From NCBI RefSeq assembly GCF_001678945.1, contig NZ_CP015124.1, forward strand, positions 3,448,001-3,512,000: a DNA stretch of 64,000 bases, given 5' to 3'. The stretch comes from Phaeobacter gallaeciensis (GTDB lineage: Bacteria > Pseudomonadota > Alphaproteobacteria > Rhodobacterales > Rhodobacteraceae). Made by a program: the position numbers and the translations under genes. How positions within the stretch are numbered: position 1 is the stretch's first letter; every line of letters starts with the position of its first letter. Below the pieces are notes generated by a model. The model worked only from the letters and a program-made list of their open reading frames with translations, did no database searches and was not told where the DNA came from. This document shows positions 1-64,000 of the stretch, in pieces.

Positions 1-1
1 G

Positions 2-1126
2 GTCAAGTTCATGTCGAACGATACCCTGCACCATGTGGACCGGATCGGCGTCTTCCGCCCTGCCATGCAGGTGGTGGATGAACTCGGCCCGGGTGAGATC
101 GGCTTCCTGACGGCATCAATCAAGCAGGTACGCGACACCCGCGTCGGCGACACCATCACCAATGACCGGAACGGCTGCGAGGTGGCTCTGCCGGGCTTCA
201 AACCGGCGCAGCCGGTGGTGTTCTGCGGTCTCTTCCCGGTGGATAGCGCCGAATTCGAAGACCTGCGCGACGCCATCGACAAGCTGGCTCTCAACGACGC
301 CTCCTTCAGCTTTGAGATGGAGACCTCGGCGGCGCTGGGCTTTGGTTTCCGCTGCGGTTTCCTGGGCCTGTTGCACCTTGAGGTGATCCGCGACCGGATC
401 GAGCGGGAATACAATATCGAGCTGATCACCACGGCGCCGTCGGTGATCTATCACGTCTACATGAAGGACGGCGAGAAGATCGACCTGCACAACCCGGCCG
501 ACATGCCCGACATGTCCAAGGTGGATCACATCGAGGAACCGCGGATCAAAGCGACGATCCTTGTGCCGGATGAATACCTCGGCGATGTGCTGAAACTCTG
601 CCAGGACCGCCGCGGCATTCAGGAAGACCTGACCTATGCCGGCACCCGCGCCATGGTGGTCTACGATCTGCCGTTGAACGAGGTGGTCTTTGACTTCTAC
701 GACCGGCTGAAATCGGTGACCAAGGGCTATGCCTCCTTCGACTATCACCTGACCGGCTACCGCGAGGACAACCTGGTGAAGATGTCGGTGCTGGTGAATG
801 ACGAGCCGGTGGATGCGCTGTCGATGATGGTGCACCGGGACCGCGCCGAGATGCGCGGCCGGGCCATGTGCGAAAAGCTTAAGGATCTGATTCCGCGCCA
901 CATGTTCAAGATCCCGATCCAGGCGGCCATCGGCGGCAAGGTAATCGCGCGCGAGACCCTGTCGGCGCTGCGCAAGGACGTGACCGCGAAATGCTATGGC
1001 GGCGATGCCTCGCGTAAGCGCAAGCTGCTGGACAAGCAGAAAGCGGGTAAGAAGAAGATGCGCCAGTTCGGCAAGGTCGACATCCCGCAGGAAGCCTTCA
1101 TCTCGGCATTGAAAATGGATAGCTGA
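2..1126 (+). CDS. lepA: Elongation factor 4 (LepA), C-terminal part, 5' truncated by window edge
   Basis: The reading frame is open to the left edge, so the N-terminal GTPase domain lies outside the window. What remains (about 374 residues) covers domain 2, the elongation-factor G III/V-like domains and the LepA-specific C-terminal domain. The tail is very basic ([21 protein letters not shown]) and is typical of LepA where the protein reaches the ribosomal A site. LepA is a membrane- and ribosome-associated GTPase that back-translocates or remodels stalled ribosomes and helps 30S biogenesis. The first in-frame ATG at position 11 is internal and should not be taken as the start. A strong terminator follows directly. 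Identification is certain from the conserved [15 protein letters not shown] segment and the C-terminal tail. Confidence 0.97.
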
Positions 1127-1155
1127 GGCCGTCTGGCGAAAAATTCGTGTAGATC

Positions 1156-1192
1156 AAGGGCGCCATTCCTTTAGCGGGAGTGGCGCCTTTTT
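1156..1192 (+). terminator. Rho-independent terminator after lepA
   Basis: Perfect 11-bp stem (1159-1169 with 1177-1187, one G-U pair) with a 7-nt loop, followed by five T residues at 1188-1192, 30 bp after the lepA stop codon. Confidence 0.85.
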
Positions 1193-1343
1193 GTTCCTGG
1201 GGTAACTGCGCGGTCGGCCGCTGTGGTCTGACGGACGGGGAAATGGGCCGACAGGGCGCCGAATTAACCGGCAGGTACTTGTGACGGCATGCATCCTGCA
1301 CTGGGCCGGATCAGACCCAAGCAGCGTTCGTAGGTGAGGAAAA

Positions 1344-1505
1344 GTGGCGGGACCACCAGGCAACCGTGCGGTTTTGATTCCCGAGGACCTGTATGTACAG
1401 GTGGGCGCCAGGTAAACGGACCAGGATCCGAACAGAGCCAGCTCCCTCGGAATTGCTTAAGGCCACTGGAATGCTACCTGTCACAAGAAGGGCAGAACCC
1501 GCCAC
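1344..1505 (+). ncRNA. Candidate structured RNA, family not recognised
   Basis: The 420 bp between the lepA terminator and mmcB hold no convincing protein gene but show nested complementarity. An 8-bp closing helix (1344-1351 with 1498-1505) encloses a 9-bp helix with one bulged C (1377-1386 with 1445-1453). Inside that sits a hairpin with a 6-bp stem (1387-1392 with 1397-1402). I tested the sequence by eye against SRP RNA, 6S RNA, RNase P RNA and permuted tmRNA. None of the invariant motifs fits well, although short stretches (GAGGAAA, CCAGGTAA, AACAGAG, GCAGAACCCG) are reminiscent of RNase P. Strand is assigned + only because a weak hairpin with a T-run (about 1540-1566) lies downstream. 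Confidence 0.3.
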
Positions 1506-1616
1506 GGCCCTAGGTAGTGTGCGGGCGCTGCGGCGGCAAGGGGCAAGTGGTAAGAGTTTTTGCCTTTACCGTCCTCGGGCTTGCATTTTGTTCCCGAATT
1601 GTTCACTCCTGATGCC

Positions 1617-2063
1617 ATGGTGGATGAGAATGATCTGGAGCGGTTTCAGCCTGGTCAGCGGCTGGCGCGCGGGGTGGCGCGGTATTTGCGCTCGCTTGGC
1701 TTTGTCTCGGTCGAGGAATTCGTGCCCACACGCGGCCTGCGCGTTGATCTGATGGCGCTGGGCCCAAAGGGCGAGATCTGGGTGATCGAATGCAAATCCA
1801 GCCGCGCCGATTTCCAGTCAGACAGCAAATGGCAAGGGTATCTCGAGTGGTGTGACCGCTATTTCTGGGCGGTAGACACCGAGTTCCCGGTCGAAATCCT
1901 GCCGGATGAGACCGGGCTGATCGTCGCCGATGCCTATTATGGCGAGATTGTGCGTATGGGGCCGGAAGCGAAGCTGCCCGCAGCGCGGCGCAAGAAGATG
2001 ACGCACAAGCTGGCGATGGACGCCGCACGGCGGCTGCAGGCGGTTCTCGACCCCAGAGTGTAG
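1617..2063 (+). CDS. mmcB: MmcB-family DNA repair protein
   Basis: About 148 residues matching the alphaproteobacterial MmcB family, a putative restriction-endonuclease-fold protein that is SOS-regulated and needed for mitomycin C resistance in Caulobacter. Visible hallmarks are the D-(x)n-ExK-type core: VDLMALGPKGEIWVIECKSS has Asp, then Glu and Lys of the PD-(D/E)xK signature. A conserved tryptophan-rich stretch (YLEWCDRYFWAV) follows. I chose the ATG at 1617 (MVDENDLERF) because the family starts close to the FxPGQRLARGVARYLR segment; upstream in-frame starts lie in the structured-RNA candidate. It converges with the repeat-protein gene, with only 12 bp between the stops. I did not see a clear LexA box upstream. 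Confidence 0.85.
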   Translation: MVDENDLERFQPGQRLARGVARYLRSLGFVSVEEFVPTRGLRVDLMALGPKGEIWVIECKSSRADFQSDSKWQGYLEWCDRYFWAVDTEFPVEILPDETGLIVADAYYGEIVRMGPEAKLPAARRKKMTHKLAMDAARRLQAVLDPRV

Positions 2064-2075
2064 CAGATGTGATCC

Positions 2076-3377
2076 TCACATGCGCAGATCGACCGCTTGT
2101 TCTTGTTTCAGGATCTTGTCGACCTGACCGCTTGGGAGGGCCAGCGCGACAGTGCCTCCGTTTGCCAGACCTTTGACTGTGACCGAGCTACCATCGCCAA
2201 AATTGATGAGCAGGGCATCGTCCTTCTTTACGATTGTGGCGCTGGCGGCTTTTTCGCTGGAGACCATGAGGGCCAGATCTGCACCGTCCGAAAGGGTGAC
2301 CACGTCATTGCCCTCGGCCGCGCCATCCTGCAGCGCCATGGTAAAGCTGCCTTTTGACAGCAGAACCGTATCGTCGCCTGTCCCGGCGCCAAATGTGACA
2401 TGCCCCTGCGCTGCCAAGGATAGCGTGTCATCGCCGCTGCCTGTGTGCAGGCGGGCGTACCGCGGGAAGTCCAGCCCGTCCCCGGATTGATCATTCAGCA
2501 CCACATTGACCACATCATTGCCGTCGCCGGTTCTTACGCCGTCCAGAACAGTGGCGTTAAGGGTCAGAACATCGTCGCCCGATCCGGTATCCAGTCGTGA
2601 CACGACCCCCGCGCGAATGGCCAGGCTGTCATTGCCATCGCCGGTGTTCACCTGATTGAGGTGGCGGGCCGAGATGCTGAGCGCGTCATCGCCCGTACCG
2701 GTATCGAGTCCCGTGATCGTTTCCGCATTCAGAGCGACCGCGTCATTACCGCCACCGGTCGAAATCTTGCGTATCGTCTGTGCTGAGATCGCCAAGGAAT
2801 CGGCGGCGGAATAATTGGCATAATACGTGGTCATCCGCGCCCCGCCGGATTTGTAAACGACCAACTCGGTGCCTCGGTTTTGCCGGTCGGTATGCACGTC
2901 CTCGACCACATCGCCGGTCAGGGCTACGGCGTCCGATCCATCACCGGTTTCGATGCCCTTGATCACCCCGCCAGCGTAGGACACGGCATCGTTGCCAGAG
3001 CCGGCGCCGAAGGCGTTTGGAGGGGGCGGGAAGAAGGCGTGAATATCGCCCTCGTCTGTGACCACCAAAAGCATGAGGTGGCTGCTCTGGCTGTTGTCCT
3101 GTTGCAGCGTGGCGAGGGCCTTTTGCATTTCTTTGGTTTTTAGCGCGAAGGCAATCGCGCGCGCATTGTCCTCCAAGCGTTTCATGTTGGCCTCCGCTTC
3201 CTTGCGCTGCTCTAGGCGTTCGGCGCGCTGCACCTTCTGGCTTTCTTCCAGAAGGGTTTTGGCGCTGGCCCCTTTGGTCCAATCGGTGGCTGTGGTTTCC
3301 GCAGTCGCCGCCAAATCCGGTGTGTTCGTGCCAGCATAAAGGCCGGTAAAGCTGTTGATGCCGAAAACGGAGTTCAT
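2076..3377 (-). CDS. RTX-like repeat protein with 19-residue GxGxD repeats
   Basis: 433 residues; start chosen at 3377 because an AGGGG ribosome-binding site precedes this ATG. Residues 45-95 form a charged, probably coiled-coil helix. From about residue 125 the protein is built of repeats that begin TGxG(D/N)Dx(L/V). Copies start at 125, 144, 207, 226, 245, 264, 283, 312 and 331, most spaced by exactly 19 residues. The motif is like the GGxGxDxUx turn of RTX calcium-binding beta-rolls, but only one turn motif occurs per 19 residues, so the fold may be a wider beta-helix. There is no signal peptide and no neighbouring type I secretion genes. The function is unknown; a secreted or surface calcium-binding protein is an inference. 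Confidence 0.75.
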   Translation of the reverse strand: MNSVFGINSFTGLYAGTNTPDLAATAETTATDWTKGASAKTLLEESQKVQRAERLEQRKEAEANMKRLEDNARAIAFALKTKEMQKALATLQQDNSQSSHLMLLVVTDEGDIHAFFPPPPNAFGAGSGNDAVSYAGGVIKGIETGDGSDAVALTGDVVEDVHTDRQNRGTELVVYKSGGARMTTYYANYSAADSLAISAQTIRKISTGGGNDAVALNAETITGLDTGTGDDALSISARHLNQVNTGDGNDSLAIRAGVVSRLDTGSGDDVLTLNATVLDGVRTGDGNDVVNVVLNDQSGDGLDFPRYARLHTGSGDDTLSLAAQGHVTFGAGTGDDTVLLSKGSFTMALQDGAAEGNDVVTLSDGADLALMVSSEKAASATIVKKDDALLINFGDGSSVTVKGLANGGTVALALPSGQVDKILKQEQAVDLRM

Positions 3378-3633
3378 AATCTGCGCCCCTCTAAATCCAA
3401 ATGAATGGCCTTTAGGGTCGCGCTGGAGTCTCAAAAAGAAATTAATCGCGCTGAAGGAAGCAGTAACGTTTTTTTGTTTAGTCGCGAGGTTTCATAGCTA
3501 CTTGGCGTTAAGTGGCTTGCGTAGCAGTAAAGTTTCCACGCTCGGGTGGGAACTCAGGCGCGGTATGTGACGCGCCGCTTCAGTTATCTGGCGGGCGCCT
3601 GCACGGACACAGCCGCCCGTCCGGGTGCCAAGG
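3378..3633. other. AT-richer intergenic stretch, no gene seen
   Basis: About 256 bp upstream of the repeat-protein gene. The part around 3420-3500 is clearly richer in A and T than its surroundings and probably carries that gene's promoter. No RNA gene or convincing small frame was seen. Confidence 0.5.
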
Positions 3634-3822
3634 TCAGTCCGACAGGCTGCGGGCTGCCTGAGCGGCGGCGCGGATTTCGTCGGCGATTTCCTCGGCTTCT
3701 TCGGGGTCGAAATCCATCGGGATCTCAATATCGCCGGCTTCGATGAAAATGCGCACCATGCCGATATCGGTCGGGCCGATCTGCATGTTCGCTTCGATAT
3801 CGCGTTCGCTGTTGATGCCCAT
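3634..3822 (-). CDS. Small acidic protein, DUF6324-like
   Basis: 62 residues, strongly acidic, with the segment MDFDPEEAEEIADEIRAAAQAAR predicted as an amphipathic helix. The length and the N-terminal IGPTDxGMVRIFIE strand resemble a small conserved family of Rhodobacteraceae that I recall as DUF6324; the family number is from memory and should be checked. A good ribosome-binding site (CAGGAGG-like, read on the minus strand just above 3822) supports the start. No function is known. It is transcribed away from the acetyltransferase gene that follows on the other strand. Confidence 0.7.
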   Translation of the reverse strand: MGINSERDIEANMQIGPTDIGMVRIFIEAGDIEIPMDFDPEEAEEIADEIRAAAQAARSLSD

Positions 3823-3926
3823 CGTGACCTCCTGTGGGTGACCTTCTGCGGCGCATAAACGGCCTGAGGCATCCTGCTAGCCCGGAGCCTGTTGAAAGGC
3901 AAGCGGGCATCGTGGTCAGATAAGCC

Positions 3927-4409
3927 ATGGAAAAAGTGACTTTGCGCCGATTCGAAGCCGAGGACAGCCCCTGGCTGGTGGAGCGGCACCAGACCCTTTA
4001 CACGCAGGACGAAGGGTTCGACGACACATTCGGCCCGCTGGTGGCCGAGATCCTGCGGGATTTCTGCGCGGATCATGATCCGGAAAGGGAACGCGGCTGG
4101 ATCGCAGAAGAAAACGGCCAGCGGCTTGGCTCGATCTTCTGCGTGCGGCTGAGCGATACCACCGCCAAACTGCGCCTGTTCCTGCTGACGCCGGAGGCGC
4201 GCGGCAAGGGCATCGGCAAGCGCCTGCTGACCCAATGCATGCAGTTCGCGCGTGATGCGGGCTATCAGGATATGACGCTGTGGACCCATGAAAGCCACGA
4301 AGCGGCCTGCGCGCTTTATGCTGCATTCGGGTGGGAACTGGCCGACAGCAAGCCGGTTCATTCCTTCGGACAGGATTTGATCGAACAAAGCTGGAAAACT
4401 GTGCTTTAA
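3927..4409 (+). CDS. GNAT-family N-acetyltransferase
   Basis: 160 residues forming a single GNAT domain, which moves an acetyl group from acetyl-CoA to an amine. The acetyl-CoA-binding motif A is clear: LRLFLLTPEARGKGIGKRLL, with the R-G-K-G-I-G-K pyrophosphate loop. The C-terminal strand ALYAAFGWELADSKP is also typical. The N-terminal part (LRRFEAEDSPWLVERHQTLY) resembles the GNATs often found fused or next to MarR regulators, but no MarR domain is present here. The substrate cannot be read from sequence. It is monocistronic, directly upstream of tRNA-His. Confidence 0.85.
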   Translation: MEKVTLRRFEAEDSPWLVERHQTLYTQDEGFDDTFGPLVAEILRDFCADHDPERERGWIAEENGQRLGSIFCVRLSDTTAKLRLFLLTPEARGKGIGKRLLTQCMQFARDAGYQDMTLWTHESHEAACALYAAFGWELADSKPVHSFGQDLIEQSWKTVL

Positions 4410-4453
4410 CCCCCTTGCGCTCGGTATGTACCTAGGCTAAATCGCCCCCCAGT

Positions 4454-4530
4454 GCCGCCTTAGCTCAGTTGGTTAGAGCGCTGGATTGTGGATCCAGAGG
4501 TCCCCTGTTCAAGCCAGGGAGGCGGTACCA
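4454..4530 (+). tRNA. tRNA-His (GTG), A73, no encoded G-1
   Basis: 77-nt cloverleaf: acceptor 4454-4460 pairs with the 7 bases before A73. D-stem GCTC/GAGC, anticodon stem CTGGA/TCCAG, loop TTGTGGA (anticodon GTG), T-stem CCCTG/CAGGG. CCA is encoded at 4528-4530. The discriminator is A, not the C73 usual in bacteria, and the base before position 1 is T, so the normal G-1 identity element is not encoded. This combination is known from many alphaproteobacteria. Confidence 0.95.
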
Positions 4531-4724
4531 TTCTCTCCCCTTTTCCGCATAACGCATTGATTGCGATCGGTTAGTTCGCATGCATGGGCGCGCCCAAGCA
4601 CCTGTAGGCGCTACAAGGGCTTGGCGGCAGCAGCTCACCCGCATGCCATGCAGATGAGCGTTGGTCTGATCCATCTGAACCCGTTGCAGCACTGCTGTGG
4701 TTCGCCTAGCCGGTACGGGTGCGG

Positions 4725-5081
4725 TTATTCGCCCGTGGTCGTGGTGGTTGTCGTCGTGGTGGTGCCGGTTTCGTCATCACCGGTCACGACCAGAAGAATC
4801 ACACTGCTCAGAATCACTCCGGCGGCGGCGGTGGGGCTTAGCCCGGTACCCTGCATCGCTTCGGGCAGCGTTTCGCTAACCGCTTGAGAGTTGGAGGCGC
4901 GGCAGGTGACCTTGAGCAGCCCACCCGGCAGGTATTGTGCGGAGACCGGAACCCCTGCACCACATGCGGCGCGGCTCTTTGCTTCGTTGAGGGCTGCGCT
5001 TGCGCCCTGGGCTGAAAGTGGCCCGGGAGCGGCAAAAAGAATCAGGGCGGCTAGGGCGGTCAAAGAACGGGGGGAAAACAT
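4725..5081 (-). CDS. Small exported protein with poly-threonine tail
   Basis: 118 residues. There is an N-terminal signal peptide (MFSPRSL...FAAPGPLSAQ), two cysteines (40 and 60) that could form a disulfide, a hydrophobic segment at about 84-101 (AAAGVILSSVILLVV) and then DDETG followed by ten consecutive threonines. The threonine codons make a purine/pyrimidine-skewed simple repeat in the DNA near 4735-4765. No family is recognised. The layout suggests a periplasmic domain anchored by a C-terminal membrane helix. The following + strand gene also encodes an exported protein, but the two are divergent and a functional link is unproven. Confidence 0.6.
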   Translation of the reverse strand: MFSPRSLTALAALILFAAPGPLSAQGASAALNEAKSRAACGAGVPVSAQYLPGGLLKVTCRASNSQAVSETLPEAMQGTGLSPTAAAGVILSSVILLVVTGDDETGTTTTTTTTTTGE

Positions 5082-5261
5082 TGAAGCCTCCGAAAAATCA
5101 TTACGATACTCCCCTAGCAGCTTACAGACCTATGCCGCGCTTGCAACGACGGCGCGGGAATGGGACAGTTTCAACATGATTTCTGCCGATGGCCCGTTTG
5201 CGGGGCCACTGCTGCTCTGGTGGCTGGGGCATGGTGTATTGGTATTCGAGGGTTGAGTGAC

Positions 5262-5840
5262 ATGACGCAAAGTTTCCTAAACAGATGTGCGGCGGCGTCC
5301 GCAGTGATGGCCCTGACGGCGGGGCCGGTTCTGGCGCAGTCAGCGCCGGTTCTTTACACGGTCATCGTCCCGGCAGGCGAGTTCGGCTCGGCGGCGTTCC
5401 TGCGTCAGTTGGTGACGAGCCTCTCCGCCGCCAAGGCCTTTTGCGCTGATATCGACGCCGCGGAATACCGGGTGGATTGTCTCGCGGAGCGTCTGGAAAG
5501 CGTTTCAGCGGAAATCCCCGAGGATTCGGATTACGAGGAGGTCCGCCAGGTTCTGCGGGACACAGCGCGGGACATTCACCGTCTGACCCGAAATAACCGG
5601 GATTGGAAGCAGGGGAATGCCTATGCGTCGCGCAAGGCGTCGCCCTCGGACCGGACCACGCGTCCGTTGACGCCGGTCAACCCGGCGCGGGCCGCGCAGG
5701 TAAACCAGCAGGCCAGCGCCATTTTGGATCAGGCGCAGACGGTCCTATTGCGCAGCGCCGAAGCGGCAGAAGAGCGGCGTTCGCAATATGTGCAGATTGC
5801 CGAGGCGCTGGGATCGAACAAGGTGCTGCTGCGTTCCTGA
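5262..5840 (+). CDS. Exported hypothetical protein
   Basis: 192 residues. I chose the ATG at 5262 because it opens a clean signal peptide (MTQSFLNRCAAASAVMALTAGPVLAQ, cleavage after AQ). The mature part has a helical middle with two cysteines (around FCADIDAAEYRVDCLAERL), then a basic linker, then a long C-terminal helix (ASAILDQAQTVLLRSAEAAEERRSQYVQ). No domain is recognised. It converges with the following small membrane-protein gene (33 bp apart). An upstream extension of the frame to 5160 is possible but would destroy the signal peptide. Confidence 0.65.
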   Translation: MTQSFLNRCAAASAVMALTAGPVLAQSAPVLYTVIVPAGEFGSAAFLRQLVTSLSAAKAFCADIDAAEYRVDCLAERLESVSAEIPEDSDYEEVRQVLRDTARDIHRLTRNNRDWKQGNAYASRKASPSDRTTRPLTPVNPARAAQVNQQASAILDQAQTVLLRSAEAAEERRSQYVQIAEALGSNKVLLRS

Positions 5841-5873
5841 TGCAGACCGCCCGCCTTGCTGTGCCGGGGGGGG

Positions 5874-6176
5874 CTATTTCAGCTCGATTTCCTGCAGGAC
5901 CGCACTGGTTTCTGGATCCAGAATCAGGATGCGCTGATCCTGGGTCACCACCGCCACCCAGCCGGTGCCAAAGGTGACAGCCTCGGCCGTGACGCCGTCG
6001 GGCAGGGTGATGCTTTCGGGAAGCGAGGGCCCGTCTGCAGACAGACGGATGACAAGCAGCGAGATTACCACTACAAGCCCGCCAATCATGACCACGGTCA
6101 GCGTGGTCACCAGTCGGCGCAGGAACTTCAGCTGCGGCGGCTCTTCTTGCAATTCGGGTTTGGAAGGATCTGTCAT
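5874..6176 (-). CDS. Small membrane-anchored protein, DUF6476-like
   Basis: 100 residues: an acidic/proline-rich N-terminus, a basic stop-transfer patch (LKFLRRL), one transmembrane helix at about 22-44 (VTTLTVVMIGGLVVVISLLVI), then a short beta-rich periplasmic domain ending VLQEIELK. It resembles a small family in Rhodobacterales that I recall as DUF6476. The start codon lies in a palindromic CATG (6174-6177) that also contains the start of the divergent pseudouridine synthase gene. Each gene's upstream signals therefore lie in the other's coding sequence. The frame continues upstream past this ATG, but that stretch is antisense to the synthase and is rejected. No function is known. Confidence 0.7.
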   Translation of the reverse strand: MTDPSKPELQEEPPQLKFLRRLVTTLTVVMIGGLVVVISLLVIRLSADGPSLPESITLPDGVTAEAVTFGTGWVAVVTQDQRILILDPETSAVLQEIELK

Positions 6177-7209
6177 GGAGCGCCGCCGGATAGAATTCGT
6201 TATCGCGGAAAATCCGCCTAAACGGCTTGATAAAGCGGTTTCACGTGATGTGCCAGAGGAGGCAACCCTATCGCGGACCCGTCTGGCGCGGCTGATTGAC
6301 GAGGGCGCGCTGTCCGTTGACGGGCAGGTGGTGCGCGATCCCAAGGCGCGGGTCGAGGCAGGGGCGGTGATTTCAGTCACCGTCGAGGAAGCCAGTGACA
6401 GCCATATTGGCCCCGAGGATATCCCGCTAGATGTGGTGTTCGAGGATGACGATCTGATCGTCGTCAACAAACCGGCGGGCATGGTGGTGCATCCGGCGCC
6501 GGGCACGCCCTCCGGCACGCTGGTCAACGCGCTAATGCATCATTGCGGCGATAACCTCTCGGGTGTCGGTGGGGTGAAGCGCCCCGGTATCGTGCATCGC
6601 ATCGACAAGGAAACCTCGGGTCTTCTGGTGGTGGCGAAATCCGATGTTGCGCATCAGGGACTTGCGGCGCAGTTCGAACGTCACACGGTCGAACGCTATT
6701 ACCGCGCGGTCTGCTATGGTGTGCCCGATGCCAACGATCCCCGGCTACGCGGTGTCAAAGGTGCCAGTTTCGAGACCGGCAACATCCTGAAGCTGACCAC
6801 CCAGCTGGCTCGCCACAAGACAGACCGACAGCGTCAGGCGGTGCTGTTTCAGGGCGGTCGCCACGCGGTGACGCGGGCGCGTATCGTGGAGCCTTTTGGC
6901 AATCCGGCGGTGGCGGCGCTGATAGAATGCTGGTTGGAAACCGGCCGGACCCATCAGATCCGGGTGCATATGGCCCATGCAGGTCATGGGCTGATCGGTG
7001 ATCCGACCTATGGCGGCAAACGCAAGCTGCCGGTTAAGGCGCTGAGCGAAAAGGCGCTTGTGGCAGTTCAGGCCTTTCCGCGGCAGGCACTGCATGCGGC
7101 GGTTCTGGGCTTTACCCATCCGGTCAGCGGCGAAACGGTGCGGTTCGAGGCGCCCTTGCCGCAGGATATGCAGGACCTTCTGGAGGCGCTGCGCGGCGCA
7201 AAAGGGTGA
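6175..7209 (+). CDS. rluD: RluA-family 23S rRNA pseudouridine synthase (RluD-like)
   Basis: 344 residues. An S4 RNA-binding domain (about 15-80: PKRLDKAVSRDV...SRTRLARLIDEGALSVDGQVV) is followed by the RluA catalytic domain. The catalytic aspartate lies in HRIDKETSGLLVVAK; the downstream GRTHQIRVHMAHAGHGLIGDPTYG motif is diagnostic. Family members isomerise uridines in 23S rRNA; RluD modifies helix 69. The S4 domain and length favour RluD over RluA or RluC. The ATG at 6175 has an AAGGA ribosome-binding site at about 6163-6168 and shares CATG with the divergent gene. Farther upstream the frame is open but encodes antisense sequence. Confidence 0.9.
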   Translation: MERRRIEFVIAENPPKRLDKAVSRDVPEEATLSRTRLARLIDEGALSVDGQVVRDPKARVEAGAVISVTVEEASDSHIGPEDIPLDVVFEDDDLIVVNKPAGMVVHPAPGTPSGTLVNALMHHCGDNLSGVGGVKRPGIVHRIDKETSGLLVVAKSDVAHQGLAAQFERHTVERYYRAVCYGVPDANDPRLRGVKGASFETGNILKLTTQLARHKTDRQRQAVLFQGGRHAVTRARIVEPFGNPAVAALIECWLETGRTHQIRVHMAHAGHGLIGDPTYGGKRKLPVKALSEKALVAVQAFPRQALHAAVLGFTHPVSGETVRFEAPLPQDMQDLLEALRGAKG

Positions 7210-7292
7210 TCTATGGGCCGCCGATAGGGGCCTGTGATCAAGATTACAGACCGTGATCGCGGGTTCGGTATAAGGTGTGATTATCGGTAGGA

Positions 7293-7321
7293 CTTGAAAC
7301 GGAAGAACCTCTTCCCCATAT
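7293..7321 (+). promoter_or_regulatory. Sigma-32 (heat-shock) promoter of rpoH
   Basis: CTTGAAA at 7293-7299 and CCCCATAT at 7314-7321, separated by 14 bp, match the classic heat-shock consensus (CTTGAA, 13-15 bp, CCCCATNT) almost perfectly. Transcription would start about 45-50 bp before the rpoH ATG, so RpoH probably activates its own gene. Confidence 0.85.
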
Positions 7322-7376
7322 TCGTCCTACAACAACGCTGATGTTAAGTCCTTAAACATTGGGAGGGACAGACCGA

Positions 7377-8273
7377 ATGGCGAATTATGCAAACCTGCCT
7401 GCACCGACACCGGAAGGTGGCCTGAACCGTTATATGCAGGAAATCCGGAAATTCCCGCTGCTGGAGCCGGAAGAAGAATACATGCTGGCCAAGCGGTGGG
7501 TCGAAGAGCAGGACACCAAGGCGGCGCATAAGATGGTCACCTCCCACCTGCGCCTGGCGGCCAAGATCGCCATGGGATACCGCGGTTACGGTCTGCCCCA
7601 AGCCGAGGTGATCTCGGAGGCGAACGTCGGTCTGATGCAGGCGGTGAAACGCTTTGATCCTGAAAAAGGTTTCCGTCTGGCGACCTATGCCATGTGGTGG
7701 ATCCGCGCCTCGATCCAGGAATATATCCTGCGGTCCTGGAGCCTTGTGAAACTGGGCACCACCTCGGGCCAGAAGAAACTGTTCTTCAACCTGCGCAAGG
7801 CTAAGGCCCGTATCGGCGCCTTGGAAGAGGGCGATCTGCGTCCGGAAAACGTCAAGAAGATCGCGACCGATCTGGGCGTGACCGAAGCCGAAGTAATCTC
7901 GATGAACCGCCGCATGTCCGGTGGCGACGCGTCGCTCAATGCCACTGTCGGCAGCGAGGGCGAGGGTACCATGCAGTGGCAGGACTGGCTGGAAGACGAA
8001 GATGCCGACCAGGCGGGCGATTACGAGGCACGGGACGAGCTGGAAGCGCGCCGCGAACTGCTGGCGCAGGCGCTTGATGTGCTGAATGACCGGGAAAAGG
8101 ATATCCTGACCCAGCGCCGTCTTGCCGACAAACCGGTGACTCTGGAAGAGCTGAGCACCCAGTATGACGTCAGCCGCGAACGTATCCGCCAGATCGAGGT
8201 GCGCGCGTTTGAGAAGCTGCAAAACAAGATGCGTGCTTTGGCGTCGGAAAAAGGCATGCTGACCAGCGCCTGA
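7377..8273 (+). CDS. rpoH: RNA polymerase sigma-32 factor RpoH
   Basis: 298 residues. Region 2 contains the RpoH box Q(R/K)KLFFNLRKAK, which separates heat-shock sigma factors from RpoD. Region 2.4 is TYAMWWIRASIQEYILRSWSLVK and region 4.2 is VTLEELSTQYDVSRERIRQIEVRAFEKLQ. It directs polymerase to chaperone and protease genes. The ATG at 7377 follows GGGAGGG at good spacing; an in-frame start 18 bp earlier lacks one. A heat-shock promoter upstream points to autoregulation and a terminator follows. Rhodobacterales often carry two RpoH paralogues; which one this is cannot be decided here. Confidence 0.97.
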   Translation: MANYANLPAPTPEGGLNRYMQEIRKFPLLEPEEEYMLAKRWVEEQDTKAAHKMVTSHLRLAAKIAMGYRGYGLPQAEVISEANVGLMQAVKRFDPEKGFRLATYAMWWIRASIQEYILRSWSLVKLGTTSGQKKLFFNLRKAKARIGALEEGDLRPENVKKIATDLGVTEAEVISMNRRMSGGDASLNATVGSEGEGTMQWQDWLEDEDADQAGDYEARDELEARRELLAQALDVLNDREKDILTQRRLADKPVTLEELSTQYDVSRERIRQIEVRAFEKLQNKMRALASEKGMLTSA

Positions 8274-8305
8274 AGACAGGCTGCGAATGAACGGCAAAGA
8301 AATGC

Positions 8306-8335
8306 AAAAGGGTTGCCCTGCGGGCAGCCCTTTTT
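8306..8335 (+). terminator. Rho-independent terminator after rpoH
   Basis: Stem 8310-8318 with 8322-8330 (9 bp, one G-U), 3-nt loop, five T residues at 8331-8335; an A-run precedes the stem. Confidence 0.9.
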
Positions 8336-8409
8336 CTTTCGGTCACGGATTGGGATGCGGGCGAAATAGCATTGGATGCCGACGTTGCTGAGGCGTCTTG
8401 GCGGCGCTG

Positions 8410-9000
8410 TCAGATCGACCCGAGATAATACCCGATAGCCTCTGCCAGTTCAGTTTCCTCATAGCCAAAATGGGAACGCACAACTTCTTCCAGTTTTCTG
8501 AATGTCGCGGCGGCCTGAGCGAAGTTTGCATCGCTGGGATTTTCGGCCAGCGTATGCGCTGCACGACCGAGGCGGATGATCAGCTCATGAACCACCTCGT
8601 GTTCTGCCTTCAACTTGGCGATGACTTCGCGGAACTTTCCACCGCCCGTAGCCTCGATCCGGGGGAACATGTCAGCGCCTTCGATATCGTGGTGCAACTT
8701 GAGCACCTGGCACTCGCGCCCGCAAAGCGATCCGAACGCGCGGAAATTCTCAGCCATGTCGAGTGAAAGCACGATCTGCTTCAGGTGCTCAGGCGGGGTG
8801 TTCCTCGCCTCGATCCGGGTCAGGACCGCAGCGATCTGGGCTATCTCCATCAGGTAATGACGATGAATTGCTGCCAGTTGTCGCCCCTGGTGACGGTGTA
8901 CGTCCGTTGCTTCCGGCACCAGCGGTGCTTTGGGGCGGGCAGACTCGTCGAGGCTGAGTTCATCCAGAGTTTGGGTTGAAAGATCGGTCATGATGGACAT
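8410..9000 (-). CDS. Hemerythrin-like (HHE domain) protein
   Basis: 196 residues, all-helical. Probable iron ligands lie in HRHQGRQLAAIHRHYL (about 35-50), KLHHDIEGADMFPRIE (about 101-116), AEHEVVHELI (about 131-140) and SHFGYEETEL (about 176-185). This is the His/Glu pattern of HHE four-helix bundles. Such proteins bind a di-iron centre and are linked to oxygen or NO sensing, or to iron-centre repair. A cysteine pair (CGREC) just before the HHDIEG motif is unusual and might be redox active. An AAGG ribosome-binding site precedes the first ATG at 9000; a second ATG nine bases on is possible. The upstream region holds the CTGGC array. Confidence 0.8.
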   Translation of the reverse strand: MSIMTDLSTQTLDELSLDESARPKAPLVPEATDVHRHQGRQLAAIHRHYLMEIAQIAAVLTRIEARNTPPEHLKQIVLSLDMAENFRAFGSLCGRECQVLKLHHDIEGADMFPRIEATGGGKFREVIAKLKAEHEVVHELIIRLGRAAHTLAENPSDANFAQAAATFRKLEEVVRSHFGYEETELAEAIGYYLGSI

Positions 9001-9594
9001 GAAAAGCCTTGCTCAGGCTAAGTCAAGGACGTCTGCTTTTTGGTTCAGTGCGGCCGTCAATGTTGCGACGGTGTGGGAGTAGACTGATGCATCTGGGTGC
9101 AAAACGCGCAGGCTTTGGACGAGTACATGCCTGTAGCGTCCAAGCATAGGCCGGTCAGCGAAAGGCTGGCGCGGTGGCTGGCAAGCTGAAAGACCTTTTG
9201 GGGGCGACCTGATCAACGGCTGGCGAAAGGCTGGCAAGGATGATCGAGCTGCGCTGGCGAAGTGCTGGCGTTGTGTGGCTGGCTGGAAATCAGGGGGCTG
9301 GCGATGCTGGCTGTCTGGCTGGGACCCGGTAGGGTGTCCTCGCTGGAGTGCTAGCTTTGCGTGATGCCTTTGATTCTGGCTTGCTGCAGATCTTGAAACC
9401 TCGATAGGCAATAGCGAAGGTTGGGTCAAGAAAAATGTGTAAATTCAAATACTTGATTAGTTTTGTCGGGATTTGGCCGCGGGTGCGCTGGCAGGCTGAA
9501 TCCGCGAGATAGATCTGCAGGCTAGAACGGGAAACGCCGCCCCGGCGAGGGGGCGACGCGATGCAACGTTGTTTTTTTCCGGCGCAGCGGTGGA
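9001..9594. other. 594-bp gene-free region
   Basis: An open frame on the minus strand (9013-9429) has the low-complexity, Gln/Pro/Arg-rich composition expected from reading a GC-rich repeat backwards, and it lacks a ribosome-binding site, so I do not call it a gene. The most notable content is the CTGGC array listed separately. The 9420-9480 stretch is AT-rich. No tRNA or terminator was recognised. Confidence 0.55.
9157..9319 (+). repeat. Irregular one-strand array of CTGGC motifs
   Basis: Ten copies of CTGGC start at 9166, 9178, 9220, 9231, 9254, 9265, 9279, 9298, 9307 and 9315, all on the + strand; I saw no reverse-complement copies in this interval. Several are pairs 11-12 bp apart, and the longer word GCGAAAGGCTGGC occurs at about 9158-9170 and 9223-9235, with a variant (GCGAAGTGCTGGC) at about 9257-9269. 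Confidence 0.6.
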
Positions 9595-10767
9595 TCAGTC
9601 CAGCCGGGCCCGGATCACCCGCAGCATGTTTTCCCCGGCGACCTTGCGGATCTGTTCCGGCGTCAGCCCTGCCTCCAGCATGGCATGGGTGAGGGCGGCA
9701 AGTTCCGAGGTGTCGAAGGTGGTCTCGACCGAGCCGTCGAAATCCGACCCCAGCGCGACGTGATCCTCTCCCACGACCTCGATCCCGGCCTTCACCGCGG
9801 CGGCGACGCCCGCAGGGCTGTCATCGCAAATCGCATCCTTCCAGTAGCCGATACCGATGACCCCGCCCTTGGCCGCGATTTCCCGCATCAGATCGTCCTG
9901 GAAATTCCGTTTGACCGGGCAGGCCTTGTGAATGCCACCATGGGAGACGACCAGCGGAATATCAGTCATCTCGAGAACATCACGCGCCACTTGCGGGCTG
10001 GAATGGGCGAGATCAAGGATCAGCCCCCGGTCCACCACGGCTTGTACAACCGAGCGTCCGAAATCGGTCAGTCCGGCATTGCTGGCGCCATGCAGCGACC
10101 CGCCGAGCGCGTTGTCGAAAAAGTGCTGCAAGGCCACCAGCCGGTACCCGGCATCCTGCAAGCCCTGCAGGTTGTCGAGGTTTCCTTCCAGCGGATGCGC
10201 CCCTTCGATACCAAGGATCCCGCCGACCACGGCCTCGCCCGACAGCTTGCGTTCCAGCAGTGCATCAAGGTCGGCTTCGGATTTGATGATATGCAGTTTG
10301 CCGTCCGACTTTTCTTCAAACCCGTGCAGTTTTTCCGCCTGATAGACGGCGCGCTCATAAAGCGAGCCCCAGGTGCGCATGGGCCACATCTGTGCCACTG
10401 CCAAGAGGGTAATATTGTCCATCGCGTCGGTTTCATTGTGGTCATAGTTCTGACCAGCGGGGGATTTTGTGACGGCGGTAAAGACCTGCAAGGCAACGTT
10501 GCCTTCGATCAGGCGGGGGATATCCACCTGCCCCCTGTTGCCACGCTTGGTGAGGTCGCGTTTCCACAGCAGGGGATCGGCATGCAGATCGCCGATCAGC
10601 AGCGTCTTGTGCAGCTCGGCCGCCTCGTCGCTGACGGGGTAGGGATCGTGATCGGCCACTACGTTGCGGCCATTTTCGATATAGCCCGGCACAAAGATCA
10701 GTACGCCGATCACCACCACGACCAGCAGGACCACCAGCCGTCCCAGCCATTTTGCAAGTTTTCGCAT
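9595..10767 (-). CDS. Membrane dipeptidase (peptidase family M19), membrane anchored
   Basis: 390 residues. A single N-terminal transmembrane anchor (about 10-32, LVVLLVVVVIGVLIFVPGYIE) is followed by a complete M19 renal-dipeptidase barrel. The first zinc pair is the HxD in LIGDLHADPLLW. The bridging Glu is in GILGIEGAHPLEG, further His ligands are in LDLAHSS and VVSHGG, and the active-site Asp is in HVALGSDFDG. The family hydrolyses dipeptides, including some D-amino-acid dipeptides. I start at 10767 because a GGGAGGG site precedes that ATG; a start at 10794 would add nine residues before the anchor. The catalytic domain should face the periplasm. Confidence 0.9.
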   Translation of the reverse strand: MRKLAKWLGRLVVLLVVVVIGVLIFVPGYIENGRNVVADHDPYPVSDEAAELHKTLLIGDLHADPLLWKRDLTKRGNRGQVDIPRLIEGNVALQVFTAVTKSPAGQNYDHNETDAMDNITLLAVAQMWPMRTWGSLYERAVYQAEKLHGFEEKSDGKLHIIKSEADLDALLERKLSGEAVVGGILGIEGAHPLEGNLDNLQGLQDAGYRLVALQHFFDNALGGSLHGASNAGLTDFGRSVVQAVVDRGLILDLAHSSPQVARDVLEMTDIPLVVSHGGIHKACPVKRNFQDDLMREIAAKGGVIGIGYWKDAICDDSPAGVAAAVKAGIEVVGEDHVALGSDFDGSVETTFDTSELAALTHAMLEAGLTPEQIRKVAGENMLRVIRARLD

Positions 10768-10925
10768 GAAATACCCTCCCCAAAATCTGCTCAAAGAAAC
10801 TGCTGGCAGGCTACTGCGGACAGGGCAGGGCGCAAGGAAAACGTCGGGGCAGCCGCCCGGCTTGCCCCGCGCGGTCTGGGCGCCTAGGCTGCGGGTCTTC
10901 GCATCAGGACGCGGGAGGGCGTGAT

Positions 10926-11195
10926 ATGGCAGGTGGATGGGCGCGCGACGGCGCGGTGAGCGAGCAGATCGACGCCTCGATCAGTGATGAGCTGGCGCGG
11001 ATGAAGGCGCAGCAACAGCCCGTGGGCGAAAGCCTGACCCATTGCGCGGATTGTGAAGAAGAGATTCCCGAAAAACGCCGTCTGGCCCGCCCGGGTGTGA
11101 AGCTGTGCATCGATTGTCAGGAAGAGCGCGACGGAGCGAAAGCGCAGCGCGGCGGCATCAACCGGCGCGGATCCAAGGACAGTCAGCTGAAGTAA
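10926..11195 (+). CDS. DksA/TraR-type C4 zinc-finger protein (YbiI-like)
   Basis: 89 residues. An N-terminal short helix (ISDELARMKA) is followed by a zinc finger with C-x2-C (HCADCEEEIP) and C-x2-C (LCIDCQEE) about 20 residues apart, then a basic tail. This is the short YbiI-like form of the DksA/TraR family, lacking the long coiled-coil that carries the acidic tip of DksA. Family members act through the RNA polymerase secondary channel, but a protein this short may not. It is monocistronic and faces the oligopeptidase gene. Confidence 0.8.
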   Translation: MAGGWARDGAVSEQIDASISDELARMKAQQQPVGESLTHCADCEEEIPEKRRLARPGVKLCIDCQEERDGAKAQRGGINRRGSKDSQLK

Positions 11196-11319
11196 GGGAA
11201 GAGGGGGCGTTTTGAGGCCCTCATGCCCCTGCGTGGCAGGGGCAGCGCACGACCCGCCCCCACGGGGAGGGCGCTTCTCGCCCACCCCTCGGGTCATGCG
11301 CAGGGTTTCGCGCGAAGGA

Positions 11320-13140
11320 TCAATCCTCCATCGCCTCCAGCTCGTCGATCATGCCAGAGATCATCGACAGGCCCTTGTCCCAGAACTTGGGGTCTGAGGC
11401 ATCAAGGCCGAAGGGCGCCAGAAGCTCCTTGTGGTGCTTTGAGCCGCCCGCTTTCAGCATGTCGAAATACTTCTCCTGGAAGCCCTCGGGGTTTTCCTCG
11501 TAGACCGAGTAGAGCGCGTTCACCAGCCCGTCGCCGAATGCATAGGCGTAGACGTAGAAGGGCGAGTGCACGAAATGCGGGATATAGGCCCAGAAGGTCT
11601 CGTACCCTTCCATGAAATCAAAGGCTTCGCCCAGGGATTCGGCCTGCACCGACATCCAAAGCGCGTTAATGTCATCGGGCGTCAGCTCTCCGCCGCGGCG
11701 CGCCTCGTGCAGTTTGCACTCAAAATCATAAAAGGCGATCTGGCGCACGACCGTGTTGATCATGTCCTCGACCTTGCCCGCCAGCAGCACGCGGCGCTCG
11801 TTCTGGTCCTTGGCCTTTTCCAGCATCTTGCGGAAGGTCAGCATCTCGCCGAACACGGACGCGGTTTCCGCCAGGGTCAGCGGGGTGGAGGAGAGCATTT
11901 CGCCCTGACCGGCGGCCAGCACCTGATGCACACCATGGCCCAGCTCATGCGCGAGGGTCATCACATCGCGCGGTTTGCCGAGGTAGTTCAGCATGACATA
12001 GGGGTGCACATCGGTGACAGTGGGGTGGGCAAAGGCGCCCGGCGCCTTGCCGGGTTTCACGCCCGCGTCAATCCAGCCCTTGTTGAAGAAGGGATCGGCG
12101 ATTTCGGCCATGCGCGGATCAAAGGCGCCATAGGCCTCCATCACGATGTCGCGGGCCTCGTCCCAGCCGACGGTGCGGGAGACTTCCATCGGCAGCGGCG
12201 CGTTGCGGTCCCAGATCTCCATACGGTCAAGACCCAGCCATTTGCGCTTCAGCTCGTAATAGCGGTGCGACAGCTTGGGGTAGGCGGCCACGACGGCTTC
12301 GCGCAGGGCCTCGACAACTTCGGGTTCGACATCATTGGCCAGATGGCGGCCCATCTGCGCCGAGGGCATACCGCGCCAGCGGTCGACGATTTCCTTTTCC
12401 TTGGCTTGCGTGTTGTGGACGCGGGCAAAGATCTTGATGTTTTCGGCAAAGACCCGCGCCAGTTCGCGTGCCGCGGCTTCGCGTTTGCTGCGGTCTTGGT
12501 CGGTCAGGAAGTTAAGCGTGCCTTCGATGTTCATCTCTTCACCGTCTACGGTGAAGGTCAGACCGGCGATGGTTTCGTCAAACAGCTTCTCCCAGGCGTC
12601 GCCGACCACGCCCAGATCGTGCAGGAATTTTTCCAACTCATCCGACAGCTGGTACGGCTTCATCGCGCGGATGCGGCGGAAGACGGGTTCATAACGGGCG
12701 AGATCCGCATTGGCGGCAAACAGCGCCTTCAGCTTGTCATCTTCGATACGGTTGATCTCCAGCGTGAAGAAGACCAGCGGCGTGGTGAAGACGGTGACCT
12801 TTTCCTGGCAATCCGACAGGAATTTGGCGCGGTCTGCATCGGTGGTCAGCTGGTAATAACGCAGTCCCGCATAGGACATCAGGCGCCCGGCGATGGCGTT
12901 GATTTTCTCGTTGCGCAGAACGCAGTCCAGCAGACCCGCCGCATCAAGATCGGCCAGCTTGCCTTCGTAATCGGCGGCAAAGGCGCTGCATTCCTGCTCC
13001 AGCCAATCCAGATCGCGTGCCAGTTCGGGGGCGTCATCAGCGGTGTAAAGATCGGTCAGATCCCATTCGGGCAGATTGCCGAAGGCGTCAGAGCCTCCAC
13101 CGGCATTGGCGTCACGAACGGGGAAAGGCAGTTGAAACAT
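11320..13140 (-). CDS. pepF: M3-family oligoendopeptidase (PepF-like)
   Basis: 606 residues. The zinc metallopeptidase signature HELGHGVHQ (in MTLAHELGHGVHQVLA, roughly residue 395) carries two His ligands and the catalytic Glu; the third ligand is the Glu of TLAETASVFGEM. The N-terminal helical cap and length fit PepF/M3B enzymes, which cut oligopeptides of about 7-17 residues in the cytoplasm. I chose the ATG at 13140 because AAGGAGG lies 5-6 bases upstream; the longer frame to 13194 lacks such a site. It is likely a single-gene unit. Confidence 0.93.
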   Translation of the reverse strand: MFQLPFPVRDANAGGGSDAFGNLPEWDLTDLYTADDAPELARDLDWLEQECSAFAADYEGKLADLDAAGLLDCVLRNEKINAIAGRLMSYAGLRYYQLTTDADRAKFLSDCQEKVTVFTTPLVFFTLEINRIEDDKLKALFAANADLARYEPVFRRIRAMKPYQLSDELEKFLHDLGVVGDAWEKLFDETIAGLTFTVDGEEMNIEGTLNFLTDQDRSKREAAARELARVFAENIKIFARVHNTQAKEKEIVDRWRGMPSAQMGRHLANDVEPEVVEALREAVVAAYPKLSHRYYELKRKWLGLDRMEIWDRNAPLPMEVSRTVGWDEARDIVMEAYGAFDPRMAEIADPFFNKGWIDAGVKPGKAPGAFAHPTVTDVHPYVMLNYLGKPRDVMTLAHELGHGVHQVLAAGQGEMLSSTPLTLAETASVFGEMLTFRKMLEKAKDQNERRVLLAGKVEDMINTVVRQIAFYDFECKLHEARRGGELTPDDINALWMSVQAESLGEAFDFMEGYETFWAYIPHFVHSPFYVYAYAFGDGLVNALYSVYEENPEGFQEKYFDMLKAGGSKHHKELLAPFGLDASDPKFWDKGLSMISGMIDELEAMED

Positions 13141-13265
13141 GGGGCCTCCTTGAAGCGTCATGTGAAAAGATGAGGCACAGCCGCGCCGTGCCATTCGATT
13201 GACATCTAAGCAGCGGCGCGGGGGATCACAAGCGATCAGCGGCGCCGCCCATCAGCCGGGGGCGT

Positions 13266-14225
13266 TCAGCCCCGGTATTGGTCAAAGAGGGCGCACATGC
13301 GGTCAAAGGTGTGCTGGCGGATGGCTGGACCTTCCATCACCACCTCGTGCTGGGCGCCCTGAACCAGATCCAGCTCGCCGCCGGGCCAGCGCTGCATGCG
13401 GTCCTTGATGGCGTCAGTATTTACGATCTGCTCGTCGCTGCCGAGGAAGGTGATGCAGGGTAGCGCCGGAGAGGGGCGCTGGGCCAGGGCGGCGCATTCC
13501 TGCAGTCCTTCGCTCAGCCAATGTACGGTTGGCCCGCCCAGTGTCAGATCCGGCTGGGCCTCCAGCTGTTCCTGCATGAACCGGTACATATCCGCGTCAT
13601 TGGTCAGAGTGTTGCCTTCGTAGGGGGCGGATTGCACGTAATGCCCCTTGGTCGTGGTGGGCGCGCGCATTGCGCTGAAACCCAGATGTGGCGCCAAAGC
13701 GCCTAAGATGCGTGCGACGGGGCGCATGGCGGCGGGGATCTGGATCCCCCACATTGGCCCGGTGAAGGCGCAGGCCTTGACCGGCAACCCTTCGATCAGG
13801 GCACGCAGCCCGATGGCGCCGCCCATGGAGTGAGCCAGCAGGAACCAGGGCTTCGGCAGGTCAAGCTGCTGCGCCAGTTGCACCACGGCGGCGACGTCCT
13901 GCTGAAAGTCGGGGAAATGCTGAACATGGCCAAGACGCCGGTCGTCCAGCATCCGGTCGGCCAGCCCCTGTCCGCGCCAATCCACGGCCAGCGTCGCAAA
14001 GCCGCGCCGACCCAGGTCGATGGCTGCAGGGCCGTATTTTTCGATATATTCGGTGCGTCCGGGAAAGATCAGCACCGTGCCCTTGATCGCCTCGCGCGGC
14101 AGACCGTCGGGCAGCCAATGGCCCACGCGGATGCGCAGGCCATCTTTGGTGGTCACCCAATGGGCTTCTCCCCCTTCCGGACCATCGGCGATATCGCGAA
14201 AATACGGGGCAGGGGTCAGATCCAT
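13266..14225 (-). CDS. Alpha/beta hydrolase (lysophospholipase-like)
   Basis: 319 residues with a Ser-hydrolase fold. The nucleophile elbow is LLAHSMGG, the acid is likely the Asp of LGSDEQIVN, and the catalytic His is in GAQHEVVME near the C-terminus. The LIFPGRTEYIEKYGPAAIDLGRRGF segment with DWRGQG is characteristic of PldB-type lysophospholipase/monoacylglycerol lipase proteins. I favour the ATG at 14225 because GGAG lies nine bases upstream; starts at 14240 and 14243 are possible. The SCP2 gene lies 32 bp upstream on the same strand, so the two may be co-transcribed, suggesting a joint lipid role (inference). Confidence 0.85.
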   Translation of the reverse strand: MDLTPAPYFRDIADGPEGGEAHWVTTKDGLRIRVGHWLPDGLPREAIKGTVLIFPGRTEYIEKYGPAAIDLGRRGFATLAVDWRGQGLADRMLDDRRLGHVQHFPDFQQDVAAVVQLAQQLDLPKPWFLLAHSMGGAIGLRALIEGLPVKACAFTGPMWGIQIPAAMRPVARILGALAPHLGFSAMRAPTTTKGHYVQSAPYEGNTLTNDADMYRFMQEQLEAQPDLTLGGPTVHWLSEGLQECAALAQRPSPALPCITFLGSDEQIVNTDAIKDRMQRWPGGELDLVQGAQHEVVMEGPAIRQHTFDRMCALFDQYRG

Positions 14226-14257
14226 AGGGCGGGTCTCCATCATTCAGGTCGGTGTGG

Positions 14258-14548
14258 TCAGGCGAGGGCCGAGGCCAGTTTCATCGCAGTGCCCATGTCG
14301 CCGTCAACGCTCAGCTTGCCGGTCATGAAGGCGCTGGTGGGGTTAAGTTCACCGGACAGGATCGCCTCAAAGGTTTCGGCATCGGCGGACATGGTGACAT
14401 CGGTTTCTTCGTCGCTGATCCGTGCACCGTCGCTGTCCAGCACGATCGCGCCCATGTCTTCGATCTGGAACTTGGCGCTGCCGTCAAAACCGGCGGCATC
14501 TAGTTTTTCATTCAGGGCTGCGGCGGCTTGTGTCAGGGTGTCGCTCAT
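14258..14548 (-). CDS. SCP2 sterol-binding domain protein
   Basis: 96 residues forming one SCP2 (sterol carrier protein 2) domain: ALNEKLDAAGFDGSAKFQIEDMGAIVLDSDGARIS is the first half, and LSGELNPTSAFMTGKLSVDGDMGTAMKLASAL is the typical C-terminal strand-helix. Such stand-alone bacterial domains bind acyl chains or other hydrophobic ligands in the cytoplasm. The start at 14548 has GAGGAAG upstream at suitable spacing. It lies upstream of the hydrolase on the same strand and diverges from the TPR gene. Confidence 0.85.
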   Translation of the reverse strand: MSDTLTQAAAALNEKLDAAGFDGSAKFQIEDMGAIVLDSDGARISDEETDVTMSADAETFEAILSGELNPTSAFMTGKLSVDGDMGTAMKLASALA

Positions 14549-14649
14549 CGGGTCTTCCTCGCTCATTTGCAGGGGCATCGCACTTTTATGTGAAGCTTTC
14601 GTCTACGGCACTGGAAAATGCGATGCACGGGGTTACACTGAGGGTCATC

Positions 14650-15228
14650 ATGGTTGCAAATGTTCCGAACCTCAAAGCTATCGTGGCGGCAACGGCGCTG
14701 ACAGTCACGTTTTCCCTGCCTTCGGCGGTTCTGGCACAGGTCGGAACCGGTGCCCCGGATGAGGCGACGCTACTGGCAGAGCTGTCGGTGGCGGATCCCA
14801 CCGATGCCGCTGCCATCGATCGTGAGCTGCAGGCGCTGTGGCGCAAAAGCGGCTCGCCTGCGATGGATCTGCTGCTGACGCGCGGCGTCCGGGCGCTGGA
14901 GCGGGGCGACACGCAAGAGGCAATCGAGCATCTGACCGCGCTGACCGATCACGCGCCGGGATTCGCGCGTGGCTGGTATGAGCGGGCGCGCGCCTATTTC
15001 GTCATCGGCCTTTATGGTCCCTCGGTGGCGGATCTGGAGCATGCCCTGGCGCTGAACCCCAATAATTACGACGCGATCTACGCGCTGGGCACCATCTTTG
15101 AACAGTTCCGCGACCCCCAGAATGCCTATGCCGCCTATTTGCGCGCCAAGGCTATACATCCGACGCATCAGGAAGTAACCAAGGCGCTCGACCGATTGGC
15201 GCCCTTGGTCGAGGGCAAGGAACTCTAG
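14650..15228 (+). CDS. Exported TPR-repeat protein
   Basis: 192 residues. A signal peptide (NLKAIVAATALTVTFSLPSAVLAQ) is followed by about three tetratricopeptide repeats. Examples are GVRALERGDTQEAIEHLTALTDHAPGF, ARAYFVIGLYGPSVADLEHALALNPNNY and AIYALGTIFEQFRDPQNAYAAYLRAKAIHP. The protein should be periplasmic and act as a protein-protein scaffold. I chose the ATG at 14650 because GAGGGT precedes it; an ATG at 14623 is also in frame. The helicase gene follows after 26 bp on the same strand and may be co-transcribed, though no functional link is evident. Confidence 0.8.
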   Translation: MVANVPNLKAIVAATALTVTFSLPSAVLAQVGTGAPDEATLLAELSVADPTDAAAIDRELQALWRKSGSPAMDLLLTRGVRALERGDTQEAIEHLTALTDHAPGFARGWYERARAYFVIGLYGPSVADLEHALALNPNNYDAIYALGTIFEQFRDPQNAYAAYLRAKAIHPTHQEVTKALDRLAPLVEGKEL

Positions 15229-15254
15229 GCCCCGACCGGGGCAGGGGCGGTGCT

Positions 15255-18209
15255 ATGGCAAACGCATCACGGGTGACGGCGGTCCTGGGACCGACCAACA
15301 CCGGCAAAACCCATTACGCAATCGACAGGATGCTGGGGTATCGGACGGGGATCATGGGATTCCCGCTGCGGCTGCTTGCGCGCGAGGTCTATGACAAGAT
15401 CGTCGCGGCGCGCGGCCCGTCGGTGGTGGCGCTGCTGACCGGTGAAGAGCTGATCGTGCCGCCACGCGCGCAATACTGGATTTGCACCGTTGAGGCGATG
15501 CCAGAGGGGATGGGGTGTGACTTCCTCGCCATCGACGAAATCCAGCTTTGCGCCGATCCGGAACGAGGCCATGTCTTTACCGACCGGCTGCTGCGGGCGC
15601 GGGGCACCCATGAGACGCTGTTTCTGGGTGCCGATACCATGCGCGGGCCGATTCAAGCGCTGGTGCCGGGTGTGGAATTCGTGCGCCGGGAACGGATGTC
15701 CGATCTGGTTTATGCCGGATCGAAGAAAATCAGCCGGATGCCGCCGCGCACCGCTATTGTCGGCTTCTCGGTCGATAACGTTTATGCCATCGCCGAACTG
15801 ATCCGCCGCCAGAAGGGGGGCGCCGCGGTGGTGATGGGGGCGCTCAGCCCGCGCACCCGTAACGCGCAGGTGGCGCTCTATCAGAATGGTGAGGTCGACT
15901 ATCTGGTGGCCACCGATGCCATCGGCATGGGGCTGAACCTTGATATCGACCATGTCGCCTTTGCCTCGACATCAAAATTCGATGGCCGCCGCATGCGGCC
16001 GCTGGCAGCAAACGAGCTGGCCCAGATCGCAGGCCGCGCCGGGCGCGGCATGAGCCACGGTTCCTTCGGGGTGACCGGCGATGCCCGCCCGCTGGATGAA
16101 GGCACGGCGCAGGCGATCATGGAGCACCGTTTCACGCCGCTGAAAAAGCTGAACTGGCGCTCCTCCGCGCTGCAATTCGGTACTGTCGAGGCGTTGATCC
16201 GCTCGCTAGAGGCGGCACCGCAGGATGAATTCCTGATGAAGGCGCGCGAGGCCGATGACCTTGGCGCGCTGAAAGCATTGTCGCAGGATCCCGATATTTT
16301 GGCCCGGACCACCAATGCGCCTTCCGTGCGGCTGTTGTGGGATGTCTGCCGGATTCCCGATTTCCGTGGTATAAGCCATGCCGAACATGCGTCGCTGTTG
16401 CGGGGGATCTTCAATCACCTGCATGGCGGCGGCGTCGTGCCCGACGATTGGCTGGCCCGACAGATCAAGCGGATCGACCGGACGGACGGAAATATCGATG
16501 CCTTGTCCAAACGGTTGGCATTTATCCGCACATGGACCTATGTGGCACAAAGGAAAGGCTGGCTGCGTGACGAAATCCATTGGCGGAATGAGACTCGCGC
16601 TGTAGAAGACAGGTTGTCGGACGCATTGCACGAACGTCTGACTGAAAAATTTGTGGACCGGCGCACATCCGTGCTCTTGCGCCGGCTCAAGCAGAAGGAG
16701 GCCCTTTTGGCCGAAGTGAATGACAAGGGTGAAGTGACCGTCGAAGGCGAATTCGTCGGACGGCTCGAAGGGTTCCGGTTCTCGCCTGACAAGGGCGCAG
16801 AAGGTGCTGAAGCGAAGGCGTTGAAATCCGCGTCTTTGCAGGCGCTCGCTCCGCATTTTCATCTGCGGGCAGACCGGTTCTACAATGCGCCCGATACCGA
16901 AATTGATTTTACCGAACAGGGTGGCCTCATGTGGGGCGACAGCGCCATCGGCAAATTGGTCGCCGGTGCCGATCCGCTGACCCCTGGCGTGCAGGTCTTT
17001 GTAGACGATGCAGCCGGGACCGAGGTTGCGCAAAAGGTCGAACGCCGCCTGCAGCATTTCATCTCCCGCAAGGTCCAGTCGCTGTTTGAACCGCTGCTGA
17101 ACCTGCAAAAGGACGAGGAACTGAACGGGCTGGCCCGTGGTTTCGCCTTTCGCATGGTCGAGGCGCTGGGCCTGCTGCCCCGCCACACCGTCGCGCAGGA
17201 GGTCAAGGATCTGGACCAGGACGCCCGTGGCGCGCTGCGCAAGCACGGTGTGCGGTTCGGTCAGTTCACCATCTTCATGCCGCTGCTGCTGAAACCGGCG
17301 CCGACGCGTCTGCGTCTGGTGCTGTGGTCGCTGGCAAACGGGCTTCAGGACTTCCCCGAGGCACCGCCTCCGGGTCTGGTGACCGTGCCCGCGCTGAAAG
17401 ACGCACCGCAGGGCTATGACACCATGTCCGGCTACCGCGAAGCGGGTGAGCGGATGATCCGCATCGATATGCTGGAACGGCTGGCCGACATGCTGCGCGC
17501 CGAAGACAGCCGCGGTGGTTTCGAAGCCAAGCCCGACATGCTGTCGATCACCGGCATGACGCTGGAGCAATTCGCGGACCTGATGCAGGGCCTTGGCTAT
17601 CGCGCCGAAAAGGGCGAACGCGAAAAGGTCAAACCGGCGGATGCAGTTGTCGCTGAAACCGGCACGCCCGCGGCAGGTCAGCCTGTCATGGATGCCGCGG
17701 CGGAGGCGGAAAATACCCCGGCCGCTGCGCCTGCGGGTGAGGGCGCTGCGCCTGCCGCAGATGTGGTGCCTGAAGCCGCCGCCATTGCCGACGAAGGTGT
17801 GGCGCCGATTGCTGAAACCGGTTCGGATGCTGCAGCGGAAGAACCCGTGCCTGAGGTCGCCGAGAATGAAACCCCGGTGGGCGAAGCGGCAGATACCTCT
17901 GTCGAGGCGCCTGAAGTCGAGGTCTTCTATACTTTCACTTGGGGCGGTCGTGCCCGTCAGGGCGGCAACCGCGGTCAGCGCCGTGGCCAGCAAGGCCAGG
18001 ACACCCGTGGCAATGCCGGTGGCGGCAAGGGCAAACCCCGCGGTGCCAAAGGCGGCGCTGGTGGCGGCAAACCCGGTGGCAAGAAAGGCGGACGTCCTCA
18101 GCAGCAGGGCGGTAAGACCTATTCGGCCCGCCCGCCGAAGAAGGAAAAGAAGATCGATCCCGACAACCCCTTCGCCGCGGCGCTGATGGGGCTGAAACAG
18201 GGCGACTGA
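15255..18209 (+). CDS. Suv3-like superfamily 2 RNA helicase with Gly/Lys-rich tail
   Basis: 984 residues. The N-terminal helicase core has Walker A GPTNTGKTHYA (about 12-22), Walker B/DEIQ in LAIDEIQLCADPERGHVF, and motif VI QIAGRAGRG. This is the signature of the mitochondrial Suv3 / alphaproteobacterial helicase family, which unwinds RNA and partners with exoribonucleases. Residues from about 800 are Ala/Glu/Pro-rich and acidic, and are followed by a basic RGG/GGK-rich stretch (GGRARQGGNRGQRRGQQG...), a likely RNA-binding disordered tail. The S4-domain gene starts 7 bp downstream, so the two form an operon. The N-terminal start follows a weak GGGGCGG site. Confidence 0.9.
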   Translation: MANASRVTAVLGPTNTGKTHYAIDRMLGYRTGIMGFPLRLLAREVYDKIVAARGPSVVALLTGEELIVPPRAQYWICTVEAMPEGMGCDFLAIDEIQLCADPERGHVFTDRLLRARGTHETLFLGADTMRGPIQALVPGVEFVRRERMSDLVYAGSKKISRMPPRTAIVGFSVDNVYAIAELIRRQKGGAAVVMGALSPRTRNAQVALYQNGEVDYLVATDAIGMGLNLDIDHVAFASTSKFDGRRMRPLAANELAQIAGRAGRGMSHGSFGVTGDARPLDEGTAQAIMEHRFTPLKKLNWRSSALQFGTVEALIRSLEAAPQDEFLMKAREADDLGALKALSQDPDILARTTNAPSVRLLWDVCRIPDFRGISHAEHASLLRGIFNHLHGGGVVPDDWLARQIKRIDRTDGNIDALSKRLAFIRTWTYVAQRKGWLRDEIHWRNETRAVEDRLSDALHERLTEKFVDRRTSVLLRRLKQKEALLAEVNDKGEVTVEGEFVGRLEGFRFSPDKGAEGAEAKALKSASLQALAPHFHLRADRFYNAPDTEIDFTEQGGLMWGDSAIGKLVAGADPLTPGVQVFVDDAAGTEVAQKVERRLQHFISRKVQSLFEPLLNLQKDEELNGLARGFAFRMVEALGLLPRHTVAQEVKDLDQDARGALRKHGVRFGQFTIFMPLLLKPAPTRLRLVLWSLANGLQDFPEAPPPGLVTVPALKDAPQGYDTMSGYREAGERMIRIDMLERLADMLRAEDSRGGFEAKPDMLSITGMTLEQFADLMQGLGYRAEKGEREKVKPADAVVAETGTPAAGQPVMDAAAEAENTPAAAPAGEGAAPAADVVPEAAAIADEGVAPIAETGSDAAAEEPVPEVAENETPVGEAADTSVEAPEVEVFYTFTWGGRARQGGNRGQRRGQQGQDTRGNAGGGKGKPRGAKGGAGGGKPGGKKGGRPQQQGGKTYSARPPKKEKKIDPDNPFAAALMGLKQGD

Positions 18210-18216
18210 TCCGGCC

Positions 18217-18591
18217 ATGCAGGAGGGCGCGGCAAAGATCCGTATCGATAAATGGCTGTGGCATGCGCGGTTTTTCAAAACCCGCAGTCTGGCCGCGAAA
18301 CAGGTCAGCGCCGGTCACGTCCGCCTAAATGCCGACAAGATCTCGAAACCGGCTCAGAACGTCACCCCGGGTGACGTTCTGACCTTTCCGCAGGGGCGGC
18401 AGATTCGGGTTGTCCGTGTCGAAGCCATCGGCGAACGGCGCGGACCGGCGCCTGAAGCACAAACCCTGTATTTCGACATGACCGAAAAACAGGAAAGCGT
18501 TCCGGCCAATCCGCGCTTTGAGGGAAAGGGCCGCCCTGATAAGAAATCTCGCAGGGCGCTTGATCTTACCCGCAGGGGCGACATCCATTGA
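18217..18591 (+). CDS. hslR: S4-domain RNA-binding protein, Hsp15-like
   Basis: 124 residues. The S4 domain occupies about 8-70 (IRIDKWLWHARFFKTRSLAAKQVSAGHVRLNADKISKPAQ), followed by a basic C-terminal tail (GRPDKKSRRALDLTRRGD). This matches Hsp15 (HslR), which binds free 50S subunits that still carry nascent-chain tRNA and helps recycle stalled subunits. The gene lies 7 bp after the helicase, so the unit pairs an RNA helicase with a ribosome-rescue factor. No separate heat-shock promoter was seen in front of it. The symbol rests on domain similarity only. Confidence 0.85.
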   Translation: MQEGAAKIRIDKWLWHARFFKTRSLAAKQVSAGHVRLNADKISKPAQNVTPGDVLTFPQGRQIRVVRVEAIGERRGPAPEAQTLYFDMTEKQESVPANPRFEGKGRPDKKSRRALDLTRRGDIH

Positions 18592-18654
18592 CATCTTGAA
18601 GATGGCGCCGCTCTGGATTAGCTAGACGCCAAACAGAAAACGGGACCTGGCACT

Positions 18655-18993
18655 ATGACCTATGTCGTTACGGAAAACTGCATCGCCTGCAAATACACCG
18701 ATTGTGTTGAGGTCTGCCCTGTAGACTGTTTCTACGAAGGCGAGAACACGCTAGTCATCCACCCGGATGAATGCATTGACTGCGGTGTCTGTGAACCAGA
18801 ATGCCCCGCCGACGCGATCCGCCCGGATACCGAGCCGGACATGGACAAATGGGTTGAGTTCAACCGCAAGTATTCCGAGATGTGGCCGGTGATCGTCTCC
18901 AAGAAAGACCCGATGCCCGGCGCAGAAGACCGCGACGGTGAAGAGGGCAAGATGGAGAAATACTTCTCCGAAGCTCCTGGCGAGGGTGGCTGA
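18655..18993 (+). CDS. fdxA: 7Fe-8S ferredoxin FdxA
   Basis: 112 residues. It carries the two-cluster pattern of FdxA-type ferredoxins: [18 protein letters not shown] for the 3Fe-4S/4Fe-4S N-terminal part and [16 protein letters not shown] for the second cluster. A conserved helical tail follows ([15 protein letters not shown]). It is a small cytoplasmic low-potential electron carrier. The start follows a short spacer after the S4 gene (63 bp) and probably has its own promoter. The acceptor or donor partner cannot be told from context. Confidence 0.95.
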
Positions 18994-19350
18994 GCAGCCA
19001 AGCTCTGCCAGTTGATCCTCTGGTTTTCACGCGATTCGCGGGCTTTTGCCTCATTTGGGTGTGGCAGAGTGTGAAACGCATGGATCAGGTCCGAATCGCC
19101 TATAACACGCAGGTGTTTGCCCGGCGTTGTAAGGGTGACTTCCGAATACCCCGATTTTGTGGTATTATCTCTCTCCGAGATGAACAGAACACGAGATGTT
19201 GCCCGACTGTTTGAATGCCTATTCACACTCTACGGGCATATTTTCTGCGACTATCGCGTGGCGCGCGGATCACTGCAAGTGACCCGGTGACCACTCTTTG
19301 TCGTTGTCGTGCCGGAACATGCATCCGGCTTATTGCGAGGAAAGACCTGT
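18994..19350. other. 357-bp intergenic region upstream of carD
   Basis: No protein or tRNA gene seen. The 19130-19250 stretch is relatively AT-rich and is the likely carD promoter region. It contains a 6-bp dyad (AATACC at 19145-19150 with GGTATT at 19161-19166) that could be an operator or a weak hairpin. Confidence 0.5.
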
Positions 19351-19866
19351 ATGACAAAATCGAAGAAGCTCGAATTCCGCCCCAATGAGTATGTGGTTTA
19401 CCCGGCGCATGGTGTCGGCCAGATCATCTCGATCGAGGAGCAGGAAGTGGCCGGCTTTGCGCTGGAGCTTTTCGTAATCACCTTTGAAAAGGACAAGATG
19501 ACCCTGCGGGTGCCGACCAACAAGGCGGTCGAAGTGGGCATGCGCTCGCTCAGCTCTCCCGATGTGATCAACCAGGCCATGAAGACCCTCAAGGGCAAGG
19601 CCAAGGTCAAGCGGGCCATGTGGTCCCGCCGCGCGCAGGAATACGAACAGAAGATCAACTCCGGCGATCTGATCGCCATCGCCGAAGTGGTCCGCGACCT
19701 GCACCGCACCGACGATCAGCGCGAGCAAAGCTATTCCGAGCGTCAGCTGTACGAGGCGGCGCTGGAGCGTCTGACCCGCGAAGTGGCTGCCGTTGCCGAT
19801 GGTGACGAAATCTCGGCTGCCAAACAGGTGGATGAGGTTCTGACCTCACGCGCTGCTGCGGCCTGA
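19351..19866 (+). CDS. carD: CarD-family transcription regulator
   Basis: 171 residues. The N-terminal Tudor-like RNA-polymerase-interaction domain is EFRPNEYVVYPAHGVGQIISIEEQEVAGFALELFVITFEKDKMTLRVPTNK. The helical C-terminal DNA-binding domain contains W-S-R-R-A-Q-E-Y, where the conserved Trp inserts at the upstream edge of the transcription bubble. CarD stabilises open complexes, including at rRNA promoters, and is essential or growth-limiting in several alphaproteobacteria. The ATG at 19351 has a GAGGAAAG site upstream. A very strong terminator follows, so it is a one-gene unit. Confidence 0.95.
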   Translation: MTKSKKLEFRPNEYVVYPAHGVGQIISIEEQEVAGFALELFVITFEKDKMTLRVPTNKAVEVGMRSLSSPDVINQAMKTLKGKAKVKRAMWSRRAQEYEQKINSGDLIAIAEVVRDLHRTDDQREQSYSERQLYEAALERLTREVAAVADGDEISAAKQVDEVLTSRAAAA

Positions 19867-19903
19867 GGCTGCCGGAAACAGCCGGACACCGAAAGACACA
19901 TGC

Positions 19904-19945
19904 AAAAACAAAGGGCCGCGCCGGGTTGCGCGGCCCTTTGTTTTT
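19904..19945 (+). terminator. Strong terminator after carD
   Basis: Perfect 18-bp inverted repeat (19904-19921 with 19928-19945) with a 6-nt loop. The outer pairs are A-T, so the 3' side ends in a T-run; the element could work in either direction. Confidence 0.93.
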
Positions 19946-19995
19946 CCGGATGTTCTGTTGAGCCAGGATTGGGGCAGAGCAGGGGCACAGCGGGC

Positions 19996-20769
19996 ATGCA
20001 GAACCTGAAGAAACGCATCAACACCCTTTACGAGGGCGCCTCGCCCGGTGCGGTGCGGTTCCGCTATGGCATCATTATCTTTGATGGGCTGTCGATCCTG
20101 TTCTTCATTGCCACGGCGCATGTCGATCATGGCCCGATGTTGATCGCGATCAGCCAGCTGCTCGGCGTTATCATCGGGCTGGATCTGGCGGCGCGGCTGT
20201 GGATCGCCCGTAACCGCAAGGCCTTCCTGTGGCAGATCTATACGCTGGCCGATGTGACGGTGATCGTGACCCTGCTGCTGGATCCGTTGTTCTCCGGCAG
20301 CCTGGCTTTTTTGCGGATCCTGCGGGCGCTGCGGCTTATCCATTCCTACCATCTGCTCCGCGACCTGCGCCGCGACAGCGAATTCTTCCGCCGTAACGAG
20401 GATGCGCTTCTGGCCGGGATCAACCTCTTCGTTTTCATCTTTGCCACCGCCATGGCGGTGCTGATCTTCTTTATCGATGAGACCCAGACCCAGTCGCCCT
20501 ATGTGGATGCGCTCTATTTCACCGTTGCGACGCTGACCACCACCGGGTTTGGCGATATCACCATGGCCTCTCCGGCGGGCAAGATGTTTTCGGTTTTTGT
20601 CATGGTGGTGGGGGTGGCGCTGTTCGTGCGGCTGGCGCAGGCGATCTTTCAGCCGCAGAAGGTGCGTTATACCTGTCCTACCTGTGGCCTGACGCGGCAC
20701 GATATCGACGCGGTCCATTGCAAGCATTGCGGCGAACAGCTGAAGATCCTGACCACTGGCGTCGAGTGA
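19996..20769 (+). CDS. Voltage-gated-type K+ channel with C-terminal zinc ribbon
   Basis: 257 residues. Hydrophobic helices S1-S3 are followed by an arginine-spaced S4-like helix (FLRILRALRLIHSYHLLRDLRR, 105-126). S5, the pore loop with selectivity filter TTTGFGD (181-187) and S6 come next, making it a full 6-TM ion_trans/Ion_trans_2 potassium channel. After S6 there is a short cytoplasmic domain with Cys227, Cys230, Cys242 and Cys245 (CPTCG...HCKHCG), a C4 zinc ribbon that is not part of the usual channel. The start at 19996 has only a weak ribosome-binding site. It converges with cobS, stop to stop within 5 bp. Confidence 0.85.
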   Translation: MQNLKKRINTLYEGASPGAVRFRYGIIIFDGLSILFFIATAHVDHGPMLIAISQLLGVIIGLDLAARLWIARNRKAFLWQIYTLADVTVIVTLLLDPLFSGSLAFLRILRALRLIHSYHLLRDLRRDSEFFRRNEDALLAGINLFVFIFATAMAVLIFFIDETQTQSPYVDALYFTVATLTTTGFGDITMASPAGKMFSVFVMVVGVALFVRLAQAIFQPQKVRYTCPTCGLTRHDIDAVHCKHCGEQLKILTTGVE

Positions 20770-20773
20770 CTCC

Positions 20774-21529
20774 TCAGAGCGCCAGCAAGACCAGCAGGCC
20801 GGTAAGCTCACACAGTTGCTGGGTCGCGCCCAGAATATCGCCGGTCTGACCGCCGATCTTGGCCCGCGACAGCGCGCCAAGACCTGCCGTGACCAGCGCC
20901 ATGATCACGGCCACGGCCAAGAGCTGCGACAAGGCGATGAATGGCAGCGCCTGACCCAGTGCCAGAACCCCGCCCAGCAAAACGGGCAGGGCGCGGGGGC
21001 GCCCGACGCAGCGGGACAGGCCATCGGCGCGCGCATGGGGCAGGGCGTACATCAGAACCGGCATGGCAGCCCGGCTGAGCATGGCCAGCGCCAGCAGCGG
21101 CCAGGGGCCTGCGGTCTCCAAAAGGGCGGCCATCGCCACCCAGCGCAGCCCCAGCCCGAGGATCAGCGCCAGCACCCCATAGGTGCCGATCTGGCTGTCC
21201 TTCATGATCTCCAGCCGACGCGCCTGCTCGAACCCGCCCCACAGCCCATCGGCGGTGTCGGCTAGGCCATCCTCGTGCATGGCGCCGGTGAGCAGGATCT
21301 GCATTGCCAGCGCTAGCCCGGCGGCAACCAACGGCGGCAGGCCAAGCGTGAGGGCCAGGCTGGCCGCAATCGTGGCGGGCAAGGCGACGGTGACGCCCGC
21401 CAGCGGAAAGGCCCAGACCGCTGCCGATTGCCGTTTGAACGTCTCTGCCGACAGGTGCGGCAGGGGCAGGCGGGTCAGCAGAACCAGCGCCAGGGGAATG
21501 TCGGCTGCGCGGATGTCGGTTTTTCGCAT
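20774..21529 (-). CDS. cobS: Adenosylcobinamide-GDP ribazoletransferase (cobalamin synthase)
   Basis: 251 residues, an integral membrane enzyme joining adenosylcobinamide-GDP to alpha-ribazole in the last steps of vitamin B12 synthesis. The catalytic acidic motif is MHEDGLADTADGLWGG with the following RRLEIMKDSQIGTYG, both diagnostic. Multiple Ala/Leu-rich transmembrane helices follow. The start at 21529 (MRKTDIRAADIPLAL) is preferred over the longer frame because it matches the family N-terminus. It diverges from cobT, so the pair covers both halves of the nucleotide-loop assembly pathway. Confidence 0.95.
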   Translation of the reverse strand: MRKTDIRAADIPLALVLLTRLPLPHLSAETFKRQSAAVWAFPLAGVTVALPATIAASLALTLGLPPLVAAGLALAMQILLTGAMHEDGLADTADGLWGGFEQARRLEIMKDSQIGTYGVLALILGLGLRWVAMAALLETAGPWPLLALAMLSRAAMPVLMYALPHARADGLSRCVGRPRALPVLLGGVLALGQALPFIALSQLLAVAVIMALVTAGLGALSRAKIGGQTGDILGATQQLCELTGLLVLLAL

Positions 21530-21630
21530 TTGCGGGCCTCTTGCGGGACTTGCAGCGGGGGGGCGAGCGGTTAAACAGGTGCCCAACCGCTTTACCCGCG
21601 TACCGTAACCCTATGCAACGAGGCTGATCC

Positions 21631-22647
21631 ATGCTGCCCCAGATATCTTCTCTTGATGACTTTCGTGCCCAGCTTGGTGCGGCACCGGCAGCAGATGCCT
21701 CCGCAACGCAGGGCGCCGAAGCGCGCAATGGGCAGCTGACCAAACCACCCGGGGCACTGGGTCGGCTGGAGGACCTTGCGATCTGGTATGCGGGCTGGCG
21801 CGGCAGCGACCGACCGGCCATAACCGCGCCGCAGGTGATCGTCTTTGCCGGTAATCACGGCGTGACGGCGCAGGGTGTGTCTGCCTTTCCGGCCGAGGTG
21901 ACCGCCCAGATGGTTCTGAATTTCGAACATGGCGGGGCGGCGATCAATCAGCTCGCAGAATTCGCCGGCGCGCGCATGGATGTGCATGCGCTGGACCTTG
22001 ACCGGCCAACGCAGGATTTCACCAAGGCCCCCGCGATGAGCGAGGCTGAGCTGCTCAGCGCCTTGCAGGCGGGTTGGGAGGCGGTGGACCCCACGGCGGA
22101 TCTGCTGGTGGTGGGCGAAATGGGCATCGGCAACACCACCGCCGCGGCGGCCCTGTCCTGCGCGTTGTTCGGCGGCGCTGCAGCCGGCTGGACCGGGCGT
22201 GGCACCGGCGTCGATGATGCCGGGCTGGCCAACAAGAGCCGGGTGGTGGCCGAGGGCGTCGCCCTGCATGGTCCCCAGATCAAGGATGGTCTGGATGCGC
22301 TGGCATGTCTTGGCGGGCGTGAGATTGCCGCCATGGCCGGTGCCATCGCGGCGGCCCGGATGCTGCGCATTCCGGTGATCCTGGATGGCTATATCTGCTG
22401 TTCCGCAGCGGCCTGCCTGCTGAAAACGCATGAGGGCGCGCTCGATCACGCGGTGGCGGGTCACAAGGGTGCAGAGGCGGCGCATGTGATGCTGCTGGAC
22501 AAGCTCGGCAAGGAGCCGCTGCTTACCTTGGGACTGCGCCTTGGCGAAGGCTCTGGTGCGGCTCTGGCGATTCAGATCCTGAAGGGCGCAATCGCCTGCC
22601 ACAGCGGCATGGCGACCTTTGCCGAGGCGGGCGTTACCGACGGCTAA
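21631..22647 (+). CDS. cobT: Nicotinate-nucleotide--dimethylbenzimidazole phosphoribosyltransferase
   Basis: 338 residues. CobT makes alpha-ribazole phosphate from nicotinate mononucleotide and dimethylbenzimidazole for the lower ligand of cobalamin. Visible family motifs are [14 protein letters not shown] (about 37-50), [37 protein letters not shown] and the terminal [10 protein letters not shown]. The catalytic Glu lies in the C-terminal region. It is divergent from cobS with about 100 bp between starts, too short for a cobalamin riboswitch plus promoter, and none was recognised. Confidence 0.95.
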
Positions 22648-22677
22648 TGGCCCATCAGCCGGGCGATCTGGCCGCGA

Positions 22678-24558
22678 TCAGGAGGACTTTTGGTCCTTCT
22701 GCTCGGCCAGTTCCAAGAGGGCCGTCTCCAGATCCTTTTCCAACTCGCGCGCGCGGGCGATATAGGCCTTGTTTTCACTGGCCGGAGTGCCGGGCACCCA
22801 GTGCTTTGCCAGCTCGCGGATGGTCAGGCGATCATGGGCATAGAAGGTCTGTTCGGCCTGCGCGGCCTCATATTCGCTGAGGCCAATCCGCTCCAGCACG
22901 TAACGCCCGGCACGCAGGGAGCTATCGAACATTTCCCGCACGATGTCATTGGCACCGGCCTGATACAGATCGAAAACGTGATGCCGGTCATAGGCCCGGG
23001 CGATGATGTGGATATCGGGGTAGTTGCGCCGCACATAGTCCACCAGTTTCACGGTGTTCTCCGGATCATCCAGCGCCACCACAAGGATCTTGGCCTTCGC
23101 AATGCCGGCGGCCTTCAGTAGCTCGGGCCGGGTTGGATCGCCAAGAAAGCTTTTGACGCCGAAACGGCGCATCAGTTGAACGGCTTCCATGTCGTTGTCG
23201 AGCAGCACCGTCTTGAAGCCGCTGGCGCGGACCAGCCGGTTGACGATTTGGCCAAATCGGCCGATGCCGGCAATGATCACGGGGCCTTCCTCGTCGATTT
23301 CATCCGGGGCATGCTCCACCCGCGCCTCGCCCAACCGTTTGGACAACAGGTCATAGGCAATGAACAGCAGCGGCGTGATCAGCATCGACAGGGCGATGAT
23401 CAGCAACAGTTTTTCCGACAGGGCGGGTGGGATAACGTTGAGCTGCCGGGAAAAGGCAAGCAGCACGAAGCCGAATTCACCTGCCTGCGCCAGCCCCAGT
23501 GTGAACAGCCAATGCGCCCGGCGGCGCAGGCCGAAGGCGCGGCCGACGAAATAAAGCACCAGCCCCTTGGCGACGATCACCAGCAGCGCGAGGCCGATCA
23601 GATCGCCGGGGCTGGCGAGGAACAGGCGGTAGTTGATCCCGGCGCCGACGGTGATGAAGAACAACCCCAGAAGCAGCCCTTTGAAAGGGTTTAGGTCGCT
23701 TTCCAGCTCGTGCCGGAACTCGGAGTTGGCCAGAACCACACCGGCCAGAAAGGCACCAAGCGCCGGGGACAGGCCGACCAGCGTCATCAGGAAGGAGATC
23801 CCGACAACGATCAGCAGCGCCAGCGCGGTATACATTTCCCGCAGGTTGGAGGCATGAATAAAGCGGAACAGCGGGCGGGTCAGATAGATCCCGGCCAGGA
23901 TGATAAAGGCAACAGCGGCAATGGTGATCAGAGTCACGGCCCAGCCGGGCATGCCTTCAACCAGAGACAGCGAGCCATGCCCACCGTTGTGACCGGCCTC
24001 GGCGGCGCGCTGGATCGACCCGTCGGAGCCGATTTGCGGGCCACCGGTGGTCGCCAGCAGCGGCAGGAAAGCAAGGATCGGAATGACGGCGATATCCTGC
24101 GTCAGCAGCACCGAGAAGCTGGCCCGTCCGCCGCCGGTCTGCATCAGGCCCTTTTCTGACAGGGTCTGCAGCACGATCGCGGTTGAGGAAAGCGATAGCG
24201 CGAGGCCGATTGCAAGGCTCACCTGCCAAGGCTCCCCGGCGGCCATGGCAGCGCCCATCAGGGCCAGGGTACTGAACAGGACTTGCAAACCGCCAAGACC
24301 CAATAGCTTGTGCCGCATGGCCCAGAGTGCCCGCGGCTCAAGCTCCAGGCCGATCAGGAACAGCATCATCACGACGCCAAATTCGGCAAAATGCTGCAGG
24401 TCCTGGGTTTCAGAGCCGACAAAGCCGAAGACTGGTCCGATTAGGATGCCGGCTGCAAGGTATCCCAGCACCGAACCGAGCCCCAAGCGCGCTGCGATTG
24501 GGACCGCGATGACGGCGGCGGCGAGGTAAATCGAGGCTTGGTAGAGAAACGCGTCCAT
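22678..24558 (-). CDS. Kef-type monovalent cation:proton antiporter (CPA2)
   Basis: 626 residues. An N-terminal 12-13 helix exchanger domain (to about residue 400, with GLELEPRALWAMR and SLSSTAIVLQTLSEKG) is followed by a cytosolic RCK-N/TrkA-N Rossmann domain (VIIAGIGRFGQIVNRLV, with GxGxxG) and a terminal acidic/charged helix. These systems exchange K+ (or Na+) for H+ and in Kef members are gated by glutathione or nucleotides. The Kef branch fits best from the RCK domain (IGRFGQ, LLDNDMEAVQLMRRFGVKSFLGD). No KefF/KefG-like flavoprotein is adjacent. It converges with cobT. Confidence 0.9.
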   Translation of the reverse strand: MDAFLYQASIYLAAAVIAVPIAARLGLGSVLGYLAAGILIGPVFGFVGSETQDLQHFAEFGVVMMLFLIGLELEPRALWAMRHKLLGLGGLQVLFSTLALMGAAMAAGEPWQVSLAIGLALSLSSTAIVLQTLSEKGLMQTGGGRASFSVLLTQDIAVIPILAFLPLLATTGGPQIGSDGSIQRAAEAGHNGGHGSLSLVEGMPGWAVTLITIAAVAFIILAGIYLTRPLFRFIHASNLREMYTALALLIVVGISFLMTLVGLSPALGAFLAGVVLANSEFRHELESDLNPFKGLLLGLFFITVGAGINYRLFLASPGDLIGLALLVIVAKGLVLYFVGRAFGLRRRAHWLFTLGLAQAGEFGFVLLAFSRQLNVIPPALSEKLLLIIALSMLITPLLFIAYDLLSKRLGEARVEHAPDEIDEEGPVIIAGIGRFGQIVNRLVRASGFKTVLLDNDMEAVQLMRRFGVKSFLGDPTRPELLKAAGIAKAKILVVALDDPENTVKLVDYVRRNYPDIHIIARAYDRHHVFDLYQAGANDIVREMFDSSLRAGRYVLERIGLSEYEAAQAEQTFYAHDRLTIRELAKHWVPGTPASENKAYIARARELEKDLETALLELAEQKDQKSS

Positions 24559-24663
24559 GCCGAAGGTATGGCAAGCGACAGCCGCCTTGGCAACGGGTTA
24601 GGGCAGCTTGGGGATGTAGGCCGGGCCTATTGCGCCTGTTCCGCGACAGGCCCGGGCATGGTG

Positions 24664-25884
24664 TTATTTCTCGTGGATGCGGATGTCGCCGGACAGTTTC
24701 TCGATCCGCTCCAGCCGCTCGGAAATCCGGCGCTGGAAGACGCCAAGCTGGTCGATGATGTCCGACAAGGTTTCGCCCGATTCCGGGAGGCGTGCGCTTT
24801 CGATCTTACACAGCACCCGGGTCGAGCTGAGGCCAAGGAACTGGCGGTGCATGACCTGGCAGGCGTGCATGATTCTGTCTGCTTCGCGGTTGACGTCTTC
24901 CTGGCCGACGCGTTTGCGGTCCAGCTGGTCATTCACGATCTGCTTCAGAACGGCGCGTTCATGCGCCATATCGATCTCGCCCAGGGCGCGGCGTTCCATG
25001 CTCAGCTGTTGGTCGCACTCCTGCAGCATGCGGGTGATGCATTGCACCATCAGGCTGGTGTTGACGGTGGATTTGATGGTGGCAAAGGTGCTGTTTTCGC
25101 CCATCACATGGGCGGCGAACCAATCGGACATCTCGCGCGACATGGAACCGTAGTTCTGGGACAGGACGGTGACTGGACCGCCAGCCGGTTCGATACGCGA
25201 TGCAATGACCCGCAGATTGTGGGGGATCGTGTGCATAGCGTCGAAATCCTTGACCAGACCTTCGGTCTGATCAACAAGGACCTGGGCGTTGTCGAGCATT
25301 CGGGCAAGCGCCAGCAGCGTTTCGTCCACCGGGTTCCCGAGGGCCGCATCGCGGGCCTTGAATTCCTCGCACAGAGCATGGGCTGCGAATTGATCGTAGT
25401 CTTCAAACCCTTTGCTGCGCACCCATTCCATCATGATTTCGGCGCTTTCGTCGGGGGAGAGGCCTTCCTGCTCTTCCGCCAGGCGCATCGTCTCGTAGAT
25501 GGTCTGCACCTCCTCAAAGACCGGGCTGGTCGGCTTGATCCGGGCGGAGAGATAGCCATCCTTGTGGGGCACCACGACGGCGAAGACCCAATAGTACAGG
25601 CCGTCCTTGGCCAGGTTCTTGACATAAGCGCCGATGGTTTTGTCGGCCTTGATGGTGTCCCAGAACAGCTTGAACACGCCACGTGGCATATCCGGGTGGC
25701 GGATCACCTTGTGCGGTGCGCCGATCAGTTCAGGCCAATCGTAATCGGCAACCCGCCGGAAAATATAGTTTCCGGCCTCAATAACTCCGCGCTTATCGGT
25801 GCGAGAGAAAAACACTTCGTTCAATTTGAACGGGGCTTCTCCGCTGGACGGGCGGGTTTCAATACGGCGGTCGACAAATGACAT
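24664..25884 (-). CDS. PAS-domain sensor, aerotaxis-receptor-like without obvious transmembrane part
   Basis: 406 residues. The N-terminal PAS domain (about 20-125) has the Aer-like FFSRTDKRGVIEAGNYIFRRVADYDWPELIGAPHKVIRHPDMPRGVFKLFWDTIKADKTIGAYVKNLAKDGLYYWVFAVVVP segments, with NLAKDGxYYWV typical of FAD-binding Aer PAS domains. The rest is helical and soluble; I see no HAMP or classical MCP signalling tip (EXXXXXXTN...). It may be a cytoplasmic redox or oxygen sensor acting through another partner. The output is not recognisable. The start at 25884 is the first ATG, preceded by an AAGCTGGGAA stretch. Confidence 0.7.
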   Translation of the reverse strand: MSFVDRRIETRPSSGEAPFKLNEVFFSRTDKRGVIEAGNYIFRRVADYDWPELIGAPHKVIRHPDMPRGVFKLFWDTIKADKTIGAYVKNLAKDGLYYWVFAVVVPHKDGYLSARIKPTSPVFEEVQTIYETMRLAEEQEGLSPDESAEIMMEWVRSKGFEDYDQFAAHALCEEFKARDAALGNPVDETLLALARMLDNAQVLVDQTEGLVKDFDAMHTIPHNLRVIASRIEPAGGPVTVLSQNYGSMSREMSDWFAAHVMGENSTFATIKSTVNTSLMVQCITRMLQECDQQLSMERRALGEIDMAHERAVLKQIVNDQLDRKRVGQEDVNREADRIMHACQVMHRQFLGLSSTRVLCKIESARLPESGETLSDIIDQLGVFQRRISERLERIEKLSGDIRIHEK

Positions 25885-25945
25885 TAGGTGTTCCCAGCTT
25901 TAGGCATGCGCAATGCATCTTTAGCGTGAGAATCTTCCCGTATCG

Positions 25946-26401
25946 TTAAGTCGGCAGGGGCGCATCGCGTTTTAACTGCGCCATTACGATCTGGCTTTGC
26001 ACCCGCGCAACGGCTGGGTGTGTCAGCAGAACATCGTGGATCAGCGTGTTCAGCGCCTCAAGGTCGCGGCAATAGACCCTCAGCAGGTAGTCGGCCTCGC
26101 CGGTCATGGTCCAGGCTGAAGTGATTTCGGCTCGGGTGCTGACCAGCCGGGCAAAGCTGGCCGATTGTTCAGGGCCATGGCTGCCCAGATGCACCTGTAC
26201 AAATCCTTGCACCGCCAGCCCCAGTTTCGCCGCATCCAGCCGCGCCGCGTAACCCTGGATATACCCTTCGGCCTCCAGCCTTTGCCGCCGCCGTCCGGCC
26301 TGACTGGGTGACAGGTTCAAAAGCTCCCCCAGCTCCTGCGCCGTGAGGTGGGCGTTCTTCTGCAACGCGGCCAGAAGGCGGGTGTCGGTAGAATCGAGCA
26401 T
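25946..26401 (-). CDS. Lrp/AsnC-family regulator, divergent from hpd
   Basis: 151 residues. The N-terminal winged helix-turn-helix is DTRLLAALQKNAHLTAQELGELLNLSPSQAGRRRQRLEAEGYIQGYAARLD; the C-terminal RAM effector domain is SAWTMTGEADYLLRVYCRDLEALNTLIHDVL. The start at 26401 (MLDSTDTRLLAALQ) matches the family N-terminus. It lies back-to-back with hpd, separated by 144 bp, the usual arrangement for a local regulator. It probably senses an aromatic amino acid or intermediate and controls tyrosine breakdown (inference from position and family). Confidence 0.85.
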   Translation of the reverse strand: MLDSTDTRLLAALQKNAHLTAQELGELLNLSPSQAGRRRQRLEAEGYIQGYAARLDAAKLGLAVQGFVQVHLGSHGPEQSASFARLVSTRAEITSAWTMTGEADYLLRVYCRDLEALNTLIHDVLLTHPAVARVQSQIVMAQLKRDAPLPT

Positions 26402-26545
26402 ATGCGTGGTATTCCCGAAAAGACTGGAAAGTATGCGGTAAGTGCGCATGAAATCCTATCAGGAGGCCAATTAATGCGCAAACACTGCGTATCGAACGCG
26501 CTATCTTTATAGCAGAATTGAAACGCGCAATCAGGAGGAGCACCC

Positions 26546-27646
26546 ATGGGTCCGTTCCCGCACAATGCCCCGAAATCCGTCATCAGCGAAGAGAACCCCG
26601 CAGGCACCGATGGTTTTGAATTCGTCGAATTCGCCAGTCCGGAGCCGCAGGAGCTGCGCGACCTTTTCACCAAGATGGGCTACGAGCTGGTGGGCCGCCA
26701 CAAGACCAAGCCGGGTGTCGAGCTGTGGCAGCAGGGCGATATCACCTATATCCTGAACGCTGAAAAGGGCAGCTTTGCCGAGAAGTTCGTCGAAGAGCAC
26801 GGCCCCTGCGCCCCTTCGATGGGCTGGCGTGTTGTGGATGCGCAAAAGGCATTTGATCACGCTGTTGCCAAGGGCGCCGAGCCTTATGAAGGCGATGACA
26901 AGACCATGAATGTGCCCGCGATCAAGGGCATCGGCGGCTCGCTGATCTACTTCATCGACCAGTACTATGAGACCTCGCCCTACAACGAGGAATTCGAGTG
27001 GCTGAAACAATCCAAGCCGCGCGGCGTGGGGTTCTATTACCTCGATCACCTGACCCACAATGTCTACAAGGGCAACATGGACAAGTGGTTCAAGTTCTAC
27101 GGCGAGTTGTTCAACTTCAAGGAAATCCGCTTTTTCGACATCGAAGGCAAATTCACCGGTCTTCTGAGCCGCGCGCTGACCTCGCCCTGTGGCCGTATCC
27201 GCATCCCGATCAACGAGGATCGTGGCGAGACCGGCCAGATCGTCGCCTACCTGAAAAAGTACAAGGGCGAAGGCATCCAGCACATCGCCGTGGGTACCGA
27301 GAACATCTACGACTCCACCGACGAGATTTCCGAGCGTGGCATCAACTTCATGCCCGCCCCGCCGGAAACCTACTATGACCTCAGCCATGACCGCGTCGTG
27401 GGCCACGAAGAACCGATCGAGCGCATGAAGAAACACGGTATCCTGATCGACGGCGAAGGCGTCGTGGATGGCGGTGAGACCAAGATCCTGCTGCAGATCT
27501 TCTCCAAGACTGTGATCGGCCCGATCTTCTTCGAATTCATCCAGCGCAAAGGCGACGATGGCTTTGGCGAGGGCAACTTCAAGGCGCTGTTTGAATCCAT
27601 CGAGCAGGAGCAGATCAACAACGGTGAAATCCAGGCCGCCGAGTAA
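26546..27646 (+). CDS. hpd: 4-Hydroxyphenylpyruvate dioxygenase
   Basis: 366 residues with the two-barrel vicinal-oxygen-chelate fold. It converts 4-hydroxyphenylpyruvate to homogentisate in tyrosine catabolism. Iron ligands are the His of DHLTHN, the His of IQHIAVG and the Glu of FFEFIQRKGD near the C-terminus. An AGGAGGAG ribosome-binding site precedes the ATG. No hmgA or other tyrosine-pathway gene follows, as a terminator closes the unit. It is divergent from the Lrp regulator. Confidence 0.96.
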   Translation: MGPFPHNAPKSVISEENPAGTDGFEFVEFASPEPQELRDLFTKMGYELVGRHKTKPGVELWQQGDITYILNAEKGSFAEKFVEEHGPCAPSMGWRVVDAQKAFDHAVAKGAEPYEGDDKTMNVPAIKGIGGSLIYFIDQYYETSPYNEEFEWLKQSKPRGVGFYYLDHLTHNVYKGNMDKWFKFYGELFNFKEIRFFDIEGKFTGLLSRALTSPCGRIRIPINEDRGETGQIVAYLKKYKGEGIQHIAVGTENIYDSTDEISERGINFMPAPPETYYDLSHDRVVGHEEPIERMKKHGILIDGEGVVDGGETKILLQIFSKTVIGPIFFEFIQRKGDDGFGEGNFKALFESIEQEQINNGEIQAAE

Positions 27647-27714
27647 TCCGGCGCGGATCCGGGGCTGCCTTTGGCGGTCTCGCGGTCTGGTCTGATTGTG
27701 TAAAGAGTGATTGG

Positions 27715-27743
27715 ACCGGCTCCTGTTTGGGAGCCGGTTTTTT
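27715..27743 (+). terminator. Terminator after hpd
   Basis: Stem 27715-27723 with 27730-27738 (9 bp), 6-nt loop, followed by five or six T residues to 27743. Confidence 0.9.
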
Positions 27744-27881
27744 CATGTCGGTAGCGCATGTGAATGTGCGGTAGAGGACATGATGCCAGGTGGTCAGCGC
27801 AACACTTGCTCTTGCATGCCTTCGTGAGGAGTTTGTGGGGGGCAGGGAGGAACGGCGGAAAGAACCGGCTGCAGGTCAGTA

Positions 27882-30626
27882 TTACTCGGGCATTTCCAGC
27901 GTGTGGTTGCGGCCGCTTTTCTGGTATTGCAGCCGAGCATCGCCGATGGCGACGACACGGCCACCATCCAAACGGTCGCCGACTTGGACCTTGCGATAGC
28001 GGCCACTCGGCAGGCGCACCAGTGCGCGACGGTCGGCAGAGGTGCCATAGACGCCGATCAGGTTCAGGCGGCGCAGGTTGATCGCATTGGTGATGGTGGC
28101 CTGCCGCGACACCGAGGCCGAGCTGGGCAGGCGCGGGGTAACGGTGGCAGGCACGGCTGCGGCGGTGGCCACGGCTGTTGTGCTGCGCTGAGCTCGGTCA
28201 ACAATGTTGGAGAAATTCGTCGGCCGCGCCCGCGGGGTGACAGAGGTGGCAACAGCCAGCGCGGTGGCGGGCTGGCTTTCCTGTTCTTCGGTCTTCAGTG
28301 AGGCCGGGCGGATGCGCGGGCGCAGGCTGGCCAGTTCGGCGCGGCTGCGCCCGCCCAGCTGTGCCCGTTCCACCTGTTCGGTGAGGTCGGCAGGCCGGGC
28401 ACGCGGGCGCAGTTGCGACAGGGCTTCAAGCCGGGCCGCTTCGGCCTCTGCGGCTGCTGCCGCCTCGGCCACGGCGGGGTCGATACGTTCCGGTGTAGGC
28501 GGTGGCACGACCGGCGGGCGGCCCAGGAAAACCATCACGCCGTCAGGGTTCACGGTGCCTTCGGGCGTGGCTTCGACGAGCCCGCGCCGGTCCAGCGCGA
28601 TGGCACTGCCTGCGGCAGCGGGAGAGCTGACGACATCCGGGGCGTCATCGGTGCTCGCATCCGGTTGCGGTGGCAGGGCGACGGCGTCCTGCGACAGGTC
28701 GGTATCGTCGATCGAGGCCACATAGATACCGTCCAGATCCACCACCGCCGGGACCTGCGCGATTTCGGGCACCGCCTGCCAGATGCCGGTGGCGGCATAT
28801 TGCGCGGCCTGCTCCAAGGCGCGGTCTTCGGCGCTGAGAGCTTCAGGTTCTGTTTCGGTCGCGGTGTCATCCAGCACACCATCGGCGATGGCTTCGGGGT
28901 CAAGCCGTGCGGTCTCGATATCGGCTTGATTCTGCGCGTCTGCAGTACCGGGGGTGTCCTCGGTGTCGGGAAGGAAGGTCACACCCGGGTCCGGCTGGTC
29001 CGGCAGGGCGCTGACCTGCGGCGCAATGGGCCGGTCTTCGGTGTCTGCCGTCATTAGATCTGCAGGTGTGGTTTCAGCAGGTTCCGCGGAGGCCAGCGGC
29101 ACAGAAGGTGCTTCGTCCGGGATCTCTGGCACTGTGGTTTCTGCCGGAGTTGCATCGCCTGGCTGCGGTGCCTCTGGTTCCGCTGCCGGTTCCGGCTTGC
29201 TGCCCCGCAGGGGGGTATCCTCGGCAGCGGGCTGATCCGAGAACCGGCCAAACAATCCGCCCGGGGACACAAAGGCGAGCGCGGCGACGGTCACCATGAA
29301 AACCACCAAGAGGACCGTCAGGACCAGTCCCATGTTGCGCGGTTTTGCCGGGGCGCGGCTTGGTGCCGGTTTTCCGGATCCGGCTTTCTTTCCCAGCAGG
29401 CGGGCCAGCAACCCCGGAACTGCGCTCTCGCTTTTGCCGCTTTGCGGCTGGCCTGGCGGTGGCGTGATCGGGGTTGCGGGCGCCGCGCTGGCAGAGTCGG
29501 GCTGTTTCTTAGAGACCGGAGCGGCAGGCCCCTCGGGGGTACCGGTTTTCTGCGGTCCCTGACCCCCTTTCTGAGCGGTGATCTTGTGATCGGCCACCGG
29601 CGTCGGTGCTGCGCGGGTGGCGCCAGCGAGGGCAGGGGCCGCAGCGCCGCTGTCTGCCTTCCGGCGCCGGGTGCTGAAACCCATGGCCGGTCCCTGATCT
29701 TCGCCGGGTTCTTCCTCTGCTGCGCCCTCGGCGCCAGCCTTCGCAGAGATTTCGATCCGCGGGGACTTATCCCCGGCAGTCTTGTCCTCAGGGCGTAGAG
29801 GCTGGGCCTCGGTCTTGCCATCATCGGGCGTTTCCGCCTGCGTATCAGCAACGGAAACAGCGTCTTTGTCGGCGCCTTGGTCAGGGACACCCGGTTTTGC
29901 GGCTGGATTTTCCTCAGCGGTCTCCGGGGCCGGTTCCTGAGATTCATCCGGCGCGCCTGCTGCAGGCGCTGCTTCGTCGGCGAGAACTGGGGTCGCCTCG
30001 GCGGGGGCCTCGGTTTCTTTTCCGGCAGGCTCGCTAATCTTCTTGGCCTGCGGCGCGCTCTTTTCGGCGGCTTTGGGCGCCCGCGGCATGACCGGCCCGA
30101 TGTCGACAACCGCGATGCCATCCGGCTCAATCGGGGCGTCTCCGATCGCGGTGGAGGCGCCAAAGAACGGCTCCCCGAGAAAATCCATGTCGCCGGGTAC
30201 GGCTACGAAACTGGCCGGGATGAACCCGTGTTCCAGCGCGAAGCCTTCGGCCTCTTCCAGGGTTTCGCGGGCGACGGCTGCCACATGGGTCAGCGGCCCG
30301 TCTTCGGAGATATCAAAGGACAGATCCGCCACAGCGTAGGGCGTGGCGCCTTCTAGCGCCTTTTTCGCCATCTCGCGCCGGGTGGGAGCGTCGGCAGTAC
30401 CGGTTTCAACGGTCAGATAACGGATCTGATCGTTCGGAATCACCACCTTGCAACAGGTGGAGCCGCCCTCCGCCAGCGCCTCCCCGGCTATGCGCAGATC
30501 GGCCAATGCCCGAGGCAGATCCGGGTGGCTCAGCGGCACCTTGCCAATATTGCGCCAGCCGCCGGCGGCGCGGCGCAGAAAGGCAATGCCTTCCGAAGAC
30601 AGAGAGAGAGCAAACCCCGGTTTCAT
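27882..30626 (-). CDS. Large bitopic protein with PilM-like N-terminus and disordered linkers
   Basis: 914 residues from the ATG at 30626 (an ATG at 30653 adds nine). Residues 1-175 resemble the actin-like N-terminus of PilM-type proteins (FALSLSSEGIAFLRRAAGGWRNIGKVPL). Residues 175-430 are Ala/Pro/Glu-rich and likely disordered. One transmembrane helix lies at about 432-454 (MGLVLTVLLVVFMVTVAALAF). A second disordered stretch runs to about 830, and a small beta-rich C-terminal domain follows (LIGVYGTSADRRALVRLPSGRYRKVQVGDRLDGGRVVAIGD), reminiscent of PilP or GspC domains. This resembles PilM and PilP-like parts fused into one chain. No other pilus gene is adjacent; the role is unknown. Confidence 0.65.
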   Translation of the reverse strand: MKPGFALSLSSEGIAFLRRAAGGWRNIGKVPLSHPDLPRALADLRIAGEALAEGGSTCCKVVIPNDQIRYLTVETGTADAPTRREMAKKALEGATPYAVADLSFDISEDGPLTHVAAVARETLEEAEGFALEHGFIPASFVAVPGDMDFLGEPFFGASTAIGDAPIEPDGIAVVDIGPVMPRAPKAAEKSAPQAKKISEPAGKETEAPAEATPVLADEAAPAAGAPDESQEPAPETAEENPAAKPGVPDQGADKDAVSVADTQAETPDDGKTEAQPLRPEDKTAGDKSPRIEISAKAGAEGAAEEEPGEDQGPAMGFSTRRRKADSGAAAPALAGATRAAPTPVADHKITAQKGGQGPQKTGTPEGPAAPVSKKQPDSASAAPATPITPPPGQPQSGKSESAVPGLLARLLGKKAGSGKPAPSRAPAKPRNMGLVLTVLLVVFMVTVAALAFVSPGGLFGRFSDQPAAEDTPLRGSKPEPAAEPEAPQPGDATPAETTVPEIPDEAPSVPLASAEPAETTPADLMTADTEDRPIAPQVSALPDQPDPGVTFLPDTEDTPGTADAQNQADIETARLDPEAIADGVLDDTATETEPEALSAEDRALEQAAQYAATGIWQAVPEIAQVPAVVDLDGIYVASIDDTDLSQDAVALPPQPDASTDDAPDVVSSPAAAGSAIALDRRGLVEATPEGTVNPDGVMVFLGRPPVVPPPTPERIDPAVAEAAAAAEAEAARLEALSQLRPRARPADLTEQVERAQLGGRSRAELASLRPRIRPASLKTEEQESQPATALAVATSVTPRARPTNFSNIVDRAQRSTTAVATAAAVPATVTPRLPSSASVSRQATITNAINLRRLNLIGVYGTSADRRALVRLPSGRYRKVQVGDRLDGGRVVAIGDARLQYQKSGRNHTLEMPE

Positions 30627-30797
30627 AGTGCGGTCAAACCATCCAAATTCCATGTGCCCGGACCGCTAAGTGCCCGTCTGGCCTTGCGGGCAGACCTTAA
30701 AGCAGGAGTTCGCCGAGGAAAAGGAAAAGACGGGAAGAGCCCTTGTCTGTGGCAAGGAAACGCTCCCATCTTGGGGCACAACACAGGAGACGCTGAG

Positions 30798-31517
30798 ATG
30801 AAGACGAAGGCGATACTTGCATCATTGATGATCTGGACCTGCTCCACCGGGGCGGTGCTGGCGGAGGCAGCGGGCCCGCGCCAGATCGTGGTCACCGGAG
30901 AGGCACACACCGAGGTTGCGCCGGACCGGGCCACCATCACTTTGGGCGTCACCGCCGAGGCGGAAGAGGCGGCTATAGCCATGCGTCAGGTGTCGGAGGA
31001 CATGACGGCGGTGATTGCCGGGCTGCGTGAGGCGGGCATTGCCGCAGAGGACATGCAGACCCAATCGATTTCGATTGATCCGGTCTGGAGTGCCCGGCGC
31101 ACATCCGATGGCCGGGAACAGCGCGAGATCACCGGGTTTGTTGCCAGCAATACGCTGGCGGTCCGGGTGCGGGAGCTGGATAATCTGGGACCGGTTCTGG
31201 ACCGGGTACTGGCCGCCGGAGCCAATAATTTCAGAGGCTTGAGCTTTGGCGTTGCGGATTCCGCGGCGGTCATTGACCAGATCCGGGGCGATGCGGTGCG
31301 CGATGCCATCCGCAAGGCGCGGCAACTGGCCGAGGCGGCTGAGATGGAGCTGGGGCCGGTACGCTCGATCACAGAACATGGCGGCAGTGGCGGTCCGCGT
31401 CCGATGAAGATGATGGAAATGGCCCGCTCATCGTCGATGCCGGTCGAGGCCGGAAGCCTTGGTTTTGAACACAGCGTCTCGGTGGTCTTTGACCTGCGGG
31501 TGCCGGGTTTGGAATAA
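30798..31517 (+). CDS. Exported SIMPL-domain protein (DUF541)
   Basis: 239 residues. A signal peptide (MKTKAILASLMIWTCSTGAVLA) is followed by one SIMPL domain: RQIVVTGEAHTEVAPDRATITLGVTAEAEEA, then VRVRELDNLGPVLDRVLAAGANNFRGLSFGV and a C-terminal strand HSVSVVFDLRV. Such proteins (BP26/OMP28 family) are periplasmic, often oligomeric, and of unclear function; in Brucella the homologue is an immunodominant antigen. The ATG at 30798 has CAGGAGA upstream. It diverges from the large PilM-like gene and ends at a shared terminator. Confidence 0.88.
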   Translation: MKTKAILASLMIWTCSTGAVLAEAAGPRQIVVTGEAHTEVAPDRATITLGVTAEAEEAAIAMRQVSEDMTAVIAGLREAGIAAEDMQTQSISIDPVWSARRTSDGREQREITGFVASNTLAVRVRELDNLGPVLDRVLAAGANNFRGLSFGVADSAAVIDQIRGDAVRDAIRKARQLAEAAEMELGPVRSITEHGGSGGPRPMKMMEMARSSSMPVEAGSLGFEHSVSVVFDLRVPGLE

Positions 31518-31551
31518 CATTGGTAGCGTACAAAGTACGTGCCAGACATGA

Positions 31552-31578
31552 AAAGGCCGGGCGATTTGCCCGGCCTTT
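31552..31578. terminator. Bidirectional terminator between the SIMPL gene and metY
   Basis: Perfect 11-bp stem (31552-31562 with 31568-31578), loop GATTT; A-run on one side and T-run on the other, so it can terminate both convergent genes. Confidence 0.85.
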
Positions 31579-31605
31579 GTTGTGTTTGCAAACTGCGGCG
31601 CGGGA

Positions 31606-32898
31606 TCAACCGCAGGCTTTGGTCAGGGCCTGATCCAGATCAGCGATCAGATCATCGGGATCTTCGATGCCGATGGAAATGCGCACTACGTTGGGGCCTG
31701 CACCGGCCGCTTCCTGCTGCTCGGGTGTCAGCTGGCGGTGGGTGGTCGAGGCCGAGTGGATGATCAGCGAGCGGGTGTCGCCGAGATTGGCCACATGGCT
31801 GAAGATATCCAGCGCATCAACCAGCTTGATACAGGCCTCATAGCCGCCTTTCACTGCGAAGGTGAACAAGCCGCTGGTGCCCTTGGGGTAGCAGGCCAGC
31901 GCCCGTTCGTAATAGGGCGAAGAGGGCAGGCCGGCATAGGTTACGTAATCAACGCGATCATCCTGCTCCAGCCAGCTGGCAACCTTGATGGCATTGTCAC
32001 AATGGCGCTGCATGCGCAGGGACAGGGTTTCGATGCCCATCAGCGTGTAATGCGCCGCCTGCGGGTTCATCGTCATGCCCAGATCGCGCAGCCCGATGGC
32101 GATGCCGTGGAAGGTGAAGGCGAGCGAGCCGAAGGTCTCGTGGAACTTCAGCCCGTGATAGGCCGGTTCCGGTGCCGACAGGGACGGGAACTTGTCCGAG
32201 GCGGACCAGTCGAAATTGCCGGAATCGATCACCGCGCCGCCGGTGACTGTGCCGTTGCCGGTGAGGTATTTGGTAGTGGAATGCACCACCAGCGCGGCAC
32301 CCTGGGCAATCGGGTTGCACAGGTATGGCGTGGCGGTGGTGTTGTCGACGATCAGCGGCACCCCCGCAGCATCGGCCACATCGGCCAGGGCGCGGATGTC
32401 GGTGACATAGCCGCCCGGGTTGGCGATGGATTCGCAGAACACCGCGCGGGTGTTCTCATCAATGGCATCTCGCACGGCGTCCAGATCGTCGGTGTCGACG
32501 AAGGTCGCCGACCAGCCAAAGCGTTTGATTGTCTGGCTGAACTGGGTGACGGTTCCGCCATAAAGCCGGGTCGAGGCAACCACGTTGCAGCCCGGCGCCA
32601 TCAGCGGGAACAGGGCCAGGATTTGCGCCGCATGGCCGGAAGAGCAGCAAACCGCGCCGACGCCGCCTTCAAGCGTCGCCAGACGTTCTTGCAGCACCGC
32701 AACCGTTGGATTGGTCAGGCGCGAATAGATATAACCGACTTCTTGCAGGTTGAACAAAGCGGCCGCATGGTCCGCGTCGCGAAAGACGTAAGAGGTGGTC
32801 TGGTAAATCGGGGTCTGGCGGGCGCCAGTGGCCGGATCGGGTCGTGCACCGGCATGAATTTGCAATGTATCAAAGCCGTAGCTGGGGGCATCGGTCAT
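31606..32898 (-). CDS. metY: O-acetylhomoserine aminocarboxypropyltransferase (sulfhydrylase)
   Basis: 430 residues, a Cys/Met-metabolism PLP enzyme (family cystathionine gamma-lyase-like). The PLP lysine lies in the STTKYLTGNG motif; NTTATPYLCNP and GNGTVTGGAVID are diagnostic for O-acetylhomoserine/O-succinylhomoserine sulfhydrylases of the MetY/MetZ type. It makes homocysteine directly from acetylhomoserine and sulfide. The ATG at 32898 follows a GGGAGAG site. I checked the 280 bp upstream for SAM-II, SAM-V and SAM/SAH aptamers and did not recognise one. A tandem direct repeat lies upstream (listed separately). Confidence 0.93.
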   Translation of the reverse strand: MTDAPSYGFDTLQIHAGARPDPATGARQTPIYQTTSYVFRDADHAAALFNLQEVGYIYSRLTNPTVAVLQERLATLEGGVGAVCCSSGHAAQILALFPLMAPGCNVVASTRLYGGTVTQFSQTIKRFGWSATFVDTDDLDAVRDAIDENTRAVFCESIANPGGYVTDIRALADVADAAGVPLIVDNTTATPYLCNPIAQGAALVVHSTTKYLTGNGTVTGGAVIDSGNFDWSASDKFPSLSAPEPAYHGLKFHETFGSLAFTFHGIAIGLRDLGMTMNPQAAHYTLMGIETLSLRMQRHCDNAIKVASWLEQDDRVDYVTYAGLPSSPYYERALACYPKGTSGLFTFAVKGGYEACIKLVDALDIFSHVANLGDTRSLIIHSASTTHRQLTPEQQEAAGAGPNVVRISIGIEDPDDLIADLDQALTKACG

Positions 32899-33015
32899 AT
32901 GTCTCTCTCCCTGAAATCGTGACTTGCCACAGGTGTAGGGCAGCACGGGCGCCCACACAACGCAAACCGGTGAAATCGGGACAGGCTACCTGCAACCCGC
33001 GCAGGTCGTGGGAAA

Positions 33016-33049
33016 TTATTCCTGGCCTGTGAGTTATTCCTAGCCTGTG
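33016..33049 (+). repeat. Tandem 16-bp direct repeat upstream of metY
   Basis: TTATTCCTGGCCTGTG (33016-33031) and TTATTCCTAGCCTGTG (33034-33049), one mismatch, exactly 18 bp apart. They lie 118-151 bp upstream of the metY start, downstream of the end of the methyltransferase gene, and may be a regulator-binding site. Confidence 0.55.
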
Positions 33050-33178
33050 CCGGGGAGGCCGTCGTGAGAAGGGGATGGCGCCTCTGACATTGGCTCCAAA
33101 ACACATGCGGCCCAAGTGAATGCAGCGCCGGGCGGGGGGCGCGGCGCTGCATGGGGGCATTCTTCGTGAGAAGCGGGC

Positions 33179-34411
33179 CTAGTGGAAAGAGGGGCCCTGA
33201 TGCTCGATACCTGTGGGAGGGGTCTGCCCCCAGATCGGGGCGGCATCGGCGGCAAGAGCGGCATCCGCCTGCGGTGCGGGGCGCAGGTTCCAGGCCGGGT
33301 GCATCCAGACAGCAGCCTGATCGGCTACTTTTGTGCGCAGCTCGTCCTCATGGACCGACAGGCTCAGCTGTGCGGAATCGTGCTGGGCGGTCACGGCAAA
33401 CTGCAGCCCCGGCCAGGCCTTGGCGGGCTGATCCAGCAGATAGGCCGTTCGGCCCCAATGGCCGTCAGAGGCCAGTCCGTTGTCCACCTGGATTCCCGGA
33501 GCCAGCTCCATCTCGAAGCTGACAAGCACGGCCTGCAGGGTGCCTGCCTCCGTGCAGGTCAGATCCGCCGTGGTGCGGGCCGGTTTGAGGCTGGGCCGGG
33601 TGAAATCGAAGTGGAACAGCTCCGTCGTTGGCCCCAGCGGGCGCAGGTTGCAGGCCGCGAAATCGTTCGGGGTGATCTGCGCAACGCGGGCAAAGTGGTG
33701 AAAGGCACTGAGATCAAAGCCTTCCGCCCGTTGCGGGCGCCACAGATCAAGCAACTGATCGCTTTCCACGGCTTGCGCCACCAGGGTACCGCGTTCCGGG
33801 ATGGCGCGCGCCTCGGGCTTGGCCAGAGCGCCCATGGCATGGGTCAGTGTTGCCAGCGCGCCTTCCCCCAGAAGGACCGTGTCGACGATTTCCGAAATCA
33901 CCACATCTGCCGCTTCTGGCATGTCCTCACCAATGACGATCTCATGCGACCATTTCGGGATCACGGTGATGCGGTCAGAGAGACCATTGTCAGCGATGAC
34001 GCGAGTTGCGGCCTCGGCGATCAGCGGCTGCTGTTCGCAGGTGTAGACGTGTTTCGCCCCGGCGCGCGCGGCCAGCATCGCCGTTAGACCGGCGCCGCAG
34101 CCGATGTCCAGCACCACATCGCCCGGTTTTACCTTCGCTGCGATCGCCTTGGCATAGGCGCTGTTGCGGGCCGTATCCGCCAGCATCGGGAAATGCCAGC
34201 GCGGCACGAACATCTGGTGCAGCCGTTCCTGGAAAATCTGCGCCTCGTGGTTCCGGGGATCAAGCGCAAGGGCCTGGGACAGCATCTGCGACGTCCTGCG
34301 GCCCCCATCGGTCAGAGGCATGGATTTTGCGAGCTCTACAAGTTTCTCTGCGCCGTGCGCAGCCTGAGAGGTGTTGTCCTGAGGCGAATGCGGCATCTGA
34401 TTTTCGGCCAA
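33179..34411 (-). CDS. PRMT7/PRMT9-like protein methyltransferase
   Basis: 410 residues from a TTG start with AAGGA at suitable distance upstream; an in-frame ATG at 34396 lacks a site. A short TPR-like helical N-terminus (about 20-65) is followed by a Rossmann SAM domain: motif I VLDIGCGAG (100-108) and post-I YTCEQQ. The double-glutamate loop is ISEIVDTVLLGEGAL with E174 and E183, very close to the TELFDTELIGEGAL loop I recall for eukaryotic PRMT7. A GHW at 317-319 matches the THW-like loop of these enzymes. Residues 200-215 (RAIPERGTLVAQAVES) continue the resemblance. It probably methylates protein arginines or a related acceptor; the substrate is unknown. Confidence 0.75.
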   Translation of the reverse strand: MAENQMPHSPQDNTSQAAHGAEKLVELAKSMPLTDGGRRTSQMLSQALALDPRNHEAQIFQERLHQMFVPRWHFPMLADTARNSAYAKAIAAKVKPGDVVLDIGCGAGLTAMLAARAGAKHVYTCEQQPLIAEAATRVIADNGLSDRITVIPKWSHEIVIGEDMPEAADVVISEIVDTVLLGEGALATLTHAMGALAKPEARAIPERGTLVAQAVESDQLLDLWRPQRAEGFDLSAFHHFARVAQITPNDFAACNLRPLGPTTELFHFDFTRPSLKPARTTADLTCTEAGTLQAVLVSFEMELAPGIQVDNGLASDGHWGRTAYLLDQPAKAWPGLQFAVTAQHDSAQLSLSVHEDELRTKVADQAAVWMHPAWNLRPAPQADAALAADAAPIWGQTPPTGIEHQGPSFH

Positions 34412-35119
34412 CTTTTAGATTTCCTTATTTGAGGCAAATGCGATTAATCCCATATTGCGCAGACGCGTCTAACAAAGGGTAAAGCTGAACTAACGAAGCT
34501 GTGAATGCTTCATTGACTGCTGCCACGTACCTCGGCGCTCAGACCGGCCTGATCGGGATGGGGCGTCCATTTGATCGCGGTCCGGCGCCGAGATGTTTTT
34601 GCTCTGAATGCTGTGCGGGACAGGGGAGAGCACAGCGCGTGATCGGTCCACCCATAGCCCCTCTGCGATGCCCATGCTGCCGAGCCGACAAGGAGAACGA
34701 TCCGTTCACGGCTGACCTTTGAGACGCAGATACGTCAACATCGCCTCCGACAGCGTCAGAACATCATACGTGACAGAGGCGTCTGCCGACGAGAGAGGAG
34801 CTTGCGGGGTCAGACTATGCCGAAGAAAGTGGTTGCTTGGGAGTTCCGCATCCTGAGTGCGGAGGCGATACCAGAATTCGTGGAGTTTGCAGGCAGCCCT
34901 GTTTGCCCGCGAGAGAGCGATGACGCGGGACCTGGTCCGCAGGGACTAGGAGATTTTTCCCGAAGAGTAGTGCTGTCGGAGGTCCACCGGCATACGGGGG
35001 TAAGTAGTAGATACCTTCCTTCACGAAGACATAGCTGTGCGAAATGGTCTCCAATTTGTTCTACGCCTCGCCTTGATCAGGCCAAAAGCTAACGTAAAAC
35101 GATATCTTAGATGAAGGAG
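34412..35119. other. 708-bp gene-poor region
   Basis: No convincing gene. Two short frames exist (34802-35092 on +, 34815-35054 on -). They overlap each other, have no clear ribosome-binding site and are rejected, though the minus frame starts with a hydrophobic, tyrosine-rich stretch. A small dyad GAAGC/GCTTC lies at about 34495-34512. The stretch may hold decayed coding sequence. Confidence 0.45.
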
Positions 35120-35195
35120 TGGTGCCCCCACACGGACTCGAACCGCGGACCTACTGATTACAAATCAGTTGCTCTACCAGCTGAGCTATAGGGGC
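35120..35195 (-). tRNA. tRNA-Thr (TGT)
   Basis: 76-nt cloverleaf read on the minus strand: 5' GCCCCTA, D-stem GCTC/GAGC, anticodon stem ACTGA/TCAGT with loop TTTGTAA (anticodon TGT), T-arm GCGGTTCGAGTCCGT, acceptor TGGGGGC, A73 and an encoded CCA at the 3' end (35120-35122). Confidence 0.96.
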
Positions 35196-35392
35196 GCTGC
35201 CGGGGAATTAGCGATATTGGGCGCAGCCTGCAAGATGGAAAACGCAAGCAATGTGCAATTCCTGCGTCTGGTTTGTGCAGGCCACTGGCCGCGCGGGCCT
35301 GCAGGGCATAGGGGCGCCTCGTTTGACCTTTGAACGCAGGCGGAGTAAGCCTTTAACCCGTTAAATCATCGCACAAGCAAGGCCCCGATTTC

Positions 35393-36268
35393 ATGCAGGT
35401 CATCCTCCACGTGGGTGCACATGGCACCGAAGAAGACCGGTTGCTGAAGACACTTTTGAACAACAAGGAGGCGGCGGCGAAACGCGGTGTCGCTATTCCC
35501 GGTCCCGGCAAGTACCGTTACCTGCTGAAGGATTGCATGGGGGCGCTTCTGACTGGAACTCCGGCGCCGGACTCTGGCGAGGTCCTTTGGGATTCGATCC
35601 TGGAGCAGGAACATGCAGACCGGGTGATCCTGTCCAACCCGCATTTCTTCGGCTCGCAGCGGCAGGCGCTTGAGGGGCATAACTTCTACCCTGAAGCGGA
35701 AATGCGTATGGGGGCGCTTGCGCGGCTGTTCCCGGAAGATCAGCTGGAAATCCATATGGGGCTGCGCGATCCCGGCAGCCTGTTGCCGACCCTTCTGGCG
35801 GATGCCAGTCCGCAGCGTGTCGATCAGGTTCTGCAAAGCAGCGACCCGGTGGCCCTGCGCTGGTCGAACCTGCTGCTGCGCCTGCGTACCGCGGTGCCGG
35901 ATGTGCCGATAACCGTCTGGTGTTACGAGGATATGCCGCTGAACTGGGCGCAGATCCTGCGGCAGATGATGGGCTTTAATTCGGAAGAGCGGATTTCGGG
36001 AGGTATGGATCTGCTGTCCTCGATCATGTCCACCGAAGGCATGAAACGGCTGCGCGCCTATCTGCATGAACACCGGGACATGACCGAGGCGCATAAACAG
36101 CGGGTGATCGCCGCCTTCCTGGGCAAATATGCCATCGACGAGGCGATTGAAGAGGAAATCGATCTGCCGGGCTGGACCGAGGATCTGATGGACACCCTGT
36201 CATACCTCTATGAGGAAGATCTGGAACAGATCGCACAGATCCCCGGCGTGACCCTGCTGTCGGCCTGA
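35393..36268 (+). CDS. Uncharacterised protein, weakly sulfotransferase-like
   Basis: 291 residues, cytoplasmic. The first strand VILHVGAHGTEEDRLLKTLLNN resembles the N-terminal strand-loop of sulfotransferase-like proteins (LHIGPHKTGTTSLQ), but the PAPS-binding lysine/threonine pattern is not preserved, so catalysis is doubtful. The rest is alpha/beta with conserved-looking LHMGLRDPGSLLPTLL and VWCYEDMPLNW segments, the second being like YEDL in sulfotransferase-fold glycan enzymes. No ribosome-binding site of note. It stands alone, between tRNA-Thr and a convergent small gene. I do not assign a function. Confidence 0.6.
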   Translation: MQVILHVGAHGTEEDRLLKTLLNNKEAAAKRGVAIPGPGKYRYLLKDCMGALLTGTPAPDSGEVLWDSILEQEHADRVILSNPHFFGSQRQALEGHNFYPEAEMRMGALARLFPEDQLEIHMGLRDPGSLLPTLLADASPQRVDQVLQSSDPVALRWSNLLLRLRTAVPDVPITVWCYEDMPLNWAQILRQMMGFNSEERISGGMDLLSSIMSTEGMKRLRAYLHEHRDMTEAHKQRVIAAFLGKYAIDEAIEEEIDLPGWTEDLMDTLSYLYEEDLEQIAQIPGVTLLSA

Positions 36269-36298
36269 TCCGGGGCCATTGGCCCGGGGCCCGTCTGC

Positions 36299-36736
36299 TC
36301 AGGGGCTGGCCGGTTGCCCTTGCCGGTTCACGGTCTGGGTCTCGACCGTCATATCATCATAGGTAAGCTCGATCGTGATCGTCTCGACGCTGCCTGGGGC
36401 AAAGGCGCGGTAGGGCAGGCCGTCTTCCTCATGAATGGCGTTCGGGGCGGCCTGATCCAGATGGCAGGTCGGCAGAGGCCAGATTTCCGGGCCGCCATCG
36501 TTGATCGATAGCCGGATCCGTGCCAGCCCGCAGCGCCAGGACCACAGGTGGGTGACATAGACCAGATCCTGTCCGTTGAAATCCCGGACCGAGATCCAGT
36601 TGGCGCGGGTGGCTGCCAGGATCGGCTTGACCTCTGCCGCGGTGGTAAAGGGCGGATCGGCCAGGGCGGGCGTCCCCAGTGTCAGGGCACAGGCCAGCGG
36701 AACCAGAAGATTTCGGGACAGGGGGGTAAACATCAT
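36299..36736 (-). CDS. Exported hypothetical protein
   Basis: 145 residues. A signal peptide (NLLVPLACALTLGTPALA) precedes a small beta-rich domain with two cysteines (SWRCGL and PTCHLDQ) that could form a disulfide, plus VYVTHLWSWRCGLARIRLSINDGG. No family is recognised. The start at 36736 has AAGGAAAG upstream, and an ATG directly follows it. It converges with the sulfotransferase-like gene. Confidence 0.55.
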   Translation of the reverse strand: MMFTPLSRNLLVPLACALTLGTPALADPPFTTAAEVKPILAATRANWISVRDFNGQDLVYVTHLWSWRCGLARIRLSINDGGPEIWPLPTCHLDQAAPNAIHEEDGLPYRAFAPGSVETITIELTYDDMTVETQTVNRQGQPASP

Positions 36737-36937
36737 ACTCTTTCCTTCAACATGAGGGCCTTCAACAAAACGGGCCATTTAGCATAGCAGAGCATTGCGA
36801 AGACGCCCCCTTTGCAACAGCGTCCAGAGCCAGCACGCCCGGCGGGGCAGAATAGTTTTGACCCTGTCTGCATGGGATTATACTGAAGAAATGCACCCCG
36901 CACAGCCATCTTGAGCAGGCGGGCAAAGAGGTTTCAG

Positions 36938-37930
36938 ATGGCAGAGCAGCCGCCCTTCAACATCGTAATCGTCGCTCAGAACGGCAGGTTGCAATACGAG
37001 GCGATCCTGTTTGCGGCCTCGCTCCGCCATGCCTCGCCGGGGTTCACAGGCCGCCTGTTCGTGGCTACGCCCCGGCCCGGTCCGCTGTGGAAAAAGGATC
37101 CGTCTTTGCGCAGCCAGCAGGTTCTGTCGGTGCTGGAAAGGCTTGGCGCAGAGATCCTGCCCTTTGACAGTCAGCTGTTCGGGGAAAACTATGCCTATGG
37201 CAACAAGATCGAGGCCTTGCAGGCATTGCCCGAGGGCGAGCCATTCGTGTTTTTCGACAGCGACACGCTGATCACCGGTGAGCTCTCCGAGGTGCCGTTC
37301 GATTTCAGCCGCCCCTCGGCCTCTTTGCGCTGCGAAGGGACCTGGCCCAAGCCAACGCTTTATGGGCCGGGCTATACCGGGATCTGGCGGGCACTTTATG
37401 ACCGCTTCGGGCTCGATTTCGAAAGCAGCCTCGACCTGTCGCAGCCCGAGGGATACTGGCGGCGCTATCTTTATTTCAACGCCGGGTTCTTCTACGGCGC
37501 TTGCCCGCGCCGGTTTGGCGCGCGCTTTGCCGAATATGCCACCTCGATCCGGGATGATCTGCCAGTCGAACTGGTCGGCCAGTCGCTGGATCCCTGGCTG
37601 GATCAGATCGTGCTGCCTTTGGTGATCCATTCCTTTGGTGGTGGGCGCGATGCGTTGCCTTCGGGCTATCTTGATGGGCAGACCAGCTGCCATTATCGGC
37701 TGTTTCCGCTGCTCTATGCGCGCGAAACCGATCACGTCATTAAGGTCCTGCACGAGGCATCGGCCCCGAACTGGATCAAGAAGGTGCTGAAAACCTACGA
37801 GCCGATGAAGCGGATGATCTATCAGGGGCGGGGCGAAAAGGTGCGTGCGCTGTTTGATCAGGCGAACCTGCCACGGCGTGAACAGGCGATCCGCAACCGC
37901 ATCAAATCCGAAGGTCTGTGGATGCGCTGA
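36938..37930 (+). CDS. Glycosyltransferase-like protein (GT-A fold)
   Basis: 330 residues. The N-terminal Rossmann-like half contains FVFFDSDTLITGEL, a DxD-type motif (D-S-D) that binds metal-nucleotide sugar in GT-A glycosyltransferases, and LYFNAGFFYGACPRRF, an asparagine-aromatic stretch common in GT8/GT-A families. The C-terminal part is helical and basic. The sugar and acceptor are unknown. The ATG at 36938 follows AAAGAGG. It converges with the LysR gene, 20 bp apart. Confidence 0.65.
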   Translation: MAEQPPFNIVIVAQNGRLQYEAILFAASLRHASPGFTGRLFVATPRPGPLWKKDPSLRSQQVLSVLERLGAEILPFDSQLFGENYAYGNKIEALQALPEGEPFVFFDSDTLITGELSEVPFDFSRPSASLRCEGTWPKPTLYGPGYTGIWRALYDRFGLDFESSLDLSQPEGYWRRYLYFNAGFFYGACPRRFGARFAEYATSIRDDLPVELVGQSLDPWLDQIVLPLVIHSFGGGRDALPSGYLDGQTSCHYRLFPLLYARETDHVIKVLHEASAPNWIKKVLKTYEPMKRMIYQGRGEKVRALFDQANLPRREQAIRNRIKSEGLWMR

Positions 37931-37949
37931 TGACCCAAGGTCGCGCGGG

Positions 37950-38843
37950 TCAACAGACGCGGGCGATCTGGTCGCGCAGCCAGACGTGCATCGCTGAATG
38001 ATGGGTGCGCGATGTCCAGGTCAGGTCGATTTCGAACTGCCCGGGAAAGGGGCAGGGCGCGGCCTGAACCCTATCCTTGAAATGTTCGGCCAGCCGCGAG
38101 GGCAGCGTAGCGATCATATCGGTGCCTTCCAGCAACTCCGGCAGGGTGGCGGGGCTGGGAATCGACATCACCTGGTTGAGCGATTTCCCTGCCGCTGCGA
38201 TTTCCATCAGAAATCGGGACCGCCAGGAATCACCATAGTTCACAACCACTTGCGGCACGGCCAGAAATTCAGCTTCGGAGCGCGGCATGCGGTCCGGCGG
38301 GGCATCGCGGGCCATCACCATGACCGCATGTTCGCTCAGCAACGTGCGGCGGAAATAATTGCTGCCCTCGATCCGTACCGGCCCGATCAGAAGATCGCTT
38401 TCGCCGCGGTCCAGATGTTGCTTGCCTTCCACGGTTGAGGTCAGGATCGAAATGCGCAGTCCCGGCGCGCTGCGGCGCAGGTTGCGCATCAGTTGCGGCA
38501 GGATGGTGGCGCGTTCGTAGTAGTTACAGGAGATGGTGATCTCGGCCTCTGCCTCTCCAGGGTCAAAGGCGCGCGGTTCGGCCAGTTGCAGCACCTCGTC
38601 CAGCATCCGGCTGGAGGTGGCGACGATTTCCTCGCAGCGCTCGGTCGAGACCATGCGCCCGCCCTGGCGCACGAACAGCGGATCGCCAAAGGCGCGGCGC
38701 AGTCGGTCGATGGTATAGCTAACGGTCGACTGGTTGATGTTTAGCGTCTCGGCCGCCCGGGAAAACGACCGGTAGCCATGCACCAGTCGCAGGGTGCGCA
38801 AAGCAGCGAAATCAATGCTGAGTGGATCGGGATTGGATTTCAT
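37950..38843 (-). CDS. LysR-family transcription regulator
   Basis: 297 residues. The winged helix-turn-helix is FAALRTLRLVHGYRSFSRAAETLNINQSTVSYTIDRLRRAFGDPLFVRQGGRMVSTERCEEI. The effector-binding domain has the usual two-lobed LysR-substrate pattern (ITISCNYYERATILPQLMRNLRRSAPGLRISILTS). It lies divergent from the cytochrome P450 gene with 133 bp between starts and is the likely local regulator. The intergenic TTGAA-N10-TTCAA site fits a LysR operator. Confidence 0.9.
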   Translation of the reverse strand: MKSNPDPLSIDFAALRTLRLVHGYRSFSRAAETLNINQSTVSYTIDRLRRAFGDPLFVRQGGRMVSTERCEEIVATSSRMLDEVLQLAEPRAFDPGEAEAEITISCNYYERATILPQLMRNLRRSAPGLRISILTSTVEGKQHLDRGESDLLIGPVRIEGSNYFRRTLLSEHAVMVMARDAPPDRMPRSEAEFLAVPQVVVNYGDSWRSRFLMEIAAAGKSLNQVMSIPSPATLPELLEGTDMIATLPSRLAEHFKDRVQAAPCPFPGQFEIDLTWTSRTHHSAMHVWLRDQIARVC

Positions 38844-38877
38844 TTTCGCAGTCTAACCCGTTTGTACACCTCTTGTA

Positions 38878-38897
38878 TTGAAAAATTGCATGTTCAA
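38878..38897. promoter_or_regulatory. Possible LysR operator
   Basis: TTGAA at 38878-38882 and TTCAA at 38893-38897 form a 20-bp interrupted palindrome in the 133-bp LysR/P450 intergenic region; size and symmetry fit T-N11-A-type LysR sites. Confidence 0.45.
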
Positions 38898-38976
38898 AAT
38901 CAACAAAATCGGATTGCCTCATTTTGGCCGGAGCTTTTAGGCTCGTTCGGATCACGTCGCACTCGGGGAGGAGAAG

Positions 38977-40167
38977 ATGACGGTTTCGATGCTGCAACAG
39001 GCACCGCAGGAGGAGACGATTACGATCCGGGACCTGACCCTGGATCCTTATCCGATTTACCAGCGCCTGCGCCGGGAAGCGCCCGTAGTGCGGGTGAAAT
39101 CGCTGGGGCGCACCATGCTGACCCGCGCCGAGGACACCAAATACGTCAAAGACAACCCAGGCATCTTCAGCTCCAACGATCCCAAGACGCCGATGCAGCG
39201 GGCCTTCAGGGCGCATACGCTGATGCGCAAGGATGGCGCCGAACACGCGCGGGAGCGCGAGGCGATGGCGCCGACCTTTACCGGGCGCAATATCAAGGGT
39301 TGCTGGGAGGGTATCTATACCAAGATTGCCGAGGATTTCGTCGCGGGGCTGCCACGCGGCGAAACTGTGGACCTGTTCCCAGCGCTGGCGGGCCCCTTTG
39401 CGGCGCGCTGCCTGAAACACCTGTTGGGTATCCCCGAAGCCAGCGACGATGACATGCAGCGCTGGAGCCAGATCCTGATCGACGGGGCCGGCAACTTCGG
39501 CTTCACCGATGAGCTGTTTGCCCAGTGCGATGCGGCGAACGATGAAATGGATGCGCTGTTCCGTGCTGCGATCCCGCGCCACAAGGCCGATCCCAACCCC
39601 AGCGCCCTGTCTGTGATGGTGAATGCCGAGGATCCGATCCCCGAAAGCCAGATCTTTTCCAATATCAAGATCGCCATCGGCGGCGGCATCAATGAACCGC
39701 GCGATGCGCTGCTGACCATCCTCTACGGCCTTTTCACCAATCCTGAACAACTGGCCGAGGCAAAGGACAAGGCGCTATGGGGCCAGGCCTTTGAGGAGGG
39801 GGTGCGCTGGGTTGCGCCGATTCAGGCCAGCTCGCGTCTTGTGCTGGAGGACACCGAGATCCGCGGACACCTGATCCCCAAGGGCGATACGGTGATGACC
39901 ATTCAGGCCTCGGCCTGCCGCGACGAAGAGATTTTTGAGGATGGCGAAAGCTTCAACATCTTCCGCGAGCGCAAGCCGCATCAGGCCTTTGGCAACGGAC
40001 CGCATTTCTGTCAGGGCACACATATTGCCCGGCGCATGTTGGCCAATATCATGCTGCCGATGCTGTTCGACCGCTTCCCCAACATGACCCTGTCGGACAG
40101 CGAGCCAGTCAATTTCTACGGCTTCGGCTTCCGCGGCCCCCGGAACCTGCCGGTCACGCTGAACTGA
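38977..40167 (+). CDS. Cytochrome P450 with atypical I-helix
   Basis: 396 residues. The haem motif is FGNGPHFCQGTH, with Cys345 as the iron ligand. ExxR is in EEGVRW (274-277) and the K-helix/PERF region follows. The I-helix (235-243) reads GGGINEPRD: where most P450s have A/G-G-x-D/E-T, the Thr that helps deliver protons to bound oxygen is replaced by Pro. Similar GG-x-x-E-P I-helices occur in some bacterial P450s, so the enzyme may still be active. The ATG follows GGGGAGGAG. No ferredoxin or reductase is adjacent. The substrate is unknown. Confidence 0.9.
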   Translation: MTVSMLQQAPQEETITIRDLTLDPYPIYQRLRREAPVVRVKSLGRTMLTRAEDTKYVKDNPGIFSSNDPKTPMQRAFRAHTLMRKDGAEHAREREAMAPTFTGRNIKGCWEGIYTKIAEDFVAGLPRGETVDLFPALAGPFAARCLKHLLGIPEASDDDMQRWSQILIDGAGNFGFTDELFAQCDAANDEMDALFRAAIPRHKADPNPSALSVMVNAEDPIPESQIFSNIKIAIGGGINEPRDALLTILYGLFTNPEQLAEAKDKALWGQAFEEGVRWVAPIQASSRLVLEDTEIRGHLIPKGDTVMTIQASACRDEEIFEDGESFNIFRERKPHQAFGNGPHFCQGTHIARRMLANIMLPMLFDRFPNMTLSDSEPVNFYGFGFRGPRNLPVTLN

Positions 40168-40239
40168 CAGCCACACACGTATAACAAAGGGGCGGTGATC
40201 TAATGCCGCCCCGGTCTTCATCATCATCTGGGAGGAAAC

Positions 40240-41274
40240 ATGATGAAACATACCCTGCTGGGCGCCGCGTTTTTTGCCGCGGCCACCGCATTGTCACCAC
40301 TGATGGCACAGGCGCAGGAGGTGACGCTGCGGCTGCACCAGTTCCTGCCGCCCCCCGCCACCGTACCAAAGATGATCCTGAAACCCTGGGGCGCGCAGGT
40401 GGAGGAAGCCTCTGGCGGGCGGATCAAGATTGAGCATTTCGATGCCATGTCGCTGGGCGGAACCCCGCCGGGTCTGATGGATCAGGCGGCTGATGGGGTC
40501 GCTGATATGGTGATGACCGTGGTGGGTTATACGCCCGGCCGCTTCCCCAAGACCGAAGTGTTCGAGCTGCCCTTCATGATGACCGATCCAGTGGCCACCT
40601 CGAAGGCCTTCATGGAGTTGGTTGAAACCGACCTGCAGGAAGGCGAGTACAAGGACGTCAAGGTGCTGGGCGCCTGGGTGCATGGCCCCGGCGTGATCCA
40701 CACCGAAAGCGGTGTGAGCAAGCTGGAAGACATGGAAGGGCAGACCCTGCGCGGTCCGACCCGGATCATCACCGATATGCTGAAGGAACTGGGCGCCACC
40801 CCAGTTGGCCTGCCGCTCCCCGCCATTCCCGAGGCGCTCTCCAAGGGCGTGATCAGCGGCACCGTGATCCCTTGGGAGGTCACTCCGGCGGTCAAGCTGA
40901 CCGATCTAGTGGAACACCACACCGAGTTCAGTGGCAAGGAGGCGCTTTATACCGCGACCATCGTGCTGGTGATGAACCGCGACAAGTACAACGCCCTGCC
41001 GGATGATCTGAAGGCTATTCTCGACGCGGAATCGGGCCAGAAACTTTCGGCCTTTGCTGCCAAGGTCATGCTGGAGCGCGATGCGCCGGGCCGCGAAATC
41101 GCCGAGGACAAGGGCAATGAGATCGTCGTTCTGGACGAGGCCGAAGTGGCCCGCTGGAAAGAAAAGGCGCAGCCTGTGATCGCCCGCTGGATTGATGAGG
41201 TCGGCAGCAAGGGCATCGACGGAGAAGCCCTGATTGAACAGGCCAAGGCGTTGATTGCCAAACACGGCGGATAA
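40240..41274 (+). CDS. TRAP transporter substrate-binding protein (DctP family), orphan
   Basis: 344 residues. A signal peptide (MMKHTLLGAAFFAAATALSPLMAQAQE) precedes a DctP-type periplasmic binding domain: VTLRLHQFLPPPATVPKMILKPWGAQVEEASGGRIKIEHFDAMSLG. Its own membrane subunits (DctQ/DctM) are absent; the only TRAP permease pair in the window is on the other strand at 44-47 kb and has its own binding protein. GGAGG precedes the start. It probably follows the P450 in one transcript (72-bp gap) and is closed by a terminator. A role in bringing the P450 substrate into the cell is an inference. Confidence 0.85.
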   Translation: MMKHTLLGAAFFAAATALSPLMAQAQEVTLRLHQFLPPPATVPKMILKPWGAQVEEASGGRIKIEHFDAMSLGGTPPGLMDQAADGVADMVMTVVGYTPGRFPKTEVFELPFMMTDPVATSKAFMELVETDLQEGEYKDVKVLGAWVHGPGVIHTESGVSKLEDMEGQTLRGPTRIITDMLKELGATPVGLPLPAIPEALSKGVISGTVIPWEVTPAVKLTDLVEHHTEFSGKEALYTATIVLVMNRDKYNALPDDLKAILDAESGQKLSAFAAKVMLERDAPGREIAEDKGNEIVVLDEAEVARWKEKAQPVIARWIDEVGSKGIDGEALIEQAKALIAKHGG

Positions 41275-41303
41275 CACCCCAATCCCAGAACCGATGGGGT
41301 ACG

Positions 41304-41340
41304 AAAGGGCGTGGGTCGCTGACCTGCGCCCTTTCTTTGT
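41304..41340 (+). terminator. Terminator after the TRAP binding protein
   Basis: 14-bp stem (41304-41317 with 41321-41334; two G-U pairs) and 3-nt loop, followed by T-rich CTTT. Confidence 0.75.
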
Positions 41341-41427
41341 GCCGGGGATCCTGCGCGGGCGGCTCTGCGTTGCAAGTTGCGGGCTTTGCGGCGATAGATC
41401 GTGCAGAGGCAGCACGCAGGGGCGGAC

Positions 41428-42312
41428 ATGGGGTCTTTCAGATGGATGGGGCTGGGGGCGGTGATCCTGGCAGTGATGCTCTGGGGTACCACCGGGACAG
41501 TGCAGGCCCTGTTGCCTGCGGGCCGTGATCCGCTTGCTGTGGGGGCGCTGCGCCTGCTGTTCGGCGCCGGTGCCCTGTGCATACTGGCACTGATGCAACC
41601 CAAGAACCGACTGGCCCTGCGGCATCTGCCGCTGCCGGGTGTCCTGTTCGCCGGTGTGGCGATCGGCAGCTACAACCTGCTGTTCTTCTACGCGGTCGCG
41701 CTGGCCGGGGTCGGGATCGGTACCGCGGTCGCCATCGGCAGTGCGCCGATCTGGGCCACGCTGTGGGAGCGGTTTGCGCAGGGGCGCAGGCCCGGTCCTC
41801 TGCGGCTCATGGGGCAGGGGATGTCGGTTCTGGGCGTTGGTCTTCTGGGCTATGCGGGCGCAGGCGAGGGCGGCGCACTGTCGGGGGTTATCCTGGCGCT
41901 GCTCTCGGGTGGCTGCTATGCGGCCTATTCGCTGGCCACTAGTCGCATGGGCGGCACGCTGCCTTCGACCGTAATCGCGGCTTCGACCTTTACCGTTGCG
42001 GCGCTGGTAACTGCGCCGGTTCTGTTCATGGTGCCGCTCGATTGGCTGGCGGGGCCCTCCGCCTGGACCGGGTTGGTATTCCTTGGCGTTGGGGCCACGG
42101 CGCTGTCCTATGCGCTTTATACCTGGGGGTTGACCCGGGTCACCGCATCCACCGCCGTTACTCTGGCGCTGGCCGAGCCGGTCACCGCATGGTTCCTCGC
42201 CACCATAGTGGTGGGAGAGGCGGTAACGCCGGGCGGTCTGACCGGCGTGGTGATGATCCTTACGGGCCTGCTGGTGGTGACCCTGTTTCGCGACCGGGCG
42301 CCGGGGCGGTAG
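41428..42312 (+). CDS. EamA-family (DMT) transporter
   Basis: 294 residues from the ATG at 41428 (GTG at 41401 also in frame). Ten predicted transmembrane helices arranged as two EamA repeats, e.g. AVMLWGTTGTVQALLPAG with DPLAVGALRLLFGAGALC, and the second LGVGATALSYALYTWGLTRVTASTAVTLALAEPVTAWFLATIVVGEAV. These drug/metabolite-type transporters are often exporters of amino acids or nucleotides. It could clear a product of the preceding P450 locus, but it lies beyond that locus's terminator. The C-terminus ends in a short basic tail (RDRAPGR). A dubious small frame overlaps its 3' end on the other strand. Confidence 0.85.
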   Translation: MGSFRWMGLGAVILAVMLWGTTGTVQALLPAGRDPLAVGALRLLFGAGALCILALMQPKNRLALRHLPLPGVLFAGVAIGSYNLLFFYAVALAGVGIGTAVAIGSAPIWATLWERFAQGRRPGPLRLMGQGMSVLGVGLLGYAGAGEGGALSGVILALLSGGCYAAYSLATSRMGGTLPSTVIAASTFTVAALVTAPVLFMVPLDWLAGPSAWTGLVFLGVGATALSYALYTWGLTRVTASTAVTLALAEPVTAWFLATIVVGEAVTPGGLTGVVMILTGLLVVTLFRDRAPGR

Positions 42313-42556
42313 GGCGCCATGAGGCAGGACCTGCAACAGCTGTTGCTGCGGCCCCTTCGCCGGGGACTGTGCCTTTGTGCGGATATGAACAGGGCGGGGA
42401 GGCTGGCTGATATTCTGCCGCGCTGACGCTGGCAGGCACCGGATCAGAGATCGCCTCTCCCTTGAATTCCGGCGCGTCGAAATCGAACCGGCGCAGCAGC
42501 CGGAACAATGCCCTGCGCCGCAGCGCAGCCTCTTCTTTTTCGAGCAATTGATGCAT
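42260..42556 (-). CDS. Doubtful small protein overlapping the EamA 3' end
   Basis: 98 residues starting MHQLLEKEEAALRRRALFRLLRRFDFDAPEFKGE, a highly charged helical N-terminus, then a Pro/Ala-rich tail that overlaps the EamA gene by 53 bp on the opposite strand. A GGGGT site lies nine bases upstream. The N-terminal part looks real; the tail looks like antisense composition. It may be a genuine short gene with a wrongly read end, or spurious. Confidence 0.3.
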   Translation of the reverse strand: MHQLLEKEEAALRRRALFRLLRRFDFDAPEFKGEAISDPVPASVSAAEYQPASPPCSYPHKGTVPGEGAAATAVAGPASWRPTAPAPGRETGSPPAGP

Positions 42557-42669
42557 GTTGATCAGACCCCACGTCCACAGATCGGAAAACCCTGGCATGC
42601 GCGTTGCAAACAGAGAGTTTCCGGCGATCCGGAAAAATAGCGAGAGTTTTCGGAGTATTAAGCTGAGTG

Positions 42670-42700
42670 AACCGCGTCTTTGCTCGTGAAAGACGCGGTT
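42670..42700. promoter_or_regulatory. Perfect 12-bp hairpin without T-run, downstream of the desaturase
   Basis: AACCGCGTCTTT (42670-42681) pairs with AAAGACGCGGTT (42689-42700) around a 7-nt loop. No T-run follows on either strand, so it is more likely an mRNA-stabilising or operator element than a classical terminator. Confidence 0.5.
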
Positions 42701-42721
42701 ACAGGGTGGCTTTGACCTGGA

Positions 42722-43762
42722 TCAGGCCGCCGCCAGCAGCGGGCGGGCCTGGGCAAAGGACAACAGCCGGCGGCTGTCTTCGTCCCAGAGGTGCAGCCGC
42801 GCATTGGCCAGGCTTTCGCGGATGGTCATGCGGTTGCTTTCGGCCAGTTCCTGATGGTCGCGCAGCACTTCGGTCAGCCGGTAGAACGGGATACGGCTGT
42901 AAAGGTGATGCACGTGGTGGATGCCGATATTGGCGCTGAACCACTGTAGCACGGCGGGCAGCTGGTAGTAGGAACTGCCGTGCAGGGCGGAGTCATGCAG
43001 CTGCCAGTCTTCGTTGCTGTCCCAGTTGGTATGTTCGAACTGGTGCTGCACGTAGAACAGCCAGACGCCGATGGTGGCCGCCAGCAGGGTGGTCGGCAGG
43101 AAGATCAGCAGCAACGGTTGCCAGCCGCCGAAATACCAGATCGTCAGCAGCGCCGCCGCAATGGCCAGATTGGTGAGCATGGCGCTGACCCAGTATTTCG
43201 CACTGTCCATCAGTCCCAACGGCACCCGGTTTTGCAGCAGGAACAGATAGCTGGGGCCAAGGCCAAAAAGCACAAGTGGATTGCGATAAAGCCGGTAGAC
43301 AAGGCGCTGAAACGGACCAAGCGCGCGGTATTCGGCAACGGTCAGCGTGTGGACGTCGCCCATGCCGCGTTTGTCGAGGTTGCCGGTGGCGCTGTGGTGC
43401 ACCGAATGGGTGCGGCGCCAGACATCATAGGGCGTCAGTGTGACAACCCCCATGACGCGCCCGATCCAGTCGCTGAAGGTCCGGTTGGGGAAGAAGGCGC
43501 CATGGCCGCAGTCGTGCTGAATGGCGAAGAGCCGCAGCAGGAAGGCGGCGTTGAAAAGAGAAATGCCGAAGGCCAGCCAGTAGCTGACCGACAGGCTCCA
43601 CCAGGCCAGCGCCCAGAGAATCACGAAGGGAATGACGGTTGCACCCAGTTCAAAGGCGCTGCGCAGCTGGTTGGGATCCCGGTAGCCGGCAAGGGTTTTC
43701 ACCCAGTCGCGTGCAGGAGTTGCACCCCGAGGGGTGCTGTGTAGGTCGGTCGTGTCGGTCAT
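42722..43762 (-). CDS. Fatty acid desaturase
   Basis: 346 residues, membrane di-iron desaturase. Three histidine boxes are visible: HDCGHG (in AIQHDCGHGAFF), HSVHH (in WRRTHSVHHSATG) and the C-terminal HHVHH (in NIGIHHVHHLYSR). Several hydrophobic stretches lie between them. It should introduce a double bond into a membrane acyl chain or a related lipid, using electrons from a ferredoxin- or flavodoxin-type donor. The start at 43762 is the first ATG. It is monocistronic; the upstream region carries no recognised fatty-acid operator. Confidence 0.9.
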   Translation of the reverse strand: MTDTTDLHSTPRGATPARDWVKTLAGYRDPNQLRSAFELGATVIPFVILWALAWWSLSVSYWLAFGISLFNAAFLLRLFAIQHDCGHGAFFPNRTFSDWIGRVMGVVTLTPYDVWRRTHSVHHSATGNLDKRGMGDVHTLTVAEYRALGPFQRLVYRLYRNPLVLFGLGPSYLFLLQNRVPLGLMDSAKYWVSAMLTNLAIAAALLTIWYFGGWQPLLLIFLPTTLLAATIGVWLFYVQHQFEHTNWDSNEDWQLHDSALHGSSYYQLPAVLQWFSANIGIHHVHHLYSRIPFYRLTEVLRDHQELAESNRMTIRESLANARLHLWDEDSRRLLSFAQARPLLAAA

Positions 43763-44003
43763 GCGCCTGCTGTATTATTGCTTCTTGATTGTCCCGATAC
43801 CCTAGCAGATGGGTATGGCAAGCGAAATTTGAAACTCCTTTGCTGGAACAGGAACTGCGGTCATGGTCTGTGCGGGCGCTCTTGCGGCGTGAAAACCGGC
43901 AAAGAACACATTCAACTAGCTGATTTTGAGGGATAAAGCAGGTCGTGCTTCTCTGCTGGGCCGGGGATTGGCAGAGACAATGCGCCGCAAGGGCACAAAG
44001 TCA

Positions 44004-44039
44004 CAAAAATATGAGCCGCCCCGGGGCGGAGCGGCTCAT
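44004..44039 (-). terminator. Terminator of the TRAP operon
   Basis: Read on the minus strand, a 9-bp stem (44031-44039 with 44011-44019) is followed by ATTTTTG. Lies 36 bp downstream of the dctM stop codon. Confidence 0.8.
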
Positions 44040-44075
44040 GGTTGGGCGTCTTGGCCGGTTGGGCGGCAGTCTTGC

Positions 44076-45431
44076 TTAGCCGTAAACCAGGCGCGGAAGC
44101 CATGTGATGATCTCGGGGAAGACCATGCAGAGGATCAGGCCGAGGATCTGCAGGCCAAGGAAAGGCAGCGCCGATTTGAAAATATCCGTCATCGGGATTT
44201 CTGCCGGAGCCACGCCGCGCAGGTAGAACAGCGCATAGCCAAAGGGCGGCGACAGGAAGCTCATCTGCATGTTGACGAGGTAGAGCACCCCGAACCACAG
44301 CACCAGATCCGCCTCAGAGGTGAGGCCAAAGGGTTCAGGCCCCATCGCCTTGATGATCGGCACAAAGATCGGCACGCAGAGCAGCAGGATACCCACCCAG
44401 TCAAGGAACATGCCAAGGACCACCAGGACGATCATCATGATGATCAGGATACCCCAGGGACCAAAGCCGGTTGCCTCCAGCGCCGATTGCACGAACTGCT
44501 GGCCGCCTTCGAGGACGTAGAGACCGACAAAGATGGTGGCGCCGAACATGATCCAGATCACCATGGCGCTGGCCTTGAGTGTGCCGATCGAGGCTTCGCG
44601 CACGGTCTGCCAGTCCAGCTTGCGGTGGATGGCGGCGACTATGAAGGCACCGAAGGTGCCGATGCCGGCCGCCTCAACCGGGGTAGCAACACCGGTAAAG
44701 ATCACCCCCAGAACGATGACGATCAGAGCGATCGGCGCCGACATATTGCCCATCAGGCGCATCTTCTCTGCAAAGCTGACGCGTTCTTCCACCGGGATCG
44801 GCGGGCCAAGCTTGGGATTGATCGTAGAGCGCAGGATAACATAGAGCACATAGGTGCCCGACAGCATCAGCCCCGGAAACACCGCGCCGATGAACAGTTC
44901 GCCCACCGATTGCTCGGCCACCACGGCATAGATGATCGCCAGGATCGACGGTGGGATCAGGATGCCGAGCGTGCCGCCCGCCATGATCGACCCCATCGCG
45001 ATCTTCGGATCATAGCCGCGTTTCAGCATCGCGGGCAGCGCGATGATGCCCATGGTCACCACCGCAGCGCCGATGACGCCCACCATGGCCGCCAGAACGG
45101 TTGAGGCGATGATAGTCGCGGCGGCAAGGCCGCCTTTGACGCCGCCCAGCACCTTGTAGATCACATCGAACATGTCGTTGATGATCCCGGCCCGTTCCAG
45201 CATAGAGGCCATGAAGATAAAGAGTGGGATCGCCGAGAGCTGATAATTGGTCATCAGCGGGAAGATCCGGCTGGGCACGATATTCAGTGCCCTCTCATCG
45301 CCAAGCACATAGAGAAACACGCAGGCCAGACCGCCGGTGACAAAGGCCAGCGGCAGCCCCGCCAGCAAAAGCGCCAGCAGCGAGCCGAACATGATGAGTG
45401 TCAGCCACTCAATTCCGATTTCCAGACCCAT
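44076..45431 (-). CDS. dctM: TRAP transporter large permease DctM
   Basis: 451 residues of the DctM/4TM-large-subunit family, about 12 transmembrane helices. It starts MGLEIGIEWLTLIMFGSLLALLLAGLPLAFVTG and contains MASMLERAGIINDMFDVIYKVLGGVKGGLAAATIIASTVLAAMVG, the conserved helix-hairpin region. It forms the Na+-driven channel that accepts substrate from the periplasmic binding protein. The gene follows dctQ with only 3 bp between; a GAAGGGGG site lies within the end of dctQ. Closed by a terminator. Confidence 0.93.
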   Translation of the reverse strand: MGLEIGIEWLTLIMFGSLLALLLAGLPLAFVTGGLACVFLYVLGDERALNIVPSRIFPLMTNYQLSAIPLFIFMASMLERAGIINDMFDVIYKVLGGVKGGLAAATIIASTVLAAMVGVIGAAVVTMGIIALPAMLKRGYDPKIAMGSIMAGGTLGILIPPSILAIIYAVVAEQSVGELFIGAVFPGLMLSGTYVLYVILRSTINPKLGPPIPVEERVSFAEKMRLMGNMSAPIALIVIVLGVIFTGVATPVEAAGIGTFGAFIVAAIHRKLDWQTVREASIGTLKASAMVIWIMFGATIFVGLYVLEGGQQFVQSALEATGFGPWGILIIMMIVLVVLGMFLDWVGILLLCVPIFVPIIKAMGPEPFGLTSEADLVLWFGVLYLVNMQMSFLSPPFGYALFYLRGVAPAEIPMTDIFKSALPFLGLQILGLILCMVFPEIITWLPRLVYG

Positions 45432-45434
45432 GTC

Positions 45435-46757
45435 TTAGGCCCCCTTCACGATTGCGCGCACGTCCTGCGCAAGCTTGGAAATGCCCTGCAGAACCAAAAG
45501 CAGGCCGCCGATCACCATGACCCATTTCATCGGCCACAGCGGGATTTCCCATTCATTGAAGCTGATTTCGCCCCAGCGGATATTCGGATCGGTCCATTGC
45601 GCCAGGCTCATGCTGCCCAGCATTTCACCAAATCCGATATTGCCGCGCGCCCATTCCGAGATGACCCCGTTGCCGGTCGCCACCGCGTTTGCGTCCAGCG
45701 CGAACTTGTAGCCGGTGAAGAGCAGGGTGAAGGCGAAGATGAAGAAGAAGATCGAGGTAAACAGATCCGCCCAGGCCCGTTTCGGACGGCTGAGTGGCGC
45801 ATAGAAGATGTCGACGCGTACATGCGCCTCGGTCAGCATCGCATAAGAGCCGGCAATCAGGTACTGCATGCCGAACATCAGATACATCGCCTCGTGTGCC
45901 CAGTTGGTGGGCGAGCCGAAGACATAGCGGCTGATCACTTCGAAGTAATAGACGAAGACCGCGATTACCGCCCAATAGCTGACGAATTCACCCGCCATCA
46001 GGGATGTCCGGTCGATCCAGCCGGTCCGGCCCGTCGACACATGGCTGGAATCCTCGACCCGCTCAGATTCTTCCAGCGCCCGCAGGGCCCTTTCCGCTTC
46101 GCTTTCGGGTTCCTTCTCGGGCAGGTTCTGATTGGCGCGGCGCACCAGACCCGGCATCAGCACTGCATCGACCAGCATCGCCGCCAGCAGCACATAAAGC
46201 GCATAGGCGCCCACCTTGTTCCAGAAGGCCAGATTGTCGCCTGCCACTTCCAGCGCGGGGGTGGCGGTTTTCAGATCCTCGGTTGCCTGCGCGATCCTTT
46301 CGCGCCCGTCACTCAGCCGCTGTTCGGCGCGGGCGATGTTCTTTTCGGCGCGGCGTTTGGCAAAGGTGCCTTCTTCGGCCTCGGCCAGATCCGCGCGCAT
46401 CTTGGGCAGGTCCGCCTCGGCGGCTTCGATCCGGCCAGTTTCGCGCTCCAGCGTCCGTTCCGCCTGACGCACCACGTTGGAGGCATCCGACAGCACGCTG
46501 CGGGCTTCCTGGCCGTTGGAGTTTGAGATCAGGATCAGAATGAAGACCGGGATGAAGGCCAGGCCCATCAGGCTGCGCAGATAGAACCGGTGCAGCCCCA
46601 GCATGCCGCCGGTCACGAGAATGAAATAGCCAAGCGCGTTGGTATATTTGCTGGGGCCGGTCCGTGGCCGCCTGGCCAGAACCATGGCCACCAGCGGAAA
46701 GACGATCAGTCCCACCCAATAGGCCCAATGGGGCAAGGTGACATCGAGGCTGGGCAT
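45435..46757 (-). CDS. dctQ: TRAP small permease DctQ with N-terminal TM2 and coiled-coil extension
   Basis: 440 residues, far longer than ordinary DctQ proteins (about 160-220). The C-terminal third (about 250-435, LMAGEFVSYWAVIAVFVYYFEVISRYVFGSPTNWAHEAMYLMFGMQYLIAG) is a normal DctQ four-helix domain. The N-terminal half contains hydrophobic helices with a TM2-domain-like stretch (about 39-75: TNALGYFILVTGGMLGLHRFYLRSLMGLAFIPVFILIL, with the G-x-H-R-F-Y motif). A charged, heptad-rich coiled coil (about 86-170) and a further transmembrane helix (about 180-205) follow. The start at 46757 is after the hairpin. The extra half suggests regulation or assembly (inference). Confidence 0.85.
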   Translation of the reverse strand: MPSLDVTLPHWAYWVGLIVFPLVAMVLARRPRTGPSKYTNALGYFILVTGGMLGLHRFYLRSLMGLAFIPVFILILISNSNGQEARSVLSDASNVVRQAERTLERETGRIEAAEADLPKMRADLAEAEEGTFAKRRAEKNIARAEQRLSDGRERIAQATEDLKTATPALEVAGDNLAFWNKVGAYALYVLLAAMLVDAVLMPGLVRRANQNLPEKEPESEAERALRALEESERVEDSSHVSTGRTGWIDRTSLMAGEFVSYWAVIAVFVYYFEVISRYVFGSPTNWAHEAMYLMFGMQYLIAGSYAMLTEAHVRVDIFYAPLSRPKRAWADLFTSIFFFIFAFTLLFTGYKFALDANAVATGNGVISEWARGNIGFGEMLGSMSLAQWTDPNIRWGEISFNEWEIPLWPMKWVMVIGGLLLVLQGISKLAQDVRAIVKGA

Positions 46758-46797
46758 GGGGTCCCCCGTTATTTTTGATTGTTTGAGGTCAGAGCAA

Positions 46798-46824
46798 CGG
46801 ACCCGCACGCGATGTGCGGGTCCG
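46798..46824 (-). promoter_or_regulatory. Intercistronic hairpin between the TRAP binding protein and dctQ
   Basis: Perfect 11-bp inverted repeat (46798-46808 with 46814-46824), 5-nt loop, in the 94-bp gap. Such hairpins often stabilise the upstream message, so more binding protein than permease is made. Confidence 0.7.
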
Positions 46825-46851
46825 CATTGGTCAGCGACGCCTGGGGTCTGA

Positions 46852-47949
46852 TTACAGATCCAGCGACATGCCTTCGGTCAGGGCCGGGTCCACATATCCA
46901 AGCGAGCCGGACTGCATGTAGTCGAGGATGGTCTTGAAAATGCGGGCGCTGGATTTGTCGCGGTTGGCGTATTTGTACCAGACCGGGACGGCGACCTCGG
47001 TCATCAGCTCCACATCGTCCTGGCTGAGGCGGGTAACCTCGGTTCCGTCGGCCTCGAACTTTTTCCAGGCTTCCTGGTCGGCGGCCTGGATCGCGGCGTG
47101 GTGCATGTCGGAATAGACGTGGGTCTCCATTTCGACGAACTGTTGCATCTGCGGCGACAGCGCGTTCCAGCTCTCCATGCCCACGGTCAGATCCATGATG
47201 TCCACCGGCTGGTAGAGCGACATGAAGCCCGGAGGACCCATGACGATATAGTCGGTGACCTGGCTGAAGCCGAGCGAGTAGTTCACTGCGGGGCCCACAT
47301 AGTCGGCCACGTCGATGGTGCCCTTTTCCAGCGCCGGGAAGATCTCCGAGCCTGGCAGAACCGTGGTTTCGGCGCCGATCTCGGTAAAGATCTCGGCGAC
47401 CATGCCGCCGGGCAGGCGCATCTTGCGGCCGCGGAAATCGTCGATCGAGCGGATCGGCACCTTGGAGTGGATGATATTCGGGCCGTGGTGGATCGGGCCG
47501 ACGAAATGCATGCCCTGCGCCTTGTAGAGCTCGCGCGCCATATCAAGGCCGCCAAGCCCATAGTAGAACACGTCATATTCATGCGGGTTGCGCAGCCCCA
47601 GCGGGAAGGACGACAGGAACACCGCCGCCGGGATGATGCCCTGGGCATAGATGGTAAAGGGGTTCACCGCGTCGAGAACCCCATTCTTTACCGCGTCATA
47701 GAGCTGAAAGTCCCCGACGACGTCATTGGCGCCAAAGGGTTGAAAGGCCAGCTCACCGCCGGTCTTTTCGACGATGCTACCGCACCAGTCCTTGAAGATC
47801 TGCAGACCTGCACCGCCCGGCCAGGATGTCTGCACCTTCCAGGTTTTTGTGTGACTCGCCGCCGTTGCGATATGGGGTGCGGCCAGTCCCGCTGCACCCA
47901 GACCGGCAAGACCTGTCAGCGCGCCGCGGCGCGTTACGATTTTTGACAT
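46852..47949 (-). CDS. TRAP transporter substrate-binding protein (TakP-like)
   Basis: 365 residues with a Tat-type signal (TRRGALTGLAGLGAAGLAAPHIATA; twin Arg in RRGALTG). The mature protein starts KTWKVQTSWPGGAGLQIFKDWCGSIVEKTGGEL, as in the TakP/2-oxo-acid and mannitol/chloroaromatic TRAP subfamily. It has a mixed alpha/beta fold with VPIRSIDDFRGRKMRLPGGMVAEIFTEIGAETTVLPGSEIFPALEKGTIDVADYVGP, the typical substrate-cleft helix. It is the first gene of the operon with dctQ and dctM. Substrates of this subgroup are usually organic acids; which one is not readable. The ATG at 47949 has GGGAGG upstream. Confidence 0.9.
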   Translation of the reverse strand: MSKIVTRRGALTGLAGLGAAGLAAPHIATAASHTKTWKVQTSWPGGAGLQIFKDWCGSIVEKTGGELAFQPFGANDVVGDFQLYDAVKNGVLDAVNPFTIYAQGIIPAAVFLSSFPLGLRNPHEYDVFYYGLGGLDMARELYKAQGMHFVGPIHHGPNIIHSKVPIRSIDDFRGRKMRLPGGMVAEIFTEIGAETTVLPGSEIFPALEKGTIDVADYVGPAVNYSLGFSQVTDYIVMGPPGFMSLYQPVDIMDLTVGMESWNALSPQMQQFVEMETHVYSDMHHAAIQAADQEAWKKFEADGTEVTRLSQDDVELMTEVAVPVWYKYANRDKSSARIFKTILDYMQSGSLGYVDPALTEGMSLDL

Positions 47950-48424
47950 GATTTTTTTCCTCCCTAAACCTGTCTTGCGACAGTTCCGAACCCGCTTCCT
48001 CCTGCAGGTTCTTGAATATGTTAGGCGGGGAAGTACAAATTTTCAAAATCATATATGTTGTTTTTCGCAAGGGGATGGATAACGCTCGGGTAAGGATTTG
48101 ATTCAACTGCGGGAATACCGTTCCTTCCGGTACGCGACCGCGGACTGTATTTTTTGTCGGTGTTTCCCTTGGGTCACTTTGCACAGGTTTTATCGGCATG
48201 GGAGCGCGTGTTCAGCCATATTGTCCTTGCTCCCAGGGGGCGGCTGTGCTGTTGCGGCGGCCAGATGGCGTACCGCCAAAAGGAGAGCGGACGTCCGTTG
48301 GGTAGGGTGAAGGTGCAACGGGGATGTTTATATTTCTACCGTTAAGAGCTATTGAACCACTTAAGGCCATAAGGGGAATTGCCGGTTGTTTTGCGGCACC
48401 CATTGCAATTTTAAGAGGCTTTTG
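47950..48424. other. 475-bp divergent control region, TRAP operon / hybrid kinase
   Basis: No gene seen. An AT-rich stretch (about 48025-48060) is a likely promoter for the TRAP operon. A second AT-rich patch (about 48330-48370) probably serves the kinase gene. A dyad TACCG/CGGTA lies around 48117-48142. Confidence 0.55.
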
Positions 48425-50971
48425 ATGGTCGTGAGTTCCAATACACGTGCAGATTTGCGCCGTGTGGCCAGGGGAGTGTCTAATCGCTCTTACCTGTCGG
48501 TGCTTGTGACCATTGTGGTACTAGTGGGCGCCTCGATATTTGCCGAGCAGCAGAACTCCACCATCTACAGCCAGCGTCTGCGCGCGGATGTGCAAAGCGA
48601 GGTCGGGTTGATCCGATCCCGGCTTGAGGGCGCGCTCAATGCCGATATTCAGTTGGTGCAGGGCCTGGTTGCAGTGATGTCGACCGAGCCGGACATGACA
48701 CAGCAGCGGTTTTCCGATCTGAGCGCGCAGATGATCGGGCGGGACGGGCAGATTACCCATCTTGCCGCGGCTCCGGATCTGGTGATCTCCCTCATTCACC
48801 CGCTGAAGGGCAACGAGGCGGCGCTGGGCCTTGATTACAACCAGCACAAGGCGCAGCGCGCGGCCGCTGAGCAGGCGCGCGATACTGGCAAAATCGTTCT
48901 GGCCGGACCGGTCAAATTGGTACAGGGCGGCGAGGCCTTCGTGGCGCGCTTCCCTATTTTCACCTCGCAGAACGGTCCCTTGCGCTTCTGGGGTATTTTG
49001 TCAGCAGTTATCAGTGCCGATGGGTTATACGAGACCGTTGGTCTAACCGACCCGGATCTTGGCCTCGATATCGCGATCCTTGGAAAAGACGGCAAGGGCG
49101 CGGCTGGCGGTCAGTTCTTTGGCTCCGAAGAGGTGATGGAAAACAACCCGGTGCGCACCGATGTGTCGCTGGCCGAAGGCAATTGGGTGCTGGCCGCCAC
49201 GCCGAAGGGCGGTTGGGAGGTGATGCCGGACAACCTCTGGACCTTGCGGTTGCTGCTGCTCGCAGGCGGGCTGCTGGTCCTTGTGCCCACCGCGCTTGCC
49301 ACCCGCATGGCCGATGCCCGCAGCCACGCGATCGAGAAACTCAAACGCCGCGAACGGGATCTGGAAACCCTTTCCCGGCGTCTGGAGATTGCCGTTGAGA
49401 CCTCCAAGATCGGCATCTGGGAGCTGGACGCGGAGACCGGTGAACTGATCTGGGATCGGCGCATGTCCGACCTTTATGGGATCGAGGCGCTGAACGGGAA
49501 AATCAATTTCTCCGAGTGGAAGAAGTGCCTGCATCCGGACGATTGCCAGCAAGCCGTGGAAACCTTCTGGCGCGCTACGCACGATGGCAAGAATTACCTC
49601 TCGGAATACCGCATCTTGCTAGAGAACGGCGAGCAAAAGCATATCCGGGCGCTGGGCTGCGCCTTCTCCGATGCCTCTGGGCGACTGCGCATGATCGGGG
49701 TCGACTGGGATGTCTCTGGCGATGTGCACCTGCGCGAAGAGCTGATCCGTGCCAACCGGGCTCTGACCCAGCGCAACAGCGAGCTCCACGAGGCCAAGCT
49801 CAACGCCGAACAGGCGGACCGGGCGAAATCGGAATTCCTCGCCAATATGAGCCATGAAATCCGCACACCGATGAATGGCATCCTTGGCATGGCGGATCTT
49901 CTGGCCGAGGCGGAACTGCCAGATGAAGAGCAGCTTTATGTGGAAACCATCCGCGATTCCTCCAATGCTCTGCTGAAAATCATCAACGACATTCTTGATC
50001 TCTCGCGCCTTGAAGCCGGCAAGCTGGACATAACCCCGACGGATTTCGATCTGCGCAGCTGTATCGTGCAGGCAGTGAACCTTCTGCGGCCCAAAGCCAA
50101 CGGCAAGGGGCTGACGGTTGAGGTTGAGATCGACGAAACCCTGCCGCAGCGCATGCGCGGTGACGATGGTCGCTTGCGCCAGATCCTGGTCAATCTTGTG
50201 GGCAACGCGGTCAAGTTCACGGCACAGGGCGGGGTTGTCGTGCGTGTCACCAGTGATCCGGAGTCGCCCTACCGGCTCGTGGTTGAGGTCGAGGATACCG
50301 GGATCGGCATTTCCGAAAGCCAAGCCGAGCATATCTTTGACCGTTTTGCGCAGGCGGACGCGGCCACCACCCGTGCCTTTGGGGGCACCGGCCTTGGTCT
50401 GACCATCTCCAGCATCCTGGCCGAGCGGATGGGCGGCACCATTTCGCTGCAGCCGAAACAAGCCGCCGGGCAGGGCTCCTGTTTCCGGCTCGAAGTCCAA
50501 CTGGAGTCGGAACAAACCCCAGCGGCTCAGCAGAAAACGGAAACCGCTCCTGCGGTGGCAACCGAGGTTCTGACCGGCGCCCGGATCGTGCTGGCTGAGG
50601 ACAACCGGACCAACCGGCTGCTGATCCAGAAATATTTCGCCGGGCTTCCTGTTGAGTGCGTCGAGGCCGAGAATGGCCGCAAAGCAGTTGATCTCTGCCG
50701 GGAGCAAATGCCGGATTTCGTGCTGATGGACATGTCCATGCCGGAACTGGACGGGGTCGAGGCGACAAGGGAAATCCGCGCTCTGGACGGCCCGCAACCG
50801 GTGATCGTAGCGCTGACTGCCAATGCCTTTGACAGCCACCGCACAGAATGTCTGGAGGCGGGAATGGATCATTTCCTGCAGAAACCGATCCGCAAGGCTG
50901 TCCTTCTCCAGACGCTGGCTACTTTGCAGATGGCCCGCATGCCGGAGGCCGAAGAAGTGCGGGTCGGATAG
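48425..50971 (+). CDS. CHASE-PAS hybrid histidine kinase with receiver
   Basis: 848 residues. A first transmembrane helix (22-40) and a second (about 272-295) flank a periplasmic CHASE sensor domain (about 41-270, including VQGLVAVMSTEPDMTQQRFSDLS). Then come a PAS domain (about 320-440), HisKA with the phospho-acceptor His477 (NMSHEIRTPMNG), HATPase (about 575-695, EDTGIGIS and FGGTGLGL) and a receiver domain (about 720-840) with the phospho-Asp769 in FVLMDMSMPELDG. The receiver lacks a following HPt domain, so a separate HPt must complete the relay. AAGAGG precedes the ATG. It faces away from the TRAP operon; a regulatory link is an inference. Confidence 0.92.
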   Translation: MVVSSNTRADLRRVARGVSNRSYLSVLVTIVVLVGASIFAEQQNSTIYSQRLRADVQSEVGLIRSRLEGALNADIQLVQGLVAVMSTEPDMTQQRFSDLSAQMIGRDGQITHLAAAPDLVISLIHPLKGNEAALGLDYNQHKAQRAAAEQARDTGKIVLAGPVKLVQGGEAFVARFPIFTSQNGPLRFWGILSAVISADGLYETVGLTDPDLGLDIAILGKDGKGAAGGQFFGSEEVMENNPVRTDVSLAEGNWVLAATPKGGWEVMPDNLWTLRLLLLAGGLLVLVPTALATRMADARSHAIEKLKRRERDLETLSRRLEIAVETSKIGIWELDAETGELIWDRRMSDLYGIEALNGKINFSEWKKCLHPDDCQQAVETFWRATHDGKNYLSEYRILLENGEQKHIRALGCAFSDASGRLRMIGVDWDVSGDVHLREELIRANRALTQRNSELHEAKLNAEQADRAKSEFLANMSHEIRTPMNGILGMADLLAEAELPDEEQLYVETIRDSSNALLKIINDILDLSRLEAGKLDITPTDFDLRSCIVQAVNLLRPKANGKGLTVEVEIDETLPQRMRGDDGRLRQILVNLVGNAVKFTAQGGVVVRVTSDPESPYRLVVEVEDTGIGISESQAEHIFDRFAQADAATTRAFGGTGLGLTISSILAERMGGTISLQPKQAAGQGSCFRLEVQLESEQTPAAQQKTETAPAVATEVLTGARIVLAEDNRTNRLLIQKYFAGLPVECVEAENGRKAVDLCREQMPDFVLMDMSMPELDGVEATREIRALDGPQPVIVALTANAFDSHRTECLEAGMDHFLQKPIRKAVLLQTLATLQMARMPEAEEVRVG

Positions 50972-51001
50972 CGCCGGATCGGGCCGCCGCTTCCCATGCT
51001 C

Positions 51002-51793
51002 TTAATCGATTTGCTGCTGAACCAGCCATTCGGTCAACGCCGTCTTGGCCCGTGCGCAGGCTTCCTCCAGCGCGTGCCCCTGCGCCAGCTGGCAGGAGAT
51101 GGCCGTAGCCAGCGCGCAGCCGGTGCCCCGGTGCCCGTGGGGCAGGCGCGGGGCGTGATATGCATTGTGCCGCCCAGGCTGAAACAGATGGTCGGTGCTG
51201 ATTGCTCCCTTCGCGTGGCCACCCTTGATTAGAACTGCGTTTGGCCCCGAATTATGGGCGACCTGCACTGAGGATCCGGCTGGATCTGTTTTTCCATTCC
51301 AGCCCATCAGGATCTTCGCTTGTAGTTGCAGATCAGGCAGCGCCGCGCTCACGGGCTGCCCGGACAGGGATGCGCTTTCCTGCAGGTTTGGGGTCAGCAG
51401 CGTCACACGTCGGAGCAACGGCGCTAGGCTGATCAGGTCGCCGAGCGTCCCTCCGGAAGACGTGTTCAGTACCGGGTCCAGAACCACCGGCATCTCTGGC
51501 GGTAGCAACTCGGCGACCGCGCGGGCAGCTTCGGGTGTGCCCAGCATGCCGATCTTGATCGCCTGAACAGGAGCCTCACGCAGCGCAGCGGTGATTTGCG
51601 CTGCGATATCTTCGGGCGGTACGGGCCAGAGCGACGTGAGTGCGGTGCTGGTCTGGGCGGTGACGGCTGTGACCACCGGCGCCACGCTGCAGCCCAGCCG
51701 CTGCGCCATTGCCGTGTCCCGGGTGAGGCCCGCGCCGCCACTGGAATCCGTGCCTGCAATCACCAGAATGCGCGGAGTGCCCGGCTCGATCAC
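51002..51793 (-). CDS. thiD: Hydroxymethylpyrimidine (phosphate) kinase
   Basis: 263 residues from a GTG start that overlaps the thiF stop as GTGA (51790-51793). Ribokinase-like fold: RILVIAGTDSSGGAGLTRDTAMAQRLGCSVAPVVTAVTAQTS at the N-terminus is the substrate-binding loop, and LPHGHRGTGCALATAISCQLAQG holds the GTGC anion hole and catalytic Cys. It phosphorylates HMP and HMP-P, giving HMP-PP for ThiE. It is the last gene of the thiC-O-S-G-E-F-D operon. The GTG rather than an upstream start is chosen because the frame before it is coding for ThiF in another frame. Confidence 0.92.
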   Translation of the reverse strand: MIEPGTPRILVIAGTDSSGGAGLTRDTAMAQRLGCSVAPVVTAVTAQTSTALTSLWPVPPEDIAAQITAALREAPVQAIKIGMLGTPEAARAVAELLPPEMPVVLDPVLNTSSGGTLGDLISLAPLLRRVTLLTPNLQESASLSGQPVSAALPDLQLQAKILMGWNGKTDPAGSSVQVAHNSGPNAVLIKGGHAKGAISTDHLFQPGRHNAYHAPRLPHGHRGTGCALATAISCQLAQGHALEEACARAKTALTEWLVQQQID

Positions 51794-52764
51794 GTGGCAC
51801 CCGCTGCCAGCAGCGCTAGATTTTTGTAGCCGCGCTGTTGCAGGCAGCGGGCGGCGCTCCAGGCCCGCAACCCGCTGTGACAGCACAGGACGATCCGGCA
51901 GTCGTCTGGCAGGTCGGCACTCAGAATATTCTGTGGCAGCAGGCGCAGGGCCTGCGGTGTCACCGGCGCTGATGCCTCGGACGGATCGCGCAGCTCGACC
52001 ACTTGATCTTCTGGCTGGATGTTGGCTGCGGCGATGAAGGGCAGGGCGATTTCCGGCTCTTCCGCTTCGTCAAAGCGGAAGCCGCCGGGGGTCAGCGTCG
52101 CCATGTCTAGCGTGATCAACTGCCCCAGTGGTGAGGGCGCATGTCCCAAGAGCGCCTTCAACGTCATCTGCGCCTGAAGTGCGCCAATGCTGCCCACCAC
52201 CGGCCCCATGATCCCGGCGCTGGCGCAGGTGGCGCCGCTGGCCGGGGGATCGGGAAAGACCGCCCGCAGGGATGGCGCGTCGCCGCAAAAACCACCGACA
52301 TAGCCGGATTGTCCCAGCGCCGAGGCGGAAATCAGCGGCGTACTCTGCGCCTTGCAGCAATCGGACAGGATATAGGAGGCGGCGACACTGTCGGCGGCAT
52401 CTACCACCAGATCGGCCTGTGCCACGGCGGCGGGCGCGTTGAGCGGGTCGAGTGCGTGCGGATCTGCATGCAGCCGCAGATCAGGATGCGCCCGTAGTAG
52501 GTGGTGGCGGGCTGCCTCTACCTTTGGCGTACCGAGATCCCGCATATCGAACAGCGGTTGGCGGTGCAGGTTGCTTTCCTCCACCACATCGGGGTCCATC
52601 AGGGTGATTTCGCCCACACCAGCCCCGGCTAGATAGCTCAGCACCGGGCAGCCAAGCCCCCCGGCGCCCACCACCAGCACATGCGCCGCCGAAAGCCGCG
52701 CCTGTCCCTCGGCGCCGACCTCGGGCAGGGCGATCTGGCGGGCATATCTTGCGGGCTGGCTCAT
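51790..52764 (-). CDS. thiF: ThiF-like adenylyltransferase fused to a rhodanese domain
   Basis: 324 residues. The E1/MoeB/ThiF domain has ATP loop VVGAGGLGCPVLSYLAGAGVGEITLMDPDVVEESNLHRQ and catalytic Cys in GATCASAG. The last about 75 residues form a rhodanese domain: QVVELRDPSEAS...CRIVLCCHSGLRAWSAARCLQQRGYKN, with the persulfide Cys in CCHSG. ThiF adenylates the ThiS C-terminus; the rhodanese Cys probably hands over sulfur, a job done by ThiI in enteric bacteria. The two zinc-binding CxxC pairs known from E. coli ThiF are not evident. The start overlaps the thiE stop as ATGA; the thiD GTG overlaps its end. Confidence 0.9.
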   Translation of the reverse strand: MSQPARYARQIALPEVGAEGQARLSAAHVLVVGAGGLGCPVLSYLAGAGVGEITLMDPDVVEESNLHRQPLFDMRDLGTPKVEAARHHLLRAHPDLRLHADPHALDPLNAPAAVAQADLVVDAADSVAASYILSDCCKAQSTPLISASALGQSGYVGGFCGDAPSLRAVFPDPPASGATCASAGIMGPVVGSIGALQAQMTLKALLGHAPSPLGQLITLDMATLTPGGFRFDEAEEPEIALPFIAAANIQPEDQVVELRDPSEASAPVTPQALRLLPQNILSADLPDDCRIVLCCHSGLRAWSAARCLQQRGYKNLALLAAGAT

Positions 52765-53354
52765 AATGCGCAGGCCCTGATCCATTCCCGGGTGCGGGCT
52801 TCGGGGTCGGGGGCCTGTTGGATATCGGTGACCACGGCGGCGCTGTCGGCCCCCGCAGCAAAGACACCCGGCAGACGCTCGGGCGTCAGCCCTCCGATGG
52901 CCACCAGCGGAGTATTACCGGCAAGGCACTTCCAGCGGGTCACCCGCTCCAATCCCTGCGGATCCCATTTCATCTGTTTCAGCAGGGTCGGATAGACCGG
53001 CCCCAGCGCCACATAGGCCGGATCATGCGACAGGGCGCGATCCAGCTCTGCCTCGTCATGGGTTGAAAGCCCATAGTGCACGCCCGCGCGGCGCAGGGCG
53101 GCAAAATCGGCCGACTCCATGTCCTCTTGTCCGAGGTGCACAAAGGAGCAGTTGAGATCCAGCGCCGCCTGCCAGTAATCGTTGACCACCAGCTGCGCGC
53201 CATGCACGGCGCAGATGTCGCGGGCGCGGGCGATCTGGCGGCGCACTTCTGCATCCGGCTGGTCCTTTATGCGTAGCTGCACCAGTTTCACCCCGTGGGG
53301 CACCAGTAGCTCTAGTCGGCCGACGTGGCCGACAATCAGGTAAAAACGTTCCAT
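52761..53354 (-). CDS. thiE: Thiamine-phosphate synthase
   Basis: 197 residues, TIM barrel joining HMP-PP and thiazole phosphate into thiamine phosphate. The motifs LVQLRIKDQ, LVVNDYWQAA, VHLGQEDM, YVALGPVYPT and LVAIGGLTPER match ThiE. The active-site loop differs from the classic 'GPV(F/Y)xTxTK' in that it reads GPVYPTLLKQMKW, lacking the usual TKT pattern, which is a feature of a ThiE subgroup. The ATG overlaps the thiG stop (TGATG); a GTG three bases earlier would also fit. Confidence 0.88.
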   Translation of the reverse strand: MERFYLIVGHVGRLELLVPHGVKLVQLRIKDQPDAEVRRQIARARDICAVHGAQLVVNDYWQAALDLNCSFVHLGQEDMESADFAALRRAGVHYGLSTHDEAELDRALSHDPAYVALGPVYPTLLKQMKWDPQGLERVTRWKCLAGNTPLVAIGGLTPERLPGVFAAGADSAAVVTDIQQAPDPEARTREWIRACAL

Positions 53355-54121
53355 CACATCAACTCTGCAAGACCAAGGACCGGCGTCGAAGGCACCGCCA
53401 TGTCACGCGGCTCCATTGGCTGCGCTTCGAACCCAGCCCGCCCGGCCCGAATGGCCAGATCCATTGCGCGGGCCATAGCCACAGGGTCGCCCGCCTTGGC
53501 AACCGCGGTGTTCAAGAGGACCGCATCCATTCCCAGCTCCATAGCTTCCGCCGCATCCGATGGCCGCCCGATCCCGGCATCGACGATCAGCGGCACCTCC
53601 GGGAAATGCGCCCTCATGGCACGCAGCCCGTCTGGATTGCGCAGCCCCTGACCAGAACCGATCGGCGCCCCCCAGGGCATCAGCACTTCGCAGCCCGCCT
53701 CCACCAGCCGTTCGGCGACCACCAGATCCTCGGTGGTGTAGGGGAAGACCTGAAAACCATCCTCGGACAGGATCCGCGCGGTCTCGACCAGGGCAAAGAC
53801 ATCTGGTTGCAGCGTATCTCCATGGCCGATCACCTCCAGCTTGATCCAGGGGGTGTCGAAGATTTCCCGCGCCATCTGCGCAGTGGTCACGGCGTCCTGC
53901 ACGGTGTGGCAGCCCGCGGTGTTGGGCAGGATACGCGCGCCGGTCTGGCGCAGCATGTCCCAGAACCCTGCGCCCGATCCCGCTGCGGTTTCACGGCGTA
54001 GGGAGACGGTCAGCACCTCGCTGCCGCTGGCCTGCACTGCGTCGGTCAGGACCTGCGGCGAGGGGTATTGCGCGGTGCCCAGCAAGAGCCGCGAGGAAAG
54101 GTCGACATCATATAGGCGCAT
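53354..54121 (-). CDS. thiG: Thiazole synthase
   Basis: 255 residues, TIM barrel. It builds the thiazole ring from DXP, dehydroglycine and ThiS-thiocarboxylate. The Schiff-base Lys is in WIKLEVIGD (family motif KLEVIGD), and family motifs [30 protein letters not shown] and [29 protein letters not shown] are all present. It sits between thiS (3 bp upstream) and thiE (overlap), which supports one transcript. Glycine oxidase ThiO, next to thiS, would supply dehydroglycine rather than the radical enzyme ThiH. Confidence 0.95.
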
Positions 54122-54290
54122 CGCTTAGCCCCCCTGCATCGGGGCGAGGACTTCCAGCCGGTCGCCTGCCGTCAGCTTGGTGTCATCGCGTTTCGCGCGC
54201 GAGATAAATTGCCCGTTGAGCGCGGTGGCAATCGCCGGACTGGTAAAGCCCAGCTCATCCAGCGCGGCAGCGAGGGTGGTGGCGCGGATG

Positions 54291-57160
<2,870 letters not shown>

Positions 57161-57219
57161 CTACCGTTCGGTTCGGGCAGCGCGGAATTGGACCTGTACG
57201 GGGCCGCAACGACGCGCAT

Positions 57220-57332
57220 CCTAGCTTCCTACGCCAGTGTCAACTGGGTCAGGTTCTAAGGGTCGCGTCACCGGCCGGAAGTGTTCCCGTCCTGTCAGCC
57301 TCTCAGTCCCCGTGGCGGGACTCCCCTGCGTG
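57220..57332 (-). promoter_or_regulatory. TPP riboswitch (THI box) of the thi operon
   Basis: Read on the minus strand: GGGGAGTCCC followed by GGGACTGAGAGG (P2/P3 arm, with the invariant CTGAGA), then ACCCTTAGAACCTGA and GACACTGGCGTAGGAAG. These are the canonical TPP-aptamer pieces in the right order, about 135-250 bp upstream of the thiC start. Confidence 0.93.
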
Positions 57333-57483
57333 CTTTCACACCTAGGGGAGGCGCCCCCGCGCCGTCAAGAGGGTTTCTTCAGTCGCGTCTTTCGTTAGGT
57401 GGGGTTTGTTAAGTCACTGAAATGTAAGGAAACAAAACCGTTTTGAAAATCAATGGTCCGGGGCTTGTATTTGCTGGCCTAAG

Positions 57484-57493
57484 TTATCTATAA
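57484..57493. promoter_or_regulatory. BioR-type operator, box 1
   Basis: TTATCTATAA is an exact match to the alphaproteobacterial BioR consensus palindrome that represses biotin genes. It lies about 60 bp before the bioB start. Confidence 0.82.
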
Positions 57494-57525
57494 AAAAATC
57501 AAGAGAGGCGGTAGCCTTGAATAAT

Positions 57526-57535
57526 TAATCTATAA
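57526..57535. promoter_or_regulatory. BioR-type operator, box 2
   Basis: TAATCTATAA differs from box 1 by one base and lies 42 bp (about four helical turns) further on, 20 bp before the bioB ATG. Two boxes suggest cooperative repression. Confidence 0.72.
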
Positions 57536-57555
57536 ATAGAAACGGGAGGTCCCAG

Positions 57556-58548
57556 ATGCTGGATGCTGCGCCGATCAGAACCGACTGGACACGTGCCGAA
57601 GCTGAGAAAATCTATAATCAGCCCTTCATGGATTTGTTGTTTCAGGCGCAGTCCGTGCATCGCCAGGCGTTCGACCCCAATCAGGTACAGAAATCCAAGC
57701 TTCTGAGCATCAAGACCGGCGGCTGCCCCGAGGATTGCGCCTATTGCAGCCAATCCGCGCGCAATGGTGCAAAACTCTCTGCCAGCAAGCTGATCGAGGT
57801 GGAGCGGGTGATCGCCGAGGCGAAAAAGGCCCGGGACGCAGGCGCCACACGCTATTGCATGGGGGCGGCCTGGCGCAGCCCGAAAGAGCGCGACATGGCG
57901 GCGCTGGAGGCGATGATCCATGGGGTCCGGGAGCTGGGGATGGAGACCTGCATGACCTTGGGCATGCTGGAGGAGGATCAGGTGTTCCGCCTGCGCGATG
58001 CGGGGCTGGATTACTACAACCACAATATCGACACCTCGGAGCGTTACTATTCCGAGATCATCACCACCCGCACATTCGCCGACCGGATCGAGACCCTGAA
58101 TCGGGTGCGCGAGGCGGGGATCAAGGTCTGCGCGGGCGGCATCGTCGGCATGGGCGAAGAGCAGATGGACCGGATCGACATGCTGCTGGCTCTGGCAACG
58201 CTGGATGAACACCCGGATTCGGTGCCGGTGAACATGCTGATCCCGATTGCCGACACGCCACTGGCAGACGTCCGGAAACTCGACCCCATCGAATTCGTGC
58301 GCACCATCGCGCTGGCGCGGATCCTGATGCCGAACAGCCATGTGCGCCTGTCGGCAGGCCGCACCGACATGAGCGATGAGCTGCAGGCGATGTGTTTCTT
58401 TGCTGGGGCCAATTCGATCTTTGTCGGGGAAACGTTGCTAACAGCGGACAACCCCGAGGAAGACAAGGATCAGCAGTTGTTCGACCGGCTGGGCCTGGTG
58501 GCCATGGCTGCCCATTGCGAAGGGCGGATTGGCGAGGCGGGCGAATGA
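57556..58548 (+). CDS. bioB: Biotin synthase
   Basis: 330 residues, radical-SAM enzyme inserting sulfur into dethiobiotin. The C-x3-C-x2-C cluster motif is [12 protein letters not shown] (Cys57, Cys61, Cys64). The second, 2Fe-2S cluster region is represented by [15 protein letters not shown] and SAGR motifs. GGGAGG lies before the ATG. First gene of bioBFDA, preceded by two BioR boxes. Its stop overlaps the bioF start (ATGA). Confidence 0.97.
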
Positions 58549-59720
58549 ATATCGCGGCAGCCGACCCCACCGCCGATCCCGCCGCGGCTCTGTTTCCGCG
58601 TCAACAGGCGCTGCTCACATCTCTTGCGGATCAGGACCGCTATCGCCGCCTGATCCCGCGGGCGGGGCATGATTTTTCATCGAACGATTATCTGGGGCTT
58701 GCGGCCAGCGATGAAATGCGCGCCGCCGCGATGGCGGCGTTGCAGCGGGGTGTGCCCGTTGGTGCCGGCGGTTCCCGCCTGCTGCGCGGCAATGACAGCG
58801 AGCATCATCAGCTTGAGGAAGAGGCCGCGGCCTTTTTCGGCAGTGAGGCGGCGTTGTTCATGGGCGGCGGTTTCAACGCCAATGTGGCGATCTTCGCGAC
58901 CCTGCCACAGCGCGGCGATCTGGTGCTATATGACGATCTGATTCACGCCAGCGTCCGAGAAGGGATGCGGCTGGGCCGGGCCGAAACGCAAAACTTTGCC
59001 CATAACGATGTGGCTGATGCGGCGCGGGTGATCTCTGACTGGCGCGCGGCGGGCGGCATCGGGCAGGTCTGGATCGCGGTCGAGGCGGTCTATTCCATGG
59101 ATGGCGATCTGGCGCCACTGACCGAGCTGATGGCGCTGGCCGACGCGTCTGGCGGAGTTCTGGTGGTGGACGAGGCTCATGCCACCGGCCTGTTCGGACC
59201 GCAGGGCCGCGGGCTGGCGCATGACATCGCGCATCGGCCCAACGTCATCAGCCTGCACACCTGCGGCAAGGCGCTGGGCGCCTCGGGCGCGCTGATCTGC
59301 GCGCCGAAGGTGCTGATCGACATGCTGATCAACAAGGGGCGGATTTTCATCTTTGCCACCGCGCCATCGCCGCTGAATGCGGCGCTGGTGCGGGCATCGC
59401 TGGCCTTGCTGCAGCAGGATGCGTCGCGCATCGACCGTGCCTGGGAGGTGATTGATCATGCCCATGCCGAGGCTGCGCGCCTGTGCGGTCTGACCGGCTT
59501 TGCCTGTCAGATCCTACCAGTGATCACAGGCGGGGACGCACGCACGATGCAGCTGGCCTCGGATCTGCAGGCGCTTGGTTATGACATTCGCGGCATTCGC
59601 CCGCCCACGGTGCCTGCGGGCACCTCGCGGCTGCGGGTCTCCATCACGCTCAACACCTCAAAATCGGTGGTGACGGAAATGTTCACCGATCTGGCACAGG
59701 TGCTGGAGCGGCGCCCATGA
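58545..59720 (+). CDS. bioF: 8-Amino-7-oxononanoate synthase
   Basis: 391 residues, PLP-dependent alpha-oxoamine synthase. It joins pimeloyl thioester and alanine. The motifs [31 protein letters not shown] (Asp and His binding PLP) and [11 protein letters not shown] (PLP lysine) are all present. Its start overlaps the bioB stop (ATGA at 58545-58548), and its stop overlaps the bioD start, so translation is coupled. The longer frame to 58392 lies inside bioB and is rejected. Pimelate-making genes (bioC/bioH, bioI or bioZ) are not in the window. Confidence 0.94.
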
Positions 59721-60346
59721 GCCGCACATTGGTTGTCACGGGGACCGACACCGGGATCGGCAAATCGGTGATATCGGCGGCGCTGGTGCAGGCGCTTGGC
59801 GCCAGTTACTGGAAGCCAGTCCAGTCCGGCCTTGAGGAGGAAACCGACAGCGCGTTCGTGGCGCGCATGACCGGGCGCCAGGTTCTGCCCGAAGCATACC
59901 GGCTGCAGCTGCCTGCTTCGCCGCATCTGTCGGCCGAGGCTGAGGGGGTGGAAATCACGCTGGCGGAGTTGGCCTTGCCCGAAGGCGCGGGGACCCTGGT
60001 CGTCGAGGGTGCCGGCGGCGTCATGGTGCCGCTGAACCGGCGTGAGCTGTTTCTCGATCTCTTTGCCCATTGGCGTGCGCCTGTGGTGCTTTGCGCGGCG
60101 ACACGGCTCGGCACGATCAACCATTCGCTGCTCTCGCTGATGGCGCTCAAGGATCTGGGATGCCCTGTCGTCGGCGTGCTGTTCAGTGGCGATCCCGAAC
60201 CCGAGGTGGAGGACACCATCTGCCAGTTCGGGCAGGTGCCGCATCTGGGACGGCTGCCGCATCTGGATCCGCTGACCCCGGTGACGCTGGCCGAGGCCTG
60301 CGCCGCGCATGTCGACCTTGCCACCATCCGCATGGCGCTGACCTGA
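59717..60346 (+). CDS. bioD: Dethiobiotin synthetase
   Basis: 209 residues, P-loop ATPase that closes the ureido ring. N-terminal GTDTGIGKS is the family Walker A loop (normally GTDTxVGKT). VEGAGGVMVPLNRRE is the second family motif. The substrate lysine is in SYWKPVQSG. Its start overlaps the bioF stop (ATGA). bioA follows after 15 bp with GAAGGAAGG upstream. Confidence 0.95.
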   Translation: MSRTLVVTGTDTGIGKSVISAALVQALGASYWKPVQSGLEEETDSAFVARMTGRQVLPEAYRLQLPASPHLSAEAEGVEITLAELALPEGAGTLVVEGAGGVMVPLNRRELFLDLFAHWRAPVVLCAATRLGTINHSLLSLMALKDLGCPVVGVLFSGDPEPEVEDTICQFGQVPHLGRLPHLDPLTPVTLAEACAAHVDLATIRMALT

Positions 60347-60361
60347 AGGAAGGACATCCCG

Positions 60362-61657
60362 ATGACCCCGCCGCTGACCCCGCTGGAGTTTGACCAGAGA
60401 CACCTCTGGCACCCCTATACCAATGTGACCAAACCCGGCCGGACCTTTCTGGTAAAGGAAGCGGAAGGCGTCCATATCACGCTGGAGGACGGCACCCGTC
60501 TGATCGACGCCATGTCCTCGTGGTGGTGCATGATGCACGGGCACCGGCATCCGGTGATCACGGCGGCCATGAAGGCACAGATCGACACCCTGCCACATGT
60601 GATGTTCGGCGGGTTAACCCATGAGCCGTCGGTGGAGCTGGGACGGCGGCTGCTGGAGATCACGCCGGACAGCCTGCAGCGGATCTTCTACTGCGACAGC
60701 GGCTCGGTCTCGGTCGAGGTGGCGATGAAGATGGCGGTGCAATACCAGCACGCCATGGGGCAACCGGGGCGCAGCGAATTTGCGACCGTGCGCTCGGGCT
60801 ATCACGGGGACACCTGGAAGGCGATGAGCGTCTGCGATCCCGACACCGGCATGCATCACCTTTTTCAGGGCGCGCTCAGCGTTCAGCATTTCGTCTCCCG
60901 CCCGCCGGTGGCGATGGGGCAGGAGTGGTGCGAGGACCCCGAGCAAAACGGCCTTGGCGAATTGCGCCGAGTGCTGGAGGCCGGGCAGGACCGCATCGCC
61001 GGGTTTATCCTGGAGCCGGTGGTGCAGGGCACGGGGGGCATGTATTTCTACCACCCCGAGTACCTCAATCAGGCGCGGGCGCTCTGCGATGAATTCGGCG
61101 TCCTGTTGATCTTTGATGAGATCGCCACTGGCTTTGCCCGCACCGGACAGATGTTCGCCACCGATTTCTGTTCGGTTGAGCCGGATATCCTGTGCCTCGG
61201 CAAGGGGCTGACAGGTGGGCATATTTCCTTTGCGGTGACGTTGACCAATGACCGGGTGGCGGAAGGCATCGGTGGCGGCAATCCCGGTATCTTCATGCAT
61301 GGACCGACCTATATGGCCAATCCACTGGCCTGCGCTGCTGCCTGCGCTGCGATCGATGTGCTGACCGGGCAGGATTGGCGGGGGCGCATTGCAGATATCG
61401 CGGCGCAGATGCAGGCAGAGCTGGCCCCGGCGCGCGACCTGCCAGGGGTGCGGGATGTGCGGGTTCTGGGGGCGATCGGCGTGATCGAGATGGATCATCC
61501 GGTGTCCGCCGATGAAGCCCATGCGCTGGCGCCGGATACCGGCGTATTCCTGCGTCCCTTTGGACATAACATCTATACGATGCCGCCCTTTATCAGCACG
61601 CCAGAACAGCTGAGCGCGGTGACTGCAGCGATGCTGCGGCTTGCGCGGGTGCTGTAA
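60362..61657 (+). CDS. bioA: Adenosylmethionine-8-amino-7-oxononanoate aminotransferase
   Basis: 431 residues, class III PLP aminotransferase. HLWHPYTN at the N-terminus, SSWWCMMHGHRHP, FDEIATGFARTGQMFA and the PLP lysine in LCLGKGLTGGHI match BioA closely. Its amino donor is S-adenosylmethionine. It is the last gene of bioBFDA. The C-terminus is complete; a weak terminator follows about 15 bp downstream. Confidence 0.96.
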   Translation: MTPPLTPLEFDQRHLWHPYTNVTKPGRTFLVKEAEGVHITLEDGTRLIDAMSSWWCMMHGHRHPVITAAMKAQIDTLPHVMFGGLTHEPSVELGRRLLEITPDSLQRIFYCDSGSVSVEVAMKMAVQYQHAMGQPGRSEFATVRSGYHGDTWKAMSVCDPDTGMHHLFQGALSVQHFVSRPPVAMGQEWCEDPEQNGLGELRRVLEAGQDRIAGFILEPVVQGTGGMYFYHPEYLNQARALCDEFGVLLIFDEIATGFARTGQMFATDFCSVEPDILCLGKGLTGGHISFAVTLTNDRVAEGIGGGNPGIFMHGPTYMANPLACAAACAAIDVLTGQDWRGRIADIAAQMQAELAPARDLPGVRDVRVLGAIGVIEMDHPVSADEAHALAPDTGVFLRPFGHNIYTMPPFISTPEQLSAVTAAMLRLARVL

Positions 61658-61673
61658 CCACCTGAAACTAGAA

Positions 61674-61710
61674 AGGGGCGACCGATCATCTGTGCCGCCC
61701 CTGATTCTTT
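61674..61710 (+). terminator. Weak terminator after bioA
   Basis: AGGGGCG (61674-61680) with CGCCCCT (61696-61702); 15-nt loop, followed by GATTCTTTC. Confidence 0.45.
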
Positions 61711-61758
61711 CTGAGGCGTGCATCGCCAGGCGGAGGTACGGGGTATCCGGTCTCAAAA

Positions 61759-61794
61759 TTGAATTTCCATCCAAAAATTTAAATGGAAAATCAA
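61759..61794. promoter_or_regulatory. 12-bp inverted repeat upstream of the ABC importer
   Basis: TTGAATTTCCAT (61759-61770) and ATGGAAAATCAA (61783-61794) are inverted copies with one mismatch and a 12-bp spacer, in the AT-rich part of the 378-bp bioA-importer gap. A likely operator of the importer operon; the regulator is unknown. Confidence 0.55.
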
Positions 61795-62035
61795 GAAAAT
61801 GCGTCGGCAACGCCGTGAATGCTCGACAAATGGTCGTATTAAAGGCAAAACCTTGTCCTGTAGCCGGTCACACTGGATCATCAATACGCTGAGATGAACG
61901 GCTTGGACCGGCGGTGGCGAAACGGCAGGTGGCGGCCGATGGGCCGCGCAGTCCGCGACACCAGACGACCACAATCACATAAGGGCGCGGGACTTCGGGT
62001 CCGCCTGATGCGCCCACAGAACGGGGATGACATCC

Positions 62036-62995
62036 ATGAAATCAACTTCTTTTGCACTGGCGCTGGGCGCTTCTGCCATGCTTTCCGGTGCCGCGGCAGC
62101 GGCCGATCTGGGTGCAGTGGACACGCCGATCAAACTGGCGGTCAACGAATGGACCGGCCAGCACGTCACCACCCATATCGCTGGTGAGATGCTGAAGGCT
62201 GCGGGCTACAAGGTCGAATATGTCTCGGCCGGCATGATGAACCAGTTCCAGGCGATTGCCGATGGTGACATCCACGCGACGCTGGAAATCTGGTCCTCCA
62301 ACGTATCGGACGAATACGCCAAGAAGGTCGCCGAAGGCACCGTCGAGGAACTGGGTGATCTGGAACTCGACGCCAAGGAAGGCATTGCGTACCCCGCCCA
62401 CGTGGCTGAGCTGTGCCCGGGTCTGCCCGCATGGGAGGCGCTGAAGGCCTGCGCGCCGCAGTTCGCCACCGCCGAAACCCTGCCGCAGGGCCGTCTGGTG
62501 GATTATCCGGCCGACTGGGGCACCCCCGGCGCCGACCGCATGGCCGGTCTTGACCTGCCCTTCAAGGCGGTTCCCGCAGGTTCCGAGGCCGCGCTGATCG
62601 TCGAGCTGCGCGCCGCGACCGAGCGCAAGACGCCGCTGCTGATCACCTTCTGGCAGCCGCATTGGGCGATGTCCGCCTATGACGTGAAATTCGTCGACCT
62701 GCCCGAGGGCGAAGAGGCCTGCTTTACCGATCCGGCATGGGGCCCGAACCCCAACGCGGTCAACGATTGCGATTTTGCCCCCTCGCGCATCTTCAAGGCG
62801 GGTTGGTCCGGTCTGGCCGAAACCTGGCCCGCAGCGCATGAGATCCTGTCGTCCTACACGCTGGCCGTTGAAGACCAGCAGCCGATGATGGGCGCCATCG
62901 ACGTTGATGGTGGCAGCGTCGAGGAAGTGGTTGCCGACTGGATGGCGGCCAATGAGGACAAGTGGCGCCCGGTCGTGGACGCCGCGCTGAAGTGA
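62036..62995 (+). CDS. Glycine betaine/TMAO-type ABC importer, substrate-binding protein
   Basis: 319 residues. A signal peptide (STSFALALGASAMLSGAAAAA) leads into an OpuAC/ProX-family binding protein: IKLAVNEWTGQHVTTHIAGEMLKAAGYKVEYVSAGMMNQFQAIADGDIHATLEIWSSNVSDEYAKKV. Trp residues in NEWTGQ, EIWSS, TFWQPHW and DPAWGP are placed to form an aromatic cage for a quaternary ammonium group. This resembles TmoX of marine roseobacters as much as ProX, so TMAO, choline or glycine betaine are all plausible. It overlaps the ATPase gene by GTGA. Confidence 0.85.
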   Translation: MKSTSFALALGASAMLSGAAAAADLGAVDTPIKLAVNEWTGQHVTTHIAGEMLKAAGYKVEYVSAGMMNQFQAIADGDIHATLEIWSSNVSDEYAKKVAEGTVEELGDLELDAKEGIAYPAHVAELCPGLPAWEALKACAPQFATAETLPQGRLVDYPADWGTPGADRMAGLDLPFKAVPAGSEAALIVELRAATERKTPLLITFWQPHWAMSAYDVKFVDLPEGEEACFTDPAWGPNPNAVNDCDFAPSRIFKAGWSGLAETWPAAHEILSSYTLAVEDQQPMMGAIDVDGGSVEEVVADWMAANEDKWRPVVDAALK

Positions 62996-64000
62996 GCCAA
63001 AGCGCCGTGAGTGACACGTCGACACCGGCCATCACCTGCCAGAATGTCTGGCAGGTGTTCGGCGCCCATGCGGACAGTGCTCTGAAACAGGCGCTGTCCG
63101 AAACTCAATCTGCCGAAGAGGCTGCCGCGGCGCTGCGCGCCAAGGGGCTGACGCCTGCGGTGCAGGACGCCACATTTGAAGTGAAAGAGGGCGAGTTGTT
63201 CGTCATCATGGGGCTCAGCGGGTCGGGAAAATCGACGCTGATCCGCTGTATCTCGCAGCTCTTGCCGGGCACCGGCGGCGATATTCTGATCGACGGCGAA
63301 AACATCCGCACCGCCAGCCCGAAACGGCTGATCGAGTTGCGCCGAAACAAGCTGGGCATGGTGTTCCAGCACTTCGGCTTGTTCCCGCATATGAGCGTGG
63401 CCGAAAATGTCGCCTATCCGCTGAGGGTGCAGGGGATGCGCAAGAAGGGCCGGCTGGCCAAGGCGCAGCAGGTGATCGAACTGGTCGGCCTTGGCGGGCG
63501 CGAAAAGAATTTCCCGCGTGAACTGTCCGGCGGGCAGCGCCAGCGGGTCGGCATCGCGCGATCCCTCGTGGCGGATTGTTCCGTCTGGTTCCTGGATGAG
63601 CCGTTTTCGGCGCTGGACCCGCTGATCCGACGTCAGTTGCAGGATGAATTCCTCGACATTCAGGCCAAGCTGAAAACCACCATCGTCTTTATCACCCATG
63701 ACATCAATGAGGCGCTGAAGCTGGCCGACCGCATCGCCATCATGCGCGATGGCAAGATCGTGCAGATCGGCACGCCTTCGGACATCGTGCTGAACCCGGT
63801 GGATGACTATGTGCGTGAATTCTCCAAGGATGTCGCCAAGGGGCAGCACGCTCATGTGGCCTCGGTCATGCAAACTGGCGGGGATCTGTCCCATGGCCCC
63901 GACGATCCGGGTTTGCGCCGCGACATGACGCTGGATGCGGCGCTGGCGCGCTGCATGGAGCTGTATGAACCCGTGCCGGTGCGTGACGAAAATGGCGCGC
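62992..64000 (+). CDS. Glycine betaine/TMAO-type ABC importer, ATP-binding subunit (3' end cut off)
   Basis: At least 336 residues; the gene runs past the window edge. Walker A is MGLSGSGKST; the signature LSGGQRQRVGIARSL and Walker B SVWFLDEPFSALDP follow, then ITHDINEA. The N-terminus carries the family-typical VWQVFG...DVTFEVKEG-type lead, here extended by an AEEAAAALRAKG helix. The segment after about residue 270 begins the regulatory CBS/linker region of OpuAA/ProV-type ATPases. The GTG at 62992 overlaps the previous stop; a GTG at 63007 is an alternative. The permease gene should follow. Confidence 0.85.
   Translation, partial: MSQSAVSDTSTPAITCQNVWQVFGAHADSALKQALSETQSAEEAAAALRAKGLTPAVQDATFEVKEGELFVIMGLSGSGKSTLIRCISQLLPGTGGDILIDGENIRTASPKRLIELRRNKLGMVFQHFGLFPHMSVAENVAYPLRVQGMRKKGRLAKAQQVIELVGLGGREKNFPRELSGGQRQRVGIARSLVADCSVWFLDEPFSALDPLIRRQLQDEFLDIQAKLKTTIVFITHDINEALKLADRIAIMRDGKIVQIGTPSDIVLNPVDDYVREFSKDVAKGQHAHVASVMQTGGDLSHGPDDPGLRRDMTLDAALARCMELYEPVPVRDENGA

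Follow-up and report, generated by a model that had tools for sequence, protein, structure and literature searches.

A TRAP transporter small permease with a TM2 module and a predicted helical-hairpin stalk ahead of its DctQ domain

Results

A TRAP operon with an enlarged small permease

The stretch of DNA analysed here (the window, 64,000 nucleotides of the Phaeobacter gallaeciensis genome) carries a TRAP operon in which a small permease (Q) is encoded together with a DctP-type receptor (P) and a large permease, DctM (Table 1). The Pfam DctQ model (PF04290) matched residues 269-369 of Q with 64.2 bits against a cut-off of 28.3, and about 245 extra N-terminal residues lie ahead of the DctQ domain. 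Translation from the ATG at 46757 gives 440 residues, in agreement with the N-termini of the relatives, which share a conserved MPxLDFTLPHW; a longer GTG start (457 aa) is therefore unlikely. Fifteen DctQ matches in the genome exceed the cut-off, and an open frame of 480 aa was seen only at the Q locus, the remaining matches sitting in frames of 169-326 aa. A first-pass annotation of this DNA had described Q as a DctQ protein of unusual length, 440 residues, fused to a TM2 domain and a coiled coil, and this was borne out by the PF04290 match, the AlphaFold models and the relatives.

Table 1 Genes of the TRAP operon and parts of the small permease, with positions in the window
Feature	Position	Strand	Basis
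TRAP small permease (Q) gene, TM2-stalk-DctQ	45435..46757	(-)	440 aa ORF; Pfam; relatives
N-terminal LPHWxYW helix (residues 10-28)	46674..46730	(-)	invariant L8, P9, H10, W11, Y13; AlphaFold helix
TM2 module, helices 1 and 2 with the GGxxGxHRFY motif between them (residues 39-79)	46521..46643	(-)	Pfam TM2; invariant residues
Predicted helical-hairpin stalk (coiled coil; residues 80-180, tip 127-131)	46218..46520	(-)	AlphaFold; length constraint
Probable third helix of TM2 module, DxxLxPGxVRRAN motif (residues 181-212)	46122..46217	(-)	reciprocal third-helix HMMs
Acidic linker of variable length (residues 213-245)	46023..46121	(-)	length 25-40
DctQ domain (residues 246-440)	45438..46022	(-)	PF04290
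DctQ TM3-TM4 loop insertion, about 36 residues (355-400), WTDPNIRWGEISFNEW motif	45558..45695	(-)	84 of 103 relatives
TRAP solute-binding protein (P), DctP, TTHA0766-like lactate receptor	46852..47949	(-)	2zzv, E 1.3e-111
TRAP large permease (DctM)	44076..45431	(-)	PF06808 281.9 bits; TIGR00786 316.9 bits

A scan of the whole collection found 193 stretches encoding a relative of Q. The best 80 of them matched over about the full length, with 60-90% identity to Q. All 80 loci had the order P-Q-M, with DctM 3' of Q, and at 79 a P of near full length stood beside Q.

The receptor points to lactate

P is a close homologue of TTHA0766, the calcium-lactate receptor of Thermus thermophilus (2zzv), which it matched with 376.6 bits over 360 residues (E 1.3e-111), whereas TakP (2hzk) gave 87.4 bits. 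The operon had at first been taken for one of the TakPQM (alpha-keto acid) type, a label that we dropped, its receptor being far nearer to TTHA0766. In eLACCO1, a sensor derived from TTHA0766, the Tyr80Phe exchange lowered the affinity for lactate from 4.1 uM to 3.9 mM, and Asp444Asn abolished binding (PMC8648760). By our own mapping, in which the chromophore numbering was allowed for, Tyr80 and Asp444 align to Y101 and D216 of P, and both residues are conserved. The TTHA0766-like receptor and these conserved contacts make lactate the best guess for the substrate, so that by sequence the operon would be a lactate-type TRAP importer. Identity to the operon's P was 76-97% across the 79 loci, 58-81% in more distant TM2 forms and 50-55% in short forms of Q (described below). 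Among the flanking genes of the 80 loci, none recurred at more than nine and no recurrent lactate-catabolism neighbour was found, so the flanks give no metabolic context for lactate.

Several further genes of the window lie near the operon. A second DctP-type receptor (40240-41274, plus strand), with 25% identity to the operon's P, has a P450 gene on one side and, on the other, a DMT-type exporter-like ORF; the ORF list for 40-52 kb shows no Q or M adjoining it. Downstream of DctM lies a fatty acid desaturase gene (42722-43762, minus strand), found next to the operon only in L039 and L040, the two closest relatives. A gene divergent from the operon (48386-50971, plus strand) codes for a hybrid histidine kinase that combines CHASE, PAS, HisKA and HATPase domains with a receiver domain; homologues were detected close to the operon in just about 5 of 80 relatives, two of these being close ones.

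The extension is an old feature of Alphaproteobacteria

At least 90 distinct relatives preserve the extension from end to end, which upheld the first-pass proposal on the very point set beforehand for its refutation. The bearers belong to Roseobacteraceae, Paracoccaceae, Stappiaceae, Phyllobacteriaceae and other alphaproteobacterial families. The long form occurred in 21 of 198 genomes of the same family (loci L009-L029), with matches beginning at residue 1, and in 15 of 385 genomes of the class, spread over many families; in a phylum survey of 398 genomes, extension-bearing forms were found only within Alphaproteobacteria. This distribution and conservation mark the extension as an old feature under selection in Alphaproteobacteria. 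Across 90 aligned full-length sequences, the mean majority fraction was 0.85 for DctQ (where 102 of 195 columns are conserved at 95% or more), 0.75 for residues 1-82, 0.61 for the coiled coil and 0.55 for the linker. The linker is acidic, with on average 9.5 D+E versus 3.2 K+R in residues 213-247. At the other end of the extension stands the LPHWxYW helix, an element absent from the first-pass description, which is the sole extra element in short relatives without TM2 (L134, L135, L145, L153, L221-L223).

In the literature searched (papers open without subscription), we found no description of a TRAP transporter with a TM2 domain or of a DctQ protein with a coiled coil. The architecture of Q is a new form of a known kind of transporter.

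The extension belongs to the TM2 family

Q carries the motif GG..G.H[RK]FY between two membrane helices, and in this part its relatives are invariant at G50, G51, G54, H56, R57 and G65 and nearly so at Y59. The Pfam TM2 model (PF05154) matched residues 44-75 of Q with 16.9 bits, under the curated cut-off of 27.9, while two shorter relatives of the same architecture passed it (L170, 35.4 bits; L173, 28.7 bits) and L175, L176 and L177 reached 25-27 bits, below it. In an alignment of the extension, 24 of the 27 members matched TM2 at E<=1 (best E 7e-7), and the extension profile also retrieved stand-alone TM2 proteins of 119-157 aa. As judged from these matches, the extension belongs to TM2 at the level of the family, though Q itself scores below the threshold, so the original TM2 call stood for the family and not for the single protein.

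The stalk lies within a three-helix TM2 module

In this class, stand-alone TM2 proteins terminate in a third helix, for example 'IWVLVDAFLIPGIVRRANQAL' in L159. Its counterpart in Q lies beyond the coiled coil, at residues 192-212 ('AAMLVDAVLMPGLVRRANQNL'), where D197 is invariant in the aligned relatives. An HMM of the third helix was built from five stand-alone TM2 proteins, three being near-copies, and used to search 12,064 ORFs. Most of the TM2 proteins came first, and next in rank were TRAP Q proteins at this helix, with up to 25.8 bits; in this small set, rich in family copies, Q scored 18.7 bits (E 7e-4) and the best unrelated ORF 7.1 bits. With the reverse HMM, built from the TRAP helix, stand-alone TM2 proteins took the top six places among non-TRAP matches, with 29.3 to 13.9 bits, and the next unrelated ORF reached 8.4 bits. 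These reciprocal matches argue that the helix after the coiled coil is the third helix of the same TM2 module, not a separate element as first described. The coiled coil would then be an insertion within the TM2 module and not a domain of its own that follows a TM2 hairpin. When the stalk was excised in silico and the product rescored with Pfam TM2, it gave 19.5 bits, equal to a control join to a DctQ helix; as the excision brought no gain over the control, the claim of a split TM2 module is carried by the third-helix models.

Stand-alone alphaproteobacterial TM2 proteins (PF05154; L159, L138, L161) have the same GG/GW..G.HRFY helix pair and third helix, DxxLIPGxVRRAN. In contrast to them, Q has TM2 built into a transporter subunit, and the loop between helices 2 and 3 of Q-type proteins is a helical hairpin of 67 or 101 residues. 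Profile comparisons thus showed Q as a DctQ core whose N-terminal linker apparently received a three-helix TM2 module, with the helix 2-helix 3 loop drawn out into the hairpin. A stand-alone TM2 protein compared by sequence with solved structures gave no match.

A predicted hairpin of near-fixed length

AlphaFold models of the whole protein and of the isolated module agreed on helices at residues 10-28, 40-53, 55-59, 63-126 and 132-210. Mean pLDDT was 71 for the whole protein, in which the DctQ part was weak, and 87.9 for the isolated module, in which the two long helices were mostly above 87. These two helices, together with a hydrophobic period of 3.54 residues in the first arm, confirmed the coiled coil noticed at first. 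In the models, TM2 helix 2 runs unbroken into the first arm and the second arm returns into helix 3. Two such continuous helices point to a hairpin with about 50 residues per arm, predicted to form a stiff stalk of about 7 nm (at 1.5 A per residue) continuous with two membrane helices. In a Foldseek search of the PDB, neither model gave a match below E 0.001, and VIA-align returned just generic helical hairpins with Z of 10-11, within the chance range for long helices.

Among 103 proteins, the stalk has 101 residues in 78, 102-105 in 13 and 66-67 in 12; exactly 101 or 67 residues were counted in 89 of the 103, while the adjoining linker varies from 25 to 40. A near-fixed length combined with a drifting sequence suggests selection on the reach of the stalk.

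Short relatives lack the TM2 module

The same DctQ subfamily contains proteins of 233-270 aa and DctQM fusions that have the LPHW helix without TM2 (L145, L153, L220-L223, L134, L135). Between these and the 440-aa proteins with a 101-residue stalk are intermediate relatives of 369-410 aa, in most of which the stalk has 67 residues. Judged by open-frame length, the TM2 form accounted for 14 of the 17 subfamily proteins in the class survey. The short lactate-type Q proteins (L145, L153, L220-L223) and fused DctQM proteins (L134, L135) share with Q the LPHWxYW helix, the DctQ subfamily and a TTHA0766-type P, but have neither TM2 module nor stalk. Both fused proteins (L134 in G523, L135 in G345) keep the LPHW helix and lack TM2, and G345 has one fused and one unfused copy of the short subfamily.

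When Q and M were combined in one tree, the short forms grouped with an SH-aLRT of 99, and the TM2 forms as one group were not rejected (p-AU 0.61). The DctQ-domain tree likewise placed the short forms together, the outgroup of both trees being too distant to polarise gain versus loss of TM2.

Topology and charge point to a periplasmic stalk

SiaQ of Photobacterium profundum (7qha) shares with Q the DctQ core (PF04290), four predicted core helices, the P-Q-M operon and a DctM neighbour; in contrast to SiaQ, Q adds about 245 N-terminal residues with the TM2 module and stalk. In SiaQM, two loops of SiaQ face the periplasm and its TM2-TM3 linker faces the cytoplasm (PMC9971032), so the N-terminus of the DctQ domain should be cytoplasmic. 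One crossing, by helix 3, would then bring the stalk into the periplasm, where we infer that it stands from both the DctQ topology and the charges. Three loops would then lie in the cytoplasm; their mean K+R was 4.3 (behind the N-terminal helix), 2.05 (the HRFY loop) and 2.2 (behind helix 3), against 0 for the N-tail. This pattern is compatible with an N-out first helix and a putative re-entrant course of TM2 helix 1, which is about 16 residues long, and the positive loop behind the N-terminal helix fits only with such a re-entrant helix. The same topology would suit the short forms, in which DctQ is preceded by just the first helix and a mostly basic stretch.

Compared with its short-loop relatives, Q has about 36 more residues in the TM3-TM4 loop. 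This loop was short in all 12 short-stalk proteins and in 7 long-stalk proteins, and had about 36 extra residues in the other 84 long-stalk proteins; among the 103 relatives the enlarged loop was never paired with a short stalk.

Discussion

In TRAP transporters, Q enlarges the elevator scaffold, its periplasmic loops are predicted to touch the receptor, which takes up its docked position over the scaffold (PMC9971032). In the protein described here, the TM2 module would add membrane helices, enlarging the rigid scaffold that Q gives the elevator-type M, and the stalk may form a fixed-height strut on the receptor side, beside the entrance. Such a strut could keep the periplasmic lactate receptor in place, or in the right orientation, at hand-over, with the enlarged TM3-TM4 loop on the same side. 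The account as a whole, in which Q belongs to a lactate-type TRAP transporter, has the architecture, homology and periplasmic stalk position set out above and serves most likely as scaffold or strut, is in our view probably right. Its least certain step is receptor docking by the stalk, which, taken alone, is a tentative proposal; even so, we rank holding or orienting of the receptor above sensing, oligomerisation and envelope anchoring as the likeliest single function. That TM2 module and fixed-length periplasmic stalk together make a built-in docking strut, so that the TRAP transporter would have its own receptor-capture device, is somewhat unlikely.

The extension could instead be a sensor or regulator that gates the transporter, with TM2 sensing the membrane or lipid state or the stalk a periplasmic signal. 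The TM2 signature residues are strongly conserved, so this part probably has some specific task, and a CHASE-PAS hybrid histidine kinase is encoded divergently beside the operon. Yet homologues of this kinase were detected near the operon in only about 5 of 80 relatives and no ligand-binding domain is recognisable in the extension, and we consider sensing unlikely.

Pairing of coiled coils between transporters, which would oligomerise them, is brought to mind by the presence of a coiled coil and by other elevator transporters, which are oligomers (PMC9971032). The antiparallel hairpin predicted by AlphaFold is self-contained within one chain, however, so such pairing is unnecessary, and Q is thought to allow monomeric function of TRAP transporters (PMC9971032); this reading thus seems quite improbable. 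The same low standing applies to a stalk that anchors the transporter to another part of the envelope (peptidoglycan, porin or outer membrane) and not to the receptor. A near-fixed length of about 7 nm would suit an anchor, but it has no known partner, the other fixed length, 67 residues, which is seen in further families, would demand a different reach, and a conserved extra gene beside the operon was not found at the 80 loci. A cytoplasmic coiled coil is very unlikely: although the topology of the stalk was deduced indirectly, this placement requires an inverted DctQ or a helix 3 that does not cross the membrane, yet helix 3, with a mean KD of 1.58 across 23 residues, is hydrophobic and leads into VRRAN.

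If the docking-strut reading is true, it would give a bacterial TM2 module a first clear biochemical role. The two discrete stalk lengths offer deletable, length-tunable Q variants for probing receptor engagement and the need for Q, and the bacterial TM2 family gains a physical partner with a measurable activity, transport. Elsewhere, eight TM2 matches lie on one strand within about 5 kb of an alphaproteobacterial contig (genome G303, contig C14, 855-5500; L164, L179, L184), apparently as tandem TM2 genes.
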